From assembly GCF_018228765.1 (NCBI RefSeq), contig NZ_CP073695.1:2170001-2234000 (forward strand): 64,000 nucleotides of DNA. The letters are read 5' to 3'. Shown one piece after another: positions 1 through 64,000 of the stretch (its first letter is position 1; each line of letters opens with the position of its first letter). The stretch comes from Halorubrum ruber. GTDB taxonomy: Archaea; Halobacteriota; Halobacteria; Halobacteriales; Haloferacaceae. Both the position numbers and the translations under genes were made by a program. Below the pieces are notes generated by a model. That model had not been told where the DNA came from. It did no database searches and saw only the letters and a list, made by a program, of their open reading frames with translations.

Positions 1-138
1 ACGCCACGTCGCTCGCGGCCGCCACGTCGCACCCGACGCTTTCGACGTCCCTGCCGCCGACGCCGCTCGCGACCGCGATCGACCGCGCACCGACTCCGCT
101 TCGTGCCAGTTTTGTTCGACTATCTCGGAGGGTCGGCC

Positions 139-1310
139 GTGAACATCGACGACCGGATCGAAAGACGGCTCGGCTACGACGCCGGCATGAGCGTCCTCGC
201 TGACTTCGAAGCCGTCTCGCCGGTCAGACACGTCGAGTCGCCGATCGGCCGTGGCCCGGCGATTGAGCGGCTCCTCGACGTGTTCGAGCCCGCCTTCACC
301 GGGTCGCTCCCGCCGAGCGCCTACGTGTACGGCCCGAAGGGGAGCGGGAAGTCGGCGGTCGTCTCCGCGCTGTTCGACCGGCTGGCGAGCCACAGCGGGC
401 CGCGGCGCGCCATCCAGACGACGACGCGGGCGGTCGAGCCGACGATCCCGGGTTCGTTTACGTCGACGCGCGGAACGCGTCGACCCGCTTCCGACTGTAT
501 CACGCAATGTTGGCCGCGATGAGCGACGAGCCCGTCCCGGACCACGGGATCGGGACCGAGGAGCTGGCCGAGTCGCTGCGCGACGCGATGCGCACGGGCC
601 CCGAGCTCGTCGTCGCAGCCGACCACACGAACGAGACCGAGACGCCGACAGCGGCGACGCTTATCGACTGGCTGAACGACGTGGGCGATCGGGTCACGCC
701 GGCCTGTATCGGCCGCGACCCGCCGGACGCGATCGACTGGGAGCCGGAGACCACCGTCGAGTTCGCGAAGTACCGCCGGCACGTGCTCGTCGAGCTGCTG
801 ACGAGCCGGTGCTCGACCGGGCTCGGCCGCGATGCGCTCTCGCACGACCAGATCCGCGAGATCGTCGAGTGGGCCGCGGGCGACGCCCACGACGCGCTCG
901 CCGCCGTGATGGGCGCGGCGGTCAACGCGGAGCGGGCGGGCGCGTCGACGGTCCGCTCCGGCGACGTCGACGCCGGCATCGACGGCGTCCCGCGTCCCTG
1001 CGTGGCGCTGGGGCGGGTGCTCGCGCTCCCCGAGAGCCGCCAGCGGCTCCTCTACGAGCTCGCCGGGCTCTCCGAGGAGGAGCGGTCGACGGTCGGCGTG
1101 GCGACCGAGGCCATCGCGGAGCGCCCCGGCGTCGACCTCTCGGCGTCGACGGTGCGGCGCGTGCTCTACGAGCTGGCCGACGCCGGCCTGCTCGAACGCG
1201 TCACCGTCCATCAGAGCGACGGCAAGGGGCGCCCCCCGAGCCGGCTCGTGCCGCTGTTCCCGACGGTCGTCTTCCGCGAGCTGTTCGACCGGCGCGTCCG
1301 GACCGGATAG
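139..1310 (+). CDS. Orc1/Cdc6-type AAA+ replication initiator-like protein (frameshifted)
   Basis: Orc1/Cdc6 proteins bind replication origins and load the helicase; haloarchaea carry many paralogues. The N-terminal part has a Walker A motif GPKGSGKS at residues 65-72. The reading frame breaks near 446-448 at a GGG run; adding one G joins it to the downstream frame, giving continuous FVYVDARNAS and about 390 residues, a normal family length. The C-terminal part has a winged-helix region (around STVRRVLYELADAGLL). The strand where a Walker B acidic pair is expected reads ELVVAADHTN, so the ATPase site may be degenerate. I chose the GTG at 139 because GGAGG ends 7 nt before it; an in-frame GTG at 103 is the alternative. 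No origin repeats were recognised nearby. Confidence 0.75.
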
Positions 1311-1401
1311 CGGCCAAAGGGGGCGACCCAACCGGACCAACAGCAGCGATACGGTTTTTTTAAAAGGTGTAGGCGACACCGAAGGTTACTTATAAATGAC
1401 T

Positions 1402-1743
1402 GCGGTGGCGCGTGCCTCCGAGCGCCCACCGGGCGCGAGGAGCACGCGCGAGGGATGCCGTGAGCGACGGGCGACCGAAGGGAGCCCGGAGCGAACGGCG
1501 AGGCTGGGGAGGTGTGAGGTGCTGTTGCTGTGCGTTCCCGCGAGCGAAGCGAGCGGGAGCACGGAAGTCGCAGCCCGCGCAGCGAAGCGAGCAGGAACGT
1601 CTTCCGGAGGGGCGGGACTCAAAGGGGCAGCCGTGAGGCGGGCGCAGGCGACGTAAGCACCGCAACGAGGGAGCACTAGCGACCGAGTGAGGAGCGCAGC
1701 GAGCGTGCGCCCGCCTCACGGCTGGGGCTTTGGGGGCGTTCGC
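1402..1743 (+). repeat. Structured repeat copy A, folded core
   Basis: First of five copies (A-E) of an intergenic element with no credible coding potential. Landmarks in order: GCGGTGGCGCGTGCC pairing with GCACGCGCGAGG; a second hairpin region; the conserved block GAGGCTGGGGAGG; the block GGGACTCAAAGGGGCAG; and a closing helix in which 1628-1646 pairs perfectly with 1706-1724 (19 bp). A TATA-like TTATAAAT lies just before it at 1390-1397. This copy has an extra insert of about 70 nt between the two conserved blocks, itself rich in short inverted repeats. It fills most of the gap between the Orc-like gene and the phosphatase gene. Whether it is transcribed is unknown. Confidence 0.8.
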
Positions 1744-1943
1744 CGTCGATCCACAGTTGGTCACGTATCGCCTCGCGGCTGGGGCTTTGGCGGTGTTCAT
1801 CGCAGACCCCAAATCAACTATTTATAAGCGAGCGGCTGGGGCTTTGGAGATGTTTGCCGCCGATCTGCCAGCAACTATTTATAAATAAGCGGCTGGGACT
1901 TTAGCAGCGTTCGTCGCGAAGTCACGAACTATTTATAAACAAC
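1720..1943 (+). repeat. Copy A tail: 57-bp tandem units
   Basis: GGCTGGGGCTTTGG-like units begin at 1720, 1777, 1834 and 1891, an exact 57-bp period. The later units also carry TATTTATAA. Units have diverged from each other, so the period has been kept longer than the sequence. The array ends about 80 nt before the phosphatase start. Confidence 0.8.
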
Positions 1944-2023
1944 CATCCGGTCGCTCCGCTCCCTCGACGTACCAGAGCCGATCGAACGGAAGACAGTTGT
2001 CTCCGAGCCGCCGACTCGCGGGT

Positions 2024-2704
2024 ATGGTTCCGCCCCTCGCGCTCGACATCGATGGCACCCTCACGACGCCGGACCACCGGATCGACCCGCGGGTCTTCGA
2101 GCTGCTGCCCGAGTGGGACGCCCCGATAGCCTTCGCGACCGGGAAGGCGTTCCCGTACCCGGTCGCGCTCGCGCACTTCCTCGGCCGCGAGGAGACGGTG
2201 ATCGCGGAGAACGGCGGCGTCGCGTACGCCGACGGCGAGACGACGGTCGTCGGCGACCCGGACGCAGCCTGGGCTGTCGTCGAGGCGTTCCGCGAGCGCG
2301 GCGGGGAGATCGGGTGGGGCGACGGCGACACCGTGAACCGCTGGCGCGAGACGGAGGTCGCGCTCTCGACCGACGCGGACGAGGCGCTCCTCCGCGAGGT
2401 CGCCGCCGCCGTCGACGACGTGGAGGTCGTGGACACCGGCTACGCCTACCACGTCAAGTCGACGGGCGTGAGCAAGGGACGCGCGCTCCGCGTCGTCGCC
2501 GACGCGCTCGGCCTCGCGGCCGACGAGTTCGTCGCGATCGGCGACAGCGAGAACGACGTCTCCACGTTCGAGGTCGCCGGCGAGTCATACGCGGTCGCCA
2601 ACGCGGACGCCGCCGCCCGCGAGGCCGCCGACGAGGTGGTGGAGGACGGATTCATGGACGGGACGGTCTCGGTGCTCGAACGGCTGCGCGAGCGCGCAGA
2701 GTAG
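2024..2704 (+). CDS. pgp: Phosphoglycolate phosphatase (archaeal HAD type)
   Basis: Hydrolyses 2-phosphoglycolate to glycolate, a repair and salvage reaction. The 226-residue protein has HAD motif I as DIDGTL near residue 7 and motif IV as GDSEND near residue 176; the inserted cap between them and the length fit the archaeal SPP-like phosphoglycolate phosphatase family. The ATG at 2024 puts motif I at the normal distance from the N-terminus; an in-frame upstream start at 1997 would add nine unsupported residues. It follows repeat copy A and converges with the RNase P gene, 20 nt away. A related sugar phosphatase remains possible. Confidence 0.88.
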   Translation: MVPPLALDIDGTLTTPDHRIDPRVFELLPEWDAPIAFATGKAFPYPVALAHFLGREETVIAENGGVAYADGETTVVGDPDAAWAVVEAFRERGGEIGWGDGDTVNRWRETEVALSTDADEALLREVAAAVDDVEVVDTGYAYHVKSTGVSKGRALRVVADALGLAADEFVAIGDSENDVSTFEVAGESYAVANADAAAREAADEVVEDGFMDGTVSVLERLRERAE

Positions 2705-2724
2705 TCGTAGCGTCTTCTTTCCGC

Positions 2725-3006
2725 TTATTCCCCGTAGGGGTACCGCGCCGTCGCCCCGCACTCCAGACACCGGACGACCACGCGCCCGGGTCGCGTTCGG
2801 ACGCGGCTCGTCTTCCCGGGCCGGAGGTAGACGGCGCAGTCGTCGCAGGCGCGCCGGGAGAGCTCCGACGGGATCCCGCAGCGGTTTCGCTCGGCGATCC
2901 GGCGGGCGCGGGCGACGTACCCGCGGGCGCGGTCGTACTCGTCGTCGACGACCGCCTCGCGGGCGAGGACGAACAGCCGCTCGATCCGCTCCGCCGGGAT
3001 GCCCAT
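2725..3006 (-). CDS. rnp4: Ribonuclease P protein component 4 (Rpp21 family)
   Basis: Archaeal RNase P protein that supports the catalytic RNA in tRNA 5' processing. The sequence shows the family pattern: an N-terminal helix (ERIERLFVLAREAV), the stretch YVARARRIAERNRCGIP, and a zinc ribbon from two CxxC pairs (CDDC and CLEC). Starting at the ATG at 3006 gives 93 residues, close to what I recall for haloarchaeal members. A GTG at 3117 would add 37 residues but leaves no room for a promoter, because the only A/T-rich box, at 3119-3126, abuts it. It is divergent from the Trm112-like gene. Confidence 0.85.
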   Translation of the reverse strand: MGIPAERIERLFVLAREAVVDDEYDRARGYVARARRIAERNRCGIPSELSRRACDDCAVYLRPGKTSRVRTRPGRVVVRCLECGATARYPYGE

Positions 3007-3118
3007 GTCACAGAGGGGGCGCGCGGCGGCAAAGAGGTTGTTATCCGGGTCGCTCGCGGCGGCCGGTTCCGGCCGCCCTCGACGCGCCGATGTCCCCGGA
3101 CCGGCCGTGACCCGCACG

Positions 3119-3126
3119 CTTTTTTA
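3119..3126 (+). promoter_or_regulatory. TATA-like box of the Trm112-like gene
   Basis: TTTTTTAT lies 24-31 nt before the ATG at 3150, the spacing expected for a leaderless haloarchaeal transcript. Confidence 0.6.
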
Positions 3127-3149
3127 TCGGTCCCACCCAACCGAGCGGT

Positions 3150-3344
3150 ATGAAGGAATCCCTGATGGACGTGATCTGCTGTCCGCTCGACAAGGCGGCC
3201 CTCGAACTCGACGTCGACGAGGCGGACGACGAGGAGGTCCTCGCCGGGACGCTCACCTGCACGGAGTGCGGCGAGACGTACCCGATCGAGGACGGAATCC
3301 CGAACCTCCTGCCGCCGGACATGCGCGAAGAGGCCGCGGCGTAG
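3150..3344 (+). CDS. Trm112-family zinc-ribbon protein
   Basis: Small (64 residues) Trm112/UPF0434-like protein. Trm112 proteins are obligate partners and activators of several RNA and protein methyltransferases. Visible features are the N-terminal LMDVICCPLDKAAL, a CTECG half of a zinc ribbon, and the closing TYPIEDGIPNLLP typical of the family. It has its own TATA-like box and a leaderless start. Which methyltransferase it serves cannot be told from this window. Confidence 0.82.
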   Translation: MKESLMDVICCPLDKAALELDVDEADDEEVLAGTLTCTECGETYPIEDGIPNLLPPDMREEAAA

Positions 3345-3440
3345 GCTCCCGGATCGGGCGTACCGCGGCGTCGACCCGACCGACCCGGAAACTCGTTGCT
3401 CGTGTGAATCTTTTTTTAGTACGGGGTCGTGGTCTCACCC

Positions 3441-4022
3441 GTGCCGACACTCGACGTCGAACTGAACGGGGAGACGGTCCACGACATCGACGCCCCGGAC
3501 TCGTTCGTCACCGACGGGCCGTTCCCGGTCGTGCTCGAAAACAGCGGGCGCTCGACGCACGTCCACCTCCACTTCGACGACGACCTCGACCGGGTGGCCG
3601 CGCTCGACGAGGGCAACCACTTCGTCGCCGACGAGGCCACCCGCCACGTCCACGTCTCGACGGCCGACGTCGACGAGGCCGTTCGCGGCAAACTGAAGAT
3701 CGTCACCGGCTACGGGTCGAACACGACGTACGTCGACGTTCGGGTCGACCCGTCGCCGGAGACCCCCGAAGAGGCGGTCGCCGTCGACGAGGAGCTCTCC
3801 GCGCCCCCGGAGCGCACGCCGGAGCCGCCGGCCCGACAGCGCGCGGTGAACGCGCTCGACCGCCTGGTACAGCGCGGCGGGGTCGCGGGCGCGGTCTTCG
3901 GGCTGGTCGCGGTCGGCGTCGCGGTCGGCGTCGCGATGGCCGTCGACAGCGCCGTCGTCTGGCTCGCGGTGGGGATCGCGCTGATGGTCGCGTTCGGCGC
4001 GGCGCTGCTCGCGGTGACGTGA
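3441..4022 (+). CDS. Conserved haloarchaeal membrane-anchored protein, function unknown
   Basis: 193 residues. The first 120 or so form an acidic soluble beta-rich domain with alternating strands such as FPVVLENSGRSTHVHLHFDD; after a proline-rich linker there are two hydrophobic C-terminal segments (about residues 150-170 and 175-193) that should anchor it in the membrane. The T-rich box at 3411-3418 favours the GTG at 3441 over the GTG at 3429. It resembles short conserved haloarchaeal proteins of unassigned function; I do not recognise a catalytic motif. Confidence 0.6.
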   Translation: MPTLDVELNGETVHDIDAPDSFVTDGPFPVVLENSGRSTHVHLHFDDDLDRVAALDEGNHFVADEATRHVHVSTADVDEAVRGKLKIVTGYGSNTTYVDVRVDPSPETPEEAVAVDEELSAPPERTPEPPARQRAVNALDRLVQRGGVAGAVFGLVAVGVAVGVAMAVDSAVVWLAVGIALMVAFGAALLAVT

Positions 4023-4124
4023 GGCGATGGGGGAGTGTCGCCGCCCCACGGACTCCGCCGGCTCGACCTCCGCGTCTCGCTCGGGATCCGCGCGCTTTTA
4101 ACCGTCCCACCGGAACGGAACGCC

Positions 4125-4313
4125 ATGAGCTTCGAGAAGGAAGACGAGGTCGTGCTCCACGACAAACACAGCGAGTACGACGGCGAGACGGGGAAGATTA
4201 CGCAGGTGATGGAGACGATGTTCGGCGACGCGACGTACACGGTCAGCTTCGAGGACGGCCAGGAGACGGGCGTCCCCGAGGACGCGCTCGACGCCGTCGA
4301 GAGCGAGGAGTAA
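4125..4313 (+). CDS. Small acidic conserved protein, SH3-like fold possible
   Basis: 62 residues starting MSFEKEDEVVLHDKHSEYDG. The alternating strand pattern (DEVVLHDK, GKITQVMETMF, ATYTVSFEDG) suggests a small SH3- or KOW-like beta barrel, but I cannot name a family. A TTTTAA box at 4096-4101 sits about 26 nt before the ATG, supporting a leaderless start. It lies just ahead of the exosome-related gene and could be co-transcribed with it. Confidence 0.6.
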   Translation: MSFEKEDEVVLHDKHSEYDGETGKITQVMETMFGDATYTVSFEDGQETGVPEDALDAVESEE

Positions 4314-4334
4314 CGCCGCCCCCACCCGTACCGC

Positions 4335-4771
4335 ATGCCGAAAGTCCCTTCCACTACGTCGACCTCCGCGCGTTCTCGTACGCCACGGAGGACGTGAAAC
4401 GCGTCGAGCAGGCGCTGTACTCTCTGTTACCCGAGGACGTCGAGCTCGACCGCGTCGAGAACGTGGGCCATCACGGGGACCGGATCGTCGTCCTCTCGGC
4501 GCGCGTCGAGCGCGCCGACGAGATGCGACACGTGCTCGACCGGCTCTCCGAGCTGGAGGACCTCGACCGCGTCCTTGACGAGCTCGACGAGCGCGTCGAC
4601 GACAACTGCGCGCTGTTCCTCCGCCTCGACAAGCAGGCGGCGTTCCGCGACGAGGTCCGGCTCGGCCCGGGGGTCACCGTCCGCACGAAGGTGGAGGCGT
4701 ACCCGGCGAAAAAGGAGAAGGCGGTCGCGAACGCCCGCGAGACGCTCTCGCGGCTCGCGGACGAGGACTGA
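4335..4771 (+). CDS. RNA-binding protein of the exosome-associated COG1325 type (frameshifted near the start)
   Basis: About 145 residues, typical of the archaeal predicted exosome-related RNA-binding family: VPFHYVDLRAFSYATED at the N-terminus, then ELDRVENVGHHGDRIVVL, and a C-terminal LFLRLDKQAAF segment. The only sensible start, ATG at 4335 (MPKVP), is one base out of frame with the rest; adding one C in the CCC run at about 4346-4348 restores MPKVPFHYVDL. A missing base is more likely than a natural break, because the remaining 140 codons are intact and conserved-looking. Confidence 0.7.
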
Positions 4772-4791
4772 GCGCGACCGAAGCCGGTCGC

Positions 4792-4834
4792 GGTCGACTG
4801 TCAACGCCGGTGGCAGTCGACTGTCAACGCCGGT
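4792..4834. repeat. Two-copy 23-bp tandem repeat
   Basis: GTCGACTGTCAACGCCGGT occurs twice at 23-bp spacing between the RNA-binding protein and the oxidoreductase gene. No function is evident. Confidence 0.6.
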
Positions 4835-4912
4835 CGCCGTCGCGGTTGACGGCCGCGCGCCCGCCCCGCACCCACGGCGTGACTTTTTCACCCGGCCAGT
4901 CGATGTCCAGCC

Positions 4913-6360
4913 ATGAGCGATCCGTTCGTGGTCGTCGGTGCCGACGCGGCGGGGTTGAGCGCGGCCAGCAAGTTCCGGCGCGAGGCGCCCGACCGAGAGG
5001 TCGTCGTCTTCGAGAAGGGCCGGTGGATCTCGTACGCCTACTGCGGGATGCCCTACTTCATCGCGGGTTACGTCGACCGCATGTCGAACCTCCTCTCGCT
5101 GTCGCCGAGCGAGGTCGACGAGCGCGGGATCGACCTCCGACGCGAGTCGGAGGTCGTCGCCGTCGACCCCGACGCGAAGCGCGTCACCGTCGAGACGGTC
5201 GAGGGCGACCGCTTCGAGCAGGCGTACGACGACCTGCTCGTCGCGACCGGCGCCCGCGCGACCACCGGCTCCTTCGACGTGCGCGGCGTCGACGGCGCGT
5301 TCACGCTACATAACATGGACGCGGCGGCCGCCATCGACGCGTACGTCGCCGAGCCGGACGCCTACGACCCCGAACGCGCCGACGTGAGCGCGGTCGACCG
5401 CGAGCGCGTCGAGCGCAACGCGGCGATGCCGGCCCCCGAGACCGCCGCGGTCGTCGGCGGGGGGTACGTCGGCGTCGAGGTCGCAGAGGCGCTGACCGAG
5501 CGCGGACTGGACGTCCACGTGTTCCACCGGTCCGGGCACCTCCTCTCACCGTTCGGGGAGACGGTTGGGAACCGCGTCGAAGAGGCGCTTGAAGCCGAGG
5601 GCGTCACGGTTCACACGGACGCACCGGTCGAGGCGCTCGTCGGCGACGACCGGATCGAGGCGGTCGAGGTCGGGGCGGGAGCGACGGCGCGGCGACCGAG
5701 AGCGTCCCCGTCGACATGGCGGTCGTCGGCGTCGGGATCCGGCCGAACACCGACCTGCTGGAGGGCACCGGCGTCGACCTCGGGCCGGGCGACGCGATCC
5801 GCGTCGACGACCGCGGCCGCACCAGCCTGCCGGACGTGTACGCCGCGGGCGACTGCGCGACCGCGCGCCACGCGGTGACCGGCGAGCCCGACTGGCTCCC
5901 GCTCGGCCTCACCGCGAACCGCGCCGGGCGGGCCATCGGCGCGACGGTCGCCGGCGACCCGACGCCGGTCGGCGACATCGCCGGCACCGCGGCGGTGAAG
6001 GCCTTCGACGCCGAGGCCGCCCGCGTCGGGCTACTCGACCCGGTGAAGGCCGAGGCGGCCGGCTTCGACCCGGTCAGCGAGACGGTGACTGCCGGCTCGC
6101 GCTCCGGCTACTACCCCGGTGCGGCCGAGACGGACGTGACGCTCGTCGCCGACCGCGACACCGGGCGCCTGCTCGGCGGGAGCATCGTCGGCACCGACCG
6201 CGCGGCGATCCGGATCGACACCCTCGCGACCGCGATCGAGGCGGACATGACCGTCCCCGAGGTCGAGCGCTTGGACCTCGCGTACGCCCCGCCGTTCAGC
6301 CCGGTGTGGGACCCGATACTCGTCGCCGCGAAGGTGCTAAACGGGACGCTGGAGGACTGA
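4913..6360 (+). CDS. CoA-disulfide reductase / NADH oxidase family flavoprotein (frameshifted)
   Basis: Pyridine nucleotide-disulfide oxidoreductase with a single active-site cysteine. Such enzymes reduce CoA disulfide or oxidise NADH with oxygen. The order is an FAD-binding start (VVVGADAAGLSAASKF), the redox cysteine at residue 44 in SYAYCGMPY, an NAD-binding GGGYVGVEVAEAL, the FAD motif VYAAGDCA, and a C-terminal dimerisation domain ending at 6360. The frame breaks near 5677-5679; one extra G in that GGG run joins VEVGAG to SDGAATESVPVDMAVVGVG, giving about 482 residues. SFDVRGVDGAFTLH is typical of the CoA-disulfide reductase branch, but substrate cannot be decided. Confidence 0.82.
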
Positions 6361-6384
6361 GGCAGGTCGGATCGCGGCGCGGCG

Positions 6385-6876
6385 CTACCGGGACGCGGCG
6401 ATCCGGGAGAGGAGGAAGCCGACGACCGCCGACGCGGCGCCCACCGCGACCGCGACCGCGCCGGCGAGGGCAAGCGGAGCGGTGAACGCGGCCGCGGCCG
6501 GGGCGCCAGCGGCGAACGGGAGGACGTACGGCTCCGGTCCGATCCCCCGGAGCAGCGTCCCCGCGAACGGTCCGTAGGCGAGCAGTATCGTCGGGAACAC
6601 GCCGCCCCCGGTCGCTGCGAAGGCGATCGCGCCGATCGCCGTCACCGCGGCGAGGGCGCCGGTGGTCTCCGCGCTCCCGACGCCGACCGCGGCCGTCGCG
6701 TCGAAGGCGACGTACGACAGCGCGAAGCCGACCGCGCTCCACACCGTCGCCCGCTCGAAGCCGGACTCACCGAGAGCTATCTGTCGGAGCGCCGCGCGCC
6801 GGGACTCGGCCGCGTCGTCTCCGCTCGCGTCGCCGTCCATCGCGCCCGCCGCCTTCGTCGCGTCGCCGCCCGTCAT
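6385..6876 (-). CDS. Small integral membrane protein, function unknown
   Basis: 163 residues: an acidic soluble N-terminus of about 45 residues, then roughly four hydrophobic segments rich in Ala, Gly and Val, ending LLSRIAASR. No family motif was recognised. Its ATG overlaps the stop of coaD by 4 nt (ATGA), so the two are very likely translated from one message, although nothing in the sequence links it to coenzyme A synthesis. Confidence 0.6.
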   Translation of the reverse strand: MTGGDATKAAGAMDGDASGDDAAESRRAALRQIALGESGFERATVWSAVGFALSYVAFDATAAVGVGSAETTGALAAVTAIGAIAFAATGGGVFPTILLAYGPFAGTLLRGIGPEPYVLPFAAGAPAAAAFTAPLALAGAVAVAVGAASAVVGFLLSRIAASR

Positions 6877-7367
6877 TCCGGTCGCGTCGCGCCCCGCCCC
6901 TCGCGGTCGGGGGTGAGGTTGCCGTGTTCGTCGATCTCGCCCGCGACGATCCGCGTCGAGGAGATGCGCTCGCCGTCCTCGGCGGCAACGTGGTCGACGA
7001 CGATCAGGTCGAGCGGGTCGCGGCCGCGCTCGGTGCGGATCTCGTTGATCCGCTCGCCGCCAGCCTTCGTCTCGGGAGAGACGATCAGCGCGTCGAACTC
7101 CGGTTCGACCGCGATACCGGTCGGCTCCGTCAGCTCGCGGATCTCGTACTCGCGTCCGTGCGCCTCAGCCCGCGGGGCCAACTCTTCCTCCAAGTCGCGC
7201 TCGCGCCGGTCGTAGGGGCGGACGTACCGCTCGACGTGTCGGGTCTGCGGCGCCAAATCGTCGGAGGTGAGCCCGACCGTGACGTCACCCAGCTCGAACG
7301 CCCGTTCGAACAGCTTGCGGTGGCCGTCGTGAACGGGATCGAACGTACCCCCCAGCGCGACGTTCAT
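6873..7367 (-). CDS. coaD: Phosphopantetheine adenylyltransferase (archaeal type)
   Basis: Transfers AMP from ATP to 4'-phosphopantetheine, the penultimate step of coenzyme A synthesis. The nucleotidyltransferase signature GGTFDPVHDGH sits at residues 6-16 and the second motif ISSTRI near residue 136. Length (164) and the SPETKAGGERIN segment match the archaeal family. A TTTTAA box at about 7391-7396 precedes the ATG by about 26 nt, so it is leaderless. Overlaps the downstream membrane protein gene by 4 nt. Confidence 0.9.
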   Translation of the reverse strand: MNVALGGTFDPVHDGHRKLFERAFELGDVTVGLTSDDLAPQTRHVERYVRPYDRRERDLEEELAPRAEAHGREYEIRELTEPTGIAVEPEFDALIVSPETKAGGERINEIRTERGRDPLDLIVVDHVAAEDGERISSTRIVAGEIDEHGNLTPDREGRGATRPE

Positions 7368-7442
7368 GCCTCTCCGTTGCGCGGGTCGAACTTAAAACGT
7401 CCCGAACCGCGGTCGGACGAGGGGAAGTCGGTGCCGGTCGGC

Positions 7443-8081
7443 TCAGTTCGCCCGCTCGTCGTCCGCGTCGTCGCCGTCGGTGTCCTCGTCGCTCCCGTCT
7501 TCATCTCCGTCCGACGCCTCGCCGTCGCCGCTCTCGCCGTCGGTGTCCTCGTCGCTGCTCTCGCCGTCGCCGCTCTCGCCGTCAACGGAGATCTGGACCG
7601 GCTCGGTGTCGCCGTCGGGCGACTCGCCGCCGAGCCGGCGGTCGAGGTTGAAGACGGCGTTCAGCTCCGCCTGGACGTCGCCGACGACGGTGCGGACCAG
7701 TTCGCTCGGCGCGATGGCCTCGTACTCGTAGGGGTTGTTGCCCGCGCCCTCCGCCTTCCGTTTGCTGCGCTCGACGGTGCCCTCGTCGTGGAGCTCGGCG
7801 AGCGCCTCGCGGACGGTGCTGGGGTACAGGCCCGTTCCGTCCGCGACCTCGTCGCTCGTGCTGTGGGGGTTATCGCGGAGGTAGACGTAGATGCGCGCGC
7901 GGGTCTCGGTGTCGAGCAGCCACGCGAGCAGGTCGACGACGTTGTCGTCGAACCCCTTCACCGCCCTGTCGGCGCCCTCGCCGAGCCGCTCTTTCGTCTT
8001 CCGAAGCTCCTCGCGGGTCCGGTCCGTCGGCGACTCCTCCGGGTCGTCTCCCGGCTCGGTCGGTGAATCGTCCGTGGTCAT
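7443..8081 (-). CDS. Winged-helix transcriptional regulator with acidic repeat tail
   Basis: 212 residues. Residues about 45-120 form a winged helix: LLAWLLDTETRARIYVYLR, then HSTSDEVADGTGLYPSTVREALAEL as the recognition region, then DEGTVERSKR as the wing. The last 50 residues are a low-complexity run of Asp, Glu, Ser and Gly built from DGESGDGES-like units; this is repetitive in the DNA as well. The TTTTGG box around 8105 suits a leaderless start at 8081. It stands alone between coaD and gshA, so no target can be inferred. Confidence 0.75.
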   Translation of the reverse strand: MTTDDSPTEPGDDPEESPTDRTREELRKTKERLGEGADRAVKGFDDNVVDLLAWLLDTETRARIYVYLRDNPHSTSDEVADGTGLYPSTVREALAELHDEGTVERSKRKAEGAGNNPYEYEAIAPSELVRTVVGDVQAELNAVFNLDRRLGGESPDGDTEPVQISVDGESGDGESSDEDTDGESGDGEASDGDEDGSDEDTDGDDADDERAN

Positions 8082-8176
8082 GCCGGAAACTGGGGGCTAC
8101 GCGGCCAAAAGCGTTTCTCGTCGCTTTCGTTCCGACGGAACTTCCGGGAGCGCCCCCGAGGCGTTCGATTCCGGGG

Positions 8177-9256
8177 TTAGGGGCTCACGAGGAGGTCCGA
8201 ACGCAGCGCGTCGGCGCCCTCCTCGTCGCGGATCCGGCGCTGACGCGCGGCGCCGCTCTCGGCCTCGTACACCTCGCGGATGCCGTCGACTCCGAGCCGG
8301 TCGCACTCGGCGTCGACGACCTCGCCCAGCGCGGTCGTCCCCTCGCCGTCGCGGTCGATGAACGCGGCGTCGTGGCCGTGCCGGATCGCGCGCCACTTGT
8401 TCTCGTCAAGGAGTTCCCGGCGCAGGGTCGGGAGCGACTCGCCGTCCGCGTACCGCTCGGCGTAGTCGACGACCAGCGCGCGGACGTACTCGGCGAGCGC
8501 GAGCGTGACCTCGGGGTCGCGCTGCGCGTCGGGCGCGCGCACCTCCACCGTGCCGTGGCCGGTGTGGGGGCGCACGTCGAACCACAGCTCGCCGCGGTCC
8601 GCGATGGAGTCGGTCTCGACCATCCGGCGCTCGTACCGCCGGAACGCGTCGAAGTCGTCGAACGCCGAGGGGATCCCGGTGTTCGGGAGGTTCTCGAACA
8701 CCTTCGCCCGGGCGGAGGCGAGCCCGGTGTCGAAGCCGTTCCAGAACGGGGAGTTCGCGGACAGGGCGAGCAGCACCGGGGAGTGCCACCGCAGCCGGTT
8801 CGCGACCCACACCGCCTTGTCCGCGTCGTCGACGCCGACGTGGACGTGGAGCCCCGCGGTCGTGTTCCGGTGTTGGGGGTACTGGATGCGGTCCAGCTGC
8901 GCCTGATACCGCGGCTTCTGGACGTGGTCGAGCTCGCGCCACTTCGCCGCCGGGTGGAGGCCCGCGGCCGCGATCCGATACCCGTCCGCGGCGGCGTGAT
9001 CGACGAGCGCCTCGCGGACCGTCGCGAGCGCGTCCGCCGCGTTCGCCGGGTCCTCGATCGTCTCGGTCTGGGCCTCTATCGTACACTCGAACAGCTCATG
9101 GTCGAACCCCTCCGGCACCGCCGCTGGCGGGTCGCGGCCGTACACGAGGTCGTCGGTCCCGGACGTGGGGTAGCCGTCGGCATCGACGATGTAGAACTCC
9201 TCCTCGATGCCGAGCGTCCCCATCCGGGAGAACGCGTCCCGCGAACCGAGTTCCAT
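8177..9256 (-). CDS. gshA: Glutamate-cysteine ligase (GCS2 type)
   Basis: ATP-dependent ligation of glutamate and cysteine. Haloarchaea use gamma-glutamylcysteine itself as their main low-molecular-weight thiol. The protein has the GCS2 hallmarks: [13 protein letters not shown] near residue 14, [14 protein letters not shown], the metal/ATP region [13 protein letters not shown], and [16 protein letters not shown]. Length is 359 residues from the ATG at 9256; the open frame runs much further upstream but lacks family sequence there. A TATATAAG-like box at 9282-9289 lies 26-33 nt before the ATG. Confidence 0.9.
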
Positions 9257-9281
9257 TACGCCTCCGTTCCGCCCGCGCGGT

Positions 9282-9289
9282 CTTATATG
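9282..9289 (-). promoter_or_regulatory. TATA-like box of gshA
   Basis: CATATAAG read on the minus strand, about 26-33 nt before the chosen ATG, which it supports against longer open-frame starts. Confidence 0.6.
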
Positions 9290-9452
9290 GATTGGAACCC
9301 GAAACGGAGCGGCGGGTACCGGCCGTTCGAGTACCCGGCAACTCAGGAACCGGCCCCGACGCCCCCGCAAGGGTTGACGCGCGTCGCGGAAAGGAAGACC
9401 CCGGGAGAAACGCCTGGGACTCTCCGCTGTATTTGTATTTTTGATTATAAAT

Positions 9453-9478
9453 TCTCCGAAACGGAGATATTTTATATA
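9453..9478 (+). promoter_or_regulatory. Inverted repeat abutting a TATA-like box
   Basis: TCTCCG-AAA-CGGAGA at 9453-9467 is directly followed by TATTTTATATA at 9468-9478. An inverted repeat touching the TATA/BRE position is the usual arrangement for a regulator site in archaea. The distance to the TauE-like ATG is about 180 nt, so a leader or a different start point must be assumed; binding is an inference. Confidence 0.4.
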
Positions 9479-9657
9479 CGAATTCCTGATAAGCGGGTCA
9501 CACGTGTTCCCACGATTGAACCGGCACCGCGACGGATTCTCGGGGACTCCACACCGGACGGGAGGGTTCGTTCGGAGATCGACTCGCCCGTCGGTTACTG
9601 GCGGGATCCAACCGCTCACCGTCGATCGCACGGCGATAACTTGATACACTGTTACCG

Positions 9658-10761
9658 ATGAGCGCAACTCGATCCCAACGGCTCCAGAAGTCGTTCCTGA
9701 AGTATCAGCACATATTCGTCTTCGCGGCGCCGGCGGTGTTCGTGGCGCTGGTACTGTTCGCCGCGCCGACCGGGGGAGGTAGCGGGGCGGACTACTGGCT
9801 GGAGTACTGGTGGCTGTTCCCCTTCTTCCTGCTCGGGGCGACGACTGTCAACACGGTCGGAATCAGCGGTTCGGCGCTGTTCGTACCGTTTCTGATCTTC
9901 GTCTTCCCGCTGCTGGCGGGGGAGACGCTCACGCCGGAGACGCTCGTAAAGGTGGGGCTGATCAGCGAGTCGTTCGGCCTCTCGGCCTCGTCGATCGCGT
10001 TCATCCAGTACGGGCTGGTCGACCGGCGGCTGGCGCTGACGATCGTCGTCGGGAGCGTCCCGTTCGTCATCGCCGGGGCGCTGCTGTCCTTTTTCATCCC
10101 CGAGCCGCTGTTCCACGCGGCGCTCGGCGCGGCGCTGCTCGTCGCCGGCTACCTGATGCTCAACGCCGACATCGGCCACGGTGAGCCGGACGAGAGCGAC
10201 GACGCCGTCGCGGCCGACGGCGGCGCGCCGGCGGAGCTCCCCGACGACGACGAGAAGCTCGGTCCCGCGGGCGTCAACGCGACGGACGAGGGCGAAGTCA
10301 CCCGAGTCGACCGCGAGGGCGACACGTACGAGTACTCCTGGTCGGGATACCTCGAACGGTTCGCCAACTACAGCGTCGGCGGGACCTTCCAGGGGCTGGC
10401 CGGCTTCGGGAGCGGCGAACTCGGGATCATCTCCCAGCTCCGGACCGGGGTCCCCACCCGAGTCGCCATCGGGACCAACCACATCATCGTCGCGACGACG
10501 GCGATCCTCGCCTCGCTCGTCCACGTCTTCGGCGGATCGATACTCGGCGCGTTCGGCGTCGGCGGAGTCCACTCGCTGAGCCTCGCCTCGACGCCGTGGA
10601 ACATGGTCGTGTTCACGGTCCCCGCGACGGTCACGGGCGGACAGATCGCTCCGTACGTCTCGAACGCGCTCGACACCGGAACCATCCAGAAGGGCGTCGC
10701 CGGCCTCTTCGCCGCCATCTCGCTCGCGCTGTTCCTGATGGCCGGCGGAGCCGGGATCTGA
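9658..10761 (+). CDS. TauE/SafE-family membrane exporter
   Basis: 367-residue multi-spanning membrane protein of the TauE/SafE family, whose members are linked to export of sulfite, sulfoacetate or other organosulfur anions. About eight or nine hydrophobic segments are visible, with the family repeat seen twice ([18 protein letters not shown] in the first half; [19 protein letters not shown] in the second), separated by an acidic hydrophilic loop of about 60 residues (about 175-235). The neighbouring stress-protein gene starts 27 nt downstream and is probably co-transcribed. Substrate unknown. Confidence 0.82.
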
Positions 10762-10787
10762 TACGGGCGGACACACAACACCCACAC

Positions 10788-11225
10788 ATGTACGATCACC
10801 TACTCCTACCGACCGACGGAAGCGACGGGATGTCGACGGTCGCCGAGCACGTCGGCTCGCTCGCCCGGCAGTACGACGCGACGGTCCACGCGCTGTCGGT
10901 CGTCGACACGCGCAACCGATTCGAAGGCCCGAACATGGGGCTGGGAACCGAGACCTGGGAGGACGCCGAGCGCGAACGCGCCGAGCGGGCCGTCGGCGAC
11001 GCCGCCGACGCGATCCCGGGCGAGGTCGCGGTCGAGCGTCACGTCGAGTCGGGCGTCCCCCACGCCGAACTCCTCGACTACGCCGACGCGGCCGACGTCG
11101 ACCTCATCGTGATGGGGACACACGGCAGAACGGGGATCGACCACTACCTGATCGGCTCCATCGCAGAGCGGGTCGTCCGGCAGTCACCGGTCCCGGTGTT
11201 GACGGTCCGCATTACCGAGGAGTAA
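10788..11225 (+). CDS. Universal stress protein (UspA family)
   Basis: 145-residue single UspA domain. It begins MYDHLLLPTDGSD and carries the ATP-binding type signature GTHGRTGIDHYLIGSIAERVVRQSPVPVL, so nucleotide binding is likely. Its position just after the TauE-like exporter, as a small soluble Usp, is common for haloarchaeal transporters and suggests a regulatory or accessory role for transport; that is inference. Confidence 0.88.
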   Translation: MYDHLLLPTDGSDGMSTVAEHVGSLARQYDATVHALSVVDTRNRFEGPNMGLGTETWEDAERERAERAVGDAADAIPGEVAVERHVESGVPHAELLDYADAADVDLIVMGTHGRTGIDHYLIGSIAERVVRQSPVPVLTVRITEE

Positions 11226-11369
11226 GCCTCCGCGTCACGGTCGCATCCGTCGATAGCTCGAACGCGAAACGCGGGTCCGGTCGCACCGGACGCCGATATC
11301 GAAAACGAGTCGGCGGCGCGGGTCGCGCGCCGTCACTCCGATCCACCTCGCAGCGGTGACCGTCCCCGT

Positions 11370-11924
11370 TCAGCCGAGGACGTACCGGAGCTTCGGGAAC
11401 TTCTCGACGAGCGCCTGCCCGCCGACCTCGATCTGCTCGATGTAGGCGTCGAGGCCGAGGACGCGGCCCGCACCGAACGCGGCGACCGTGAGGAACACGA
11501 CCGCGTAGATCAGCGTCGACTCGAACAGTGCGAGCGCCTCGCCGCTCCAGCCGCCGAGGTAGAACAGCATCATCTGCATCGCACCGCCGAGTGCGGCGAG
11601 ACGGACGAACGCGCCGGCGATGAGCGCGACGCCGATGAGCACTTGCGTGACCGGGACGACGACGTTGACGATCTCCATCAGCGCCGCGTTCGACGCCATG
11701 GCGGCGTAGATCCCGCTGACCGGACTCGCCGAGCCGATGTTCGCGAGGTAGCCGGCCGCGTCGAACGGCCACTCGGAGACCTTGCCGAGGCCCGCGAACA
11801 GGATCATCCCGCCGATGGTCGCCCGGAGCAGGACGATGAACAGCGCCGACAGCGAGTGCGCCTTCCCTAACAGCGTGACGCCGCCGAACTCTCCGCCGAA
11901 CTCGTTTGTGGTTTTGGTGGACAT
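11370..11924 (-). CDS. DoxX-family membrane protein
   Basis: 184 residues with four hydrophobic segments; DoxX family members are small membrane proteins associated with quinol oxidases, thiosulfate oxidation or redox stress. The family-like stretch LLRATIGGMILFAGLGKVSEWPF opens the first membrane region. The ATG at 11924 is preferred because GAGGAGAG ends 8 nt before it; the GTG at 11939 is possible. About 140 nt between it and the Usp gene hold nothing recognisable. Confidence 0.75.
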   Translation of the reverse strand: MSTKTTNEFGGEFGGVTLLGKAHSLSALFIVLLRATIGGMILFAGLGKVSEWPFDAAGYLANIGSASPVSGIYAAMASNAALMEIVNVVVPVTQVLIGVALIAGAFVRLAALGGAMQMMLFYLGGWSGEALALFESTLIYAVVFLTVAAFGAGRVLGLDAYIEQIEVGGQALVEKFPKLRYVLG

Positions 11925-12081
11925 TGTGTCTCTCCTCACCTACGGATACGCCGGATTCCCGTATAAATCGAGAAGCGAGTTCCCCCTCGGCGGGACGAAT
12001 TCGGCGGGTTCCCCGCATCTGCCGGGTCTTTATATACTACTACCCGAACACTATCGGTTCGCTCCGGCTCCCACGCGTCGC

Positions 12082-12765
12082 CTACCACGCCTCGCCGCTC
12101 GCGAGGTCGACCTCCGAGTCGCCCTTCTCGGAGGGGCAGACGTCGGCGAGCGCGCAGTCGGCGCAGTCGGGGTTGATCGCGGTGCACGTCGCGCGGCCGT
12201 GGTCGATCATGAGGTGCGTGAACTGCTGCCAGTCGCTCTCGGGGACGATCTCCAACAGGTCCTGCTCGATCGCCTCCGGGCGCTCTTCCTCCGTAATCCC
12301 GAGCCGGCGCGTGAGCCGCTGGACGTGGGTGTCGACGACGATCCCCTCGACCACGTCGTGGCCGTGCTGGAGTACGACGTTGGCGGTCTTGCGGCCGACG
12401 CCCGCCAAGTCCGTCAGCTCCGACATCGTGTCCGGCACCTCGCCGTCGTGCTCCTCGGCGATGTCCGCACACGCCGAGCGGATGTACTTCGCCTTGTTGT
12501 TGTAGTAGGTGATCGAGTTGATCGCCTCCGCCAACTCCTCTTGGGGCGCGTTCGCGTAGTCTTCGGGCGTCTCGTACGTCTCGAACAGGTCGGCGCACAC
12601 CGCGTTCACGCGCTCGTCCGTACACTGCGCCGAGAGGATCACCGCGATCAGCAGCTCCAGCCGGTTCGAGTAGTTGAGCGAGATGGTCGAGTCGGGGTAC
12701 TCCTCGTAGAGCCGCTCCAACACCTCGGCGACCTGCGCCTCGCGCGAGTCGAGTGGCGTTCCCAT
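12082..12765 (-). CDS. nth: Endonuclease III (DNA glycosylase/AP lyase)
   Basis: Removes oxidised pyrimidines and cleaves the abasic site. The 227-residue protein has the helix-hairpin-helix LAGVGRKTANVV with the catalytic lysine at residue 126, the catalytic aspartate at 145 in VVDTHVQRL, and the iron-sulfur cluster ligands in the pattern C-x6-C-x2-C-x5-C near the C-terminus. All key residues are present. It is divergent from pus10. Confidence 0.93.
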   Translation of the reverse strand: MGTPLDSREAQVAEVLERLYEEYPDSTISLNYSNRLELLIAVILSAQCTDERVNAVCADLFETYETPEDYANAPQEELAEAINSITYYNNKAKYIRSACADIAEEHDGEVPDTMSELTDLAGVGRKTANVVLQHGHDVVEGIVVDTHVQRLTRRLGITEEERPEAIEQDLLEIVPESDWQQFTHLMIDHGRATCTAINPDCADCALADVCPSEKGDSEVDLASGEAW

Positions 12766-12887
12766 ACGATCCCCTCCGCCCGGGCGACATTGAACGATCC
12801 GACTGCGGCGTTCCCCCGCGGCCCAACCGGACGACGGTACCCCGGCCGAGTAGTAAGACAGTTACCACGCGCCGCGTTTGAGGGCGT

Positions 12888-14170
12888 ATGGACGTACTCG
12901 ACGTCGCGGCGCGCGCGACCGAGACCGGACCGGTGTGCGACGCCTGTCTCGGCCGACTCGTCGCCGACCGGAGCTTCGGGCTGTCGAACGCCGAGCGCGG
13001 CTCGGCGCTCCGGGTGTCGCTCGCGCTGCGCGACGACGAGGACCACGAGCCGGTCGACGTCGCGGACTGCTGGGTGTGCGAGGGGCGCTGCGCCGAGTTC
13101 GACGAGTGGGCCGAGCGCGCCGCCGAGGCGGTCGAGGGGGTCGAGTTCGCCACGTACAACGTCGGTACCCGACCCCCGCCGCTGATCGAGGAGAACGAGG
13201 CCCTCCTCCGCGCGGACACCGGCCTCGACGAGGACGCGGGCGAGCCGTTCAAGTCGGAGTTCAACCGCGAGGTCGGCAAGCGGTTCGGGCGGCTCACCGA
13301 CACCGAGGTCTCCTTCGACCGCCCGGACGTCCAGTTCACGATCGACTTGGCCGAAGACGAGGTCGACGCGAAGGTGAACTCCACGTTCGTCTACGGCCGG
13401 TACCGCAAACTGGAGCGCGACATCCCGCAGACCGAGTGGCCCTGCCGCGAGTGTAAGGGCTCGGGGCGACAGGGCGCGGACCCCTGCGACCACTGCGGCG
13501 GCTCCGGCTACCTCTACGACGACAGCGTCGAGGAGTACACCGCGCCGGTCGTCGAGGACGTGATGGACGGGACGGAGGCGACGTTCCACGGCGCGGGCCG
13601 CGAGGACGTCGACGCCCTCATGCTCGGCACCGGACGCCCGTTCGTGATCGAGGTCGAGGAGCCGCGCCGGCGCCGGGTCGACACCGACCGCCTCCAGTCG
13701 GACATCAACGCGTTCGCCGACGGCGCGGTCGAGGTCGAGGGGCTCCGCCTCGCGAGCTACGACATGGTGGAGCGCGTGAAGGAGCACGACGCCGCGAAGC
13801 GCTACCGCGCGCAGGTGACGTTCGACGCCGACATCGACGCCGACGCCCTCGCCGAGGCGGTCGAACAGCTGGAGGGGGCCACCGTCGAGCAGTACACCCC
13901 AACCGGGTCGACCACCGCCGCGCGAGCATCACGCGCGAGCGCGACGTGTACGAGGCGACCGCCGAGCTCGACGACCCGCGCCACGCGACCGTCGAGATCC
14001 GCGGCGAGGGCGGCCTCTACATCAAGGAACTCATTTCGAGCGACGAGGGCCGCACCGAGCCGAGCCTCGCCGGCCTGCTCGGCGTCGGCGCCGAGGTGAC
14101 CGCGCTCGACGTACTCGCGGTGGAGGGCGAGGACGAACCGTTCGAACGCGACGAATTCTTCCGAGAGTAG
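12888..14170 (+). CDS. pus10: tRNA pseudouridine synthase Pus10 (frameshifted near the C-terminus)
   Basis: Makes pseudouridine at tRNA positions 54 and 55 in archaea. The N-terminal zinc-binding part shows CDACLGRL and CWVCEG, followed by the THUMP-like region, a second cysteine cluster (CRECKGSG ... CDHCGGSGY), and the catalytic region HGAGREDVDALMLGTGRPFVIEVEEP with its aspartate. The frame breaks near 13892; adding one C there gives YTPNRVDHRRASITRERDVYEATAEL and a continuous protein of about 427 residues, the usual size. One of twelve single-base losses in this window. Confidence 0.87.
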
Positions 14171-14253
14171 CGCGCTCCGGACGCCGGGTCTGACGCCCCG
14201 CTCCTCCTCACGGCGCGCCGTCCGGAACCGGTACCGAACCGGGAACCAACGGG

Positions 14254-14274
14254 ATTTATCTGACGAGCGTCAGA
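14254..14274 (+). promoter_or_regulatory. TATA-like box with adjoining palindrome upstream of a Usp gene
   Basis: ATTTATC at 14254-14260 overlaps the perfect inverted repeat TCTGACG-AG-CGTCAGA at 14259-14274. The following ATG is at 14284, so the palindrome lies between TATA and transcription start, where a bound protein would block initiation. The binding protein is unknown. Confidence 0.5.
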
Positions 14275-14283
14275 CGTTCACGT

Positions 14284-14985
14284 ATGAACGGGAGCGACGC
14301 CGACGGCGGAAACGCCCGAGAAGGCGGGACGCGAAACGGCGGCGCCCGCGGCGGAGCGGGCGGTTCCGCGGGGACCGGGGGCGCCGGTCACGCGGGCTCG
14401 CCGGCGGTCGGTGACGCCGTGATCGGCCCCGCGGTGGAAGACGCGGGAGACGCCCCCTCCGTCGCCGACGTGTCGCTGAACGGCGCCAACCGCGCGGACC
14501 GCCCCGACCGGGTCTCCTCGGTCCTCGTCGCCGTCGGCCCCGGCCCGCACTCGGGGGCGACCGTCGACGCCGCGCGCGAGATCGCGGCGGCGACCGACGC
14601 GTGGCTCGAACTGTTCCACGTCGTCCCCTCGGACGCGGCGCTCGCCGACGCCGGCCCCGACGAGGACGCCTCCGGGACCGCCGTCGCCGCGGGCGACCCG
14701 GGCGCCACGGACTACGCCGCGGCCGGGGAGCGGCTCCTCAACGCGGCCGAAGAGCGGCTCGGCGGGTTCGACCGCGCGGACCGCTGGCTCGTGGAGGACC
14801 GGACCGCGGCGGGCGCGGTCGTCGAGCAGTCGGCGTACTACGACCTGGTCGTCGTCGGCGCGCCGACGACCGGCACCGTCGGCCGCTTCGTCTTCGGCTC
14901 CACCACCGACACGGTCGTCGGCGACGCCGAGGTCCCCGTCGTCGTCGTCGAGGCCGACGGGTCGACAGCGCTCGACGCGGAGTAG
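14284..14985 (+). CDS. Universal stress protein with long disordered N-terminus
   Basis: 233 residues. The first 75 or so are low-complexity Gly, Ala and Asp, unlike ordinary Usp proteins; a Usp-like domain follows from VSSVLVAVGPGPHSGATVDAAREIA to the VVVGAPTTGTVGRFVFGSTTDTVVGDAEVPVVVV signature. The final motif is a degenerate form of the nucleotide-binding G-x2-G-x9-G-S/T pattern. Start at 14284 is supported by the TATA-like box about 27 nt upstream. It precedes the trp operon by 140 nt but there is no sign that the two are linked. Confidence 0.75.
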   Translation: MNGSDADGGNAREGGTRNGGARGGAGGSAGTGGAGHAGSPAVGDAVIGPAVEDAGDAPSVADVSLNGANRADRPDRVSSVLVAVGPGPHSGATVDAAREIAAATDAWLELFHVVPSDAALADAGPDEDASGTAVAAGDPGATDYAAAGERLLNAAEERLGGFDRADRWLVEDRTAAGAVVEQSAYYDLVVVGAPTTGTVGRFVFGSTTDTVVGDAEVPVVVVEADGSTALDAE

Positions 14986-15068
14986 GGAGGTAGCCGGCGC
15001 TCCCGACAGTAGCCACGTACCGTCTTCCGTTCTCGTCGCGTGTTACCGATTCCCGGACGGCGACAGCG

Positions 15069-15096
15069 TTAAATTAGTGTACATACTTGTACATCA
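15069..15096 (+). promoter_or_regulatory. Promoter region of trpDFEG with small inverted repeat
   Basis: A TTAAATTA box at about 15069-15076 is followed by GTACA-TACT-TGTAC, an inverted repeat just downstream, plus a direct repeat of TGTACAT. The trpD ATG lies about 50 nt after the box, leaving a short leader with no room for a leader-peptide attenuator. A repressor site is plausible; not shown. Confidence 0.45.
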
Positions 15097-15125
15097 CAAC
15101 GCGGAATACTACATCGGTGGACACA

Positions 15126-16178
15126 ATGAATCTCAACGACACGGTCGAGCGCGTGACGGACGGGACGGATCTGAGCGTCGAGGAGGCGCGCGAGGCCGCG
15201 CGGCTCGTCTTCGAGGAGGCGACGGAGGCCCAGATCGGAGCGCTGTTGGCCGCGCTCCGGACGAAGGGCGAGACCGAGGCCGAGATCGCCGGGTTCGCGC
15301 AGGGGATGCGCGACGCGGCGCGCACGATCGAGCCGGACCGCGAGCCGCTCGTCGACACCTGCGGCACCGGCGGCGACGACTACGACACGATCAACGTGTC
15401 GACGACCGCGGCGATCGTCGCCGCGGGGGCTGGCGTGCCGATCGCCAAGCACGGCAACTACTCGGTCTCCTCTTCCTCCGGGAGCGCGGACGTGCTGGAG
15501 GTCGCGGGCGCCGACGTCGAGGCCGAGCCGCCGGCCGTCGAGGACGCGATCGAGGAAGACGGGATCGGGTTCATGCTCGCGCCGGTGTTCCACCCGGCGA
15601 TGAAGGCCGTCATCGGCCCGCGCAAGGAGCTGGGGATGCGGACGATATTCAACGTCCTCGGCCCGCTCACCAACCCCGCGGGCGCCGACGCGCAGGTGCT
15701 GGGCGTCTACGACCCCGACCTCGTGCCCGTCATCGCGCGGTCGCTCGCGCACATGCCTGTCGAGCGCGCTCTCGTCGTCCACGGCGCCGGCATGGACGAG
15801 ATCGGGATTCACGACGAGACGGTCGCGGCCGAGGTCAACGGTGAGGAGGTTCGGGAGTTCACGATCGCGCCCGAGGACCTCGGCCTCGACTCGGCCCCGA
15901 TCGACGCGGTCGCGGGCGGGAGCCCCGAGGAGAACGCCGCCGACCTGCGCGGGATCGTCGACGGCTCCGTCACCGGCCCGAAGCGCGACCTCATCCTCGC
16001 GAACGCGGGCGCGGCGATCTACGTCGCGGGCGAGGCCGACACCCTCGCGGCGGGCGTCGAGCGCGCGGCCGACGCGATCGACTCCGGCGCGGCCGCCGAG
16101 AAGTTCGCGGCGCTGTGCGGTGACGGCGATTCTATCGGCGACGGCGTCGAGACCGCGACCGCGGAGGACGACGACTGA
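15126..16178 (+). CDS. trpD: Anthranilate phosphoribosyltransferase
   Basis: Joins anthranilate and PRPP in tryptophan synthesis. The glycine-rich PRPP site DTCGTGGDDYDTINVSTTAA is at about residues 77-96 and KHGNYSVSSSSGSADVLE follows. Length 350. The ATG at 15126 gives the family N-terminus; a TTG at 15087 is the only upstream alternative. First gene of trpDFEG, an order I recall from other haloarchaea such as Haloferax; the trpCBA half is not in this window. The stop overlaps the trpF ATG by one base. Confidence 0.95.
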   Translation: MNLNDTVERVTDGTDLSVEEAREAARLVFEEATEAQIGALLAALRTKGETEAEIAGFAQGMRDAARTIEPDREPLVDTCGTGGDDYDTINVSTTAAIVAAGAGVPIAKHGNYSVSSSSGSADVLEVAGADVEAEPPAVEDAIEEDGIGFMLAPVFHPAMKAVIGPRKELGMRTIFNVLGPLTNPAGADAQVLGVYDPDLVPVIARSLAHMPVERALVVHGAGMDEIGIHDETVAAEVNGEEVREFTIAPEDLGLDSAPIDAVAGGSPEENAADLRGIVDGSVTGPKRDLILANAGAAIYVAGEADTLAAGVERAADAIDSGAAAEKFAALCGDGDSIGDGVETATAEDDD

Positions 16179-16822
16179 TGGCGCGGGTGAAGATCTGCGG
16201 GATCACCGGGGAGGCCGACCTCCGCGCCGCGGTCGACGCGGGCGCCGACGCGGTCGGCGTCATCACCGAGGTGCCGGTCGACTCGCCGCGCGAGGTCGAC
16301 CCCGCCGAGGCGGCGGAACTGCTCGCGGAGGTGCCCCCGTTCGTCACCGCGACGCTCGTGACGATGCCCGACTCCGCCGAGCGCGCGGTCGAGCTCGCCC
16401 GGACGGTCGCGCCCGACGCGATCCAGCTCCACGGCGAGTGGACCGCCGACGAGCTCCGGTTCATCCGCGCGGAGACGGAGCGGCGCGTGCTGCTCACGGT
16501 CGACGCCGACGACCCGGCGCGCGCCGAGGAGCTCGACGGCGCGGTCGACGCCTTCGTCGTCGACTCGACCGACGACTCGGGCGCCGGCGGTACCGGCGAG
16601 ACGCACGACTGGCGGGCGACCGGCGAGCTCGCCGAGCAGCTCACCACGCCCGTCGTGTTAGCGGGCGGGCTCACGGCCGACAACGTCGCCGAGGCGGTCC
16701 GGGTCGCCGACCCCTTCGCGGTCGACGTCGCCTCCGGCGTCGAGATCGAGGGCGGGCGCAAGGACCACAACGCGGTCGCCCGCTTCGTCGCGAACGCGGG
16801 CCGGGAGATGGAGCTGGCATGA
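16178..16822 (+). CDS. trpF: Phosphoribosylanthranilate isomerase
   Basis: Amadori rearrangement of phosphoribosylanthranilate. It starts MARVKICGIT with the catalytic cysteine at residue 7, and has the TIM-barrel phosphate sites VLAGGLTADNV and DVASGVEIEGGRKD. Length 214. Overlaps trpD at its start and trpE at its end (ATGA), so it is translationally coupled to both. Confidence 0.94.
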   Translation: MARVKICGITGEADLRAAVDAGADAVGVITEVPVDSPREVDPAEAAELLAEVPPFVTATLVTMPDSAERAVELARTVAPDAIQLHGEWTADELRFIRAETERRVLLTVDADDPARAEELDGAVDAFVVDSTDDSGAGGTGETHDWRATGELAEQLTTPVVLAGGLTADNVAEAVRVADPFAVDVASGVEIEGGRKDHNAVARFVANAGREMELA

Positions 16823-18522
16823 GCGACGCGGCCCCCTCGCTCGACCGCTCGAAGGCCGAGTTCGTCGAGCTCGCCGCCGACGCCGAGAAGCCGGTCGTGG
16901 TCCGCGCGTCGGCCTCGCTCGACGCCGACGTCACCCCGCTCGGCGCGTACGCGACCCTCGTCGGCGAGGGGCCGTACGGGTTCCTCCTCGAATCAGGGGA
17001 GAAGGTCGCCTCCAGCGACCCCGACGGCGCGTTCACCTCGGGCGGGAAGGCGGACCGGCACGCCCGCTACTCGTTCGTCGGCTACGACCCCGAGGCGATC
17101 GTCTCCGTCCACCCGGACCGCACCGAGGTGACCGAACTCGGTCCGGCGGCCAGGTTCGTGGGTGAGGGGTCGGAGAGCGCTGCCGCCGATTCAAGCGCCG
17201 ACGACCCGAGCGCCGGGGGAGACCTCGGCCCCGACGCGGGCGACGCGGTCGACCGCGTCCGCGCGGCGTTCCCGGACGTGAGCCTCCGCGGCTTCCCCGA
17301 CACCGACCGGCAGATCCTCTCGGGCGGGTTCGTCGGCTTCCTCGCGTACGAGGCCGTCTACGACCTCTGGTTAGAGGAGGTGGGCGTTGAGCGCCCCGAG
17401 ACCGAGTTCCCCGACGCCGAGTTCGCGCTCACGACGCGGACCGTCGTCTTCGACGAGAAGGAGGGCGGCGCCGAGCTCGTCTTCACCCCGGTGATCGGCG
17501 TCGACGACGACCCCGCCGCGGTGTACGACGACCTGGTCGCGGAGGCCGAGCGCGTCGCGGCCGAACTGGCGGCCGCGTCGCCGCCGGATCCGGACGGGGT
17601 CAGCGTGCGCGAAGAGTCCGCGGACCCGCGCGAGGAGTACGAGGAGGCCGTCCGGACCGCCAAGCGGCACGTCCTCGACGGCGACATCTACCAGGGCGTG
17701 ATCTCGCGCAGCCGCGAGCTCCGCGGCGAGGTCGACTCGCTCGGGCTGTACGCGGCGCTCCGCGACGTGAACCCCTCGCCGTACATGTACGTGCTTCGCC
17801 ACGACGACCGGAGCGTCGTCGGCGCGAGCCCCGAGACGCTCGTGTCGGTCCAGGGGGACCGCGTCGTCTCGAACCCGATCGCGGGCACCTGCCCGCGGGG
17901 GACCAGCCCGGTCGAGGACCGGCGGCTCGCGGGCGAGATGCTGGCGGACGGGAAGGAGCGCGCCGAGCACACGATGCTCGTCGACCTCGCGCGCAACGAC
18001 GTGCGGCGCGTCTCGGAGCCCGGCTCCGTCCGCGTCGAGGAGTTCATGAACGTCCTGAAGTACAGCCACGTCCAGCACATCGAGTCGACCGTGACGGGGA
18101 CGCTCGCGGCCGACGCCGACGCGTTCGACGCGACGCGTGCGACGTTCCCCGCGGGGACGCTCACCGGCGCGCCGAAGGTGCGCGCGATGGAGATCATCGA
18201 CGACCTCGAGACGACCCCGCGGGAGGCGTACGGCGGCGGCGTCGGCTACTACTCGTGGACCGGCGACGCCGACTTCGCGATCGTCATCCGGACCGCGACG
18301 CTCGACGAGTCGGGCGAGGAGTCGGTCGTCGGCGTCCGGGCGGGCGCGGGGCTCGTCGCGGACTCCGACCCGGCCGCGGAGTACGAGGAGACCGAACAGA
18401 AGATGGACGGCGTGTTGACCGCGATCGACCGCATCCGCGAGGACGCGGACGGCGAGGACGGGGACGGCGAGGCCGAGAGCGACGACGAGCCCATCGCCAC
18501 CGGCACGGAGGCCGAGCGATGA
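16819..18522 (+). CDS. trpE: Anthranilate synthase component I
   Basis: Chorismate-utilising subunit of anthranilate synthase. The C-terminal catalytic half shows IYQGVISRSRELRG, NPSPYMYVLRHDD, SPETLVSV, PIAGTCPRGTSPVEDRRL and FPAGTLTGAPKVRAMEIIDDLE, ending with GYYSWTGDADFAIVIRT. The 567 residues include an acidic spacer near residue 120-140 and an acidic tail. The ATGA overlap with trpF and a similar overlap with trpG keep the operon tightly coupled. Tryptophan feedback sites in the N-terminal domain could not be judged. Confidence 0.95.
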   Translation: MSDAAPSLDRSKAEFVELAADAEKPVVVRASASLDADVTPLGAYATLVGEGPYGFLLESGEKVASSDPDGAFTSGGKADRHARYSFVGYDPEAIVSVHPDRTEVTELGPAARFVGEGSESAAADSSADDPSAGGDLGPDAGDAVDRVRAAFPDVSLRGFPDTDRQILSGGFVGFLAYEAVYDLWLEEVGVERPETEFPDAEFALTTRTVVFDEKEGGAELVFTPVIGVDDDPAAVYDDLVAEAERVAAELAAASPPDPDGVSVREESADPREEYEEAVRTAKRHVLDGDIYQGVISRSRELRGEVDSLGLYAALRDVNPSPYMYVLRHDDRSVVGASPETLVSVQGDRVVSNPIAGTCPRGTSPVEDRRLAGEMLADGKERAEHTMLVDLARNDVRRVSEPGSVRVEEFMNVLKYSHVQHIESTVTGTLAADADAFDATRATFPAGTLTGAPKVRAMEIIDDLETTPREAYGGGVGYYSWTGDADFAIVIRTATLDESGEESVVGVRAGAGLVADSDPAAEYEETEQKMDGVLTAIDRIREDADGEDGDGEAESDDEPIATGTEAER

Positions 18523-19112
18523 GGGTCGTCGTCGTCGACAACTTCGACTCGTTCACCTACAACCTCGTCGAGTACGTCTCCGACCAGACGATCGACGGGG
18601 AGCCGGTCGCCGTCGACGTGTTCAAAAACACCGCCTCGCTCGCGGAGATCGAGGCCGCGGAGCCGGACGCGGTGATCGTCAGCCCCGGGCCGGGCCACCC
18701 GAAGAACGAGCGCGACGTGGGCGTGACGATGCCGGTGTTACGCGACCTCTCGCCGACGGTGCCGACGCTCGGCGTCTGTCTCGGCTTAGAGGCCGCCGTC
18801 TACGAGTACGGCGGGACGGTCGGGCACGCCCCCGAACCGGTTCACGGCAAGGCGTTCCCCGTCGACCACGACGGGGAGGGCGTGTTCCGCGGGCTCGACC
18901 AGGGGTTCCGCGCCGGCCGCTACCACTCGCTGGCGGCGACCGAGGTGCCGGACGCGTTCGCGGTGACGGCCACCACCGACCACGAGGGCGAGTCGATCGT
19001 GATGGGAATCCGCCACCGGGAACACCCGATCGAGGCGGTCCAGTTCCACCCGGAGAGCGTGCTGACCGGGTCGGGTCACGACCTCATTCGGAACTTCCTC
19101 ACCGGAGTCTGA
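18519..19112 (+). CDS. trpG: Anthranilate synthase component II (glutamine amidotransferase)
   Basis: Supplies ammonia from glutamine to TrpE. Class I amidotransferase triad: nucleophile Cys87 in LGVCLG, and the His-Glu pair in VQFHPESVLT near the C-terminus. N-terminal VVVDNFDSFTYNLVEYV is the family signature. In this copy the residues after CLG are LEAA, where CLGHQA is typical of bacteria. Length 197; last gene of trpDFEG, convergent with the MoaB-like gene 12 nt away. Confidence 0.94.
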   Translation: MRVVVVDNFDSFTYNLVEYVSDQTIDGEPVAVDVFKNTASLAEIEAAEPDAVIVSPGPGHPKNERDVGVTMPVLRDLSPTVPTLGVCLGLEAAVYEYGGTVGHAPEPVHGKAFPVDHDGEGVFRGLDQGFRAGRYHSLAATEVPDAFAVTATTDHEGESIVMGIRHREHPIEAVQFHPESVLTGSGHDLIRNFLTGV

Positions 19113-19124
19113 GGCGCCGGCGCG

Positions 19125-19799
19125 TCACTCGTCGCTCGTCGGCTCGTCGTCGGCCGCCTCGTCGTTGGTCGCTTGGTTTTCGTCCTCTTCCGCCTCGTCG
19201 AGCCCTCTGCCGGCGAGCCCGGCGAGATGGCCGACTTCCGGGAGGATGATCTCGTCGACGCCGAGCCGGACCGCGTTCTCGGAGCCCGGGAGACAGAACA
19301 CCGGCGTGGCGGAGACGACGCCGGCGGTCGCGCGCGATCCGATGGTCCGCGTGCCCACCTCCTCGTAGGAGAGCCGGCGGAACAGCTCGCCGAACCCGGG
19401 AAGCGGCTTCGCAAGCAGTCCCCGGACCGCCTCCGGCGTGACGTCGTCTGGCGTGACGCCCGTTCCCCCAGTGGTCACGACCACGTCCGTGTCCTTCCGG
19501 CGGGCGAGGCGATCGACGGTCCCCTGGACGCTGTCGTAGTCGTCCGGGATCAGTTCGCGGACGACGACCTCGTGGCCCGTCTCCTCGAACGCGCCCGCGA
19601 TGTAGTCGCCGGCCGGGTCCTCGTCCGTGCCGCGCGAGGACGACACCGTGACCACCGCGGCCGCGACCGAGTCGACGTCGTGGTGGTGGTGACCGTCGTG
19701 GTCGTGCTGATGGCCGTCACCGTCGTGGCCGTGCTGGTGACCGTGGTCGTGGTCAGAATGGTCGCCGCCGTCGTGACTGTCGTCGCCGTGGTCGGTCAT
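19125..19799 (-). CDS. moaB: MoaB/MogA-like molybdenum cofactor protein with His-rich N-terminus
   Basis: MoaB/MogA proteins bind molybdopterin and adenylate it. The domain runs from about residue 45: [22 protein letters not shown], then [20 protein letters not shown] (the molybdopterin-binding GGTG motif) and [29 protein letters not shown]. Before it is a tract of about 40 residues consisting almost only of His, Asp and Gly, which should bind divalent metal; the C-terminus is an acidic tail. The ATG at 19799 begins this tract directly, so the extension is real unless a much shorter internal start is used. Confidence 0.85.
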
Positions 19800-19842
19800 A
19801 CTCTCGCCTTCGGCGCCCCCGTCAAAACACCTCCCGGTCTCC

Positions 19843-20259
19843 TCAGGGCCAGTCGTCTCTGGCCTGTTCCTCGGGCGCCTCCTCGTCCGTCTCACCGGTG
19901 GCGAGCGTCCACCCCGCGGCCTCGGCCGCGTCCTCGACGTGGAGGAACTCCCAGCCGGTCGCCTCGGCGACCGCCTCGTCCTCGTCGTCGACGCCCACGA
20001 AGACGTGGCGGTCAGTGTCGAACTGCCCGCTGATGTTCTCCAAGCTCTCTTCGACGCCGCGCGGGCCGGAAAAGAAGTCCTGTCGCACGCGGTGTTTCCG
20101 CGTGAAGTTCGTGACGACGTAGGTGGGCTTCTCGCTGACGACCCCGACGTACTCGGTCCACTGCCGGGCGTTGTTGAACACCGCGTTGGGGTCCGCGAGC
20201 GCTTTCAGCGCCTCCAACTCGAACGCCAGCGTCATGTCTGTAGATCCGCCGCTGTCCAT
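19843..20259 (-). CDS. DUF7124-like conserved haloarchaeal protein (paralogue 1)
   Basis: 138 residues, cytosolic. Pattern: TLAFELEALKALADPNAVFNNARQW, then EYVGVVSEKPTYVV, and VFVGVDDEDEAVAEATGWEFLHVEDAAEAAGW. The same order occurs in the protein at 37587-38051, so the window holds two paralogues 18 kb apart. The alternating strands and helices suggest a Rossmann-like fold. Function unknown; the family number is from memory. The ATG at 20259 is about 28 nt after a TTGTTTTC box; an ATG at 20235 is the alternative. Confidence 0.65.
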   Translation of the reverse strand: MDSGGSTDMTLAFELEALKALADPNAVFNNARQWTEYVGVVSEKPTYVVTNFTRKHRVRQDFFSGPRGVEESLENISGQFDTDRHVFVGVDDEDEAVAEATGWEFLHVEDAAEAAGWTLATGETDEEAPEEQARDDWP

Positions 20260-20379
20260 GCGACCCGCTTGCTCCCCACCGGCGAAAACAACTTCGCTTC
20301 CGGGCAGCCGCGCCCGCGCCTGCCCACCGCCGCGCGCCTGCCAACCGCCGCGCGACTGCGGCTCCTGACGCGACCGCCC

Positions 20380-20595
20380 TCACCGCGAGCGAACCTGGTA
20401 GTAGTCGGTGAACTTCACCACGTCGCCGTCGGCGAGGTCGCCGGTCTCCGGCGCCGTCCACGGCACGTCCGCGAGCTCCCGCACGACCCCCTGCTCGTCG
20501 TCGTCCAGTTCGTCGTAGTGACGGACCCGCGCGTCCGCCGGAACGCGGCCGGTGCGTCGGAGCCGCAGCCGTCGCCCGGTGTCTCTGAGTGACAT
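20380..20595 (-). CDS. Small conserved haloarchaeal protein, function unknown
   Basis: 71 residues: a basic start (MSLRDTGRRLRLRRTG) followed by an acidic body with HYDELDDDEQGVVRELA and DGDVVKFTDYYQVRS at the C-terminus. No cysteines, no membrane segment. A TTATGATTAATC stretch lies about 25 nt upstream of the ATG. I do not recognise the family. Confidence 0.55.
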   Translation of the reverse strand: MSLRDTGRRLRLRRTGRVPADARVRHYDELDDDEQGVVRELADVPWTAPETGDLADGDVVKFTDYYQVRSR

Positions 20596-20687
20596 GTGTT
20601 ACCGTACATCACGATTAATCATAAGCGTTTCGCGGCGGACGCCACGCTGGTTCGGCTCGCTCGCCTCGCAAACGCGACGGCGGCGAT

Positions 20688-22883
20688 TCAGTCGTCGGCG
20701 CGGGGGAAAGTGAGCGTCACCACGGTGCCGCGGGGCTCCGCGGCCGCGACCGCCGCGGAGCCGCCCGACTGCTGGACGACCCAGTAGACGAGCCACAGCC
20801 CGAGACCGCTTCCGTGGTACAGCGCGTCGACCGCCGTCCCGTCGACGAGGACGTCCCGGTTCATGCCGGTCAGCCCCGGCCCGTCGTCCTCGACGCGGAC
20901 CTCGACCGCGTCGGGGTGGACTTCGACCGACACCGTCACCGTCGGTCGGTCGCGGTCGTGGTGTTCGACCGCGTTCTGGACCAGCTCGTCTATCGCCCGG
21001 GAGAGCCACGTCGTCGCGGACGCCGTCGCGACCCCGTCGTCCGGCACCGACGCCTCGACCGTCGCGCGCGGGAACTCCTCGGCCCGCGCCGCTACCACCT
21101 GTCGGGCGACGCGACCGACGTCGACGGGTTCGGTCTCCGGCGCGTCGCTCAGTATCTCGGTGATGTGATGGGCCTTCTCGCTCGTCTGTAAGAGGCCGTC
21201 GGCCCGCGACACGATGTACTCGGCCGCGTCCGCGGAGTCGGCGGCGCCCGCGGCGATCTGCTCCGCCCGTCCCCGGACGACCGTCAGCGCGTTCCGGAGG
21301 TTGTGCTGGAGGACCCGGTCGACGACCCGAAGCTGTCGCGCGCGGTTCTCGCTGTCGGTCACGTCCCGAAGCACGCCGACGACCCCGGCGGGCTCCCCGT
21401 CGTCGGGGCTATCGAGCGGGTAGTACCGGACGTCGAACGTCCGCGTGCCCCGGGTCGGGTGCGTCCGCGTCGTCCGGTACTCCACCGACTCGCCCCGGAG
21501 CGCGCGCTCCACCTGTCGCTCGACGTCCTCGTAGCCGTCCTCCGGGACGACATCGGCGAGCGTCAGTTCCGTCACGTCGCGGTCGCCGAGCCCGTGGTAC
21601 TCGCGGTACTGCGGGTTCGCGAACAGGAGCCGCCCGTCGCGGTCGACCGCGGCGATGAGGTCCGTCGCCCCGTTGATCGCGCGCTCGTACCGCTCCAACT
21701 CCCGTTCGCGCTCCTTGCGATCGGTGACGTTCCGACAGATGGCGAAGGTGCCGGCCAAGTCGCCGTCGGCGTCGTAGTAGGGGTACCGCTGCGTGCTGAA
21801 CGTCGCCTCCCGATCGCTTTCCGGAAACGTCGGCGAGACCTCGTACTCGGCCATCTCCTCGGCGTCGAGCACGCCTCGCCGGCGCTCGTCGACCTCGGCC
21901 GCCGTCTCCGCGTCCATGAAGGCGAACTCGTCGGTGCCGTACAGCGCCTCGCGGTCGACGCCCGCGAACTCGCTCACCGCCTCGTTCAACAGCTCGAACT
22001 CCCCGTCGCGGTTCTGGAGGAGGACGGGGTCGTCGAGCCGCTCGACGATGTCCCGGTACTGTTTCAGCTGGGCCATCGCCGCCTTCCGTGCCGTAACGTC
22101 CGTCTGGATCGCGACGAACCGCGACACCTCGCCGTCGTCGCCGAGTACGGGCGCGATCGTCTGGTGGGCGTGGTACGGCTCGTCGTCTCGCCGCCGGTCG
22201 ATGATATCCTCCTCCCACACCTCGCCGTCCAGCAGGGTCGACCACAGCGAGTCGAAGTACTCGTCCGGCATCTCGCCGGAGTTGAGTATCGCCGGGGTCT
22301 CGCCGAGGACCTCCTCCGGCTCGTAGCCGGTGTGGTCGGTGAACGCCGGGTTGACGTACTCGATCGTCCCGTCGACGTCGGTGACGTAGATGGCGTGGCC
22401 GGCGTGTTCGACGAGGTTGCGGAACGTCTCCAGCGTCTCCCCGCCGACTTCCTCAACGCCGTCGCGGAAGACACCGGTATACACGGCGTCGGTGTCGTCG
22501 GTCTCCGCGTCGGGGTCGCCGTCGCTTCCGCCGCCCCCGCACCCCTCTCCCGTCGAGTGTTCGTGGAACCGGACCGAGAAGGTCACGGTGTGACCGTCCG
22601 CGTGTCTGATCGGTACAGAGAAGCTCCCGCGGTCGTCGAGCCCGTCGACCTGTGCGAACCGCTCGCGGACCGATCGGACGCGCCCGTCCGCGGCCTCCGA
22701 GGCGACGAGGGACGCGAGGTCGCGGCCGCGAAGGGCGGCCGGATCGTACCCGAGAACCGCCTCGGTGGCGGGGTTCGCGTAGACGATCGTCCCCGCCAGA
22801 TCGACGGAGACGATCGGATCGGAACACCCCTCGACGAAGGACGCGAAAAAGCCGTCTGGAGGCCGTGACGATCCGGGTGACAT
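20688..22883 (-). CDS. Multi-PAS sensor histidine kinase
   Basis: 731 residues, no obvious membrane segment, so a cytoplasmic sensor. Four PAS domains follow one another (about residues 10-140, 155-280, 285-400 and 405-520), the second with the PAC-like tail RFVAIQTDVTARK and the third with TFAICRNVTDRK. The phosphoacceptor region is VDRVLQHNLRNALTVV with its histidine, and the ATPase domain has DELVQNAVEH (N box), VEDDGPGL (G1) and GSGLGLWLVYWV (G2). No response regulator gene is next to it, which is common in haloarchaea. Confidence 0.92.
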   Translation of the reverse strand: MSPGSSRPPDGFFASFVEGCSDPIVSVDLAGTIVYANPATEAVLGYDPAALRGRDLASLVASEAADGRVRSVRERFAQVDGLDDRGSFSVPIRHADGHTVTFSVRFHEHSTGEGCGGGGSDGDPDAETDDTDAVYTGVFRDGVEEVGGETLETFRNLVEHAGHAIYVTDVDGTIEYVNPAFTDHTGYEPEEVLGETPAILNSGEMPDEYFDSLWSTLLDGEVWEEDIIDRRRDDEPYHAHQTIAPVLGDDGEVSRFVAIQTDVTARKAAMAQLKQYRDIVERLDDPVLLQNRDGEFELLNEAVSEFAGVDREALYGTDEFAFMDAETAAEVDERRRGVLDAEEMAEYEVSPTFPESDREATFSTQRYPYYDADGDLAGTFAICRNVTDRKERERELERYERAINGATDLIAAVDRDGRLLFANPQYREYHGLGDRDVTELTLADVVPEDGYEDVERQVERALRGESVEYRTTRTHPTRGTRTFDVRYYPLDSPDDGEPAGVVGVLRDVTDSENRARQLRVVDRVLQHNLRNALTVVRGRAEQIAAGAADSADAAEYIVSRADGLLQTSEKAHHITEILSDAPETEPVDVGRVARQVVAARAEEFPRATVEASVPDDGVATASATTWLSRAIDELVQNAVEHHDRDRPTVTVSVEVHPDAVEVRVEDDGPGLTGMNRDVLVDGTAVDALYHGSGLGLWLVYWVVQQSGGSAAVAAAEPRGTVVTLTFPRADD

Positions 22884-22991
22884 ACAACGGAGACAGAGCG
22901 TCCACCGTAAAAAGTACCGTGACCCGGTGGTCGCCTCGAACCCGTCGCCGCGATCGGCGCCCGCCGAGACGGAGGGGACGGGGTCGGCGGG

Positions 22992-24230
22992 CTACTGCTC
23001 GGTCGGGGCCGCCAGGTCGTCGACGGAGAAGCCGGGCTCCATGAGGCGGTCCGTCTGGTCGCTCACGTCGCGCCCCTCGCGCATCAGCTGCTTGAACGCG
23101 GACTGCGGCGAGAGGTCGCCGATGAGCACGCCGCCGACCACCTTCCCGTCCTTCAGCGCGACGCGGCGCCACTCGCCCTCGGCGGTGGTCGCCTCCACCG
23201 ACTCGTCGCCGAGCGTCGGGTGACCGAACGAGAGGAACGGGAAGTCGAAGTGCGTGATCGAGTACGAGGAGACCCACTCGAACGCCTCGCTGCCGTACTC
23301 GACCATGTTGCGGGCCGCGATCGTCCCCTGCTCCTTGGCCGAGCCCCACGAGCCGTTCTTCGCGTGCTCGCCGAGGATGAGGTCGTTGAACGTCGTGATG
23401 TCGCCCGCGGCGAACACGTTGTCGACGTTGGTGCGCATGAACTCGTCGACGACGATGCCGTCGTCGAGTTCGAGCGGGGTGTCTTCGACCAGTTCCGTGT
23501 TGAAGTTCAGCCCGATGGCGACGCCCGCGAAGTCGCACTCGTAGCGCTCGCCGTTCGGGTCGACCGCGGCCTCGACGTGGCCGTCGTCGTCGACCTCGAA
23601 GTGGTCCACGCCGGAGCCGAAGACGGGCTCGACGCCGCGCTCGCGCATCGCCTCGTGCATGATCTCCGCGCCCTCCTCCGAGAGCGCGTAGCGCCACCAG
23701 TTGTCGCCGCGCATCAGGTACTTCGCCTCGACGTCCTGCGCGCCGCAGATGGCCGCGAAGTCGATGCCGAGCAGGCCGGCGCCGACGATGACGCCCTTCT
23801 CTGCGCCCTCGACGCTCTCTTTGATCTTGCGAGCGTCCTGGAACGTCCAGAAGTGGTGGATCCCGTCGGCGTCCGCGTTCCCGACCGGGAGCTGCTGGGG
23901 CGTGCCGCCGATCGCGAGCAGGAGGGAGTCGTACTCGAACGTCTCGCCCTCGTGGGTGTGAACCGCGTCCGCCTCGACGTCGATGTCGACGACGACCGTG
24001 TTGAGCCGCAGGTCGACGTCGTGGTCGTCGTACCAGTCCTCCTCGTGGATCGAAATCGGCGCCTCGGGGAGCTTCCCCTTCGCGTACTCCTTGATCAGGA
24101 TCCGGTTGTAGAGGGACTCACCCTCGTCCGTGAGAACCGTGATCTCGGCGTCGGGCGCTTCCTCGCGCAGCGTCTCGGCCGCGGACGCGCCCGCGATACC
24201 GTCACCGATGATCACGTACGAATCGCTCAT
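22992..24230 (-). CDS. FAD-dependent NAD(P)H oxidoreductase
   Basis: 412 residues, class of nitrite reductase / rubredoxin reductase-like flavoproteins: FAD-binding VIIGDGIAGASAAETL at the N-terminus, NAD-binding VIVGAGLLGIDFAA near residue 150, and NVFAAGDITTF near 275. There is no redox-active CxxC pair. The ATG at 24230 is about 27 nt after an ATTAACC box; an ATG at 24269 would remove the promoter spacing. Electron partner is unknown. Confidence 0.82.
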   Translation of the reverse strand: MSDSYVIIGDGIAGASAAETLREEAPDAEITVLTDEGESLYNRILIKEYAKGKLPEAPISIHEEDWYDDHDVDLRLNTVVVDIDVEADAVHTHEGETFEYDSLLLAIGGTPQQLPVGNADADGIHHFWTFQDARKIKESVEGAEKGVIVGAGLLGIDFAAICGAQDVEAKYLMRGDNWWRYALSEEGAEIMHEAMRERGVEPVFGSGVDHFEVDDDGHVEAAVDPNGERYECDFAGVAIGLNFNTELVEDTPLELDDGIVVDEFMRTNVDNVFAAGDITTFNDLILGEHAKNGSWGSAKEQGTIAARNMVEYGSEAFEWVSSYSITHFDFPFLSFGHPTLGDESVEATTAEGEWRRVALKDGKVVGGVLIGDLSPQSAFKQLMREGRDVSDQTDRLMEPGFSVDDLAAPTEQ

Positions 24231-24372
24231 GGCTCGGGGTTCGGATTCATGGTTAATGTGGGTTGTCATCCGCGTCTCGGGGCGTGAGAACCTCCCTCAC
24301 CCGCGCCGAAGCGCGTGTCCCGATCCGCCCCGCGCGGTGGATCTCTCCCCCCGATCAGCGATCCGTCCCCGG

Positions 24373-24951
24373 TCAGTGATCCGCGCCCGCCGGCTCCGCG
24401 GGGAAATCCTTCTCGCCCGCTTCGATCGCGACGTCGAGCCAGTTCTCCGTCGGGACGAGCGGGCACTCGTACGCGTGGTTGTACGCGCAGGTCGGGTTGT
24501 ACGCGTGGTTGAAGTCCACGATCCACTCGCCGTCGACGCGGTCGCGATCGGGCTCCAAGTCGAGGTATCGGCCCGCGCCGTACGTCGCCTCGCCGCTGGT
24601 CGCGTCGCGGAACGGCACCCAGAACCGGTCCGCGCCGTCGGCCGGTCGGTACGCCTGAAGGGTCACCGACTCCCCGTCAACCTCGAAGCGGAACTCCCCC
24701 CAGCGGCGGTACGTCTGCTCGCCGTCGGCGGTCGTCTCGACGGTCACGGTCTCCTTCTCGTCGTGTTCGTGGAGCGGGAGGTGGAACCGGAATGCCGGGT
24801 CCGGATCGAAGTACGCCAGCCCCGGGAACGCGTCGCCCCGCATCGCGACCGGCAGCGGCGACCGCGCCGAGTCGCGGAACTGCTCGATTTTCGCCTCCCG
24901 CTGTGCCTCCACCTGCGCCGCCCAGTCGTCGTCCGCCTCTTTCGATGCCAT
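24373..24951 (-). CDS. DUF1684 family protein
   Basis: 192 residues. Features of the DUF1684 family: LPVAMRGDAFPGLAYFDPDPAFRF, GRYLDLEP, and the C-terminal cluster VDFNHAYNPTCAYNHAYECPLVPTENWLDVAIEAGEK, rich in conserved Asn, Tyr, Cys and Pro. The biochemical role is not known. The start at 24951 follows an A/T-rich region with a 10-bp palindrome (ACAATATTGT at 24959-24968) close to the expected transcription start. Confidence 0.75.
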   Translation of the reverse strand: MASKEADDDWAAQVEAQREAKIEQFRDSARSPLPVAMRGDAFPGLAYFDPDPAFRFHLPLHEHDEKETVTVETTADGEQTYRRWGEFRFEVDGESVTLQAYRPADGADRFWVPFRDATSGEATYGAGRYLDLEPDRDRVDGEWIVDFNHAYNPTCAYNHAYECPLVPTENWLDVAIEAGEKDFPAEPAGADH

Positions 24952-24958
24952 GTCTACC

Positions 24959-24968
24959 ACAATATTGT
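24959..24968. promoter_or_regulatory. Palindrome ACAATATTGT at the DUF1684 promoter
   Basis: Perfect 10-bp palindrome 8 nt before the ATG of the minus-strand gene, near the expected transcription start. AT-rich palindromes are rare in this DNA, so an operator is possible. Confidence 0.35.
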
Positions 24969-25107
24969 TCGTAAAGCGCAATAACAGTTCCGCGGCGCGG
25001 TCGGCGTCGCGCACGAGCACGCGCCGCCCGCCGGTGGCGGAGAGGCGCGCACGTGCGCCGCGGTCGCGACGCCACAGATTCAAGAGCGTCCCGGCCCAAC
25101 GACGCGT

Positions 25108-25704
25108 ATGAAAATCCGGCAGAACATCCGCCACTGGGCCGCGAAGAAGGCGTTGACCACGCCGGTGGTCGGCGACGTCGCCAACGACAAGCTCGTCGAC
25201 CTCCACACGAGCATCTTCCTCAACAAGGCCGACGAGGACCGGCGCGAGGAACGCCGCGACCACCTCGACAGCTTCTTCGACGCGACGATGGACACGTACG
25301 TCGCCGCCTTGGAGGCCGGCTACCCGGAGGCCGAGGCCCGCGAGATCACCCACGTCCAGGCGAACTTCGACTTCTTCAACCACGGCTGGACGGAGATGAT
25401 GGAGATCCCGGGCGACGAGCTAGAAGCGCACTACCGCCGGTACGAGTCGTTCTTCTCGGAGTACGGAATCACGATCGACGACCCGCTCGGCGAGTTCCGG
25501 CCGGCGGCGGGCGTCGTCGAGGCGCCGGAGACACCCGAGAAGCTCGACGAGCCCGAGTACGAGAACGCCTTAGCCGGCTTCGCCGACGACGTGTACGTCG
25601 AGACCGACGACGGGGAGACGGTCGTCGGCGGCGACACGGAGGAGCCGGACGAAGTTGACGCCGCGACCGCGCCCGGCCTCGACGAGGACGAGGCGAGCGC
25701 CTGA
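25108..25704 (+). CDS. DUF6149-like conserved haloarchaeal protein
   Basis: 198 residues. The first 120 are mostly helical (MKIRQNIRHWAAKKALTTPVVGDVANDKLVDLHTSIF, then HVQANFDFFNHGWTEMMEIP), the rest is acidic and low in complexity. I associate the N-terminal sequence with a haloarchaeal family of unknown function, DUF6149, from memory. Divergent from the DUF1684 gene; no operon partner. Confidence 0.6.
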   Translation: MKIRQNIRHWAAKKALTTPVVGDVANDKLVDLHTSIFLNKADEDRREERRDHLDSFFDATMDTYVAALEAGYPEAEAREITHVQANFDFFNHGWTEMMEIPGDELEAHYRRYESFFSEYGITIDDPLGEFRPAAGVVEAPETPEKLDEPEYENALAGFADDVYVETDDGETVVGGDTEEPDEVDAATAPGLDEDEASA

Positions 25705-25809
25705 GCCTTCCGGCTCTCTTTCATTCCCTTCTAACGCCGGTTCCGCGCGGGTCGGCGGTCGCGCGCGTTCGCCGACCACGTTTATACTCCGCCGGAGACA
25801 CGGGGGCGT

Positions 25810-26826
25810 ATGAACCGCGGGCAATCGTTCCTCCTGCTCCTCATGGGGTCGGTCGCGCTGTTGACCCTCTTCGTCATCCTGCCGTTCGTCGAGTACGTGA
25901 TCGCCTCGGCGATTCTCGCCTTCATCCTCTACCCGTTCCATCGCCGGCTCACCCGCTGGCTCCGGAAGCGCGTCTCGAACCGGTTCGGCCAGATGCTGTC
26001 GGCGCTGACCCTCATCCTCTCGTCGATCGTCGCCGTCATCCTCCCGCTCGCGTACATCACCTGGGTGTTCGTCCGCGACCTCACCGCGATCGCGGCCGGC
26101 GAAACGGGGATAGACGTCGCCGCCATCGAGGCCGAGATCGCGGCGGTCACGGGACAGGACCCGGAGGTCGGCGACCTCCTCCAAACGATCGGCGAGCTCC
26201 TCGTCCAGACGCTTTTCGGCGGGTTCAGCGGCGTGTTGAACACGGCGATCCGCGCGTCGGTCGGGCTGTCGCTCGCGCTGTTTTTGGTGTACTACACGCT
26301 CATCGACGGGCCGGCGTTCGTCAAGTGGATCCGGGCGACGAGCCCGCTCCCCTCGGCGGTCACCGCCGACCTCGTCGACCGCGTCAACGTGATGACCCGC
26401 GGCGTCGTCATCGGCCACATCTCCGTCGCGCTCCTCCAAGCGTTGGTCGCGGGACTCGGGCTGTGGGCCGCCGGGATCCCGAACGTGGTGTTCTGGACGT
26501 TCGTGATGGCGGTGTTGGCGCTGTTACCGCTCATCGGCGCCTTCTTCGTGTGGGGGCCGGCCGCCGCGTACCTCGTGATCGTCGACCAGGTGACCGCCGG
26601 TATCTTCCTCGCCGTCTACGGCGTCGCGGTGATCGCGATGGTGGACAACTACGCCCGCCCGCTCGTCATCGACCAGCAGGCGCACCTCAACCCGGCGATC
26701 ATCCTGCTGGGCGTGTTCGGCGGCATCTACTCGGTCGGGTTCACCGGCCTCTTCGTCGGGCCCATCGTGATCGGGGTGCTCGCGGCGACGCTGGAGACGT
26801 TCCGCGAGGACTACGACGCGATCTGA
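25810..26826 (+). CDS. AI-2E family transporter (PerM-like permease)
   Basis: 338 residues, six to eight membrane segments. The family is polytopic, with a soluble loop in the first half (about residues 90-140 here) and the conserved C-terminal half seen as NYARPLVIDQQAHLNPAIILLGVFGGIYSVGFTGLFVGPIVIG. Members move AI-2-like signals or Na+/H+; substrate here is unknown. GTTTATACT at about 25778-25786 is a good TATA-like box for a leaderless ATG at 25810. Confidence 0.85.
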   Translation: MNRGQSFLLLLMGSVALLTLFVILPFVEYVIASAILAFILYPFHRRLTRWLRKRVSNRFGQMLSALTLILSSIVAVILPLAYITWVFVRDLTAIAAGETGIDVAAIEAEIAAVTGQDPEVGDLLQTIGELLVQTLFGGFSGVLNTAIRASVGLSLALFLVYYTLIDGPAFVKWIRATSPLPSAVTADLVDRVNVMTRGVVIGHISVALLQALVAGLGLWAAGIPNVVFWTFVMAVLALLPLIGAFFVWGPAAAYLVIVDQVTAGIFLAVYGVAVIAMVDNYARPLVIDQQAHLNPAIILLGVFGGIYSVGFTGLFVGPIVIGVLAATLETFREDYDAI

Positions 26827-26862
26827 GCGGGATTTAAGCCCGCACACCGCGAACGGCTCCCT

Positions 26863-27374
26863 ATGGCGACGACCGCGACCTCCCGACTCCCCGACCGCCG
26901 GGACGCCCTCCTCATCGCCGGCGCGGCGATCACGGTCAACCTGATCGGCGCGCTCGGCGTCCCCTTCACGACCACCCAGAGCGCCTGGTTCGCGGCGCTG
27001 GAACTGCCCTCCTTCTACCCGCCGGGGTGGGCGTTCGGCGTCGTCTGGCCGATCCTGTACGCGTTACTCGGTGCGGCGGCCGCCCTCGTCTACCTCGCTG
27101 GCCGCGACGGGGAGCGCCGGCGGGGCGCGTCTGGACCGCGCTCGCGCTGTTCGGCGTCCAGCTCGCCGTCAACGTGGCGTGGTCCCCGGTGTTCTGGGGG
27201 CTCGAACGCCCCGACCTCGGGCTCGCCGTCCTCGTCGTCCTCCTCCCCTTGGTCGTCGCGACGATCCGGGCCTTCGACCGCGTCGACCGCCGCGCCGCGG
27301 CGCTGCTCGTCCCCTACCTCGCGTGGGTCTGCTTCGCGACCGCGCTCAACTACGCGATCTGGTCGCTCAATTAG
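26863..27374 (+). CDS. tspO: TspO/MBR family membrane protein (frameshifted)
   Basis: Five-helix membrane protein of the tryptophan-rich sensory protein / benzodiazepine receptor family, linked to tetrapyrrole binding and redox regulation. N-terminal half: ELPSFYPPGWAFGVVWPILYALLG; C-terminal half: VQLAVNVAWSPVFWGLERPDLGL and AWVCFATALNYAIWSLN. The two halves are one base out of register near 27120; an extra G in the GGGG run gives ERRRGRVWTALALF and about 170 residues. Its stop overlaps that of the GNAT gene on the other strand by two bases. Confidence 0.85.
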
Positions 27375-28000
27375 CGCCCGTCGCGCGGGGACCGGTCGGG
27401 GTCGGGCGGCCCGCGCTCCAGCCGCTCGGCGACGAAGCGGCGCTCCGCCCCGCTCAGTTCCCCGTCCGTCTCGCGGAACGCCGCCAGCCCCTCGCGGTAC
27501 CGCTCCGGGTCCACGTCGGCGGGCGCCGCCGCGGGGCGCGCCAGCTCCAGCTCGGCGATCCCCGTGCGCTCGCCGGTGTACGCGAAGCCGCACTTGTGGC
27601 ACGCCTCGTACGCGAACGGGTTGTTCACGGCGATCTTCACGCGCTCGAAGCCGGCGACCGCGAGGTCGGCGACCGTCTCGCCGATCAGCCGCGGGCCGAT
27701 CCCCTCGCCGCGCCGCGCGGCGTGGACCGTAACGTACCGCAGCCGGCAGGTCGCGGGGTCGGTCCGGTCGGGCGAGAAGGAGACGGCCGCGACCACGTCC
27801 TCGTCGAACGCCTCGGGGTCGACCGTGTCCGGCAGCGGCTCGTCCGGCTCCCAGTCCGGCGCGGCCGGGTGCCCGTCGGGCGTCCGGATCACCGACTTCC
27901 CCGGCGCGCCGACGACGAACTTGCCGGCGTACGCGAACGCCCGGTAGTCGAGCCGGAGGGTCTCCCCCTCGTCGGGCGGACACACGAGCGCGTACTCCAT
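27371..28000 (-). CDS. GNAT family N-acetyltransferase
   Basis: 209 residues. The acetyl-CoA-binding motif A is RLRYVTVHAARRGEGIGPRLIGETVADLA (about residues 85-113), preceded by VVAAVSFSPD and followed by VNNPFAYEACHKCGFAYTGERTG, the last typical of GNAT motif B. The N-terminal 60 residues are a small beta domain. The ATG at 28000 follows a TATTTA box by about 24 nt. Substrate unknown. Confidence 0.82.
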   Translation of the reverse strand: MEYALVCPPDEGETLRLDYRAFAYAGKFVVGAPGKSVIRTPDGHPAAPDWEPDEPLPDTVDPEAFDEDVVAAVSFSPDRTDPATCRLRYVTVHAARRGEGIGPRLIGETVADLAVAGFERVKIAVNNPFAYEACHKCGFAYTGERTGIAELELARPAAAPADVDPERYREGLAAFRETDGELSGAERRFVAERLERGPPDPDRSPRDGR

Positions 28001-28070
28001 GGGCGTCGTACGGCGGCGAGAGCGTAAATAGGGCGGTGGCTCTTTGTCCCTCGCCGCGCTCGGTTCGCCC

Positions 28071-28645
28071 ATGTACGGAGTCGGCGACGTGGGCTTCTTC
28101 GATCGGGTGGCGCCGCTGTACGACCTCGCGATGCCGCCGGCGGACGGCGAGGCGCTGGCCGCCGGCCTCGACCACGCGACGCGGCCGATCGAGCGCCTCC
28201 TCGACGTCGGCGGCGGCTCGGGCCGCGCGGCGGCTGCGCTGACCGGTCCGGAGATCACGGTCGTCGACGCCTCCGTCGGGATGCTCTCGCGGGCGCGTCG
28301 CGGCCGCGGGCTCGCGGGACTCGTAGCCGATGCGGGCCGGCTTCCGTTCCAGGACGCGAGCGTCGACGCGGTCACGGTCGTCGACGCGTTCCATCACCTG
28401 CCGGATCAGGACGCCGCGCTCGCGGAGGCGGCCCGCGTGCTCGCGTCAGGCGGCGCGCTCGTCGTCCGCGATTTTAATCCGGACCACCCGCTCGGGCGAC
28501 TGCTCGTCGCCGGCGAGCACGCGATCGGGATGGAATCGCGGTTCCGGCCCCCAGCGAGCTCGCGGCCGCGATGGACGACGCCGGGCTCGACCCGCGGATC
28601 GTCGACCGCGGGTTCGGCTACACGGTCGTCGGCGTTCGACGATAG
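28071..28645 (+). CDS. Class I SAM-dependent methyltransferase (frameshifted)
   Basis: About 191 residues. SAM-binding motif I is LLDVGGGSGRAAAAL (about residues 40-54), motif II ITVVDASVGML, then GLVADAGRLPFQDASVDAVTVVDAFHHLPD and EAARVLASGGALVVRDFNP, all typical of the UbiE/Methyltransf_11 type. The frame breaks at a C run near 28547; adding one C gives FRPPSELAAAMDDAGLDPRIVDRGFGYTVVGVRR and a stop at 28643-28645. Without this correction the frame reads into repeat copy B. Substrate unknown. Confidence 0.82.
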
Positions 28646-28682
28646 TCGGTCAGTACAGAGAAAGAGACAGCCGATCGGCGGT

Positions 28683-28945
28683 GCCGTGGCGCGTGCCTCC
28701 GAGTGGCCGCCGAAGGCGGCCGCGAGGAGCACGCGCGAGGGAGTCAGTCGCCGGAGCGAAGCGGAGGCGACTGACGAGGCTGGGGAGGCGTGAGGTGCTG
28801 GGCGGAGCGGTGCGGGGTGGGATCCGAAGGGGCAGCCGCGAGGCGGGCGTAGACGACGCAAGGACCGCAGGAACGAGCGGAGCGAGTGACGAGGACCGCA
28901 GCGAGTGTACGCCCGCCTCGCGGCTGGGGCTTCGGCGGTGTTCGT
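28683..28945 (+). repeat. Structured repeat copy B, folded core
   Basis: Same landmarks as copy A in compact form. The first hairpin is GCGCGTGCCTCC with GGAGCACGCGC; the second is GTCAGTCGCC with GGCGACTGAC; the block GAGGCTGGGGAGGCGTGAGG and a GGGGCAG block follow. The closing helix pairs 28833-28851 with 28908-28926 without mismatch (19 bp) and differs from copy A at two positions by matched changes. It starts about 40 nt after the methyltransferase stop. Confidence 0.82.
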
Positions 28946-29150
28946 GTCGATCGGCCCCTTATAAATAGAGATGTATTGCCTCGCGGCTGGGGCTTCGGCG
29001 GTGTTCGTGTCGATCGGCCCCTTATAAATAGAGATGTATTGCCTCGCGGTTGGGGCTTCGGCGGTGTTCGTGTCGATCGGCCTTTTATAAATGGAGATGT
29101 ATTGCCGAGCGGCTGGGGCTTCGGCGGTGTTCGCGTCGATCGATGTCGAT
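28915..29150 (+). repeat. Copy B tail: four 63-bp tandem units
   Basis: Units start at 28922, 28985, 29048 and 29111, exactly 63 bp apart. The first three are nearly identical (one changed base in the GGCTGGGG motif and small changes next to TTATAAAT), unlike the diverged 57-bp units of copies A, C and D, so this array expanded recently. Each of the first three units holds a TTATAAAT box. Confidence 0.88.
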
Positions 29151-29167
29151 GAATCCGGTCGTTTGCC

Positions 29168-30619
29168 TCAGTCCTGTGTCCGCCCCTGTGGCTCGGCGCC
29201 GCGGGTCGGGTCCGGAGAGTCCTCGTCGTGGCCACCCTCCCCGCCGTGGTCGTGGTCGCTATGATCGTGATCGCCGTGGTCGTGGGCGTCGTTCGACCCC
29301 GTTTCGCCGAGGACCTCGGCGCCTTCCCCGTCGATCATGTCCATGTTCTTCAGGTTGTCGCGTTCCTCGAAGTCCTCGACGGCCTCCATCACGTCGGCCT
29401 GCGTGATCGTCATCCGGTCCTCGGTGAGCGCGCCGAGGACGGCCTCGCGGAGCACCATCCGGAGGTCGGAGCCGGTGAGCCCGCTGGTCCGGTCGGCGAC
29501 CTCCTCGGGGTCGAAGTCGGCGATCTTCATCTCCTTGGTCACGACGCGGAGGATGTCCGCGCGCATGTCGCGGTCCGGCTTGGGGAAGTTGACGATCTCG
29601 TCGAACCGGCGCCACGCGGCGGCGTCGAGCTGGTCCGGGTGGTTCGTCGCACCGATGAGGAGCACCTCGTCGCGCACGAGCGACACCTCGTCGATCGACT
29701 TCAGCAGGGTGTTGACCGCGCGCTTCAGGGCGGCGTGCTCGTCCGAGCGGCGGGTCTTCGCCACCGAGTCGAACTCGTCGATGAAGAGGATACAGGGGGA
29801 GAGCCGCTTGGCGACCTCGAAGCTCTTCTCGACGTTCTTCGACGTCTCGCCGAGGTACTGGCTCGTGATCATCGAGAGCTTCACCTCGACGAACGGGAGC
29901 CCGAGCTCGTGGGCGAGCGCGCGCGACACGGTCGTCTTCCCGGTGCCCGGCGGGCCGACGAACAGCAGCTTCCCGATCTCGCGGAGGCCGATCTCCGCGA
30001 GGTACTCGCGGTGTTCGATCGCCTTGACGATCTTCTGGATCTCACCCTCCTGATCGCCGGTCAACACGAGGTCGGCCAGCGTCGTCTCGATCTCCTCGGG
30101 CGCGCGGACGTTGACGAGGTCGAGCATCTCCCCGTCCTCGTCCTCGTCGAAGTACTCGGAGAGCAGCGCGTCGATCCAGACGCGGTCGGCCTGGACCGGC
30201 CGCACGTCGTCTCTGGCCTCCTCGCGGGTCACCGGCGCCGTCAGGTCCTCGGCCGCCTCCATCGCGGCGACGAGCGTCGGGTTCCCGGCGAGCCGGTCGT
30301 CGTCCGCGTGGTCGCGGTACCACTCCAGTCCCATCGCGGGCTGGGTCAGGGAGATCTCGCCGGAGAACTCCGTGCGTTGGGTGAAGAGGAGGTCGGAGAC
30401 CGCGTCCCACGGCCGCTCGACGCCCGTGGCGGTGCGGGTGGTCTCGTCGGTCGCCTTCAGCGGTCGCTCCACGCCGCCGGGGGCGTCGTCGGCGGCGTCG
30501 GCCGACCAGAACACCTGCCGGAAGCGCGGAGGCAGGTCGTTCTCGTCGAGGTCGCGGTCCTGCGTGTAGAAGTGCGTCGTCAACACGAACTCGACGACGT
30601 CGAGCGCCGGGTCACTCAT
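29168..30619 (-). CDS. AAA+ ATPase with His-rich C-terminal tail
   Basis: 483 residues. The AAA+ core sits in the second half: Walker A VGPPGTGKTTVSR, Walker B ILFIDEFDSVAK, sensor 1 LLIGATNHP, an arginine finger in AAAWRRFDEIV, and a sensor 2 helix SGLTGSDLRMVLREAVL. The N-terminal 200 residues are family-specific and may bind substrate; there is no protease domain. After residue 450 the chain becomes a run of His, Asp and Gly, similar in style to the MoaB N-terminus. I place it among CDC48/FtsH-like ATPases; the cellular role is not known. Confidence 0.82.
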   Translation of the reverse strand: MSDPALDVVEFVLTTHFYTQDRDLDENDLPPRFRQVFWSADAADDAPGGVERPLKATDETTRTATGVERPWDAVSDLLFTQRTEFSGEISLTQPAMGLEWYRDHADDDRLAGNPTLVAAMEAAEDLTAPVTREEARDDVRPVQADRVWIDALLSEYFDEDEDGEMLDLVNVRAPEEIETTLADLVLTGDQEGEIQKIVKAIEHREYLAEIGLREIGKLLFVGPPGTGKTTVSRALAHELGLPFVEVKLSMITSQYLGETSKNVEKSFEVAKRLSPCILFIDEFDSVAKTRRSDEHAALKRAVNTLLKSIDEVSLVRDEVLLIGATNHPDQLDAAAWRRFDEIVNFPKPDRDMRADILRVVTKEMKIADFDPEEVADRTSGLTGSDLRMVLREAVLGALTEDRMTITQADVMEAVEDFEERDNLKNMDMIDGEGAEVLGETGSNDAHDHGDHDHSDHDHGGEGGHDEDSPDPTRGAEPQGRTQD

Positions 30620-30725
30620 CCGCGCGAAGTAGCGCCGGGACGCGGTTAAGAGCGTCGAAGCGCCGGCGGGCGCGGGCGGACGCCGTATCGAATCCTTATT
30701 AGCGCTGGTCCGCGACGTACCGCGC

Positions 30726-31340
30726 ATGAGTTCCGAAGACGCGGCCGCGCCGGGAGACCCCGTCGGCGACGGCGCGAGCGAGACGGGCGACACGAGCGAC
30801 ACCGACCACGAGAACGCGCTTCAGGACGTCATCGCCGTCGACCCCGACGACGTCGCGCAGGGCACGGTGAACCGGCTCGACGCGCACACCGGCGACGGGA
30901 TCCGCCACCGCGCGTTCACCTGCCTCGTCTTCGACACCGACGGCCGGATCCTGCTCGCACAGCGCGCGCCGAACAAGCGCCTCTGGGACGGCCACTGGGA
31001 CGGCACGGTCGCCTCCCACCCCGTCGAGGGGCAGTCCCAGGAGGAGGCAACCGAGCAGCGCCTCGAGGAGGAGCTCGGCATCTCGCCCGACCAGTACGAC
31101 GACCTCCGCGTGACGGACAAGTTCGAGTACAAGCGCTACTACCCCAACGAGGGCGTCGAGTGGGAGGTGTGCGCGGTGCTGAAGGTGACCCTCGACGACA
31201 CCTCGCTCGACCCGGACGACGACGAGATCGGCGGCATGCTGTGGGCCGACTACGACCACCTCCACGAGAACCCCGCGCTGTACCGGCAGCTCCGTCTCTG
31301 CCCGTGGTTCGAGATCGCGATGCGGCGCGACTTCTCCTGA
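30726..31340 (+). CDS. idi: Isopentenyl-diphosphate delta-isomerase, type 1 (Nudix)
   Basis: Interconverts IPP and DMAPP for archaeal lipid and carotenoid synthesis. 204 residues with the Nudix box in GHWDGTVASHPVEGQSQEEATEQRLEEELGI. The catalytic cysteine of the E. coli enzyme, in its VCGHP motif, is replaced by Ala96 in TVASHP; the catalytic glutamate is kept as Glu147 in EWEVCAV. The haloarchaeal type-1 sequences I recall show the same substitution. TATA-like CTTATTA at about 30695-30701 supports the ATG at 30726. Confidence 0.88.
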   Translation: MSSEDAAAPGDPVGDGASETGDTSDTDHENALQDVIAVDPDDVAQGTVNRLDAHTGDGIRHRAFTCLVFDTDGRILLAQRAPNKRLWDGHWDGTVASHPVEGQSQEEATEQRLEEELGISPDQYDDLRVTDKFEYKRYYPNEGVEWEVCAVLKVTLDDTSLDPDDDEIGGMLWADYDHLHENPALYRQLRLCPWFEIAMRRDFS

Positions 31341-31439
31341 GCGGTCGGTCCGTTCCGTGGCCGGGGCGCCCCCGTCCGCGCGCGGTCTCTTCTCGAACCG
31401 AAGCGGCGACTTGAAGGCGCTCCCGCGCCGCGATCCGGT

Positions 31440-32195
31440 ATGACCGTCGTCGCCCTGCTGGCGAACCCGCCCCGCGAGGGGCTCGTCGGAACCGCGATCG
31501 CCGAGTCGACGCCGCTGTCGCCCGCCGAGGCGGCCGACCTCTACGAGGCGCAGTTCCGCGACGCCGTCCTCGCGGTCGAGCGCTCGGGCGGCGAGCTCCT
31601 CGTCAACTACCCCGACGAGGAGCAGTTGCCCGCCGAGCATCGGACCGAGACGAGCCCGGAGGCCGAACTGCGGACGCTCGTCGCGGACACCCTCGGCGGC
31701 ACCGACGAGGTGCGGTTCGAGCGGCAGGTCGGCTCCTCGTTCGGCGCGCGCGCCGGCAACACCGTCACGCACCTGCTGCGCGAGGAGGGCGCCGACTCGG
31801 TCGCGGTCGTCACCCCGACCGCGCCGCTGCTCTCGCGGACGATCGTCGACTCGGCGGCGATGAAGCTCCGGACGACCGAGGTCGTCCTCGGCCCCTCCTC
31901 GAACGGCCGGGCGTACTACGCCGGCTTCACCGAGCCGATCGACTTCGACGGCGCGTTCGAGGCGCCGGCGCTGCCGACGCTCGCGGAGCGCGGCCGCGAC
32001 GCGGACCGCTCCGTCGACTTCGTGGAGCCGTCGCCCTCGCTGGAGACGGGCGACGACCTGCTCGACGTGGTGCCGAACCTCCGGGCGCGGTTCGCCGCGG
32101 AGCGCGTCGTGCCGGACTACACGGCCGCGTTCGTCCACGAGAAGGGGCTGGACGTGGTCGTCGAGGACGGCGAGGGGCGGCTGGTGCGGGAATAA
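31440..32195 (+). CDS. DUF2064-like (GT-A type) protein
   Basis: 251 residues. The middle segment SVAVVTPTAPLLSRTIVDSAAMKLRTTEVVLGPSSNGRAYYAGF matches the layout of the DUF2064 / glycosyltransferase-A superfamily family, but the usual acidic metal-binding residue of the D-x-P motif is not obvious, so it may not be a working transferase. The N-terminus (VVALLANPPREGLVGTAIAESTPLSPAEAADLYEAQ) fits the same family. No membrane segments. Confidence 0.6.
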   Translation: MTVVALLANPPREGLVGTAIAESTPLSPAEAADLYEAQFRDAVLAVERSGGELLVNYPDEEQLPAEHRTETSPEAELRTLVADTLGGTDEVRFERQVGSSFGARAGNTVTHLLREEGADSVAVVTPTAPLLSRTIVDSAAMKLRTTEVVLGPSSNGRAYYAGFTEPIDFDGAFEAPALPTLAERGRDADRSVDFVEPSPSLETGDDLLDVVPNLRARFAAERVVPDYTAAFVHEKGLDVVVEDGEGRLVRE

Positions 32196-32239
32196 AAAGC
32201 AGCACACCGTTTGATCACCAGTCGCCACACCGACCCCGA

Positions 32240-33466
32240 TTACAACATATCGTCAGTCGTCTCCGCCGTCCGGAGCTCCCCTAAGGTCGTGTACCGCAGC
32301 GCCTGCGGATAGCGCGTCTCGTAGGGGATCGGATCTTCGAGTTCGTACAGCGAGCCCGGTTTGAAGATGATGACTTTCTTATCCTCCGCGATTGCGCCCC
32401 GATCCTTGTACTCTAACGGCTCACGCATCAGATCCGCCTGTTCAGGCGACACGACTCGCTCGACTTCGGCGATATATTTCACCTGTCGAACGTCACCAGT
32501 GACGTACATCGCCACGTATTCGAACTCGCGTCCGACCCGAACGAACCCCCACGCCTCGTTCTCTTTTAAAAATGGAAGTCCAGACTCTCTAGTCGGGAAT
32601 ACCGCCACCGTTGAGTCCGGATCTCCGTCGATGTCTCGGCGGCGGATCGTTCCAGCGATCTGATTTTTGACCGGTTCGAGATGTCGGTTGTCGGGACCAT
32701 CCGCAGAACCGGTTTCGTCACTGATGTGAATGTCGTCATCAGCCGTGGGTGGATTGTCGCCAGAGGGTGGACCGTTTTCTGTCTCTCCAACGAACTGGCG
32801 CTGCTCACGTAACAAAGACACGAGCCCCTGAACGAACTCTCTCGACTGCGCCTGAAGGTCGATCGGTAACTCGCCGACTTCATCGGTAACCGCGCTCGCG
32901 ACGGAATCGGTGACCGTCGATTCGTTCTCGCTTAAATATCGGATCGTCCGATTTGTTTCCGCGACTTGTTCGGCGATCTCCGCTGACTTTCCCGAGCGGA
33001 TCGACTCTTTCGTGAGGAGTTCGAGAACGCCCGGACGCTCGCTGAGATCTTCGAGGCTGAACTGTACGACCGACATCTCTTCGCCGCCGTTACGGCGGCG
33101 ATCCTTCGTCAGGACCTCGAATGATTTTCCGTTGGTCAGAATTCCCCAATCGACATCCAACTCTTGCCGCATGTAGCTTCGTAACTGGCGGACTTCGTCG
33201 TCTGAGAGCGTCGATCGGACGGGTTTTGCTTCGACGAAGACGACCGGCGAGTCGCCGACGAGGAGGGCGTAGTCGACGTGCGTACTGCCCGACGCCATCG
33301 GAACGTTGTACTCCAGTGCGACCTCCGTCGAGTAGAGGTCCCACCCGAGGAGTTCGAGGAAGGGCTGGATCAGCTTCACCTTCGTGTTCTCCTCGTCCAT
33401 CTGCGGCGATGCTTCGATGAGTCCCCGACATCGGTCGACGTACTCATCGATCTCGTTCCGATCCAT
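32240..33466 (-). CDS. Solo HsdR_N-like restriction-type nuclease domain protein
   Basis: 408 residues. N-terminal 130 residues match the type I restriction R-subunit N-terminal domain: ENTKVKLIQPFLELLGWDL, then the PD-(D/E)xK core with Asp65 in HVDYALLV, Glu79 and Lys81 in VVFVEAKP, then YMRQELDVDWGILTNGKSFEVL. There is no helicase motor, methylase or specificity subunit nearby. The C-terminal half (about residues 280-408) looks like a separate folded domain of unknown function. Base composition is visibly lower in GC than the neighbours, and the gene lies next to tRNA-Ser, both signs of horizontal arrival. TTTTAAAA about 30 nt upstream supports the ATG at 33466. Confidence 0.75.
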   Translation of the reverse strand: MDRNEIDEYVDRCRGLIEASPQMDEENTKVKLIQPFLELLGWDLYSTEVALEYNVPMASGSTHVDYALLVGDSPVVFVEAKPVRSTLSDDEVRQLRSYMRQELDVDWGILTNGKSFEVLTKDRRRNGGEEMSVVQFSLEDLSERPGVLELLTKESIRSGKSAEIAEQVAETNRTIRYLSENESTVTDSVASAVTDEVGELPIDLQAQSREFVQGLVSLLREQRQFVGETENGPPSGDNPPTADDDIHISDETGSADGPDNRHLEPVKNQIAGTIRRRDIDGDPDSTVAVFPTRESGLPFLKENEAWGFVRVGREFEYVAMYVTGDVRQVKYIAEVERVVSPEQADLMREPLEYKDRGAIAEDKKVIIFKPGSLYELEDPIPYETRYPQALRYTTLGELRTAETTDDML

Positions 33467-33563
33467 TGAGGTGTGATTTATGCCGTTGCCTTTTAAAATA
33501 CCGCTGAGTCGGCTTCCACCGATCCGACACCACTTAGTCGACCGACGCCGAGCGGTGATGTGT

Positions 33564-33648
33564 GGTGGGATGGCAGAGCGGCCTATTGCGCCTGCCTTGA
33601 AAGCAGGTAGCCTCACGGCTTCCTGGGTTCGAATCCCAGTCCCACCGT
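33564..33648 (+). tRNA. tRNA-Ser (anticodon UGA)
   Basis: Acceptor stem GGTGGGA (33564-33570) pairs with TCCCACC (33641-33647) and the discriminator is G. The anticodon stem-loop is CCTGC-CTTGAAA-GCAGG with anticodon TGA; a long variable arm (TAGCCTCACGGCTT) marks a class II serine tRNA; the T arm is CTGGG-TTCGAAT-CCCAG. CCA is not encoded. Downstream 33652-33679 forms a GC-rich hairpin followed by TTT, a possible terminator. Confidence 0.95.
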
Positions 33649-33960
33649 AACGCGTCCGGCGCACTTCGCGCCGGACGCGGTTTGTGCGGGATTCGAAGCC
33701 TGCGAGTCGCAGCGCCCGAGCGGTGCGAGGTGTGAGCAACGCGAACACCTCGAAAGCGAGCGGCGAAGCCGCGAGCAGCGAGGGCGACCGTCTCGCAGGC
33801 TTCGAATCCCAGTCCCACCGCTTCTCCGCGAACGCTAATGAGCAGAGAGCGGTAGCTGGGATTCGAATCAGAGAGCGACCGAAGGGAGCGACCGTGGTTC
33901 GAATCCCAGTCCCACCGTGTCGAGCGCGGATTCGAAGCAGAGAGCGGCAGATATCTCGAT
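33649..33960 (+). repeat. Reiterated tRNA-Ser 3' end with inverted partners
   Basis: The last 20 bases of the tRNA-Ser gene (T-loop half plus acceptor strand) recur exactly at 33801-33820 and 33898-33917. Each recurrence has an inverted partner: 33688-33706 is the exact reverse complement of 33792-33810 (19 nt), and 33856-33867 of 33898-33909 (12 nt), so each unit can form a long hairpin ending in a tRNA 3' end. There is no credible gene here. Attachment-site remnants or a hairpin repeat that mimics tRNA ends are both possible. Confidence 0.75.
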
Positions 33961-34168
33961 CGGTCGCGAAACTAGATATGGTTACTGGATCGCGTCGTCC
34001 GTCGATTTCGGTCGGCACCGTGCGTCGTCGGCGCTGACGCCCGAACCGCAACACGACCGGTAACGGTCGCGTACACCTGATAACACTCGCGTCCGGTGAC
34101 GCGTGGTATCGCGTGCCGCATTATCTTTAACACCGTTCCGACACATGTTCGTGGTAGGTGATACAAGC

Positions 34169-34768
34169 ATGAGCTACGAACTCGATCCGCTTCCGTACGA
34201 TTACGACGCGCTGGAACCCCACATCTCCGAGCAGGTGCTCGAATGGCATCACGACACCCACCATCAGGGGTACGTCAACGGCTGGAACTCCGCCGAAGAG
34301 ACGCTCGAAGAGAACCGTGAGTCCCACGACTTCTCTTCGTCCGGCGGCGCCATCCGCAACGTGACCCACAACTCCTCGGGCCACATCCTCCACGACCTGT
34401 TCTGGCAGAACATGTCGCCGGAGGGCGGCGACGAGCCCGAGGGTGAGCTGGCCGACCGCATCGCAGAGGACTTCGGCTCGTACGAGGCCTGGAAGGGCGA
34501 GTTCGAGGCGGCGGCCTCCGCGGCCAGCGGCTGGGCGCTTCTGGTGTACGACACGTTCTCGAACCAGCTCCGCAACGTCGTGGTCGACAAGCACGACCAG
34601 GGTGCGATCTGGGGCGGTCACCCGATCCTCGCGCTGGACGTCTGGGAGCACTCCTACTACCACGACTACGGTCCGGCTCGCGGCGAGTTCGTCGACAACT
34701 TCTTCGAGGTCGTCGACTGGGAGGAGCCGTCGGATCGCTACGAGCAGGCCGTCGAGCTGTTCGAGTAA
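34169..34768 (+). CDS. sod: Superoxide dismutase (Mn/Fe type)
   Basis: Dismutes superoxide. 199 residues: MSYELDPLPYDYDALEPHIS, metal-ligand histidine in EWHHDTHHQGYVNGWN, second in ILHDLFWQNMSP, and the Asp/His ligands in LALDVWEHSYYHDYG. The ATG at 34169 gives the normal family N-terminus. CATTATCTTTAA at about 34118-34129 is a candidate TATA region with a short leader. Monocistronic; repeat copy C follows. Confidence 0.95.
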   Translation: MSYELDPLPYDYDALEPHISEQVLEWHHDTHHQGYVNGWNSAEETLEENRESHDFSSSGGAIRNVTHNSSGHILHDLFWQNMSPEGGDEPEGELADRIAEDFGSYEAWKGEFEAAASAASGWALLVYDTFSNQLRNVVVDKHDQGAIWGGHPILALDVWEHSYYHDYGPARGEFVDNFFEVVDWEEPSDRYEQAVELFE

Positions 34769-34858
34769 GCGCGTTCGAGAGGGCGCGTTACGCGCGTCGA
34801 GATCCGCATTTTTTGCAGGACGCTACACGGTGAGTGACGGGTCCGTTCAGGCGGACTG

Positions 34859-35080
34859 GTTTATAAGTGATTGCTGGTGAGTCAGCGGTGAACTCCACTG
34901 AATCTCAGCTGCTCGTTTATAAACAGCTGATTGCGGATCGACGGAAAATGGCTCCAAATCTCCAGTTGCTCGCTTATAAATATTCGACTACGGATCGGCG
35001 GAGAACACCCTCAAATTCGCAGTTACTCGCTTTTAAACACTCGACTACGGATCGGCGGAGGACACCTCCAAAGCCCCAGC
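34859..35080 (-). repeat. Copy C tail: 57-bp tandem units
   Basis: The element reads on the minus strand. CGGATCG recurs at 34934, 34991 and 35048, an exact 57-bp period, each unit ending with a TTTATAAA- or TTTTAAA-like box. A weaker fourth unit reaches 34859, about 90 nt after the sod stop. Confidence 0.8.
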
Positions 35081-35317
35081 CGGGAGGGCGGCGCACGCTC
35101 GTTGCGCTCCTCGCTCGTTCGCTTCGCTCACTCGCTGCGGTACTTACGTCGCCTGCGCCGCCCTCACGGCTGCCCCTTTGAGTCCCACCCCGCACCGCTC
35201 CGCACCGCGCCTCTCACCTCCCCAGCCTCGTCAGTCGCCGTCGCTTCGCTCCGGCGACTGACTCCCTCGCGCGGTGCTGCTCGGCCGCAAAGCGGCCTCG
35301 CAGGCACGCGCCACCGC
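35060..35317 (-). repeat. Structured repeat copy C, folded core
   Basis: Minus-strand copy with the same landmarks. The 19-bp closing helix pairs 35077-35095 with 35154-35172 (18 of 19), and its inner part reads GGGCGGCG where copies A, B and E read GGCGGGCG, with the partner strand changed to match. The 5' hairpin uses CTGC with GCAG where A and B use CTCC with GGAG. It ends about 50 nt before the next gene, without the TATA-like motif seen beside A, D and E. Confidence 0.82.
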
Positions 35318-35370
35318 ACCGGTGAATCCGTATCGGCAGCGTTTACGGACGCGGTCGCGTACGCTCGCGC

Positions 35371-35679
35371 ATGCCCGAACCGAAGTCGGCGTTCGACGCC
35401 ACCTACCCGTGCGACTTCTACGAGCCCGCGGAGCTGTTCGAGCCGGACCAGATGTACACGATCCCGGAGATCGGTCGCCTCCTTCAAGGGCTGGAGCCGG
35501 ACGCCGAGGTCGACCCAGACACCGAAGCCGTGCTGGTCGACTGGGCGGTCCCGTGGGTGATGGTCCATGCCGAGGAGATGGTCGTCGCCGAGCCGCTGAG
35601 CGAGGACGGTCCGGGGTACTACGGGCTCGCGACGGATGAGGAACCAGACGCGGAAACCGCCACCGACGAGTCCGCGTGA
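35371..35679 (+). CDS. DUF5827-like conserved haloarchaeal protein
   Basis: 102 residues, acidic. MPEPKSAFDATYPCDFYEPAELFEPDQMYTIPEIGRLLQGLEPDAEVDPDTEAVLVDWAVPW is the conserved part; one cysteine, no membrane segment. The family name is from memory and the function unknown. Its stop overlaps the GTG start of the next gene (GTGA), so the two are coupled. Confidence 0.62.
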   Translation: MPEPKSAFDATYPCDFYEPAELFEPDQMYTIPEIGRLLQGLEPDAEVDPDTEAVLVDWAVPWVMVHAEEMVVAEPLSEDGPGYYGLATDEEPDAETATDESA

Positions 35680-36590
35680 CCGGGGAGTCCTCAGCCCCGC
35701 CGACGTACCTCGTCGCCGGCGGCGCGCGCGTCGACGCCGGCAAGACCACCTTCTCTGCGGGGCTGGTCGCGCACCTCGCCGAGCGCGCGGGCGACGCGGT
35801 CGCTGTCAAGCCCCGCGCGGGCAACGACTACTGGTTCGACCACGACGACTACCGGGTCGCGACGGACGCGGGCCGGCTCTACGGGAAGGACGCGCGCACC
35901 CTCGCGGCCGCGAACACCCGCGCGCTGGCGACGGTCGACGACGAGTCGCCGTCGCCCTCGGCAGTCACCCCGGAGTCGATCAACCCCGTCCACCGGCTCT
36001 GGAAGCCGACGCCCGGCCGGACCGGAATGCTCGGCGACGCCGACCGCACCTTCCTCTGCGACCGCGTGACGACCGAGTCCGGAACGCGGTTCGTCGTCAA
36101 CGGCGCCGCGGAGGACGCGGGGCTGCTCCCGGACGCCCTCGCCGAGCGCCTCCCGCTCGCGGACGCGACCCGCGTGTACGACGTTCCCGAGTTCAACGAG
36201 GTGATGGCCGAGGCGCACCTGCCCGCGATCGAACGTCTCGCGGATCGCGTCGCGCGGACCCCGGTCCCGCGAGTCGTCGAGTCGTACGCCGACGTCGCCG
36301 GGACCCTTCCTCGCGACGGACCGGTCGTGCCCGACGCTGTCGCCGTCGTCGACCCCGGTCGCGCCCGGATCTACGCCGGCGACCGCTACGCGAAGGCCCG
36401 GGCGGTCGCCGCCGGCAGCCCGCGCGAGGGGGCCCGCGAGGAGCACGTCGACGCGGTGACGGAGATGATCGAACCGCTCGCGACCGAGCCGCTGCCGGCG
36501 CTGTCCGGCGAGGTTCGAGGGGATCCGGCTCGGATCGCGTCGCGGTACGAATCGGCGTACGCGGCGCTCGTCGGTTCGGTCGAGTCGTAA
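35676..36590 (+). CDS. P-loop ATPase of the dethiobiotin-synthetase/CobQ-like type
   Basis: 304 residues. Starts with a deviant Walker A, VAGGARVDAGKTTFSAGLVAHLAE, close to the G-x4-DAGKT/S form of dethiobiotin synthetase- and CobQ-like P-loop proteins, then VAVKPRAGNDYWFDHDDY. I do not recognise the substrate-binding part. GTG start at 35676 overlaps the stop of the upstream gene. Conserved haloarchaeal gene of unknown function by my reading. Confidence 0.65.
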   Translation: MTGESSAPPTYLVAGGARVDAGKTTFSAGLVAHLAERAGDAVAVKPRAGNDYWFDHDDYRVATDAGRLYGKDARTLAAANTRALATVDDESPSPSAVTPESINPVHRLWKPTPGRTGMLGDADRTFLCDRVTTESGTRFVVNGAAEDAGLLPDALAERLPLADATRVYDVPEFNEVMAEAHLPAIERLADRVARTPVPRVVESYADVAGTLPRDGPVVPDAVAVVDPGRARIYAGDRYAKARAVAAGSPREGAREEHVDAVTEMIEPLATEPLPALSGEVRGDPARIASRYESAYAALVGSVES

Positions 36591-36612
36591 GAAGCCGCCG
36601 AGCGGCCCGCGC

Positions 36613-37095
36613 TCAGGCGTTCCGCTTCGTGTAGTGTTCCAGCGCGGACTCGATCGACGAGAGGTCCGCGTTCACCCGGCTGTCCGCGACGCGCATGAAT
36701 CCGGGCGTGTACGACGACGAGTAGTCGAAGATGCGGTTGACGGCGCGCTTGGGCGCGGAGACGGCGCTGAAGTCGGTTACCGTGTACACCCGCGTGGTCG
36801 GGAACGCGGTCCAGAACGTGCCGCTGGCCCAGCGGTCCTCGTCCGCAAACGCCTCGCCGACGCGGCCGGTCGCGACGTACTCGTCGTCCGCGTAGAACAG
36901 CAGGAGGTCGCCCGCCGCCATCTTCTCGAACGTCGACCCGTTGCCGCTGTCGTCGTCGACGGCCCACAGGCGGGCCTCGTCGAGGTCCGCGAGGGGCTCG
37001 GGCCGGTCCGGGTAGTCGGTGAGGTCGACGGCGGACCGGACCGTTCGGTCGAAGTTCTCCGGGTCGATCGGGACCAGGAAGACGTTCTCGCTCAT
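36613..37095 (-). CDS. EVE/PUA-like domain protein
   Basis: 160 residues. MSENVFLVPIDPENFDRTVRSAVDLTDY, then ARLWAVDDDSGNGSTFEKMAAGDLLLFYADDEYVATGRVGEAF, resembles the EVE/PUA-like fold that reads modified nucleobases and often accompanies McrBC-type restriction systems. No nuclease or AAA+ partner is adjacent. A role in sensing modified DNA or RNA is inference. Confidence 0.55.
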   Translation of the reverse strand: MSENVFLVPIDPENFDRTVRSAVDLTDYPDRPEPLADLDEARLWAVDDDSGNGSTFEKMAAGDLLLFYADDEYVATGRVGEAFADEDRWASGTFWTAFPTTRVYTVTDFSAVSAPKRAVNRIFDYSSSYTPGFMRVADSRVNADLSSIESALEHYTKRNA

Positions 37096-37161
37096 TACCC
37101 GTCGTTTCGCCGGCAGAGGTTTAAAGCCGTTCGTTGATGTCTCAGGTCGAGGGGCGTCCGG

Positions 37162-37509
37162 TCACTCGTCGTAGTCGGCGTACAGGCGGTCCATCCGCGC
37201 CGCCATCACGAAGTCGGCGCGCGTCAGGCCGCCGACCTCATGGCTCCACATCTCGATCCCGACCTCGCCCCACGACAGCGCGATGTCCGGGTGGTGCCAC
37301 TCTTCTTCGGCGAGCTCGCCCACGTCGTTCGTGAAGGCCAGCGCGGTCTCGAAGTCGGGGAACTCGTAGCTCGCCTCGAGGTGGTGGTCGTCGACGACCT
37401 CCCAGGCGTCGCCCAGGTCGTCGAGGTAGTCGGCGCACTCGTCGGCGTCGAGCGGTTCCGCGTCGTCGCCGGCCGGTTCGACCGGCTCGTCCGCGAGCGG
37501 TGAGGACAT
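37162..37509 (-). CDS. 4a-hydroxytetrahydrobiopterin dehydratase (pterin carbinolamine dehydratase)
   Basis: 115 residues. The family core [37 protein letters not shown] includes the conserved histidine pair and the downstream His. Such proteins dehydrate 4a-hydroxypterin after aromatic amino acid hydroxylation or serve in molybdopterin-related chemistry. The start at 37509 gives an acidic N-terminal extension usual for haloarchaea. Confidence 0.88.
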
Positions 37510-37586
37510 ACCCCACGTTAGGCGACGAGCGGTTTGTACCTTCCGCGGGCGAGCCCCACCGATCCCGACGAGCGGAGCCCGGGAAC

Positions 37587-38051
37587 TCACCGGAGCCGCG
37601 AGAGCGCGTCGCGGACCGTCCGCCGCAGTCGGGCAAGTCGTCCGTCGCTGCCGTCCTCGTCGCTCCCCGCCGCGCCCGGCTCCGAGAGCTCCCAGCCCGC
37701 CTTCTCGGCGGCCTCGTCGACCCGCAGGAACTCGTAGCCGGTCTCGGACGCGACGCGCTCGTCCGCGCGGGTGGTGCCGACGAACACGTACCGCGGGGCG
37801 GCGCTCTCCTCGCGGACGTCCGCGAGCGTTCCCCACTTGTCCCAGTTCGTGAGTTCGTAGTCGTTGTCGACCCCGTGGTCGCTGGCGAACGCCGCGACCT
37901 GCTCCGCCTCGTTCGCGACGATACCGACGTGGCGGCTCCACCGGCGCGCGTCGGCAAACGCCGCGGCCGGGTCGGCGAGCGACCGCGCGGCGCCGAGCGA
38001 GAAGACGAGCGTCACGTCGCCGTCACCGGGGTCCGTCGCGTCGATTCCCAT
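37587..38051 (-). CDS. DUF7124-like conserved haloarchaeal protein (paralogue 2)
   Basis: 154 residues. [35 protein letters not shown] and [35 protein letters not shown] align with the protein at 19843-20259 in order and spacing. This copy has a longer basic C-terminus ([17 protein letters not shown]). Function unknown. It is divergent from the BtpA-family gene. Confidence 0.65.
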
Positions 38052-38127
38052 CTCGTTCGGCGGGAGGCGACCCGCGGCCTAAACGCTGTGGGGAGGCTTT
38101 TGTCCGGGCGCCTCCTCGGCCCCGACG

Positions 38128-38954
38128 ATGGAGTTCGAATCTACCTTCGGCACGGCCGCGCCGCTCCTCGGCATGGTCCACCTCCCGCCGCTCCCCGGCG
38201 CCCCCGAGCGCCGGACGACGGGCGGGAGGCGATGCGCGCGGCGGTCGAGCGGGCCGCGAGCGACGCGCGGGCGCTCGACCGCGGCGGCGTCGACGGGATC
38301 GTGATCGAGAACTTCGGCGACGCGCCCTTCTACCCCGACGAGGTTCCGCCCCACGTCGTCGCCGCGGTCACCCGCGCAGCGACTGCGGTCGCCGACGAAA
38401 CCGACCTCCCGCTCGGGATCAACGTCCTCCGGAACGACGCCGAGGCCGCCCTCTCGGTCGCCGCCGCGGTCGGTGCCGACTTCGTCCGCGTGAACGTCCA
38501 CACCGGCGCCCGCGTGACCGATCAGGGGATCGTCCAAGGTCGCGCCCACGAGACGCTCCGCCTGCGCGACCGCCTCGGCGTCGACGTGGGCGTCTTCGCC
38601 GACACCGACGTGAAACACTCGGCGCCGCTGACGCCGGCGGGCTACACCGCCGAGTCGTTCGCGGACACCGCCGAGCGCGGCCTCGCCGACGCCGTCATCG
38701 CCTCCGGGTCCGGGACCGGCGAGGCGGTCGACGACGACGCCCTCGAATCGGTCGTCGCCGAGCGTGACCGCCACGGCCTCGACACGCCGGTCCTCGTCGG
38801 CAGCGGCGTCACGCCGGAGACGGTCGCCGACTTGCTCGGCGTCGCGGACGGCGCGGTCGTCGGCACCGCGCTCAAGGAGAGCGGCGAGACGACGGCCCCA
38901 GTCGATGCCGACCGCGTCGCCGACCTCGTCGCTGCCGCCGACGCGGTTCGCTGA
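38128..38954 (+). CDS. BtpA/SgcQ family protein (frameshifted)
   Basis: TIM-barrel family protein of about 275 residues; BtpA was first tied to photosystem I stability in cyanobacteria, but archaeal members are thought to act on sugar or nucleoside compounds. N-terminus MEFESTFGTAAPLLGMVHLPPLPGAP; then VDGIVIENFGDAPFYPDEVPPH, RVNVHTGARVTDQGIVQGRAHE and VFADTDVKHSAPLTP, with the phosphate-site-like TPVLVGSGVTPETVADLLGVADGAVVGTALK. A C run at about 38202-38206 lacks one base; restoring it joins PGAP to RAPDDGREAMRAAVE. Convergent with the PfkB-family kinase gene. Confidence 0.82.
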
Positions 38955-38975
38955 TCCGTCCGAGTCCCCTCCTCG

Positions 38976-40091
38976 CTACCGGCTCCCGTCGGGGCCGAGT
39001 CCCCGCTCCGCGAGGAACGATTCGACCTCGCTCCGCGTCGGGAGTCCGGGCTGCGTGAACCGGCTCGTGCAGTTGATCGCGGCGACCGCGGCGGCGAACC
39101 TGACGCCGGAGGCGACGCCGTCGCGAGCGGCAGATGAATCCGCGGACGCTTTCGCCGATTCCCCCGCGATCCACCGGTCGATAAGCCCGGCGGTGAACGC
39201 GTCGCCGGCCCCGGTCGTGTCGACCGTCTCGACGTCGAACGCGTCGAACTCGGTCACCTCGCCCCCGGCGACCGCCGTCATTCCGTCCGCGCCGTGCGTG
39301 AGGACCGCGCGGGGCCACGTCGGGCCGCGTCGCGACCGAGACGCCGATCCCGACTCGGGGCCGGCGTCGGTCGGGGCGGTCTGCGCGTCCGCGATCCGCT
39401 CGACCGCCGCCTCCGCCGAGCCGAAGAACGCGGGCGCGGCGACCCCGTCGGCGACGAACAGGTCGGCACGGTGGAGGAACCGGTAGATCGTCGCCGGTTC
39501 CGTCCCGCGCCCGATCAGCTCCTCGACGGACCCGGAGAGGTCGAAGATCAGCGCAGGCGGGCTACCACCTGCGTCGGCCGCGCCCTTCCGGAGCGACTCG
39601 ACCCGGTCGAGCACCCGCCGCGCCGCGCGGTCGGGGGCGTAGGCGGTGAGGAAGACGGCGTCGGCGTCGGCCATCGCCGCGAGCGCGTCGTCGTCGAGCC
39701 GGAGGCCGCGGAAGCTCTCGCCCGCGGTGACGATGGCGCGCTCCCCGTCGGGGTCGCAGAGGATGAGCGACCGCGTGTGGGGGTCGTCGCCGACCGCGAC
39801 GTGGGTCCCGTCCACGCCGGTCTCGGCGAGGTACGCCAGCGCGCGCCGCCCGTACTCGTCGTCGCCGACGCGGCTGACGAGGCCGGCGTCGCGGCCGAGA
39901 CGGTCGAGCGCGACCGCGACGTTGGCGCCGACGCCGCCGAACGCGGACGTGACCTCGCCGGCGAACGCGCCGCCGTCCGGCTCTGGGAGGTTGCTGACCG
40001 CGTACCACTCGTCGATGGCAGCGGCGCCGACCGAGAGAATCGCCGGCGAACCCCCCTCCGCGGCGTCGCCGGCGTCCGACTCCGGCGTCAC
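38976..40091 (-). CDS. PfkB-family sugar/nucleoside kinase
   Basis: 371 residues, ribokinase-like. N-terminal glycine-rich motif AFGGVGANVAVALDRLGRDAGLVSRVGDDEYG and the C-terminal PfkB signature DTTGAGDAFTAGLIDRWI with its catalytic Asp. The GTG start at 40091 overlaps the stop of the deaminase gene (GTGA). Pairing with a nucleoside deaminase and a neighbouring BtpA-like protein suggests a nucleoside or pentose-phosphate substrate; ribose-1-phosphate kinase is one candidate in haloarchaea but not shown here. Confidence 0.85.
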   Translation of the reverse strand: MTPESDAGDAAEGGSPAILSVGAAAIDEWYAVSNLPEPDGGAFAGEVTSAFGGVGANVAVALDRLGRDAGLVSRVGDDEYGRRALAYLAETGVDGTHVAVGDDPHTRSLILCDPDGERAIVTAGESFRGLRLDDDALAAMADADAVFLTAYAPDRAARRVLDRVESLRKGAADAGGSPPALIFDLSGSVEELIGRGTEPATIYRFLHRADLFVADGVAAPAFFGSAEAAVERIADAQTAPTDAGPESGSASRSRRGPTWPRAVLTHGADGMTAVAGGEVTEFDAFDVETVDTTGAGDAFTAGLIDRWIAGESAKASADSSAARDGVASGVRFAAAVAAINCTSRFTQPGLPTRSEVESFLAERGLGPDGSR

Positions 40092-40609
40092 GACTCGCGG
40101 AAGAAGGAGTCGTGGACCGCCATCGCGGCGTCGACGGCGATCGGGCCCTCGACGGTCGTGTCGCCGTCCGCGCGCCGGATCACCTCTTCGAGGGGGATCG
40201 GCACCACGCCGCCGGAGAGCTCGCCGAGCGTCTCGCCGTCGACGCCGAAGACGACCCGCCCGATCCCCGCGTAGTGGATCGCGGTCGCGCACATCGGGCA
40301 CGGCTCGGTGCTGGCGTACATCGTACACGCCGCCAGCTCGTCGGCGTCGAGCTCGCGCGCGGCCCACCGCGCCAGCGTCAGTTCCGGATGCGCCGCCACG
40401 TCGCCCTCGGTCCGCGTCTCGTTGCGCGCCTCGCTGACGACCTCGCCGTCGAGGACGAGCAGCGCGCCGAACGGAGTGTTGCCTGCCTCGACGGCCGCCT
40501 CCGAGAGCCCGATCGCTCGCTCCACGTACTCGCGGTCGGTCGGGTCGTCGGGGAGATCGTCGAGGTCCCGAAACTCGCCGGCGTCGCCGGGCGCGTCCGC
40601 GTCTGTCAT
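40088..40609 (-). CDS. Nucleoside/cytidine deaminase family protein
   Basis: 173 residues of the CMP/dCMP and guanine deaminase fold. Zinc site: HPE in AAHPELTLARW, and PCPMC in STEPCPMCATAIHYAGI. NTPFGALLVLDGEVVSEARNET is the N-terminal family stretch. Upstream partner of the PfkB kinase in a two-gene unit. Substrate (guanine, cytosine or a nucleoside) cannot be decided. Confidence 0.85.
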   Translation of the reverse strand: MTDADAPGDAGEFRDLDDLPDDPTDREYVERAIGLSEAAVEAGNTPFGALLVLDGEVVSEARNETRTEGDVAAHPELTLARWAARELDADELAACTMYASTEPCPMCATAIHYAGIGRVVFGVDGETLGELSGGVVPIPLEEVIRRADGDTTVEGPIAVDAAMAVHDSFFRES

Positions 40610-40633
40610 ACCCCCCTGTTCGCCTCCGGGTAC

Positions 40634-40957
40634 CTAACGGTTGGTACCGCCGTCGTCGGACGACTTCGGGCGGTCGTCGTCGGGCGGCCTCGAGTCCCCT
40701 CCGTTCGAGTCGGTCGGATCCCCCACACCCTGCGACTCCCGCACGTCACGGAGCGCGTCGACCGCGTCGTCGGTGGCGCTCGCGGTCCGCGTCTCGGTGG
40801 CGGCCGCGGGGTCGAGGCCGTCGGGTTGGTCATCGTTGGTCGCGGTTTCGTCGGCCTCGTCGGCGTCGCTCGCTTCCGTCTCGTCGCCCGGTTCGTCCGC
40901 GCCGTCGGCTTCGTCCGCGCCGAAGAGCCACGCGCGGACCGCGTCGATGAATCCCAT
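40634..40957 (-). CDS. Small acidic low-complexity protein
   Basis: 107 residues: an amphipathic start MGFIDAVRAWLFGADEAD, then mostly Asp, Glu, Ala and Thr. Likely disordered. No family recognised. It follows the gene at 40976-41773 after an 18-nt gap and may be co-transcribed with it. Coding status rests on frame length and codon use only. Confidence 0.45.
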   Translation of the reverse strand: MGFIDAVRAWLFGADEADGADEPGDETEASDADEADETATNDDQPDGLDPAAATETRTASATDDAVDALRDVRESQGVGDPTDSNGGDSRPPDDDRPKSSDDGGTNR

Positions 40958-40975
40958 GGGTCTGTGTGGTCGTCG

Positions 40976-41773
40976 TCAGTAGTTCCTGAACAGCAGCGCG
41001 CGCACGTCGTCTTTCGTCCGCGCCGTCTCGACGCTCCCGTCGGGGAGGTCGACCTCGTACCGCGCGTCGCCGTCCCCCTCTCGCCACTTGTCGGCGTGGG
41101 TGTCGAGGAGGCTCATCATCGCGTCCAGCTGTCCGGCGCCGCCGTCGTCGTCGCTTCCGGTACTGTCTCCACCGGCGTCATCTTCGCTTGCTTCGTCCTC
41201 GACCGAGTCGTTTTCGTCAGCGGCGTCCTCGACTGGCTCATCCGCGGCCTCGCCCGCGTCGAGGTCGACGTCGACGCGCGCGAAGGGGTCGGCGGCGAGG
41301 GTCTCGGCCGCGTCGAGGATCGCGTCGACGAGCTCGTCCTTCGTCATCTCGCTGCGCCCGGTGACGTCGAAGGCGGCGGCGATGTCGGACAGGTCCATCG
41401 GGTCATCCGGGTCGGGGTCGGCGTCCCGTCGGTTCCGCGCCGAGAGGAGTTCGCGGGCGCGGTCACGGTCGAACGGGGCCGCGTCGGCCGCCGCCGCTTC
41501 GCTCACGGCGTCGGTCGGCTCGTCGCCGGTGTCGGCGCCACTCTCGTCGCCGGTGTCGGCGCCACTCTCGTCGCCGGTGTCGGCGCCGCCCTCGTCGCTC
41601 GTCGGCGCCGCGACGCGTTCGGGGTCGTCGACGGCGTCCGCGAGGTCGAGCAGGTACGCGAGCGCGTCCTCGCGGTCGACGGAGGCGTACGGGCCGGCGT
41701 GGGCCGCTTCCAGCTCCTCGCGGAGCGCTTCGATCCGGTCGGCGTGGTCGTCGGTGATGTCGAGCGTGGGCAT
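40976..41773 (-). CDS. Acidic protein with internal tandem repeats, function unknown
   Basis: 265 residues. MPTLDITDDHADRIEALREELEAAHAGPYASVDREDALAYLLDLAD is a helical N-terminus resembling haloarchaeal DNA- or protein-binding modules; residues about 62-86 are three units of GADTGDES, a 24-bp DNA tandem repeat; a SAP-like helical stretch (MTKDELVDAILDAAETL) and the C-terminal DARYEVDLPDGSVETARTKDDVRALLFRNY follow. No enzymatic motif. Confidence 0.6.
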   Translation of the reverse strand: MPTLDITDDHADRIEALREELEAAHAGPYASVDREDALAYLLDLADAVDDPERVAAPTSDEGGADTGDESGADTGDESGADTGDEPTDAVSEAAAADAAPFDRDRARELLSARNRRDADPDPDDPMDLSDIAAAFDVTGRSEMTKDELVDAILDAAETLAADPFARVDVDLDAGEAADEPVEDAADENDSVEDEASEDDAGGDSTGSDDDGGAGQLDAMMSLLDTHADKWREGDGDARYEVDLPDGSVETARTKDDVRALLFRNY

Positions 41774-41812
41774 AGTGTGGGTCCGGGGCTACTGGTTCTG
41801 TGGCTCGGGCGG

Positions 41813-41989
41813 CTACTGGTTCTCCTCGAAGCGCGCGAGCGCGTCCGCCCAGCTCTCGGCGAACTCCGGCTCGCCGGAGTGGTCGGCCTCGACGTCGGCG
41901 TAGCCGCAGTCGTCGCAGGCGACGGCGGTGGCGGCGCCGAGCGAGAGCGACGACAGCTCGGCGCCGCAGCGGGGGCACTCGTGCGACAC
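41813..41989 (-). CDS. Small two-CxxC zinc-ribbon protein (58 residues)
   Basis: Short gene: GTG at 41989 to TAG at 41813-41815. The protein starts MSHECPRCGAELSS and continues with VACDDCGYADVEA, so two CxxC knuckles form one zinc ribbon, and ends with a helical ESWADALARFEENQ. It belongs in style to the haloarchaeal zinc-finger microproteins. It sits 39 nt upstream of the repeat-containing gene on the same strand, so co-transcription is likely. Confidence 0.7.
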   Translation of the reverse strand: MSHECPRCGAELSSLSLGAATAVACDDCGYADVEADHSGEPEFAESWADALARFEENQ

Positions 41990-42135
41990 GGATTCTCGCG
42001 TGGAACCTCGTCGCCCGCGGTGAAAAACGCACGGGTCGGGTGGGGGCGTCGACGGGCGGGAACGCGATCGGAGCGGCGGGCGGACGGTGCGCCGCCGGGG
42101 GTAACAGTCATTACACTCGGCGGAAACGTTCGGAT

Positions 42136-43092
42136 ATGAGCGAAGCGGACGCCGAGAACGTCCTCATCGAGTACTACCGTCGCTACGTCGGCGACCCGGA
42201 CCGAACGATCGACGTGTACGCCGGCTTCGGGCTGTTCTCCGCCGGCATCGCGCTCGGGGTGATCGGGGTCGTCGTGTTCCTCTACAGCGCGACGCTCGAC
42301 CCGACCGCGGCCTCGACGTTCGCGGTCCGCGAGGTCGCCGCGGTCGCGGGCGCCGTGGGGCTCCCCGCGCTGCTGTTCGGCATCGTCGTTCTCCTGCCGG
42401 TCGACCGCCGGATGCTGTACCTCGCGGGCGCCGGGATCGCGGTCACGCTCGCCGCCACGGGCGCGTTCACATGGGCGTACCCGCACAACTGGAACGTCGT
42501 CGTCAACACGGACTACAGCGCGCAGATCGTCGCCGTCTACGCGCTCGGACTGGTGGCGGTCATCGGCGCCACGGGCGGCGCCTTGGTCGCACACCGCGTC
42601 GAGCGCGTCGCGGGCGGCGAAGCCGTGAGTAGCGCGGCGGGCGGTGCGGGCACCGGGGGTGGCGCCGCGGACGCGAGTGGCGGGTCGGGGTCGGAAGCGA
42701 CCGGATCCGGCGGCGAGGCGGTCACCGAGGAGTCGGTTCGCGCGGACATCGAGCGCGAGCTTGAGGACGCGGAGCTGACGTGGGGCGGCGTCGAGCGCTC
42801 CGAGACGCGCCGGCTGGAGCTGAACACGAGCGCGGTCGACGAGGCCGACGTCGACGCCGAGAAGCTCGCGGGGTCGGCGACCGAGACCCGGACGACCTCC
42901 GGCACGGTCAACGACGCGGTCTCCGAGTTGAAGGGGCTCCAGGGCGGGGACGTGAAGACCGACAGCGGCGAGGGGACCGACGACCAGGCCGCGAAGCTCC
43001 GCGAGCTGCGCGAGCAGCAGCGGAAGGAGGCCGAGGCGGAGGCCGAGGAGGACGGTTCGGTCGTCGACAGGATCAAGGGACTGTTCGGCTGA
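42136..43092 (+). CDS. Conserved haloarchaeal membrane protein with coiled C-terminus
   Basis: 318 residues. About four hydrophobic segments between residues 30 and 155, then a Gly/Ala/Ser linker and a charged helical C-terminal region (LRELREQQRKEAEAEAEEDGSVVDRIKGLFG) likely to be a coiled coil in the cytosol. It resembles a haloarchaeal family I recall as DUF7139. No enzyme motif. The ATG at 42136 lies about 25 nt after GTCATTACAC. Confidence 0.6.
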   Translation: MSEADAENVLIEYYRRYVGDPDRTIDVYAGFGLFSAGIALGVIGVVVFLYSATLDPTAASTFAVREVAAVAGAVGLPALLFGIVVLLPVDRRMLYLAGAGIAVTLAATGAFTWAYPHNWNVVVNTDYSAQIVAVYALGLVAVIGATGGALVAHRVERVAGGEAVSSAAGGAGTGGGAADASGGSGSEATGSGGEAVTEESVRADIERELEDAELTWGGVERSETRRLELNTSAVDEADVDAEKLAGSATETRTTSGTVNDAVSELKGLQGGDVKTDSGEGTDDQAAKLRELREQQRKEAEAEAEEDGSVVDRIKGLFG

Positions 43093-43113
43093 ATCGGACG
43101 AATCGCGTTCGGT

Positions 43114-43340
43114 GTTATTTATAAGGAGATGGCTCGGCGGAGAACATCGGTGAACTCCCAGAAGGTCGCTTATAAATGACTGATAGCGGATCGGTGACGA
43201 ACACCGCCAAAGCCCCAGCCGCTCACTTATAAATAAGCGACTATAGATCGGCGGTAGACACCGCCAAACTCCCAGAAGGTCGTTTATAAATAACCGACTG
43301 TAGATCGGCGACGAACACCGCCAAAGCCCCAGCCGCGAGG
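43114..43340 (-). repeat. Copy D tail: 57-bp tandem units
   Basis: Minus-strand element. GATCGG recurs at 43189, 43246 and 43303, 57 bp apart; each unit has CTTATAAATAA- or GTTTATAAATAA-like boxes. The array begins 22 nt after the stop of the membrane-protein gene. Confidence 0.82.
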
Positions 43341-43624
43341 AGCGCGGACGCTCGCTGCGGTCCTCGGTCACTCGCTCCGCTCGTTCCCTGCGGTCCTTAC
43401 GTCGTCATCAGAACGCTTCGCGTTCTGATTGGCTCACGAGAGCTCCGCTCTCGTGAACGCCTCCGCGCTCCTCGCGACTGCCCCTTTGAGTCCCGCCCCA
43501 CTCAGCACCGCACCTCACGCCTCCCCAGCCTCGTCGCTCCCTCCGCTTCGCTCCGGTCGCGACTCCCTCGCGCGTGCTGCCTCGCGGCCGCCGAGGGCGG
43601 CCGCTCGCAGGCACGCGCCACCGC
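43312..43624 (-). repeat. Structured repeat copy D, folded core
   Basis: The closing helix pairs 43330-43348 with 43462-43480 (19 bp, one G-U wobble in the RNA sense) and has an inner sequence, GGAGCGCGGA with TCCGCGCTCC, different on both strands from the other four copies. Inside it are two additional perfect hairpins, 43407-43429 (10-bp stem) and 43435-43455 (9-bp stem), absent from the other copies. The 5' hairpin uses CTGC with GCAG like copy C. A TTTATTTATAAACG motif at about 43631-43645 sits just outside the 5' end. Confidence 0.83.
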
Positions 43625-43668
43625 ATCACCTCGTTTATTTATAAACGATCCACCCCTGACGCCCACGA

Positions 43669-43677
43669 TTTATATCC
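43669..43677 (+). promoter_or_regulatory. TATA-like box of the CitE-like gene
   Basis: ATTTATATC about 21-29 nt before the ATG at 43698; leaderless arrangement. Confidence 0.6.
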
Positions 43678-43697
43678 GACGGCGGGGAGGCCTCGAC

Positions 43698-44585
43698 ATG
43701 GCCAGACGAAGCCTGCTGTTCTCGCCCGGCGACAGCCCCGATCTCATGCGGAAGGCGCCCGGCGCCGGCGCCGACGTGATCTGCTTCGACCTCGAAGACG
43801 CCGTCGCCCCCGGCCGGAAGGACGAGGCGAGGGCGGCCGTCGGCGAGGTCCTCGCGGACCCCTCGTTCGACCCCGACGCGGAGGTCTGCGTGCGGCTGAC
43901 CGCCGAGGCGCCCGCGTCCGACCTCGACGGCGTGCTGGGGGGAGGTAGCGAGGACGGGACCGGTGACGGAACCGGCGACGGGACCGACGACGTCCGCCTC
44001 GACGCCGTGATGCTCCCGAAGGTCGAGGCCGCGGATCGGGTCGAACGCGTCGCCGACCTCTGCGTCGAGCGCGGGCGCGACCTCGCGGTCTTCGCGCTCG
44101 TCGAGACCGCGGCGGGAGTGCTCTCTGCGCAGTCGATCGCGGCCGCGGACGCGACCGACGCGCTCGTGTTCGGCGCGGAGGACCTCGCGGCCGACGTGGG
44201 CGCGACCCGGACCGAGGAGGGGACGGAGGTGCTGTACGCCCGCGAACACGTCGTCCTCGCGGCGAGCGCGGCCGACGTCGACGCGATCGACACGGTGTAC
44301 ACGGACTTCTCCGACGAGGCGGGGCTCCGCGAGGACGCGGCGTTCGCGCGGCGGCTCGGCTACGACGGGAAGCTCGCGATCCACCCGGCGCAGGTGGCGC
44401 CGATCACCGAGGCGTTCACGCCGGATCCCGAGGACGTCGAGTGGGCCGAGGCCGTCCTCGACGCGCGCGACGAGGCGGAACGGGAGGGCCGAGCCGTCTT
44501 CCAGGTCGACGGCGAGATGATCGACGCCCCGTTGATCGCGCAGGCGGAGCGGATCCTCGACCGGGCGCCCGACGGCGACCGCTGA
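43698..44585 (+). CDS. HpcH/HpaI aldolase / CitE-like CoA-ester lyase
   Basis: 295 residues. CitE/malyl-CoA lyase family: [36 protein letters not shown], then LMLPKVE-type [37 protein letters not shown] and [17 protein letters not shown]. In haloarchaea such enzymes serve the methylaspartate cycle or act as malyl-CoA lyase/thioesterase. It stands directly before glutamate dehydrogenase, which also feeds that cycle; the link is suggestive only. A short GDGTGDGT-type insert near residue 85 is low in complexity. Confidence 0.82.
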
Positions 44586-44591
44586 GGCCGG

Positions 44592-44655
44592 GTCGCCCGT
44601 CCGCGCTGCCTTCGAGTCGCCCGTCCGCGCTATCTTCGAGTCGCCCGTCCGCGCT
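44592..44655. repeat. Three-copy 24-bp tandem repeat
   Basis: GTCGCCCGTCCGCGCT begins at 44592, 44616 and 44640, with 8-nt variable joints, immediately after the CitE-like stop. Function not evident. Confidence 0.7.
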
Positions 44656-44740
44656 TCCGGGGTGGCTGTGTGCGGTGTCGACACACACAATTTCCGTACC
44701 GGTCGTCACAGTTAACCTCCGGCCGCCGGCACGTGATGGT

Positions 44741-45994
44741 ATGTCTTCTGAGGCGAACCCGTTCGAGAGTCTGCGAGAGCAGGTGGACGACGCCGCGGCG
44801 GTCGTCGACGCCGACCCAGGCGTCATCGAGCGCCTGCAGAACCCGGAACGGGTGTTAGAGACGAACCTGACGTTCGAGCGCGACGACGGCACTCTGGAGA
44901 CCGTCCGCGCGTACCGCTCGCAGTTCAACGGCGACCGGGGGCCGTACAAGGGCGGGATCCGCTATCACCCGGGCGTCACCCGCGACGAGGTGAAGGCGCT
45001 GTCCGGCTGGATGGCGTACAAGTGCGCCGTCGTCGACGTCCCCTACGGCGGCGGAAAAGGGGGAATTGCGATCGACCCGGCCGACTACTCGGAGGCCGAA
45101 TTAGAGCGGATGACGCGCGCGTTCGCGACCGAACTCCGCCCGCTGATCGGCGAGGACCGCGACATCCCCGCGCCGGACGTCAACACCGGCCAGCGGGAGA
45201 TGAACTGGATCAAAGACACCTACGAGACCCTCGAAAACACCACCGCGCCCGGCGTCATCACGGGGAAGGCGCTCGACTCCGGCGGCAGCGAGGGCCGTGT
45301 CGAGGCGACCGGCCGCTCCGTGGCGCTGTCGGCCCGCGAGGCGTTCGACTGGCTCGACCGCGACCTCGCGGGCGCGACGGTCGCCGTTCAGGGGTACGGC
45401 AACGCCGGCTCCGTGGCCGCCGCGCTGCTCGACGACCTCGGCGCGAGCGTGGTCGCGGTCTCCGACTCTTCTGGAGGAATCCACGACCCCGACGGGTTCG
45501 ACCCGCGCGAGGTGAAGGCGCACAAGGCCGAGACCGGCTCGGTGACGGGCTACGCCGGCACCGAAGCGCTCACGAACGACGAGCTGCTCACGCTCGACGT
45601 CGACTGCCTCGTCCCGGCCGCGCTGGAGAACGCGGTCGACGAAGAGCTCGCGGCGGACGTCGACGCGAAGCTGGTCGTCGAGGCGGCCAACGGGCCGCTC
45701 ACGCCCGGCGCCGACGACGTGCTCGCCGAGCGCGACGTCCACGTCGTTCCCGACATCCTCGCGAACGCGGGCGGTGTCACCGTCTCCTACTTCGAGTGGG
45801 TCCAGAACCGACAGCGGTTCAGCTGGACCGAGGAGCGCGTCAACGAGGAGCTGGAACGCGTGATCACGGACGCGTTCGACACGCTCGTCGACACCTACGA
45901 GTCGAACGACGTCCACAACCTCCGCACCGCGGCGTACGTCGTCGGCATCGGCCGGATCGTGGACGCGTACGATCAGGCCGGTAGCTGGCCGTAG
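44741..45994 (+). CDS. gdhA: Glutamate dehydrogenase
   Basis: 417 residues. Glu/Leu/Phe/Val dehydrogenase family: substrate-binding [12 protein letters not shown], catalytic-lysine region [19 protein letters not shown], the Asp of [19 protein letters not shown], and the coenzyme-binding [13 protein letters not shown]. Interconverts glutamate and 2-oxoglutarate. GTTAACC about 27 nt upstream supports a leaderless ATG at 44741. NAD or NADP use cannot be read with certainty. Confidence 0.93.
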
Positions 45995-46029
45995 CGGGCA
46001 GATTCGACCGCTTCAGAAACAGCTTCGAC

Positions 46030-46745
46030 TCACTCCAGCCGCGCGTCCCGGATCTCGACGTGCCCGCGGTCGCCCTCCCACACCGCGTCGTACGTGAGGT
46101 CGATGCGACGGTCCATGTGGGGGCCGTCGACGACGTACGTCTCGAACTCCCCCCCTCGCCGAGCGGGTGGACGCCGTACTCCTCGCGGAGTTCGAGCAGC
46201 TCGTCGAGCGCGTCCGCGTCGAACCGCCGCCCGAGCCACGACTCGTCGAGGCCGTACGCCGCCACCTGGACGATCCGGATCTCGAAGCCGGCGTCGAACA
46301 TTTGCTCCGCGAGTTCGACCGGGTCTTCCTGCCACAGCGGCGCGAACAGATCGATCCCGAGACGGTCGCACATCGCCTGAATCCGGTTCGTCTGGAACTC
46401 GCTCTCGACGGCGCCGGCCGTGACACCCGCGAGGTCGACGTCGTCCGCGGCGGCGAGCTCGCGGAGCGCGGCCTCCATCGGCTCCAGTTCGGCGTCGCCC
46501 TGCGCGCCCGCGTCGTCGACGTCGTCCGCGCCGAAGTCGTCGGGCGACACCTCCACGAGGTCGATCCCGACGCTCTCGGCCGCGAGCGCGGCGAGCTCCG
46601 TCGCCGGCGTGTGGTACATGTACGAGTCGCCGGCGGGGTGGACGGTCAGGAGTCGGGAGACGTCGAGGCCCTCCTCCAACGCGCGGTACAGCGCCCACGA
46701 GGAGTCCTTGCCGCCCGAAAAGAGGCTCAGCCAGTCGTCGGTCAT
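46030..46745 (-). CDS. dph6: Diphthine-ammonia ligase (frameshifted)
   Basis: Last step of diphthamide synthesis on elongation factor 2. PP-loop ATPase motif LFSGGKDSSWALYRALEEG at the N-terminus; LLTVHPAGDSYMYHTPA, EFQTNRIQAMCDRLGIDLFAPLWQEDP and the C-terminal GGEFETYVVDGPHM are all typical of Dph6/MJ0570. The run of seven Gs read on the minus strand (46149-46155) is one base short; with eight the frame continues GEGGGEFETYVV to the stop at 46030, about 238 residues. Confidence 0.85.
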
Positions 46746-46926
46746 TGGCGAGGGAACGCCCGGCCCACGTAAATCGTCGACGGTCCCGGTTGACGACCGT
46801 CGACTGTCGGCTGTCGGACGCGTCGATCTGTCGATCGAACAGTAATATCCCCGCGAGTTATCCGGAAATCCAGTATTATTAATGAAAAATGATAAACTAT
46901 TAGCGACGGTGCGTCGGAGTTCGCGT

Positions 46927-48168
46927 ATGGAAGACCGATCGAAGTCGACGTTCGAGACGCTCGCCGTCACCGAGGGCGAAGAGCCGTTCGAGAACGGGAG
47001 CGAGGCGGGCGACGTCGTCTCGCCGATTCACCTCTCGTCGACGTTCGCCCTGCCGGGCCTCGACACCGAGATGAGACTGGATGACGTCGACCCGGCCGCC
47101 GGCGAGTTCGTCTACGGCCGGCTGTCGAATCCCACCCGACACGCGCTGGAGACCCGAATCGCCGCGCTCGAAGGCGGCGCTCACGGGGCCGCGTTCGCCT
47201 CGGGCACCGCGGCGATATTCACGACGCTGCTCGCTCGGCTGACCCCCGGCGACCACGTCGTCGCCTTCGAGGACCTGTACGCCGGCACCCGTCGGATGCT
47301 CGACGACGTGTTCCGGTCGCGCCTCGGTGTCGACGTCACGTACGTCGACGCGACGGACACAGCGAACGTGGCGGCCGCGCTCCGCGAGGAGACCGCCGTC
47401 GTCTGGATGGAGTCGCCGACGAACCCCAAGCTCGCGCTGTGTGACATCGCCGGTATCGCCGACCTGGTCGCGGACCGAGACGTGCTGTTCGGCGTGGACA
47501 ACACGTTCGCGAGCCCGTACTTCCAGCGCCCGCTCGAACTGGGCGCCGACGTCGTCGCGCACAGCACGACGAAATACCTCAACGGTCACTCCGACGCCAT
47601 CGCCGGCGCGGTCGTCACCGACGACGACGCGCTGGCCGAGGAGATTCGGTTCCTCCAGCAAGTCGGCGTGGGCGCTGTCAGCGGACCGTTCGACAGCTAC
47701 CTCGTGTTACGCGGCACCAAGACGCTCGCCGCGCGGATGGAGAGACACGAGGCGAACGCGACGGCCGTCGCCGAGTTCCTCGACGGACGGGTGGAGGTGA
47801 GCGACGTGTACTACCCGGGGCTGTCGAGTCATCCCGACCACGAGCTCGCCCGCGAGCAGATGTCCGGGTTCGGCGGGATCCTCTCGTTCGAACTCGACGG
47901 GACGATAGACGACGCGAAGCGGTTCGTCGAGGCGCTGACTGAGTTCACGCTCGCGGTCTCCGTCGGCGGCGTCGAGAGCCTGATCGAGCTGCCGGCCGCG
48001 ATGACTCACGAACCGCTCTCGCCCGCGGAGCGGGAAGTGCTCGGGATCTCGGACACGTTGCTCCGCGTGTCGGTCGGCATCGAAGGGGTAGACGACCTGA
48101 TCGCGGATTTAAAAGGCGGGTTCGACGCGATGAATCGTCGCACGACGACGCCGTCGGCCGACCGCTGA
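46927..48168 (+). CDS. Cystathionine gamma-synthase / gamma-lyase type PLP enzyme
   Basis: 413 residues. Trans-sulfuration enzyme family: PIHLSSTFALPG, YGRLSNPTRHALETRIAALEGG, ASGTAAI, the cofactor-aspartate region FGVDNTFASPYFQRPLELGADVVAHSTTKYLNGHSD with the PLP lysine in TTKY, and the C-terminal SVGGVESLIELPAAMTH. It joins or splits cystathionine in methionine/cysteine metabolism; synthase and lyase cannot be separated by eye. ATG at 46927 is preferred; an ATG at 46882 would sit inside the AT-rich promoter stretch. Confidence 0.87.
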   Translation: MEDRSKSTFETLAVTEGEEPFENGSEAGDVVSPIHLSSTFALPGLDTEMRLDDVDPAAGEFVYGRLSNPTRHALETRIAALEGGAHGAAFASGTAAIFTTLLARLTPGDHVVAFEDLYAGTRRMLDDVFRSRLGVDVTYVDATDTANVAAALREETAVVWMESPTNPKLALCDIAGIADLVADRDVLFGVDNTFASPYFQRPLELGADVVAHSTTKYLNGHSDAIAGAVVTDDDALAEEIRFLQQVGVGAVSGPFDSYLVLRGTKTLAARMERHEANATAVAEFLDGRVEVSDVYYPGLSSHPDHELAREQMSGFGGILSFELDGTIDDAKRFVEALTEFTLAVSVGGVESLIELPAAMTHEPLSPAEREVLGISDTLLRVSVGIEGVDDLIADLKGGFDAMNRRTTTPSADR

Positions 48169-48356
48169 CGCCGCGGCGAGCGCGCTGCTTCAGCGTAATT
48201 CAAGGTGGAGCCCCCGACCTCAAGGAGCGACCGAAGGGAGCGAGTAGGCCGGGGAGGGAACCGACATGATACCGTCATTACCACGTTCTACACGTGGCTA
48301 CCTCTCCTCCAAAAACAGTATTATTATAAAAACTTAGCGTAACGTCTGAATTACGG

Positions 48357-49631
48357 ATGGAGGTACGTCGCACGGTCCCCGTCAAACTCGACGTGGCCGA
48401 CAGCGACGCCGCCCTCCTCCACGAAACCATCTCCGAGTTCCTGTGGGCCGCCAACTACGTCGTTGACCACGCGTGGCAAGGCGAATACAAGACCACGAGC
48501 AAAGCTGAACTCCAACGCGAAACCTACGACGACGTGCGGGCCGAGACGCGACTCCAAGCGAATCTCGTCCAGAACGCTCGCAACAAGGCCGCCGACGCCG
48601 TCCAGAGCGTCGTCGCTCGGTGGAAGCAAGGTGACTACGCGGGGAAGCCGAACTTCTCCGCACCGACGCTCGTCTACGACAAGCGATGTGCGACGTTCAA
48701 CGACGACCACGCGACGCTCTCGACCGTCGAAGGACGCATCACCGCAGAGTACGTCCTCCCCGACGAGAACCGCGAGACGCCCCACTCGGAGTATCTGTTC
48801 AACGACGACTACGAAGTGACAGGCGCGGAACTCCACTACCGCGACGGCGAGTTCTACCTTCACGTCCGCACAAAGGCGGACGCGGAGTTCGAGACTGCCG
48901 ACGACGGCAACGACGGGCACAACACAGTCCTCGGCGTTGACCTCGGCATCGAAAACGTCGCCGTCACCTCCACGGGCACGTTCTGGAACGGGGCAGAGTT
49001 GAACCACTGGCACCGCGAGTTCGAGAAGCGGCGCGGGTCGCTCCAACAGCACGGGACGCGGGCCGCTCACGAAACCATCCAATCGGTCGGACGTACTGAG
49101 ACAGGCCGCTACGACCACTTTTTACACACAGTCTCGAAAGAACTCGTCGCGGAAGCCGTCGAATACGACTGTGACGTGATCGCGTTCGAGAACCTGACCG
49201 GCATTCGTGAGCGGATGCCGAACGCCAAGAAGTTCCACGCGTGGGCGTTCCAACGTGTGTTCGAGTACGTCGAGTACAAAGCCGAGATAGTCGGCATCTC
49301 CGTCGAGCAGGTGAGCCCTGCCTACACCTCCCAGCGATGTTCGAAGTGCGGGACGACACTCCGAGAGAACCGCGAGACGCAAGCACGGTTCTGTTGCCAG
49401 AAATGCGGTTACGAAGTGAACGCCGACTACAACGCGGCGAAGAATATCGGTCTGAAGTATCTCCGCTCGGCGCAAACGTCGTCGAGCGGAGGCGCACCCG
49501 TAAACGTGCGCTTGAATCGCGGGACGTTGAATGTGAACGGCGATTACGAGCCTGCCAGCGATGGCCAGAACGGGAGTCCACGCGAAAGCCCTACCCTCAA
49601 CGAAGCGAACGGCAGCGCCGTGAGCGAGTAG
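48357..49631 (+). CDS. tnpB: RNA-guided TnpB nuclease (OrfB, IS1341 family)
   Basis: 424 residues. RuvC-type active site intact: Asp195 in [13 protein letters not shown], Glu279 in [12 protein letters not shown] and Asp357 in [12 protein letters not shown]. The zinc finger is C328-x2-C331 ... C347-x2-C350. The N-terminal [28 protein letters not shown] is the family start. TnpB cuts DNA guided by the omega RNA made from its own 3' end. TTATTATAAAAAC about 25-35 nt upstream is a TATA-like promoter and the ATG is leaderless. The C-terminal 50 residues overlap the predicted RNA. Confidence 0.93.
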
Positions 49632-49641
49632 GGTAGGGTAG
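49480..49641 (+). ncRNA. Predicted omega RNA (sotRNA-like) of TnpB
   Basis: The end of tnpB and the few bases after it can fold: CTACCCT with AGGGTAG encloses CGGCAGCGCCG. Sense-overlapping transcripts at this position are known from haloarchaeal IS1341-type elements and act as TnpB guides. The guide would begin right after the right end, about 49642, inside the 3' end of the next gene. Boundaries are estimated. Confidence 0.5.
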
Positions 49642-49642
49642 T

Positions 49643-50212
49643 TTACTCCGAGATGAACTCGTTGTCGCGCCAGTTGACGCCGCCGTCGCCCTCGCCGGCG
49701 CCCTGCGGGCTCTCGACGACCTCGATGCTGGCGGGGCGGGGCTCGCCCTCGACGATCCGCGTCGCCTCGAGCTCGCCGTCCTCCTCGGTGATCGCGGTCA
49801 GCGTCCCCTTCTCGGAGAGCGTCGCGATCTTGCGGAGCACCCGGAACATGGGGTACTGGAGCGCGGAGTTCTGGAGGACGGTCTCGCGGTCGCCCTTGAA
49901 GCAGGCGAACTCGACGAGCTCGGAGGGGATCTCCTCCTCCTCGTCGTCCATCCACTGCGGGCCGCCGGCGCGCGGCGGCTCCTCCTCCCAGACTCGGGTC
50001 TCCGTGACCGACGCCTTCAGCTGCGCCGTGGGCGTGTACTTGCTGATCGACTCGTCGTCGGACAGGGCCTTGATGATGAGTGTGTTGTTTCGACGCGTGA
50101 TGTCGATGTCGTCGATCTCCTCCGGCAGATCGGGGTCTTCGTCGAAGTACGTCTCTACGTCTTCGAGGGGCAGTTCGAGCGTCGAATGAAGTCGGAACAC
50201 GCGGCCTGTCAT
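49643..50212 (-). CDS. Conserved haloarchaeal protein (DUF7110-like)
   Basis: 189 residues, acidic, no membrane segment. MTGRVFRLHSTLELPLEDVETYFDEDPDLPEEIDDIDITRRNNTLIIKALSDDESISKYTPTAQLKASVTETRV is strongly patterned and I recall it from a haloarchaeal family, DUF7110. Function unknown. Its last codons abut the right end of the TnpB element, which apparently inserted at or just past the gene's end without breaking it. A TTTATATGG box lies about 85 nt upstream at 50296-50304, implying a leader or another promoter. Confidence 0.62.
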   Translation of the reverse strand: MTGRVFRLHSTLELPLEDVETYFDEDPDLPEEIDDIDITRRNNTLIIKALSDDESISKYTPTAQLKASVTETRVWEEEPPRAGGPQWMDDEEEEIPSELVEFACFKGDRETVLQNSALQYPMFRVLRKIATLSEKGTLTAITEEDGELEATRIVEGEPRPASIEVVESPQGAGEGDGGVNWRDNEFISE

Positions 50213-50392
50213 TGTTTGTGGAATGCGGTGGGGTCGAACCGGTGGTCACGGCGGCGGCGGCAACGGCCGCACCTACCACCGTATAGGCACCGTAGGTTTA
50301 TATGGACTGCCCTTCGAGATGTGAAGATCGGCGCGACGCGCTCGCCCGGCGTCTCACGCTTCGAGGCGGGGATCCGGCACCGGAGCCGGGCG

Positions 50393-50737
50393 TCACTCCG
50401 CGCCCAGCTCGGCGGCGAGTTCGCCGCGCTCGTCGAGTTCGGCGAGCACGTCGCTGCCGCCGACGAACTCCCCGTCGACGAACGTCTGCGGGATCGTCTC
50501 CCAGTCGCTGTGCGACTCGAGCGCCTCGCGGTACTGCGGGAGCGCGGGCAGCACGTCGACCGTCTCGAACTCCTCGACGTGCTGCGAGATGAGCTCGACG
50601 GCGCGCTTCGAGTAGCCGCACTGGGGCATCAGGCGATTCCCCTTCATGAACAGCACCACGTCGTTGTCGGCGATGGTGTTCTCGACGCGCGCTTCGATCT
50701 CCTCGGGGTCGGCGTCCGTTTCGGGGCTGAACGTCAT
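50393..50737 (-). CDS. Monothiol glutaredoxin-like protein
   Basis: 114 residues. VENTIADNDVVLFMKGNRLMPQCGYSKRAVELI contains the single-cysteine CGYS active site (variant of CGFS), followed by the glutaredoxin pattern DWETIPQTFVDGEFVGGSDVLAEL with the cis-Pro TIPQ. CGFS glutaredoxins carry iron-sulfur clusters. Haloarchaea use gamma-glutamylcysteine, so the thiol partner may differ. ATG at 50737. Confidence 0.86.
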   Translation of the reverse strand: MTFSPETDADPEEIEARVENTIADNDVVLFMKGNRLMPQCGYSKRAVELISQHVEEFETVDVLPALPQYREALESHSDWETIPQTFVDGEFVGGSDVLAELDERGELAAELGAE

Positions 50738-50811
50738 GCGGACGCGTACGCGACGGCGAGGCAAATGGGTTCCGCACGGGACGAGCGGTGATCGTGAGGT
50801 GAGCGGGCGCC

Positions 50812-50962
50812 TGATTATTTATAAACCACCGACGGTGTGGGAGCACTTCGGTCGCCAAGGCCGTTTTAATACGAATTAGGCGCCATGGAACCTCCACCCG
50901 CTCGTTTATAAATAACCGATCCCGGATCGACGACGGACGCCTCCAAAGCCCCAGTCGCGAGG
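50812..50962 (-). repeat. Copy E tail (irregular)
   Basis: One clear unit (about 50895-50962) with GTTTATAAATAACC and CCTCCAAAGCCCCAG; a more diverged stretch with ATTTATAAACC at about 50815. No exact 57-bp period here. A TTTTAATACGAATTAGG stretch at about 50863-50880 is unusually AT-rich. Confidence 0.55.
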
Positions 50963-51180
50963 CGGGCGCACGCTCGCTGCGCGCTTCAGTCGCTCGCGTT
51001 GCTCGCTCCTTCCAGTGCTTACTTCGCCTGCGCCCGCCTCGCGACTGCCCCTTTGAGTCCCGCCCGCACAGCAACCGCGCCTCACGCCTCCCCAGCCTCG
51101 TCGGCCTCCCTACGGTCGGCCGACTCCCTCGCGCGTGCGGTTCGCGGCCCTGCGGGCCGCTCACCGGCGCACGCCGTTGT
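50940..51180 (-). repeat. Structured repeat copy E, folded core
   Basis: The 19-bp closing helix pairs 50952-50970 with 51029-51047 without mismatch; its outer part reads CAGTC with GACTG, where A and B read CAGCC with GGCTG, both strands changed. The blocks GAGGCTGGGGAGGCGTGAGG and GGGACTCAAAGGGGCAG are intact. The 5' hairpin is GGCGTGCG with CGCACGC, altered on both sides. A TATTTATAAATAGG motif lies beyond the 5' end at 51202-51215. The copy fills the gap between gfcR and the glutaredoxin gene. Confidence 0.8.
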
Positions 51181-51236
51181 GCGGAGTCGTCCGGCAGGTC
51201 TGTATTTATAAATAGGCGACCGCACTTGTTGCGGTC

Positions 51237-51869
51237 CTACTCGTCGCGGTCGACGCGGACGACGTCGACGAGCGAGTAGACGGGGACGCCGTCGATCTCG
51301 TCGTACCCCATCTTGTCGACGAGGACGACGCACGCGACGGGCTCGCCGCCCTGCTCGCGGATCGCGTCGATCGACTCCCGCATCGTCGTCCCCGAGGTGA
51401 TGATGTCGTCGACGACGTAGCAGTCGCGGTTCCGGATCGCGGCGAAGTTCCGCGAGAAGCCGCCGCCGTGCTCGTCGATGTCCCCCTCCTCCCACTGGTG
51501 TTTCGCGGGCGCGTACGTGCCGAGGTCGGTGTCGAGCCGGTCCGCGACCGCGGTCGCGAGCGGCGCGCCGGCCTTCTCGATGCCGACCGTCAGGTCGACC
51601 TCCTCGCCCTGCTTGGCGAGCAGGTCCGCCATCGCGCTGGCCGCGTAGCCGAGGCGAGTCGAGTCGCGCCCGAGCGCCGACCAGTCGACGTGGATGTCGG
51701 CGGAGGCGGTCGCGTCCGCGGCCTCCGGGCTCTCCGCCCCGCCGCCGCGCTCGACCAACCAGCTCGCCGTCTCCCGGGAGACGTTCAGCTCGTCTGCGAT
51801 TTCGCCCTTCGAGAGCCCCCGCTCCGCGAGCTCGGCCGCGCTGTCGATGAGGTCGTCAACGTTCTTCAT
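51237..51869 (-). CDS. gfcR: Sugar-catabolism regulator GfcR (orotate phosphoribosyltransferase-like)
   Basis: 210 residues. An N-terminal HTH (ELAERGLSKGEIADELNVSRETASWLVER, residues 12-40) is followed by a phosphoribosyltransferase domain with VDDIITSGTTMRESI, the PRPP motif. In Haloferax, GfcR activates the semi-phosphorylative Entner-Doudoroff genes. Its ATG at 51869 overlaps the end of gdh, the pathway's first enzyme; a TATTAAAA box within gdh gives it its own leaderless promoter. Both facts support the assignment over a plain PyrE. Confidence 0.88.
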   Translation of the reverse strand: MKNVDDLIDSAAELAERGLSKGEIADELNVSRETASWLVERGGGAESPEAADATASADIHVDWSALGRDSTRLGYAASAMADLLAKQGEEVDLTVGIEKAGAPLATAVADRLDTDLGTYAPAKHQWEEGDIDEHGGGFSRNFAAIRNRDCYVVDDIITSGTTMRESIDAIREQGGEPVACVVLVDKMGYDEIDGVPVYSLVDVVRVDRDE

Positions 51870-52926
51870 ATGCGCCGAATTCGACCGCCGTTTTAATAGT
51901 CGTGTCGTCATCCGCGAACGCGGCCTCGAACTCGTCGAGCCCGTGGACGCCCGTCACGAGATCGCCGAGGAACGACTCCGAGAGCCCCGCAAGCGACTCG
52001 ACGGCCGACTCGAAGTGCCCGTATCCGGAGTTGACGCTGCCGACGAGCGCCTTGTTGTGGAGGACGAACTCGCGGTGGAGGCGGCCGCCGTCGATCTCGA
52101 ACTCCCAGTCGCCCGGGACGCCGAGCAGCGCCCCGACGCCGTTGGGCGCGAGCGCCTCGATCGTCTCGAAGGCGTGGGGCGCGTAGCCGGTCGCCTCGAA
52201 GACGAAGTCCATCGGCTCGTACGCCTCCGGGACCTCCGGGACCGACGTCTCGTTGGAGTTCACGTACGTCGCCCCCAGCGACTCGATGATCTCGATCGTC
52301 GGGTCGGGGCGCTCGCGGCGCCCGAGACAGTAGATCCGATCGAACTCCTCGTCGAGGGTCGCGACCGTCAGGAGGCCGAGCGACCCGTTACCCAGCACGA
52401 GGGCCGACTCGGGCTCCCAGCCGAACGCCGACCGACTGGCGTACGCGTGCTCGATCGCCTTCTCCGCGATCGAGATCGGCTCGACGAGGAACCCCCACTC
52501 GGCGAGCGCCGGCGGGATCTCGACGAGGAACTCCGCCGGGCTGGTGAAGTACTCGGCCATGAAGCCGTGTGCGCCGACGATGCCGCGCTCGTGGTACTCC
52601 CCCTCGGGCGCCATGTCTGGCTCGCCGCGCGCGAAGTACTCGTTGGCGCCGTTCGGCGGCCGGCGAACCGTCGGGACGACGACGTCGCCGGCCTCGAACG
52701 GCGTGTCGTTCGGGTCCTCGACCACGCCGACCGCCTCGTGGCCCAACACGAGGTGGTCCTCGCCCGCGGGCGCCCCGCCGTGGCCGCCGGCGATGACCTC
52801 GTGGTCGGTCCCGTCCACGCCGACCCGCAGGGTCCGAACCAGCGCCTCGCCGGGCGCGGGCTCCGGTCGCGGCTTCGCTGTCACGACCGGTTCGTCGGCT
52901 CCCTCGTAGACGGCAATCGCGTTCAT
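51856..52926 (-). CDS. gdh: Glucose 1-dehydrogenase (zinc-dependent MDR family)
   Basis: Oxidises glucose to gluconolactone, first step of the haloarchaeal semi-phosphorylative Entner-Doudoroff pathway. 356 residues: MNAIAVYEGADEPVV, VGVDGTDHEVIAGGHGGAPAGEDHLVLGHEAVGVVED (zinc ligands Asp and His-Glu), VEPISIAEKAIEHA, and the cofactor motif VLGNGSLGLLTVA. Overlaps gfcR by 14 nt, forming a regulator-enzyme pair. A palindrome lies in its promoter. Confidence 0.92.
   Translation of the reverse strand: MNAIAVYEGADEPVVTAKPRPEPAPGEALVRTLRVGVDGTDHEVIAGGHGGAPAGEDHLVLGHEAVGVVEDPNDTPFEAGDVVVPTVRRPPNGANEYFARGEPDMAPEGEYHERGIVGAHGFMAEYFTSPAEFLVEIPPALAEWGFLVEPISIAEKAIEHAYASRSAFGWEPESALVLGNGSLGLLTVATLDEEFDRIYCLGRRERPDPTIEIIESLGATYVNSNETSVPEVPEAYEPMDFVFEATGYAPHAFETIEALAPNGVGALLGVPGDWEFEIDGGRLHREFVLHNKALVGSVNSGYGHFESAVESLAGLSESFLGDLVTGVHGLDEFEAAFADDDTTIKTAVEFGAYEER
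51891..51900 (-). promoter_or_regulatory. gfcR TATA-like box inside gdh
   Basis: ACTATTAAAA on the minus strand, about 26 nt before the gfcR ATG and within the last codons of gdh. Confidence 0.6.
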
Positions 52927-52951
52927 ATCCGGACCAAAGCGGTCAGCCACC

Positions 52952-52965
52952 AAAAGATTTCTTTT
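52952..52965. promoter_or_regulatory. Palindrome AAAAGA-TT-TCTTTT upstream of gdh
   Basis: Perfect 6-bp arms, 26-39 nt before the gdh ATG, overlapping the expected TATA/BRE position. GfcR or another regulator could bind here. Confidence 0.45.
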
Positions 52966-53031
52966 ATTGTGAGTAAACGCGTGCGGCGGATCCCCCGTGA
53001 AGTTTTCAGTCGCTCGGGCGTATCTGCGGGC

Positions 53032-53811
53032 GTGTGTACCCTGACCCTCGCGTGGCGGGCGTTCGGCGACGCCCCCGTCGCGCTCGCGGCCACCCGCGAC
53101 GAGGCGCTCGACCGCCCGAGTGAACCGCCGGCACTCCGAACGGCAGACGGCGACGGAGTCCGGTACGTCGCCCCGCGCGACGCCGAAGCCGGCGGGACGT
53201 GGATCGGCGTCTCCGAGGGGGGCCTCGTCGTCGCCGTCACGAACCGGTGGCTCGACGCCGACCGCGAGGGCGACCGCTCGCGCGGGCTGCTCGTCCGCGA
53301 CTGCTTGACGGCCGCCTCCGCCGAGGACGCGGTCCGGGCGGTCGAGCGCGAGCTCGACGAGCGCGCGTACGACGGCTTCAACCTCGTCCTCGCGGACGAG
53401 CGGGCGGCGTTCTTGCTGACGTACGACGGCGGCCTCGCCGTGACCCGACTCGACCCCGGCGTCCACGTCGTCGGCAACGTCGGCGGCGTGGTCAACGGCG
53501 CGGAGCGGTTCGCGGTCCCCGAGCAGCGGCGGGAGTTCGGCGAGGAGCGTGCGGACAGCTCCAAGCGGATCGCGGCCGCGCTCGTCCCGGAGCCGGGTGA
53601 GACGGGCGCGTCGTGGCTCGACCGCGCGAGCGGCGTCCTCGCGGACCACGAGTACGGCGCCTGCCTCCACGGCGACGAGTTCGGCACCCGGTCGTTCACC
53701 CGGATCCGGACCGGCGACGCGCCCGAGATGGCGTACGCCGACGGGCCGCCCTGCGAGACGCCGACGGAGGCGGTTCGGCTCCCCGAGGAGTTCGCGCTCG
53801 ACGGCAGATGA
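53032..53811 (+). CDS. TANGO2/NRDE family protein
   Basis: 259 residues. Starts (GTG) with MCTLTLAWRAFGDAPVALAATRDEALDRPS; Cys2 and the TRDE motif are the family hallmarks of TANGO2-like, possibly Ntn-hydrolase-type, proteins. GGTWIGVSEGGLVVAVTNRW and NVGGVVNG follow the usual order. Members are linked to heme or acyl-CoA handling in eukaryotes; the archaeal role is unknown. Divergent from gdh. Confidence 0.83.
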   Translation: MCTLTLAWRAFGDAPVALAATRDEALDRPSEPPALRTADGDGVRYVAPRDAEAGGTWIGVSEGGLVVAVTNRWLDADREGDRSRGLLVRDCLTAASAEDAVRAVERELDERAYDGFNLVLADERAAFLLTYDGGLAVTRLDPGVHVVGNVGGVVNGAERFAVPEQRREFGEERADSSKRIAAALVPEPGETGASWLDRASGVLADHEYGACLHGDEFGTRSFTRIRTGDAPEMAYADGPPCETPTEAVRLPEEFALDGR

Positions 53812-53884
53812 GGTTCGCCCCGTGCGGCCGCGAAGCGTGCGACCGGAAAGCCAGTTTTAAGCGATTCGGGAGGCGTGTGAAACT

Positions 53885-54238
53885 ATGAGCGCGTCCGAAA
53901 TCGAGTCCGACCTGTCGGCGGACGAGCGCGCCGGTCTCGAACTCATCCGCGAGACCGGCGGCATCCACCAGAGCGACTTCTGGAAGGAACTCGACGTCTC
54001 CTCGCGGAAGGGGAGCCGTATCGCCGAGTCGCTGGAGGAGGCCGGGGTCATCCAGCGGGAAGACACCGTCTACGACGGCCACAACACCTACTACTTAGAG
54101 CCCGCACCGCGCGACCTCGACTTCTCTCTTTTAATGGCCGACGACATGCTCTCGCCGTTCATCGGGGAGGAGGAGGTCGACGCGCAGGCCGACGCCTTCT
54201 CGCAGTGGATGATGAATCTCGCCTACGAGGAGTACTGA
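53885..54238 (+). CDS. Winged-helix DNA-binding protein
   Basis: 117 residues. LSADERAGLELIRETGGIHQSDFWKELDVSSRKGSRIAESLEEAGVIQREDTVYDGHNTYYLEP is a complete winged helix of the Lrp/MarR-like kind; the C-terminal 45 residues are acidic and helical (LLMADDMLSPFIGEEEVDAQADAFSQWMMNLAYEEY). AGTTTTAAGC about 27 nt upstream gives a leaderless ATG at 53885. Target unknown. Confidence 0.75.
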   Translation: MSASEIESDLSADERAGLELIRETGGIHQSDFWKELDVSSRKGSRIAESLEEAGVIQREDTVYDGHNTYYLEPAPRDLDFSLLMADDMLSPFIGEEEVDAQADAFSQWMMNLAYEEY

Positions 54239-54287
54239 GCGGCGACCGCTCGCGGCTTTTATCAGTCTTCTCGCGCATCGGACGCCC

Positions 54288-54644
54288 GTGAACCGAGCCC
54301 TCCCGCTCGCGGCCGGCGTCGGCCTGCTCGCCGCGCTGGGCGTCTACCAGCTCGTCCCGTACCTCCCGACCGCCGTCGGCACGGCGGCCGTGTACGCCGG
54401 AGCCGCCTACTTCCACCTCGCGTTCGACGTGTCCCTGCTCGCGGAAGCTCCACGGTTCGAGGACCGGACCGACCGGATCGGGTACGGACTGGGCCTCTTC
54501 GGCCTGAGCGTCACGCCGCTTCTGTTCGGCCACTACGCCGGCGGAGACGCCGCGGTCTTCGCGTTCGTGGTCGCGTTCTTCGGCGCGGTCGCCTTCCTCA
54601 CGCTCAGCGAGCAGGCCCGACGACTCGGCGACGAGACGGGGTGA
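54288..54644 (+). CDS. Small membrane protein, function unknown
   Basis: 118 residues with about four hydrophobic segments and one acidic loop (APRFEDRTDRI). GTG start supported by CTTTTATC at about 54256-54263. No family recognised. It converges on the Mrp operon end after 56 nt. Confidence 0.55.
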   Translation: MNRALPLAAGVGLLAALGVYQLVPYLPTAVGTAAVYAGAAYFHLAFDVSLLAEAPRFEDRTDRIGYGLGLFGLSVTPLLFGHYAGGDAAVFAFVVAFFGAVAFLTLSEQARRLGDETG

Positions 54645-54700
54645 CGCCGGACAGAGCGAGTGGCGCGGGCGCTCGGGCCCGGGACAACCGCGCCGCGGGG

Positions 54701-56475
54701 TCAGACTAGCAGGAAGGCGAACAGCGCGACTCCGGCCGCGAGCGTCAGGAACAGCACGCTCCGACCGATGCCGGCGCGGATCTCCACGTCGACTCCGGCC
54801 CGCGAGAGCGCCTCGCGCGGGTGTCTCGCGGTCCGCATCGCTGCGCCCGCGAGCGTCATCGTCGCGCGGTCGACCGCGGCCCACAGCTCCGTGACGCCCC
54901 ACACCGAGCCGCGCCCGAGGTAGAACGCGGCCGGGAAGAGGACGGCGTCGACGTCGCGCATGTGATGGGCGAGCCAGCCGAGCGGGCGCTTCAGCGCGAA
55001 GAACCCGACGAAGCCGGAGACCAGCAGCGCCGCGCTCTCCGTCAGGTGGCTCGTGCTGTACGGGTGGAGCTCGGGCGCGACCTCGGCGGTGAACGGCATG
55101 AGATCGACGAGGAACCCGTACGTCAGCGGCGTGCCGAAGAAGACGCACGCCCCGGCGGCCAGCAGCATCCCGGCGGTCTGGAACGGCGTGGCGTCGTCCG
55201 GCGACAGCGTCGCCGAGCCGTGGAAGAACACGTAGTAGCCGAGCTTGATGAACGACATGAACGTCCCCACGCCGCCGAGGATCAGCAGCCACCAGAGCAG
55301 CCCCCTGTCTAAGAGGAGGACGTAGTTGTGGACCTCGTGGGCGGAGTCGATCACCATCCCCTTCGAGATGAACCCGTTGAACCCCGGCACCGCCGTAATC
55401 GAGGCGGCCCCGACGACGTAGACGAGGAAGGTGACCGGCATCACCCGCCAGAGCCCGCCCATCTCGCGGATGTCCTCGACGCCGGTGCGGTACACGACGA
55501 CGCCGACCGCCATGAACAGCAGGCTCTTGTAGAGGACGTTGTTGAACAGGTGCGCGAAGCCGCCGACGACGGCGAACTCGCCGACCACGGTGGCGAGGCC
55601 GAACCCGGCGAGCATGTAGCCGAGCTGAGCCTGAATGTGGTACGATAACAGCCGCCGCGGGTCGTACTGGAGCAGCGCGAAGAAGGCCCCGTAGACGGCC
55701 ATGAATCCGCCGAGGTACGCGAGCCACATGCCACCCTCGGGGAACGCGCGGTACATCACGTACGCCGCGGTTTTCGTGGTGAACACCGAGAGGAACACCG
55801 ACGCCGCGACGTGCGGGCGCGGGTAGGTGTCGGGGAGCCAGCTGTGCAGGAAGATGAACCCGCAGTTGATGCCGATGCCGACCGCCGCGAGGACCGTCGC
55901 CGCCGGGTGGATCCCGGCCGTCTCCGAGAACAGGAACGTCCCGGCGTTGACGAAGTGGACGACGACCGCGGCGAGCAGGAGGGTCCCGCCGGTGCCGTGG
56001 AACAGCGCGTAGCGGTAGCCGGCCCGCACCGCTTCCCCGCCGTGCTGCCAGACGAGCAGCGTCGAGGTGACCGCCGTCAGCTCCCAGAAGAAGACCAGCG
56101 TGAGCCAGTCGCCGGCGTAGATCGTTCCGAAGGTCGTGGCGACGTAGGTCAGCGCGAACGCCGTCACCCACGTCGGCGCCTCGCTACCGTAGGCGTACAG
56201 CACCGCGGCCGTCGCGAGGAAGCCGACGACGACCCCATCAGAAGCGAGAACTGGTCGACGTTGAAGAACACCACGTCGAAGCCGAGGAACGTCGTCGCGA
56301 GGTGTGCCCCCGTCCCGCCGTCGCCGAGCAGCACCGCCTGCGCGAACGTGAGCGCCGTTGCCAGCGCGGCGACCGCGTGGCCCGCCCGCCGCGGCAGCGC
56401 CAGCACCGCCAGCGCCGCGAACGCGAGCAGGACGTACGGCGGAACCGCCGTGAGGAGGCTCGTGGGCACCGTCAC
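54701..56475 (-). CDS. Mrp/complex I-type proton-conducting subunit, NuoL/MrpA-like (frameshifted)
   Basis: About 591 residues and many membrane segments, the last gene of the antiporter operon. GTG start at 56475 (MTVPTSLLTAVPPYVLL). Key proton-path motifs: FFWELTAVTSTLLVW, the GFIFLHSWLPDTYPRPHVAASVFLSVFTTKTAAYVMYR channel segment with Lys, and LGYMLAGFGLATVVGEFAVVGGFAHLFNNVLYKSLLFM. The first 80 codons are one base out of frame; an extra G near 56236 gives SLLMGVVVGFLA. One of three NuoL/M/N-like subunits in this operon. Confidence 0.82.
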
Positions 56476-58642
56476 GGGCGCACCACCCCTCGGGGAGCCG
56501 CGTGTCGACGATGAGCTCGATCAGCTCCAGGAAGCCCATCTCGTAGGGGATTACGCCGAGCAGCACCGCAAGCGTCATCGAGGCGAGGATCGGCCCGAGC
56601 GTGAACCACGTCGACTCGCGCCCGCGGAGCGCGTCGAGCCCGGCGATGTGTTCCCACCCGCCCGCCGGCGGCCCGCCGTGGTGATGGTCGTCACCGTGCG
56701 TGTCCGCGTCGTGCGCGTCGTCCTCAGCGTCCCTCTGCGGGGCATCGGAGGCCCGAGCGTCGTCGACTGCGCGGTCGGCCTCGTCGGCGTCCGCGGTCTC
56801 GCCGCGCTCGCCGCCGCGCCCGGGACCAAACGGCACGTCGGCGTCGGAGGGGCGCTGGTCGACCGCGTAGTCGCCGGTGTCGACGCGCTCGGCCGGCTCC
56901 GAGAAGTCGCGCTCGCTCGCCGCGAAGTCCGGCCGGACGACGCCCTCCTCGTCGGTCGGGAGGTCGTCGAGGTCGGCGTCGGGGATGTCCGACTCGTCGA
57001 CGCCCTCGGCGTCGGACGGCGAGTCGTCAGCGTCGCCCGCGTCCGCGACGATGTCGTCGACGTCGTCGGCCGACTCCTCGTCATCGTCGCTCTCGCTTTC
57101 GTCGTCTTTGTGTCCCCCGTCCGTCGCCGCGTGGTCGTCTCCGCGGCCCCCGTCCGTCGCCGCGTGGTCGTCTCCGCGGCCCCCGTCCGTCGCCGCCACG
57201 ATCGACCGCGACTCGCCGCCGAGCGGGAAGTCGACGAGCGGCTTCGCGTCGTGGGCGTCCTCCGCCTCGAAGAACGCGGTGTAGATCACCGGCCAGAAGT
57301 AGGCGATGTTGAGCACGCCCGACAACAGCAGCGCGCCGACGAGGTAGTACGCGACCGGGGTGAAGTTCATCCCCATCCGCACCCCGCCGATCAGCATGTA
57401 GTACTTGCTGACGAAGCCGGCGAGCAGCGGGATCCCCGCCATCCCCAGCGAGGCTATCGTGAACGCGCCCATCGTCAGCGGCATCCGCTTACCGATCCCC
57501 GCCATCTGGGAGATGTAGTCCGTGTGGGTCGACACGTGGATGTTGCCCGCACAGAAGAACAGGGTGAGCTTCATGAACGCGTGCGCCGGGATGTGCAACA
57601 GCGCGCCCACGAGCCCGTACCAGCCGAACAGCCCGAGCCCGAGGATGATGTAGCTCAGCTGGCTGATCGTCGAGTAGGCGAGCCGGCGCTTCAGGTGGTC
57701 CTTCCGCAGGGCGATGAGCGAGGCCGCGGTGAGCGTGATCGCGCCGATCGTCGAGAGGACGAGCCCCGCCGTGAAGCCGAACGGGAGCGAGAGATTGTAG
57801 ACGAGCTCCGGGCCGAACACGTCGAGGACGACGCGCGAGACGCCGAACGCGCCGGACTTGACGACCGCGACCGCGTGGAGCAGCCCGGAGACCGGCGTCG
57901 GCGCCACCATCGCCTCGGGGAGCCACTGGTGGAGCGGCATGATCCCGGCCTTCACGCCGAACCCGATCGCGAGCAGGAAGAAGGCGAGCATCGCCAGCCC
58001 GGGGTCAGCGTTTGCGAGCTCCGCGATGCCGCCCGCGGTGAAGTTGACGTTGCCGGCGAGCAGGTAGACGAGCGCGGTGCCGGCGAGCACGAGCACGCCG
58101 CCGCCGAACATCGTGTACGCGAGATACTTGCGGCCGGCCGAGCGCGCCTCCGCCGTCTCGTCGTGCGCGACGAGCGGGTACGTCGCGATCGAGAGGATCT
58201 CGTAGAAGACGAAGATCGTCACGAGGTTGCCCGCGAACGCGATCCCCATCGTCGCGGCCAGCGACACCGCGAACGCCGCGAAGTACCGGGTCTGGTTGGG
58301 CTCGTCGAGCCCGCGCATGTAGCCGATGCTGTAGAAGGAGGTGATGATCCACAGCCCGCTCGCGAGGAACGCGAACAGCATCCCGAGCGCGTCCGCGCGG
58401 AGCGCGAACTCGATCGGCGCGCCGATCCCGGGGAGGAACGCCCCGGCCGACCACTCGAACACCGCGCCGTCGAGGACCGCCGGCAGCATCGACGCGACGA
58501 TGCCGAACTTCGCGAGCGACGCGACGAGCGTCCACCCCTCGCGGACGTTCGGGGAGCGGTACGACGCGACGATGAGGAACGCCGCGACGAACGAGACGAG
58601 GACCGCCAGCAGAGGACGTATGTCGGGTGTAGCTTCTATCAT
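56472..58642 (-). CDS. mrpD2: Mrp antiporter NuoN/M-like subunit D, second copy (frameshifted at C-terminus)
   Basis: About 723 residues. MIEATPDIRPLLAVLVSF; VTIFVFYEILSIATYPLVAH; GIMPLHQWLPEAMVAPTPVSGLLHAVAVVKSGAFGVSRV with the family Lys/His path; RRLAYSTISQLSYIILGLGLFG. A long acidic loop of about 240 residues (about 475-715) with repeated HAATDGGRGDD units follows, then a C-terminal membrane region ending DTRLPEG. As sequenced the frame reads on into the next gene; one more G near 56490 gives LPEGVVRP and a stop that overlaps the next start (GTGA). The fusion is therefore not believed. Confidence 0.82.
57115..57195 (-). repeat. 33-bp DNA repeat encoding HAATDGGRGDD
   Basis: Two nearly identical 33-bp units plus a partial third in the loop of the second D subunit; closely related sequence recurs at about 58860-58950 in the first D subunit. 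The protein linkers HAATDGG and the DNA are alike, so exchange between the two genes is possible. Confidence 0.65.
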
Positions 58643-60342
58643 GCGAAGGCCTCCGTGAGGAACGGACCGAACCACTCAGCGAGCGCGAAGCCGCCGAAGC
58701 CGAGCGCGACCGTCGCCAGCACAGCCAGTCCGAGCGCGAGCAGCGGCGCGGTCGGAACCCGGTCAGGGACGAGCGACGACCGCGGGGCGCCCTCAACGGG
58801 CGCGGGAAGGCCGTCTGCGGTCTTCGCGGGGGACTTGTCCCCGCCATCGGCCGCGGCGGCGTCGCCGTCGGTCGCCGCGTGGTCATTTGCGCTGCCACCG
58901 TCGGTGGCCGCGTGGTTATCTCCGCGCCCACCGTCGGTCGCCGCCGCGTCGCCCGCGCCGTCACCGCCGTCTCCGGGCACCTCGCCGTGGTCACCCGGGA
59001 GCCCGGCGCCGGCGAAGTAGAACCGCTCCAACAGCCGCGCGACGTACGACAGCGTGAACAGGGTGCTGACGAATATCGCAGCCGCGACCGCGATCCCGAC
59101 CGCGCCGCCGCCGGCGAGGCCGGCGTCGACCGCACCCACCCCGATGTACCACTTCCCGAGGAACCCGATCGAGGGCGGAATCCCGACGAGCGCGAGGCCG
59201 AGCACCGCGATCGCGCCCGAGGTGTACGGCGCCGCCCGCGCGGCGCTCGCGAGGTCGGCGAACTCCCGCGTCCCGTAGCCGAGCGCGAGCAGGCCGATCC
59301 CGAGGAACAGGCCGAACTTCATGATCCCGTGGCCGATCAGGTGGACGATCCCGCCGAGCAGGGCCGTCTCGTTCGCGAGGGCGACGGCCGCGCCGATCAT
59401 CCCGAACTGCGCGACCGAGGAGTATGCGAACATCCGCTTGAGGTTGGACTGCATCGCGGCGAGCGCGGAGCCCGCGACGATCGAGACGGTCGAGACGACG
59501 AGCAGCGCGGTCGCAATCGACTCGTTCGCCGCGAGGAAGTCGACCGTGAACACGGTGTAGGTCACGCGGATCAGCGCGTAGGCGCTCGTCGTCGAGACCA
59601 GCGCCGCGACGATCGTCGTGACCGAGTCCGGCGCCCGCTGGTAGGCGTCCGGCTGCCAGGAGTGGACCGGGAAGATAGCGATCTTCAGCGCCAGCCCGGT
59701 CACGATGAACGCGTAGCTCGCGCGGACCAGCGGGTCGCCGTAGCCGGCCTGTGCGACGATCTGCGCCTGGACATCGAGCATGTTCAGCGTCCCCGTCGCG
59801 AGGAAGACGTAGCCGACGCCGAGCAGGTACAGCGAGGCGCCGACGGTGCCGACGACGAGGTACTTCAGCGAGGCGTACGCGCTCGCGCCCGACCGGTCCG
59901 AGGCGATGAGCGCGTACGTCGTCAGCCCGGTGATCTCGAGGAAGACGAACAGGTTGAACAGGTCGCCGGTGAGCACCATCCCCACGAGGCCGCCGACCAG
60001 CAGGAGGTAGGCGCTGTAGAACGGGTTCCCCCGCGGGCCGGCGACGCGCGCGAACGCGAGCGTCGCGACCGACACCGCGGCCACGAGCAGCAGCACCGCC
60101 ACCGACAGCCGGTCGGCGACGAGCTCGATCCCCACCGGCGGAAGGAAGCCGCCGAGCGCGTGGTCGAACGGGCCGTTGACGACCACCTCCGCGGCGATCG
60201 CGGCCGCGATCCCGGCCACGGCGGTCGTACCGACCGCGGCGATCGGCCAGCCGATGCGGTCGTACCGCAACCCGAGCGCCAGCGGCAGCGTCGCCGCCAC
60301 GATTGGGACGACGACCGCGAGCGGCAGGAGGACGTCAGTCAT
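58639..60342 (-). CDS. mrpD1: Mrp antiporter subunit D (NuoN/M-like), first copy
   Basis: 567 residues, no frame break. MTDVLLPLAVVVPIVAATLPLALGL; TGDLFNLFVFLEITGLTTYALIA; KIAIFPVHSWQPDAYQRAPDSVTTIVAALVSTTSAYALIRV with the family Lys and proline helix; QSNLKRMFAYSSVAQFGMIGAAVAL. A low-complexity loop with ATDGG units sits between the last membrane segments. Stop overlaps the next start (ATGA). It overlaps the mrpC end by 8 nt. Confidence 0.88.
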   Translation of the reverse strand: MTDVLLPLAVVVPIVAATLPLALGLRYDRIGWPIAAVGTTAVAGIAAAIAAEVVVNGPFDHALGGFLPPVGIELVADRLSVAVLLLVAAVSVATLAFARVAGPRGNPFYSAYLLLVGGLVGMVLTGDLFNLFVFLEITGLTTYALIASDRSGASAYASLKYLVVGTVGASLYLLGVGYVFLATGTLNMLDVQAQIVAQAGYGDPLVRASYAFIVTGLALKIAIFPVHSWQPDAYQRAPDSVTTIVAALVSTTSAYALIRVTYTVFTVDFLAANESIATALLVVSTVSIVAGSALAAMQSNLKRMFAYSSVAQFGMIGAAVALANETALLGGIVHLIGHGIMKFGLFLGIGLLALGYGTREFADLASAARAAPYTSGAIAVLGLALVGIPPSIGFLGKWYIGVGAVDAGLAGGGAVGIAVAAAIFVSTLFTLSYVARLLERFYFAGAGLPGDHGEVPGDGGDGAGDAAATDGGRGDNHAATDGGSANDHAATDGDAAAADGGDKSPAKTADGLPAPVEGAPRSSLVPDRVPTAPLLALGLAVLATVALGFGGFALAEWFGPFLTEAFA

Positions 60343-60885
60343 CCGCCTCACCCCCTGCGTCGGGCGCGGCCGTCGCCCGCTCGGCGTCCGGCGTCCCCGA
60401 CGCCCCGTCGGTGCCCGACGCGTCCGCCGACCGCCGCGACGGGATCGACCCCTCGTCGCGGAGCAGTTCGCGGAGCGTGTCCGTCCGCAGCGTGCCGTAC
60501 TCGTCGTAGATCCGGATGCACAGCGCGAGCGCGACCGCGGTGAGGCTCACGCCGACGACGATGGCGGTGAGCACGAGCACGTGCGGCAGCGGGCTCACGT
60601 AGAGCCCCCCTCAGGACCGCCGGTCGGCACGATCGGAATCGATCCGCCCTCGACGTACGCCGAGGCGATGAACAGCAGGAATATCGCCGTCTGGAACAGG
60701 TTGAGACCGATGATCTTCTTCACGAGGTTCTTGTTCGCGATCATCATGTAGAGGCCGATACACAGCAGCAGCGCGAACGCGACGTACGCGTGTCTCGTCG
60801 CGAGGATTTCGACGGCGCCGGCGGTCGATGCGGGCACCGAGGCGGCGGTTCGGGCGAAGTCGGCTGCGTCGACGAGCGCGGACAC
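60335..60885 (-). CDS. mrpC: Mrp antiporter subunit C (NuoK-like; frameshifted)
   Basis: Two partial frames make one protein of about 183 residues. First part (GTG at 60885): YVAFALLLCIGLYMMIANKNLVKKIIGLNLFQTAIFLLFIASAY. Second: PLPHVLVLTAIVVGVSLTAVALALCIRIYDEYGTL, the typical third MrpC helix. They join as GGLYVSPLPH if the run of six Gs (60606-60611 region on the minus strand) is seven. A split gene is possible but less likely given the eleven other single-base losses. The C-terminal acidic tail is a haloarchaeal addition. Confidence 0.82.
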
Positions 60886-61634
60886 TACCGCTCACCCCCG
60901 TCGGTCGCGGCCGGACCGGGCGCTCCCGGGTCCGGTTCACCGTCGTCGATCGAATCGGCGGGGCCGTCCTCACCGCTCGACTCGTCGCCGTCCCCGGCTT
61001 CTGGGCCCTCGCCGACCTCGTCGTCGAAGGCGTCCGCGTCGGCGAACCCGCCCGCGTCGCTGAACCCCTTCGCGAGGACGAGGAACAGCCCGATGAGGAC
61101 GCCGGCGACGATGGTGCCGATCCCGAGGATCTCGACGCCCTCCATCCCGTACTTGACGGGGTCGGGGATCGGGAGCAGCTCGTACTGGAGGAACGCGCCG
61201 CCGAGCGCGACTGGAACCAACCCGATGCCGGCGAACACGAGCGCGCCGCCGACCGCGAGCGCCACGACGACGGTGTTCGCGAGCCACTGCCGGGTCGCCT
61301 CGATCCCGAACGCGAACGCGATCATGAACACGACCGCGGCCACGATGGCCCCGCCCTGGAACCCGCCGCCGGGCGAGCCGGCGCCGTGGAAGGTGACGAA
61401 CAGGCCGTAGGTGAACGCGAACGGCGCGACGATCTTCACCGTCGGCATGATCACCTGACTCTCCGTGTACGGGCTTCCCTGTCGGCGCTCCGAGTCGAGG
61501 CGGCCGTCGCTGCGCGGCGGCCGGTCGCGACCGAACCCGCCGCCGGACACGAACTCGGAACCGGCGGTGTCGCCGGCTCCGTCGCCGTCGGTTTCGGGGG
61601 GCGCGTCGTCGCCGCCGGAGTCTGTGCCGCTCAT
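60885..61634 (-). CDS. mrpB: Mrp antiporter subunit B (MnhB)
   Basis: 249 residues. A disordered acidic N-terminus of 60 residues is followed by SQVIMPTVKIVAPFAFTYGLFVTFHGAGSPGGGFQGGAIVAAVVFMIAFAFG, the MnhB signature, and more membrane segments. Its acidic tail ends PAATDGGER, echoing the D-subunit linkers. Stop TAG overlaps the mrpC GTG by one base. Confidence 0.9.
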   Translation of the reverse strand: MSGTDSGGDDAPPETDGDGAGDTAGSEFVSGGGFGRDRPPRSDGRLDSERRQGSPYTESQVIMPTVKIVAPFAFTYGLFVTFHGAGSPGGGFQGGAIVAAVVFMIAFAFGIEATRQWLANTVVVALAVGGALVFAGIGLVPVALGGAFLQYELLPIPDPVKYGMEGVEILGIGTIVAGVLIGLFLVLAKGFSDAGGFADADAFDDEVGEGPEAGDGDESSGEDGPADSIDDGEPDPGAPGPAATDGGER

Positions 61635-62221
61635 GCGAACACCTCCCTGTGGAGGACGATGAGGGCGGCGATCCCGGCCGCGAACACGACGACCGCCTCG
61701 CCGAAGGTGTCGAACCCGCGGAACGCCGCCAGCACGGCCATCACCGTGTTCTCGACGCCCGTCTCCGCGTACGTCTCCGCGATGTACCACTGGCTCACGT
61801 CCGGGTTCGACCAGATCGGCGCGTCCTCTGAACCCACCGCCGGGATGTCGCCCATCGTGAGCATCAGCCCGGCGAACAGCAGGCCGGCCGCGCCCGCCGC
61901 GGGCAGGTTCACCGACTCGAAGGCGGCCTCGTGGTCGAGCCGCGTCGTCTTCGCGAGCGTGAGCAGCAGCAGCACGGTCGTCACGCCGGCGGAGATGGCG
62001 GCCTCCGTCATCGCCACGTCGGGCGCGCGGTAGAACGTGTACAGCGCGGCCATCCCGAGGCTGTACGCGCCGAAGATGATCACCGCGGCGAGCACGTCGC
62101 GCGCCAGCGCCGTGAACAGCGCGGTCAACACGACGAAGGCGAACAGGCTCGCCTCGATCGCGGTGACCTGTGCGACCACCGGCGCGCCGAGGGGACCGAC
62201 GGACGCGAGCGCGCCGGTCAT
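61631..62221 (-). CDS. DUF4040/MbhD-like antiporter subunit with MbhE-like C-terminus
   Basis: 196 residues. The first half, LARDVLAAVIIFGAYSLGMAALYTFYRAPDVAMTEAAISAGVTTVLLLL, is the DUF4040 (MrpA C-terminal / MbhD) domain; the second half, TVMAVLAAFRGFDTFGEAVVVFAAGIAALIVL, resembles MbhE. These pieces are the C-terminus of MrpA in bacteria; here they are a separate gene, as is usual in archaea. Overlaps its neighbours by 4 nt each. Confidence 0.87.
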   Translation of the reverse strand: MTGALASVGPLGAPVVAQVTAIEASLFAFVVLTALFTALARDVLAAVIIFGAYSLGMAALYTFYRAPDVAMTEAAISAGVTTVLLLLTLAKTTRLDHEAAFESVNLPAAGAAGLLFAGLMLTMGDIPAVGSEDAPIWSNPDVSQWYIAETYAETGVENTVMAVLAAFRGFDTFGEAVVVFAAGIAALIVLHREVFA

Positions 62222-62550
62222 CGGCGGTCGTCCCCCTCGATCCACGGCACGATTCCCTCCTCGAACGCGGCCCGGGCGATCGCGTGGGCCGCGGTCGGGT
62301 TCGTCACGAAGATGAAGAACAGCAGGAGGACCGACTTGAAGCCGGCCCCCGCTAACCCGACGGTGAGCGCGACGGCCGCGAGGCCGAACCCCGCACCGAG
62401 CGTGTCGGCCTGCGAGGCGGTGTGCGCCCGCGAGTAGACGTCCGGCAGCCGGAGCACGCCCACCATCGAGACGAACGAGAAGAACAGCCCGAGCAGCGTG
62501 AGCGCAACTATCAGCCACACGCGGGCCGTCTCCAGCGTCGCGGCGGTCAC
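62218..62550 (-). CDS. mrpG: Mrp antiporter subunit G
   Basis: 110 residues with three hydrophobic segments; FFSFVSMVGVLRLPDVYSRAHTASQADTLG is the MnhG signature. GTG start at 62550 overlaps the mrpF stop. Part of the E-F-G-(DUF4040)-B-C-D-D-L order. Confidence 0.9.
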   Translation of the reverse strand: MTAATLETARVWLIVALTLLGLFFSFVSMVGVLRLPDVYSRAHTASQADTLGAGFGLAAVALTVGLAGAGFKSVLLLFFIFVTNPTAAHAIARAAFEEGIVPWIEGDDRR

Positions 62551-62852
62551 AGCACGCCACCCCGCTCGACGGTGAACTTCGAGATGGCGATGGCCATCAG
62601 GAAGTTGAGCAGCGCGTACACCAAGGCGATATCGAGGAACGTCGGCTCGCCGAGCGCTGCGCCGAGGATGGCGAGGATGACGACGGTGTTCGTCCCGAGG
62701 ACGTTCACCGCCAGCACCCGGTCTTGCATCGTCGGCCCGACGACCGCGCGGTACAGCATGCCGACCGCGAGGACGGCGAAGCCGGCGGCCGCGAGGAGCA
62801 GGAAGTCGCCGAGGGTGTAGCCGGCCGCGAGCGAGGCGTCCACGAGGCTCAT
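62547..62852 (-). CDS. mrpF: Mrp antiporter subunit F
   Basis: 101 residues with three membrane segments; VVGPTMQDRVLAVNVLGTNTVVILAILG and the C-terminal FLDIALVYALLNFLMAIAISKF match MnhF. ATG at 62852 overlaps the stop of mrpE. Confidence 0.9.
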   Translation of the reverse strand: MSLVDASLAAGYTLGDFLLLAAAGFAVLAVGMLYRAVVGPTMQDRVLAVNVLGTNTVVILAILGAALGEPTFLDIALVYALLNFLMAIAISKFTVERGGVL

Positions 62853-64000
62853 CGGTCGGTCACCTCGTCGGCGCCGTCGACCGCTTCCTCGTCGGCGCCG
62901 TCGACCGCTTCCTCGTCGGCGCCGTCGACCTCACCGCCGTCCGCGGCGGCGATGGGCAGCTCCTCGGTGGCGTCGGGGCCTTGGAGGATCGCGACGTCGT
63001 CTCGCTCGCGGGGGACGGGAGTCGCGCCGCCCGGCGGCCGTAGTAGACGAAGCGCGTCCACCGCTCGAGCGGGCCGTCGAACAGCCCCTCGCGGGCCCAC
63101 GGGACGAGCGAGTGGACGTAGAGGTTGCTGTCGCGGGCGCGGACGGTGAGCGTCCCGGGCGTCAGCGTGATCGAGTTCGCGAGCGTCATCAGCGGGAGCC
63201 CGCTCCCGACGATCACCCGCATCCGGTTCAGCGTCGGATCGATCGGGAGCCGGGGGTCGAGGATGACCCGGGCGACGACGAGGTTCGCCTTCAGGATCTC
63301 GTAGAGTAGCACGGGGACGTATATCAGCCCCCGGACGATCCGCATCGGGGTCCGCGGGAACGCGGGGTTCGAGTCGAGGCTCACCCGCGAGAGGGTGATC
63401 GAGACGACCGCGGCGGTCGCGACGCCGGTCACGGCGTCGAACCAGTAGGTCGGGTCGCCCAACAGGAGATAGAACGCGAGCGACAGTCCGAACAGCGCCA
63501 CGAACCGGCCGGTGGTCGCCTCGGTGCGGAACCGCTCGCGGCGCGTCGGCCGGTCGACCGGCGCAGTCTCGACCGACAGCGACGTGTTCGAGAGCCCGAA
63601 CTCCAGCGGCTGGAGCAGCGTCGTGTTCCCCACCGGGGTGTACTCGGGGTCCAAGACGACGCGGTCGGCGTCGTTCGCCTCGGCGTACTCCGCGAGGACG
63701 CGGACGTAGTCGTCGGCGCCGAACAGGTAGCCGTCGGCCCCGAGCACCGCCGTGACGACCTCGACGTCCGGGGCGCCGGGCGCCTCGGAGTCCTCGAGGT
63801 CCGCTCTCGTCCACGCCGCGGCGCGTTCGAGCACGCGCTCGGCGGCGGCGGCCCGCTCGTCGCTCTCCGGGTCCCCGTTCCGCCACGAGGCGATCTCGAC
63901 GAGGTGGATCGCGGATACGCCGTCGGCGGCGGCAGCCTCCGCGATGTGAGCGATCGTCGAGCGGAGCGTGGAACTCGGCTCGACCGGAACGATGACCGCG
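62849..64000 (-). CDS. mrpE: Mrp antiporter subunit E with N-terminal Usp-like region (frameshifted, partial)
   Basis: The frame is still open at the right edge, so the start lies outside the window. The visible N-terminal part (AVIVPVEPSSTLRSTIAHIAEAAAADGVSAIHLVE near the edge, then DRVVLDPEYTPVGN) resembles a universal stress protein fold. The C-terminal MnhE part starts about 63520 with FVALFGLSLAFYLLLGDPTYW and continues RTPMRIVRGLIYVPVLLYEILKANLVVARVILDP and GSGLPLMTLANSITLTPGTLTVRARDSNLYVHSLVP. Near 63025-63035 the frame breaks at a GGG run; an extra G continues it to GATPVPRERDDVAILQG and an acidic tail with three GADEEAVD-type units. Confidence 0.82.
   Translation of the reverse strand, partial: RGHRSGRAEFHAPLDDRSHRGGCRRRRRIRDPPRRDRLVAERGPGERRAGRRRRARARTRRGVDESGPRGLRGARRPGRRGRHGGARGRRLPVRRRRLRPRPRGVRRGERRRPRRLGPRVHPGGEHDAAPAAGVRALEHVAVGRDCAGRPADAPRAVPHRGDHRPVRGAVRTVARVLSPVGRPDLLVRRRDRRRDRRGRLDHPLAGEPRLEPRVPADPDADRPGADIRPRATLRDPEGEPRRRPGHPRPPAPDRSDAEPDAGDRRERAPADDARELDHADARDAHRPRPRQQPLRPLARPVGPRGAVRRPARAVDALRLLRPPGGATPVPRERDDVAILQGPDATEELPIAAADGGEVDGADEEAVDGADEEAVDGADEVTDR

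Follow-up and report, generated by a model that had tools for sequence, protein, structure and literature searches.

A haloarchaeal family of HsdR_N-type nucleases with exchangeable, predicted base-reader domains recurs at tRNA genes

What does a nuclease domain of the type I restriction kind do when it is joined to an unfamiliar C-terminal half beside a tRNA gene, and was it brought there by a mobile element? The gene that raises these questions encodes 408 amino acids at 32240..33466, on the minus strand of a 64,000-nt stretch (the window) of a 3.02-Mb haloarchaeal chromosome, and its ATG start codon (33466-33464) corresponds to the same start in 15 aligned relatives. The first-pass annotation had described its base composition as unlike that of the flanking genes, and the figures agree: GC is 57.3% and GC3 68.9%, whereas four other genes of the window have GC of 69-74% and GC3 of 92-98%, with the low-GC dip extending beyond the gene to about 35 kb. 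Among eight relatives measured, GC was clearly below that of the relative's own flanks in seven and about equal to it in one. Judging from sequence, the TATA-like TTTTAAAA at 33491..33498 (minus strand), 24-32 nt ahead of the start codon, is probably the gene's own leaderless promoter; similar boxes lie upstream in four of the 12 relatives compared (L033, L034, L037, and L043). The nearest relatives by name belong to Halorubrum (L033, and L043 on a Halorubrum distributum contig).

Pfam, structural matches, and conservation all assign residues 1-158 (32993..33466, minus strand) to an HsdR_N-type PD-(D/E)xK nuclease domain. Two Pfam families match residues 32-132 above their cut-offs, HSDR_N_2 at E 6.7e-10 and HSDR_N at E 2.7e-07, and the catalytic residues D65 (33272-33274), E79 (33230-33232), and K81 (33224-33226) are followed on the same minus strand by a QxxxY motif at residues 94-98, which is a trait of HsdR. 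These catalytic residues and Q94xxxY98 are invariant in 16 of 16 aligned full-length sequences, the window protein counted in. Across a broader set of 76 N domains, D65 is kept in 74 and E79 and K81 in 73 each, every position of the triad and the Q94/Y98 pair being retained in 72-74. When an AlphaFold2 model of the protein was compared with solved structures using VIA, the nuclease half matched DrdV (Z 9.0), BpuSI (7.2), and HsdR (6.8). Pfam and conservation thus bear out the type I restriction kind of domain, with the three active-site residues, that had been proposed from the letters. In the model, DSSP places a helical stretch at residues 160-223 (32798..32989, minus strand), possibly a dimer or coupling element, followed by a variable, low-confidence linker at residues 224-265 (32672..32797, minus strand; pLDDT blocks of 25-53), delimited by alignment and domain comparison. 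This linker is the point past which relatives exchange their C-terminal domain.

The nuclease was also said to stand alone, without motor, methylase, or specificity subunit, and it does. Pfam detected no helicase family (SF2 motor) in the 408-aa chain and no restriction-modification subunit, HsdM, or HsdS among eight neighbouring proteins, which comprise NUDIX, DUF2064, Sod, AAA, UbiE-type methyltransferase, and DUF5827 proteins and two without a match; there is no integrase among the eight. To place the gene in its family, we used 45 loci carrying both domains, drawn from the loci in hand and deduplicated by the last 300 residues, hence a subset of the known copies. Two of these are partial (L048 and L062), one (L042) comes from a 3-kb contig recorded as bacterial, probably through mis-binning, and L049, broken into several ORFs, was left out. 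Across the 45 loci, no methyltransferase or other constant partner was found. PADLOC matches of the N domain (mad2 and type IIG) look like generic nuclease-domain matches and were rejected. An AAA gene at 29168-30802, which PADLOC matches to IetA, was likewise rejected as a partner: Pfam assigns it to the plain AAA ATPases, and 19 of 20 same-genus loci contain it (the sequence of L108 stops short of that position), which marks it as a core gene in our reading.

The C-terminal half is a different matter: its sequence is indeed unfamiliar, but the predicted fold is that of the PUA superfamily, already familiar from base readers. The whole-protein AlphaFold2 model, built from 16 sequences, is weak (mean pLDDT 66.9, pTM 0.42; N-domain blocks 45-75), while the ten-residue pLDDT blocks of residues 271-408 mostly reach 74-92, with two at 51 and 63. 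Of the best 50 VIA matches, 31 align within residues 262-406, including 13 titled YTH, several ASCH, and two DrmA. The top-ranking ones are 2p5d (Z 8.7), a Zymomonas ASCH protein (ZmASCH, 8.4), the Pho92 YTH domain (8.1), and PH1033 (7.9), and lower ones include the Staphylothermus McrB N-domain 6n0s (6.1) and TRIP4 (6.0); the tool itself warns that a Z of about 8.7 is near the level where a match may reflect a common arrangement. Entry 2p5d, like 2hd9/1wmm, 1zce, and 2gbs, we take to be an EVE domain. Foldseek ranked ASCH structures first and second for the window model (best E 4.8e-03), and returned zero rows at E <= 0.001 both here and for the sister-reader model described below. Taken with the pLDDT profile and the alignment, these matches lead us to predict a PUA-superfamily barrel (ASCH/EVE/YTH) at residues 282-403 (32258..32623, minus strand), undetectable by sequence. 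Pfam returned 0 families at E 1 for the window's own C-terminal domain, and over 18 members of the domain its sole match was a phage holin model in two (best E 0.12), none being EVE, ASCH, or YTH. A PDB chain profile search with the domain alignment gave a best E of 0.14, not to a PUA protein; a solved-structure sequence search with the whole protein and alignment A2 found no match, and Pfam, PADLOC, and NCBIfam searches with the whole protein found no PUA-superfamily match.

Conservation within this domain would suit a base pocket. An alignment of 18 diverse copies shows no variation at Y321, Y392, or A401 and hardly any at W306, G307, F308, or F368, making W306, G307, F308, Y321, F368, and Y392 a candidate pocket. 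The pocket reported for the EVE domain of VcaM4I is P24/W82/Y130 (PMC7897488, in part), and an aromatic set like that of the window protein, judged from the residues themselves, would fit it. The domain is not confined to this nuclease. It occurs behind a different N-terminal region at L137:296-1462(-), L138:6009-7214(+), and L140:5372-6526(+), and as a short stand-alone protein in several genomes. The N-domain profile recognises this region in none of the three, and no Pfam family passed the cut-off in the two that were scanned (L137 and L138); by eye, the region in all three looks like another PD-(D/E)xK domain. Separately, two PUA-type relatives, L136:5504-6871(-) and L143:12533-13939(-), carry an extra C-terminal stretch of ~80 residues that appears winged-helix-like by eye.

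Family matches at E <= 1e-5 occur in 187 of 391 genomes of the class, and among them L021-L026 show 74-79% identity in the first 230-255 residues followed by an unrelated C-terminus. Five of these six share a second C-terminal domain type, which is also that of the window genome's own paralogue (L002, G000:C1:1750266-1751345, minus strand), a protein 44% identical to the window protein over residues 1-223 and ending in a SeqA-like domain; PUA-like and SeqA-like types therefore coexist in one genome. A third C-terminal type occurs at L021:1501-2559(+), where the nuclease half is 79% identical to the window's, and the same gene is found in L128. In a tree of 76 N domains (43 PUA, 31 SeqA, and 2 other), made by a quick method and with several long branches, placing all three labels takes 14 changes and the PUA label alone 13, of which 5 are forced by well-supported branches. 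L051, one of the two labelled other, has a SeqA-like domain in the following ORF, so a frameshift has probably broken up what was a SeqA type. The C-terminal domain has thus been exchanged repeatedly on one nuclease, and a module that is swapped on one enzyme and also turns up on a second is most readily understood as the part that sets specificity.

A name for the sister domain is suggested by its predicted structure. Of five models built from nine copies, with pLDDT from 83.8 to 40.5, the best (83.8, pTM 0.78) was aligned with 228 chains, five of which reach Z >= 2, and the four entries displayed are all SeqA: 1lrr (Z 8.7, rmsd 2.9 over 100), 3fmt (8.4), 1iu3 (8.3), and 3sk7 (7.9). Foldseek ranks 1-4 are also all SeqA, at E 0.1-0.76. 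By sequence, hhalign against E. coli SeqA finds its best stretch at residues 145-167 with P 0.032 and a probability of 1.6%, compared with P of 0.096-0.78 for seven other E. coli proteins, and the Pfam SeqA family (PF03925) has 0 matches across the window genome, although that genome holds a SeqA-type paralogue. The sister reader is accordingly predicted, on its model, to have the SeqA C-terminal DNA-binding fold. SeqA binds hemimethylated GATC, as stated in the available parts of PMC5867850 and PMC12707154.

Taken together, these results point towards a single-protein, modification-dependent (type IV-like) restriction endonuclease with exchangeable readers, a reading to which we assign a probability of roughly 60%. 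The PUA-superfamily-like domain would bind DNA carrying a modified base, most likely flipped into the aromatic pocket, and the HsdR_N-type PD-(D/E)xK domain, joined to it via the helical stretch and flexible linker, would then cut nearby, probably as a dimer and without ATP. Such an enzyme would destroy modified viral or plasmid DNA, and the family would switch target by exchanging PUA-like and SeqA-like readers on the same nuclease while spreading as one-gene cargo at tRNA genes. In its favour, two unrelated folds on one nuclease are both known in modified-base readers, and we also count the lack of a constant partner, the patchy presence, and the low GC. Counted against it are the missing sequence link between the C-terminal domain and PUA proteins, the weak full model, the near absence of sequence likeness to SeqA, and the lack of methyltransferase avoidance described below. 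Modification binding, cutting, dimerisation, and defence are what we infer for this protein, so that the stand-alone defence nuclease suggested by the first-pass annotation, a reasonable idea, is sharpened here to a predicted modification-dependent enzyme.

If the readers recognise a common modification, genomes that carry the gene might be expected to lack the corresponding methyltransferases. The list of PUA-type genomes holds at least 36 among the matches listed (the broken G014 was left out); m5C methyltransferases (PF00145) occur in 17 of these 36 against 166 of 355 others, and D12-family methyltransferases (PF02086) in 14 of 36 against 132 of 355. There is hence no signal of avoidance of either family by PUA-type genomes in this comparison, and no clue to the target. 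The window genome itself has one m5C-type and two D12-family methyltransferase genes; provided that such enzymes are active, the reader is unlikely to recognise m5C or m6A in every context, which leaves a particular sequence context or another modification. The same lack of avoidance is compatible with a nuclease whose C-terminal domain reads unmodified DNA sequence-specifically, the exchanged parts being target-recognition domains and self-protection coming from absence of the site. C-terminal exchange suits any specificity module, and both folds, PUA-like and SeqA-like, bind nucleic acids in general. We nevertheless consider this explanation unlikely, since both folds independently indicate base readers, and a genome of 2-5 Mb would have difficulty retaining a toxic, sequence-specific enzyme without a protecting methyltransferase.

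We turn now to the second question, whether the gene was brought by an element. In the window, the nuclease gene lies between a 251-aa DUF2064 protein gene (31440..32195, plus strand), a core gene present in 52 of 52 genomes of the genus, and tRNA-Ser(TGA) (33563..33648, plus strand), which is 97 bp from the nuclease start and has its 5' end towards the nuclease gene; a Fe/Mn superoxide dismutase gene (34169..34768, plus strand) follows past the tRNA. In 20 same-genus loci, the gap between the DUF2064 gene and tRNA-Ser is empty in 13 (50-86 bp), holds another gene in five (322-326 aa, read by eye as a CPBP-type membrane protease), holds the nuclease in one (G111), and is unscorable in one (L111). 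Because the site is empty or otherwise filled in most of these loci, the nuclease is an accessory gene at a variable spot. The attachment-like repeats that had been linked to this tRNA do exist, as 22-nt copies of the tRNA-Ser 3' end at 33799..33820 (one mismatch) and 33896..33917 (exact), both on the plus strand, but the tRNA stands between them and the nuclease gene, which they do not flank. Extra tRNA-Ser 3'-end copies also occur downstream of the tRNA in 10 of 18 same-genus loci that have the tRNA and lack the nuclease, and they are therefore not the nuclease's attachment sites; the fragments at 33799-33917 are perhaps traces of other integrations at tRNA-Ser. A candidate attachment remnant near 32208-32230, at the gene's left edge, was rejected, because 112 of the 2752 windows on the same strand and 49 of 2000 shuffled sequences reach its score.

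Two further features of this region may be recorded. Similar short repeats (translated TPPKPQPRG-like) occur at 28744-29235 and about 34900-35060, ~6 kb from each other, with the nuclease region between them. At 36616-37095 (minus strand), a 160-aa protein without a Pfam match is present in 18 of 20 same-genus loci (one match is cut by the locus end), and by eye its GDLLLFY..ATGRV stretch recalls stand-alone EVE-like proteins.

At the level of the family, an association with tRNA genes is supported. Around the 45 loci, 17 tRNAs fall in the 27,000 bases within 300 bp, three in the 26,797 bases at 300-600 bp, and eight in the 507,701 bases at 600-8000 bp, so that 20 are seen within 600 bp where the 600-8000 bp flanks would predict 0.85; as the loci are related, a nominal P is not to be taken literally. 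A tRNA gene lies within 600 bp at 19 of the 45 loci and none that near at the other 26. The 19 loci occupy eight tRNA sites: Leu-TAG (8 loci), Ser-TGA (3), Ala-CGC (2), and Val-CAC (2), with one locus each at Gly-CCC, Phe-GAA/Ala-GGC, Pro-CGG, and Arg-TCG. The gene is on the 3' side of the tRNA in 16 of the 19, the exceptions being the window, L043 (same genus, same site), and L150. Two loci place the gene between a tRNA end and a further copy. At L136, another tRNA-Leu copy lies past the nuclease gene, and at L134 the nuclease gene alone (~1.5 kb) lies between a tRNA-Gly 3'-end copy at +98 and a longer copy at +1623, comprising about 60 nt of the tRNA plus downstream sequence. The L134 unit, from tRNA-Gly(CCC) at 6491-6563 to about 8190, is an integrase-less, one-gene candidate for a minimal mobile cassette.

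The family is thus recurrently located at tRNA genes and patchily present, and the suggestion that an element brought the gene finds support for the family, with its many tRNA genes, mostly 3'-side positions, and two bracketed copies, but not for the window copy, whose repeats are unlinked to it. The first-pass annotation had named homologues in one conserved housekeeping context with normal composition as the contrary picture; what we find is that the most widely shared true neighbour (antisense ORFs aside) occurs at 9 of 45 loci. The spread over sites is not fully random, as eight loci have a neighbour in common at the tRNA-Leu(TAG) site, seven with the tRNA within 600 bp and one (L039) with it at 2.1 kb. 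By eye, an integrase-like gene lies within 8 kb at 6 of the 45 loci. Plasmids yielded 22 records with a match, including two near-full-length relatives, under the name "type I restriction enzyme HsdR N-terminal domain-containing protein", which conceals the C-terminal half. Sixteen phage records have distant matches to the nuclease half, 0 of them covering 80%, and a viral-contig scan requiring exact peptide words found no relative. Some copies are broken: L048/L020 is split, and L049 and G014 contain stops.

This distribution could also suggest a selfish nuclease of a homing-like kind, which would drive its own insertion next to tRNA genes and use the C-terminal domain to bind those genes or att sites. 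The proximity at 19 of 45 loci, the 3'-side bias, and the one-gene unit between tRNA-Gly copies would all suit such a role, yet close relatives sit at eight different tRNA sites, and 26 of the 45 loci lack a tRNA within 600 bp. SeqA-type genes, moreover, lie within 600 bp of a tRNA at 2 of 10 loci, and among the loci scanned they adjoin Gly-CCC (about 90 bp), Ala-CGC (360 bp), and Leu-GAG within that distance and Ser-TGA at 1 kb. As some of these are the same tRNA species, the site does not simply follow the reader, and we judge a homing role improbable.

PUA, YTH, and ASCH domains often bind RNA, and several of the YTH structures matched by VIA hold m6A RNA, so the protein might instead be an RNA-directed nuclease, acting for example on tRNA or modified RNA as an abortive-infection effector with an RNA-binding PUA-like domain. 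This is highly improbable in our estimation, because the nuclease half is closest to the DNA-cutting domains of HsdR, DrdV, and BpuSI and the sister reader resembles SeqA, a DNA reader. That the gene is what remains, without function, of a decayed type I or type IIG enzyme, as the missing motor, methyltransferase, and specificity subunits and the few broken copies (L048/L020, L049, and G014) might suggest, is barely credible given 16 aligned full-length sequences, 55-94% identical to the window's and invariant in the catalytic residues, and the promoter-like box upstream.

The modification-dependent endonuclease that we favour has several known counterparts. A PUA-superfamily sensor fused to a PD-(D/E)xK or HNH nuclease is the plan of known modification-dependent restriction enzymes (MDREs), as described in parts of PMC7897488 and PMC7641849, so that a fusion of a PUA-type reader with a PD-(D/E)xK nuclease is already known. 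These enzymes (EVE-PD(D/E)XK, EVE-HNH such as VcaM4I, and the SRA-type MspJI) share the one-chain nuclease and reader without a methyltransferase partner (available parts of PMC7641849, PMC7897488, and PMC12707154), whereas the haloarchaeal nuclease is of the HsdR_N/DrdV kind and its reader has no Pfam match and is exchanged with a SeqA-like domain. HsdR of type I systems has the same N-terminal PD-(D/E)xK domain with QxxxY, but the haloarchaeal protein lacks the helicase motor, has no HsdM or HsdS that we could find, and carries another C-terminal half. The type IIL/IIG enzymes DrdV and BpuSI match the nuclease half highly by fold (Z 9.0 and 7.2), and the haloarchaeal chain differs in having no methyltransferase or target-recognition domain. 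The sister reader shares its predicted fold with SeqA, residues 145-167 of which give the best local match, but it is archaeal, fused to a nuclease, and without the SeqA N-terminal domain or any Pfam SeqA match in the window genome. The m6A-dependent, winged-helix (wH)-type enzymes DpnI and HHPV4I/HhiV4I follow the same reader-plus-nuclease plan with different reader folds, and the wH-like stretch seen by eye in L136 and L143 may be compared with theirs; HHPV4I comes from a haloarchaeal virus (PMC11037411 and PMC10101028, in part).

Among the matches listed in open-licence PMC literature, a weak test, there was no description of a SeqA-nuclease fusion or an HsdR_N-PUA-type fusion. Four features are new as far as the literature was searched: a nuclease of the motorless HsdR_N type in a fusion of this sort, a reader that has switched repeatedly between two folds, a SeqA-like reader attached to a nuclease, and a cassette-like habit at tRNA genes. 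The fuller proposition, that haloarchaea possess one-protein, motorless, modification-dependent enzymes in which a common HsdR_N nuclease swaps unrelated reader folds, including a recruited SeqA-fold methyl reader, and which move as integrase-less one-gene cassettes between tRNA genes, we advance only tentatively, and on balance would not expect it to hold in every part.

If true, the family would represent an archaeal counterpart of target-recognition-domain swapping, for modified bases. The repertoire of m6A readers, given as PUA-type and wH domains and called surprisingly limited in the available part of PMC11037411, in which "SeqA" occurs 0 times, would be joined by a SeqA-type domain. Isolated reader domains could be turned into reagents to detect modified DNA, and carrier hosts would be expected to restrict some haloviruses or shuttle plasmids on account of the modification of their DNA.
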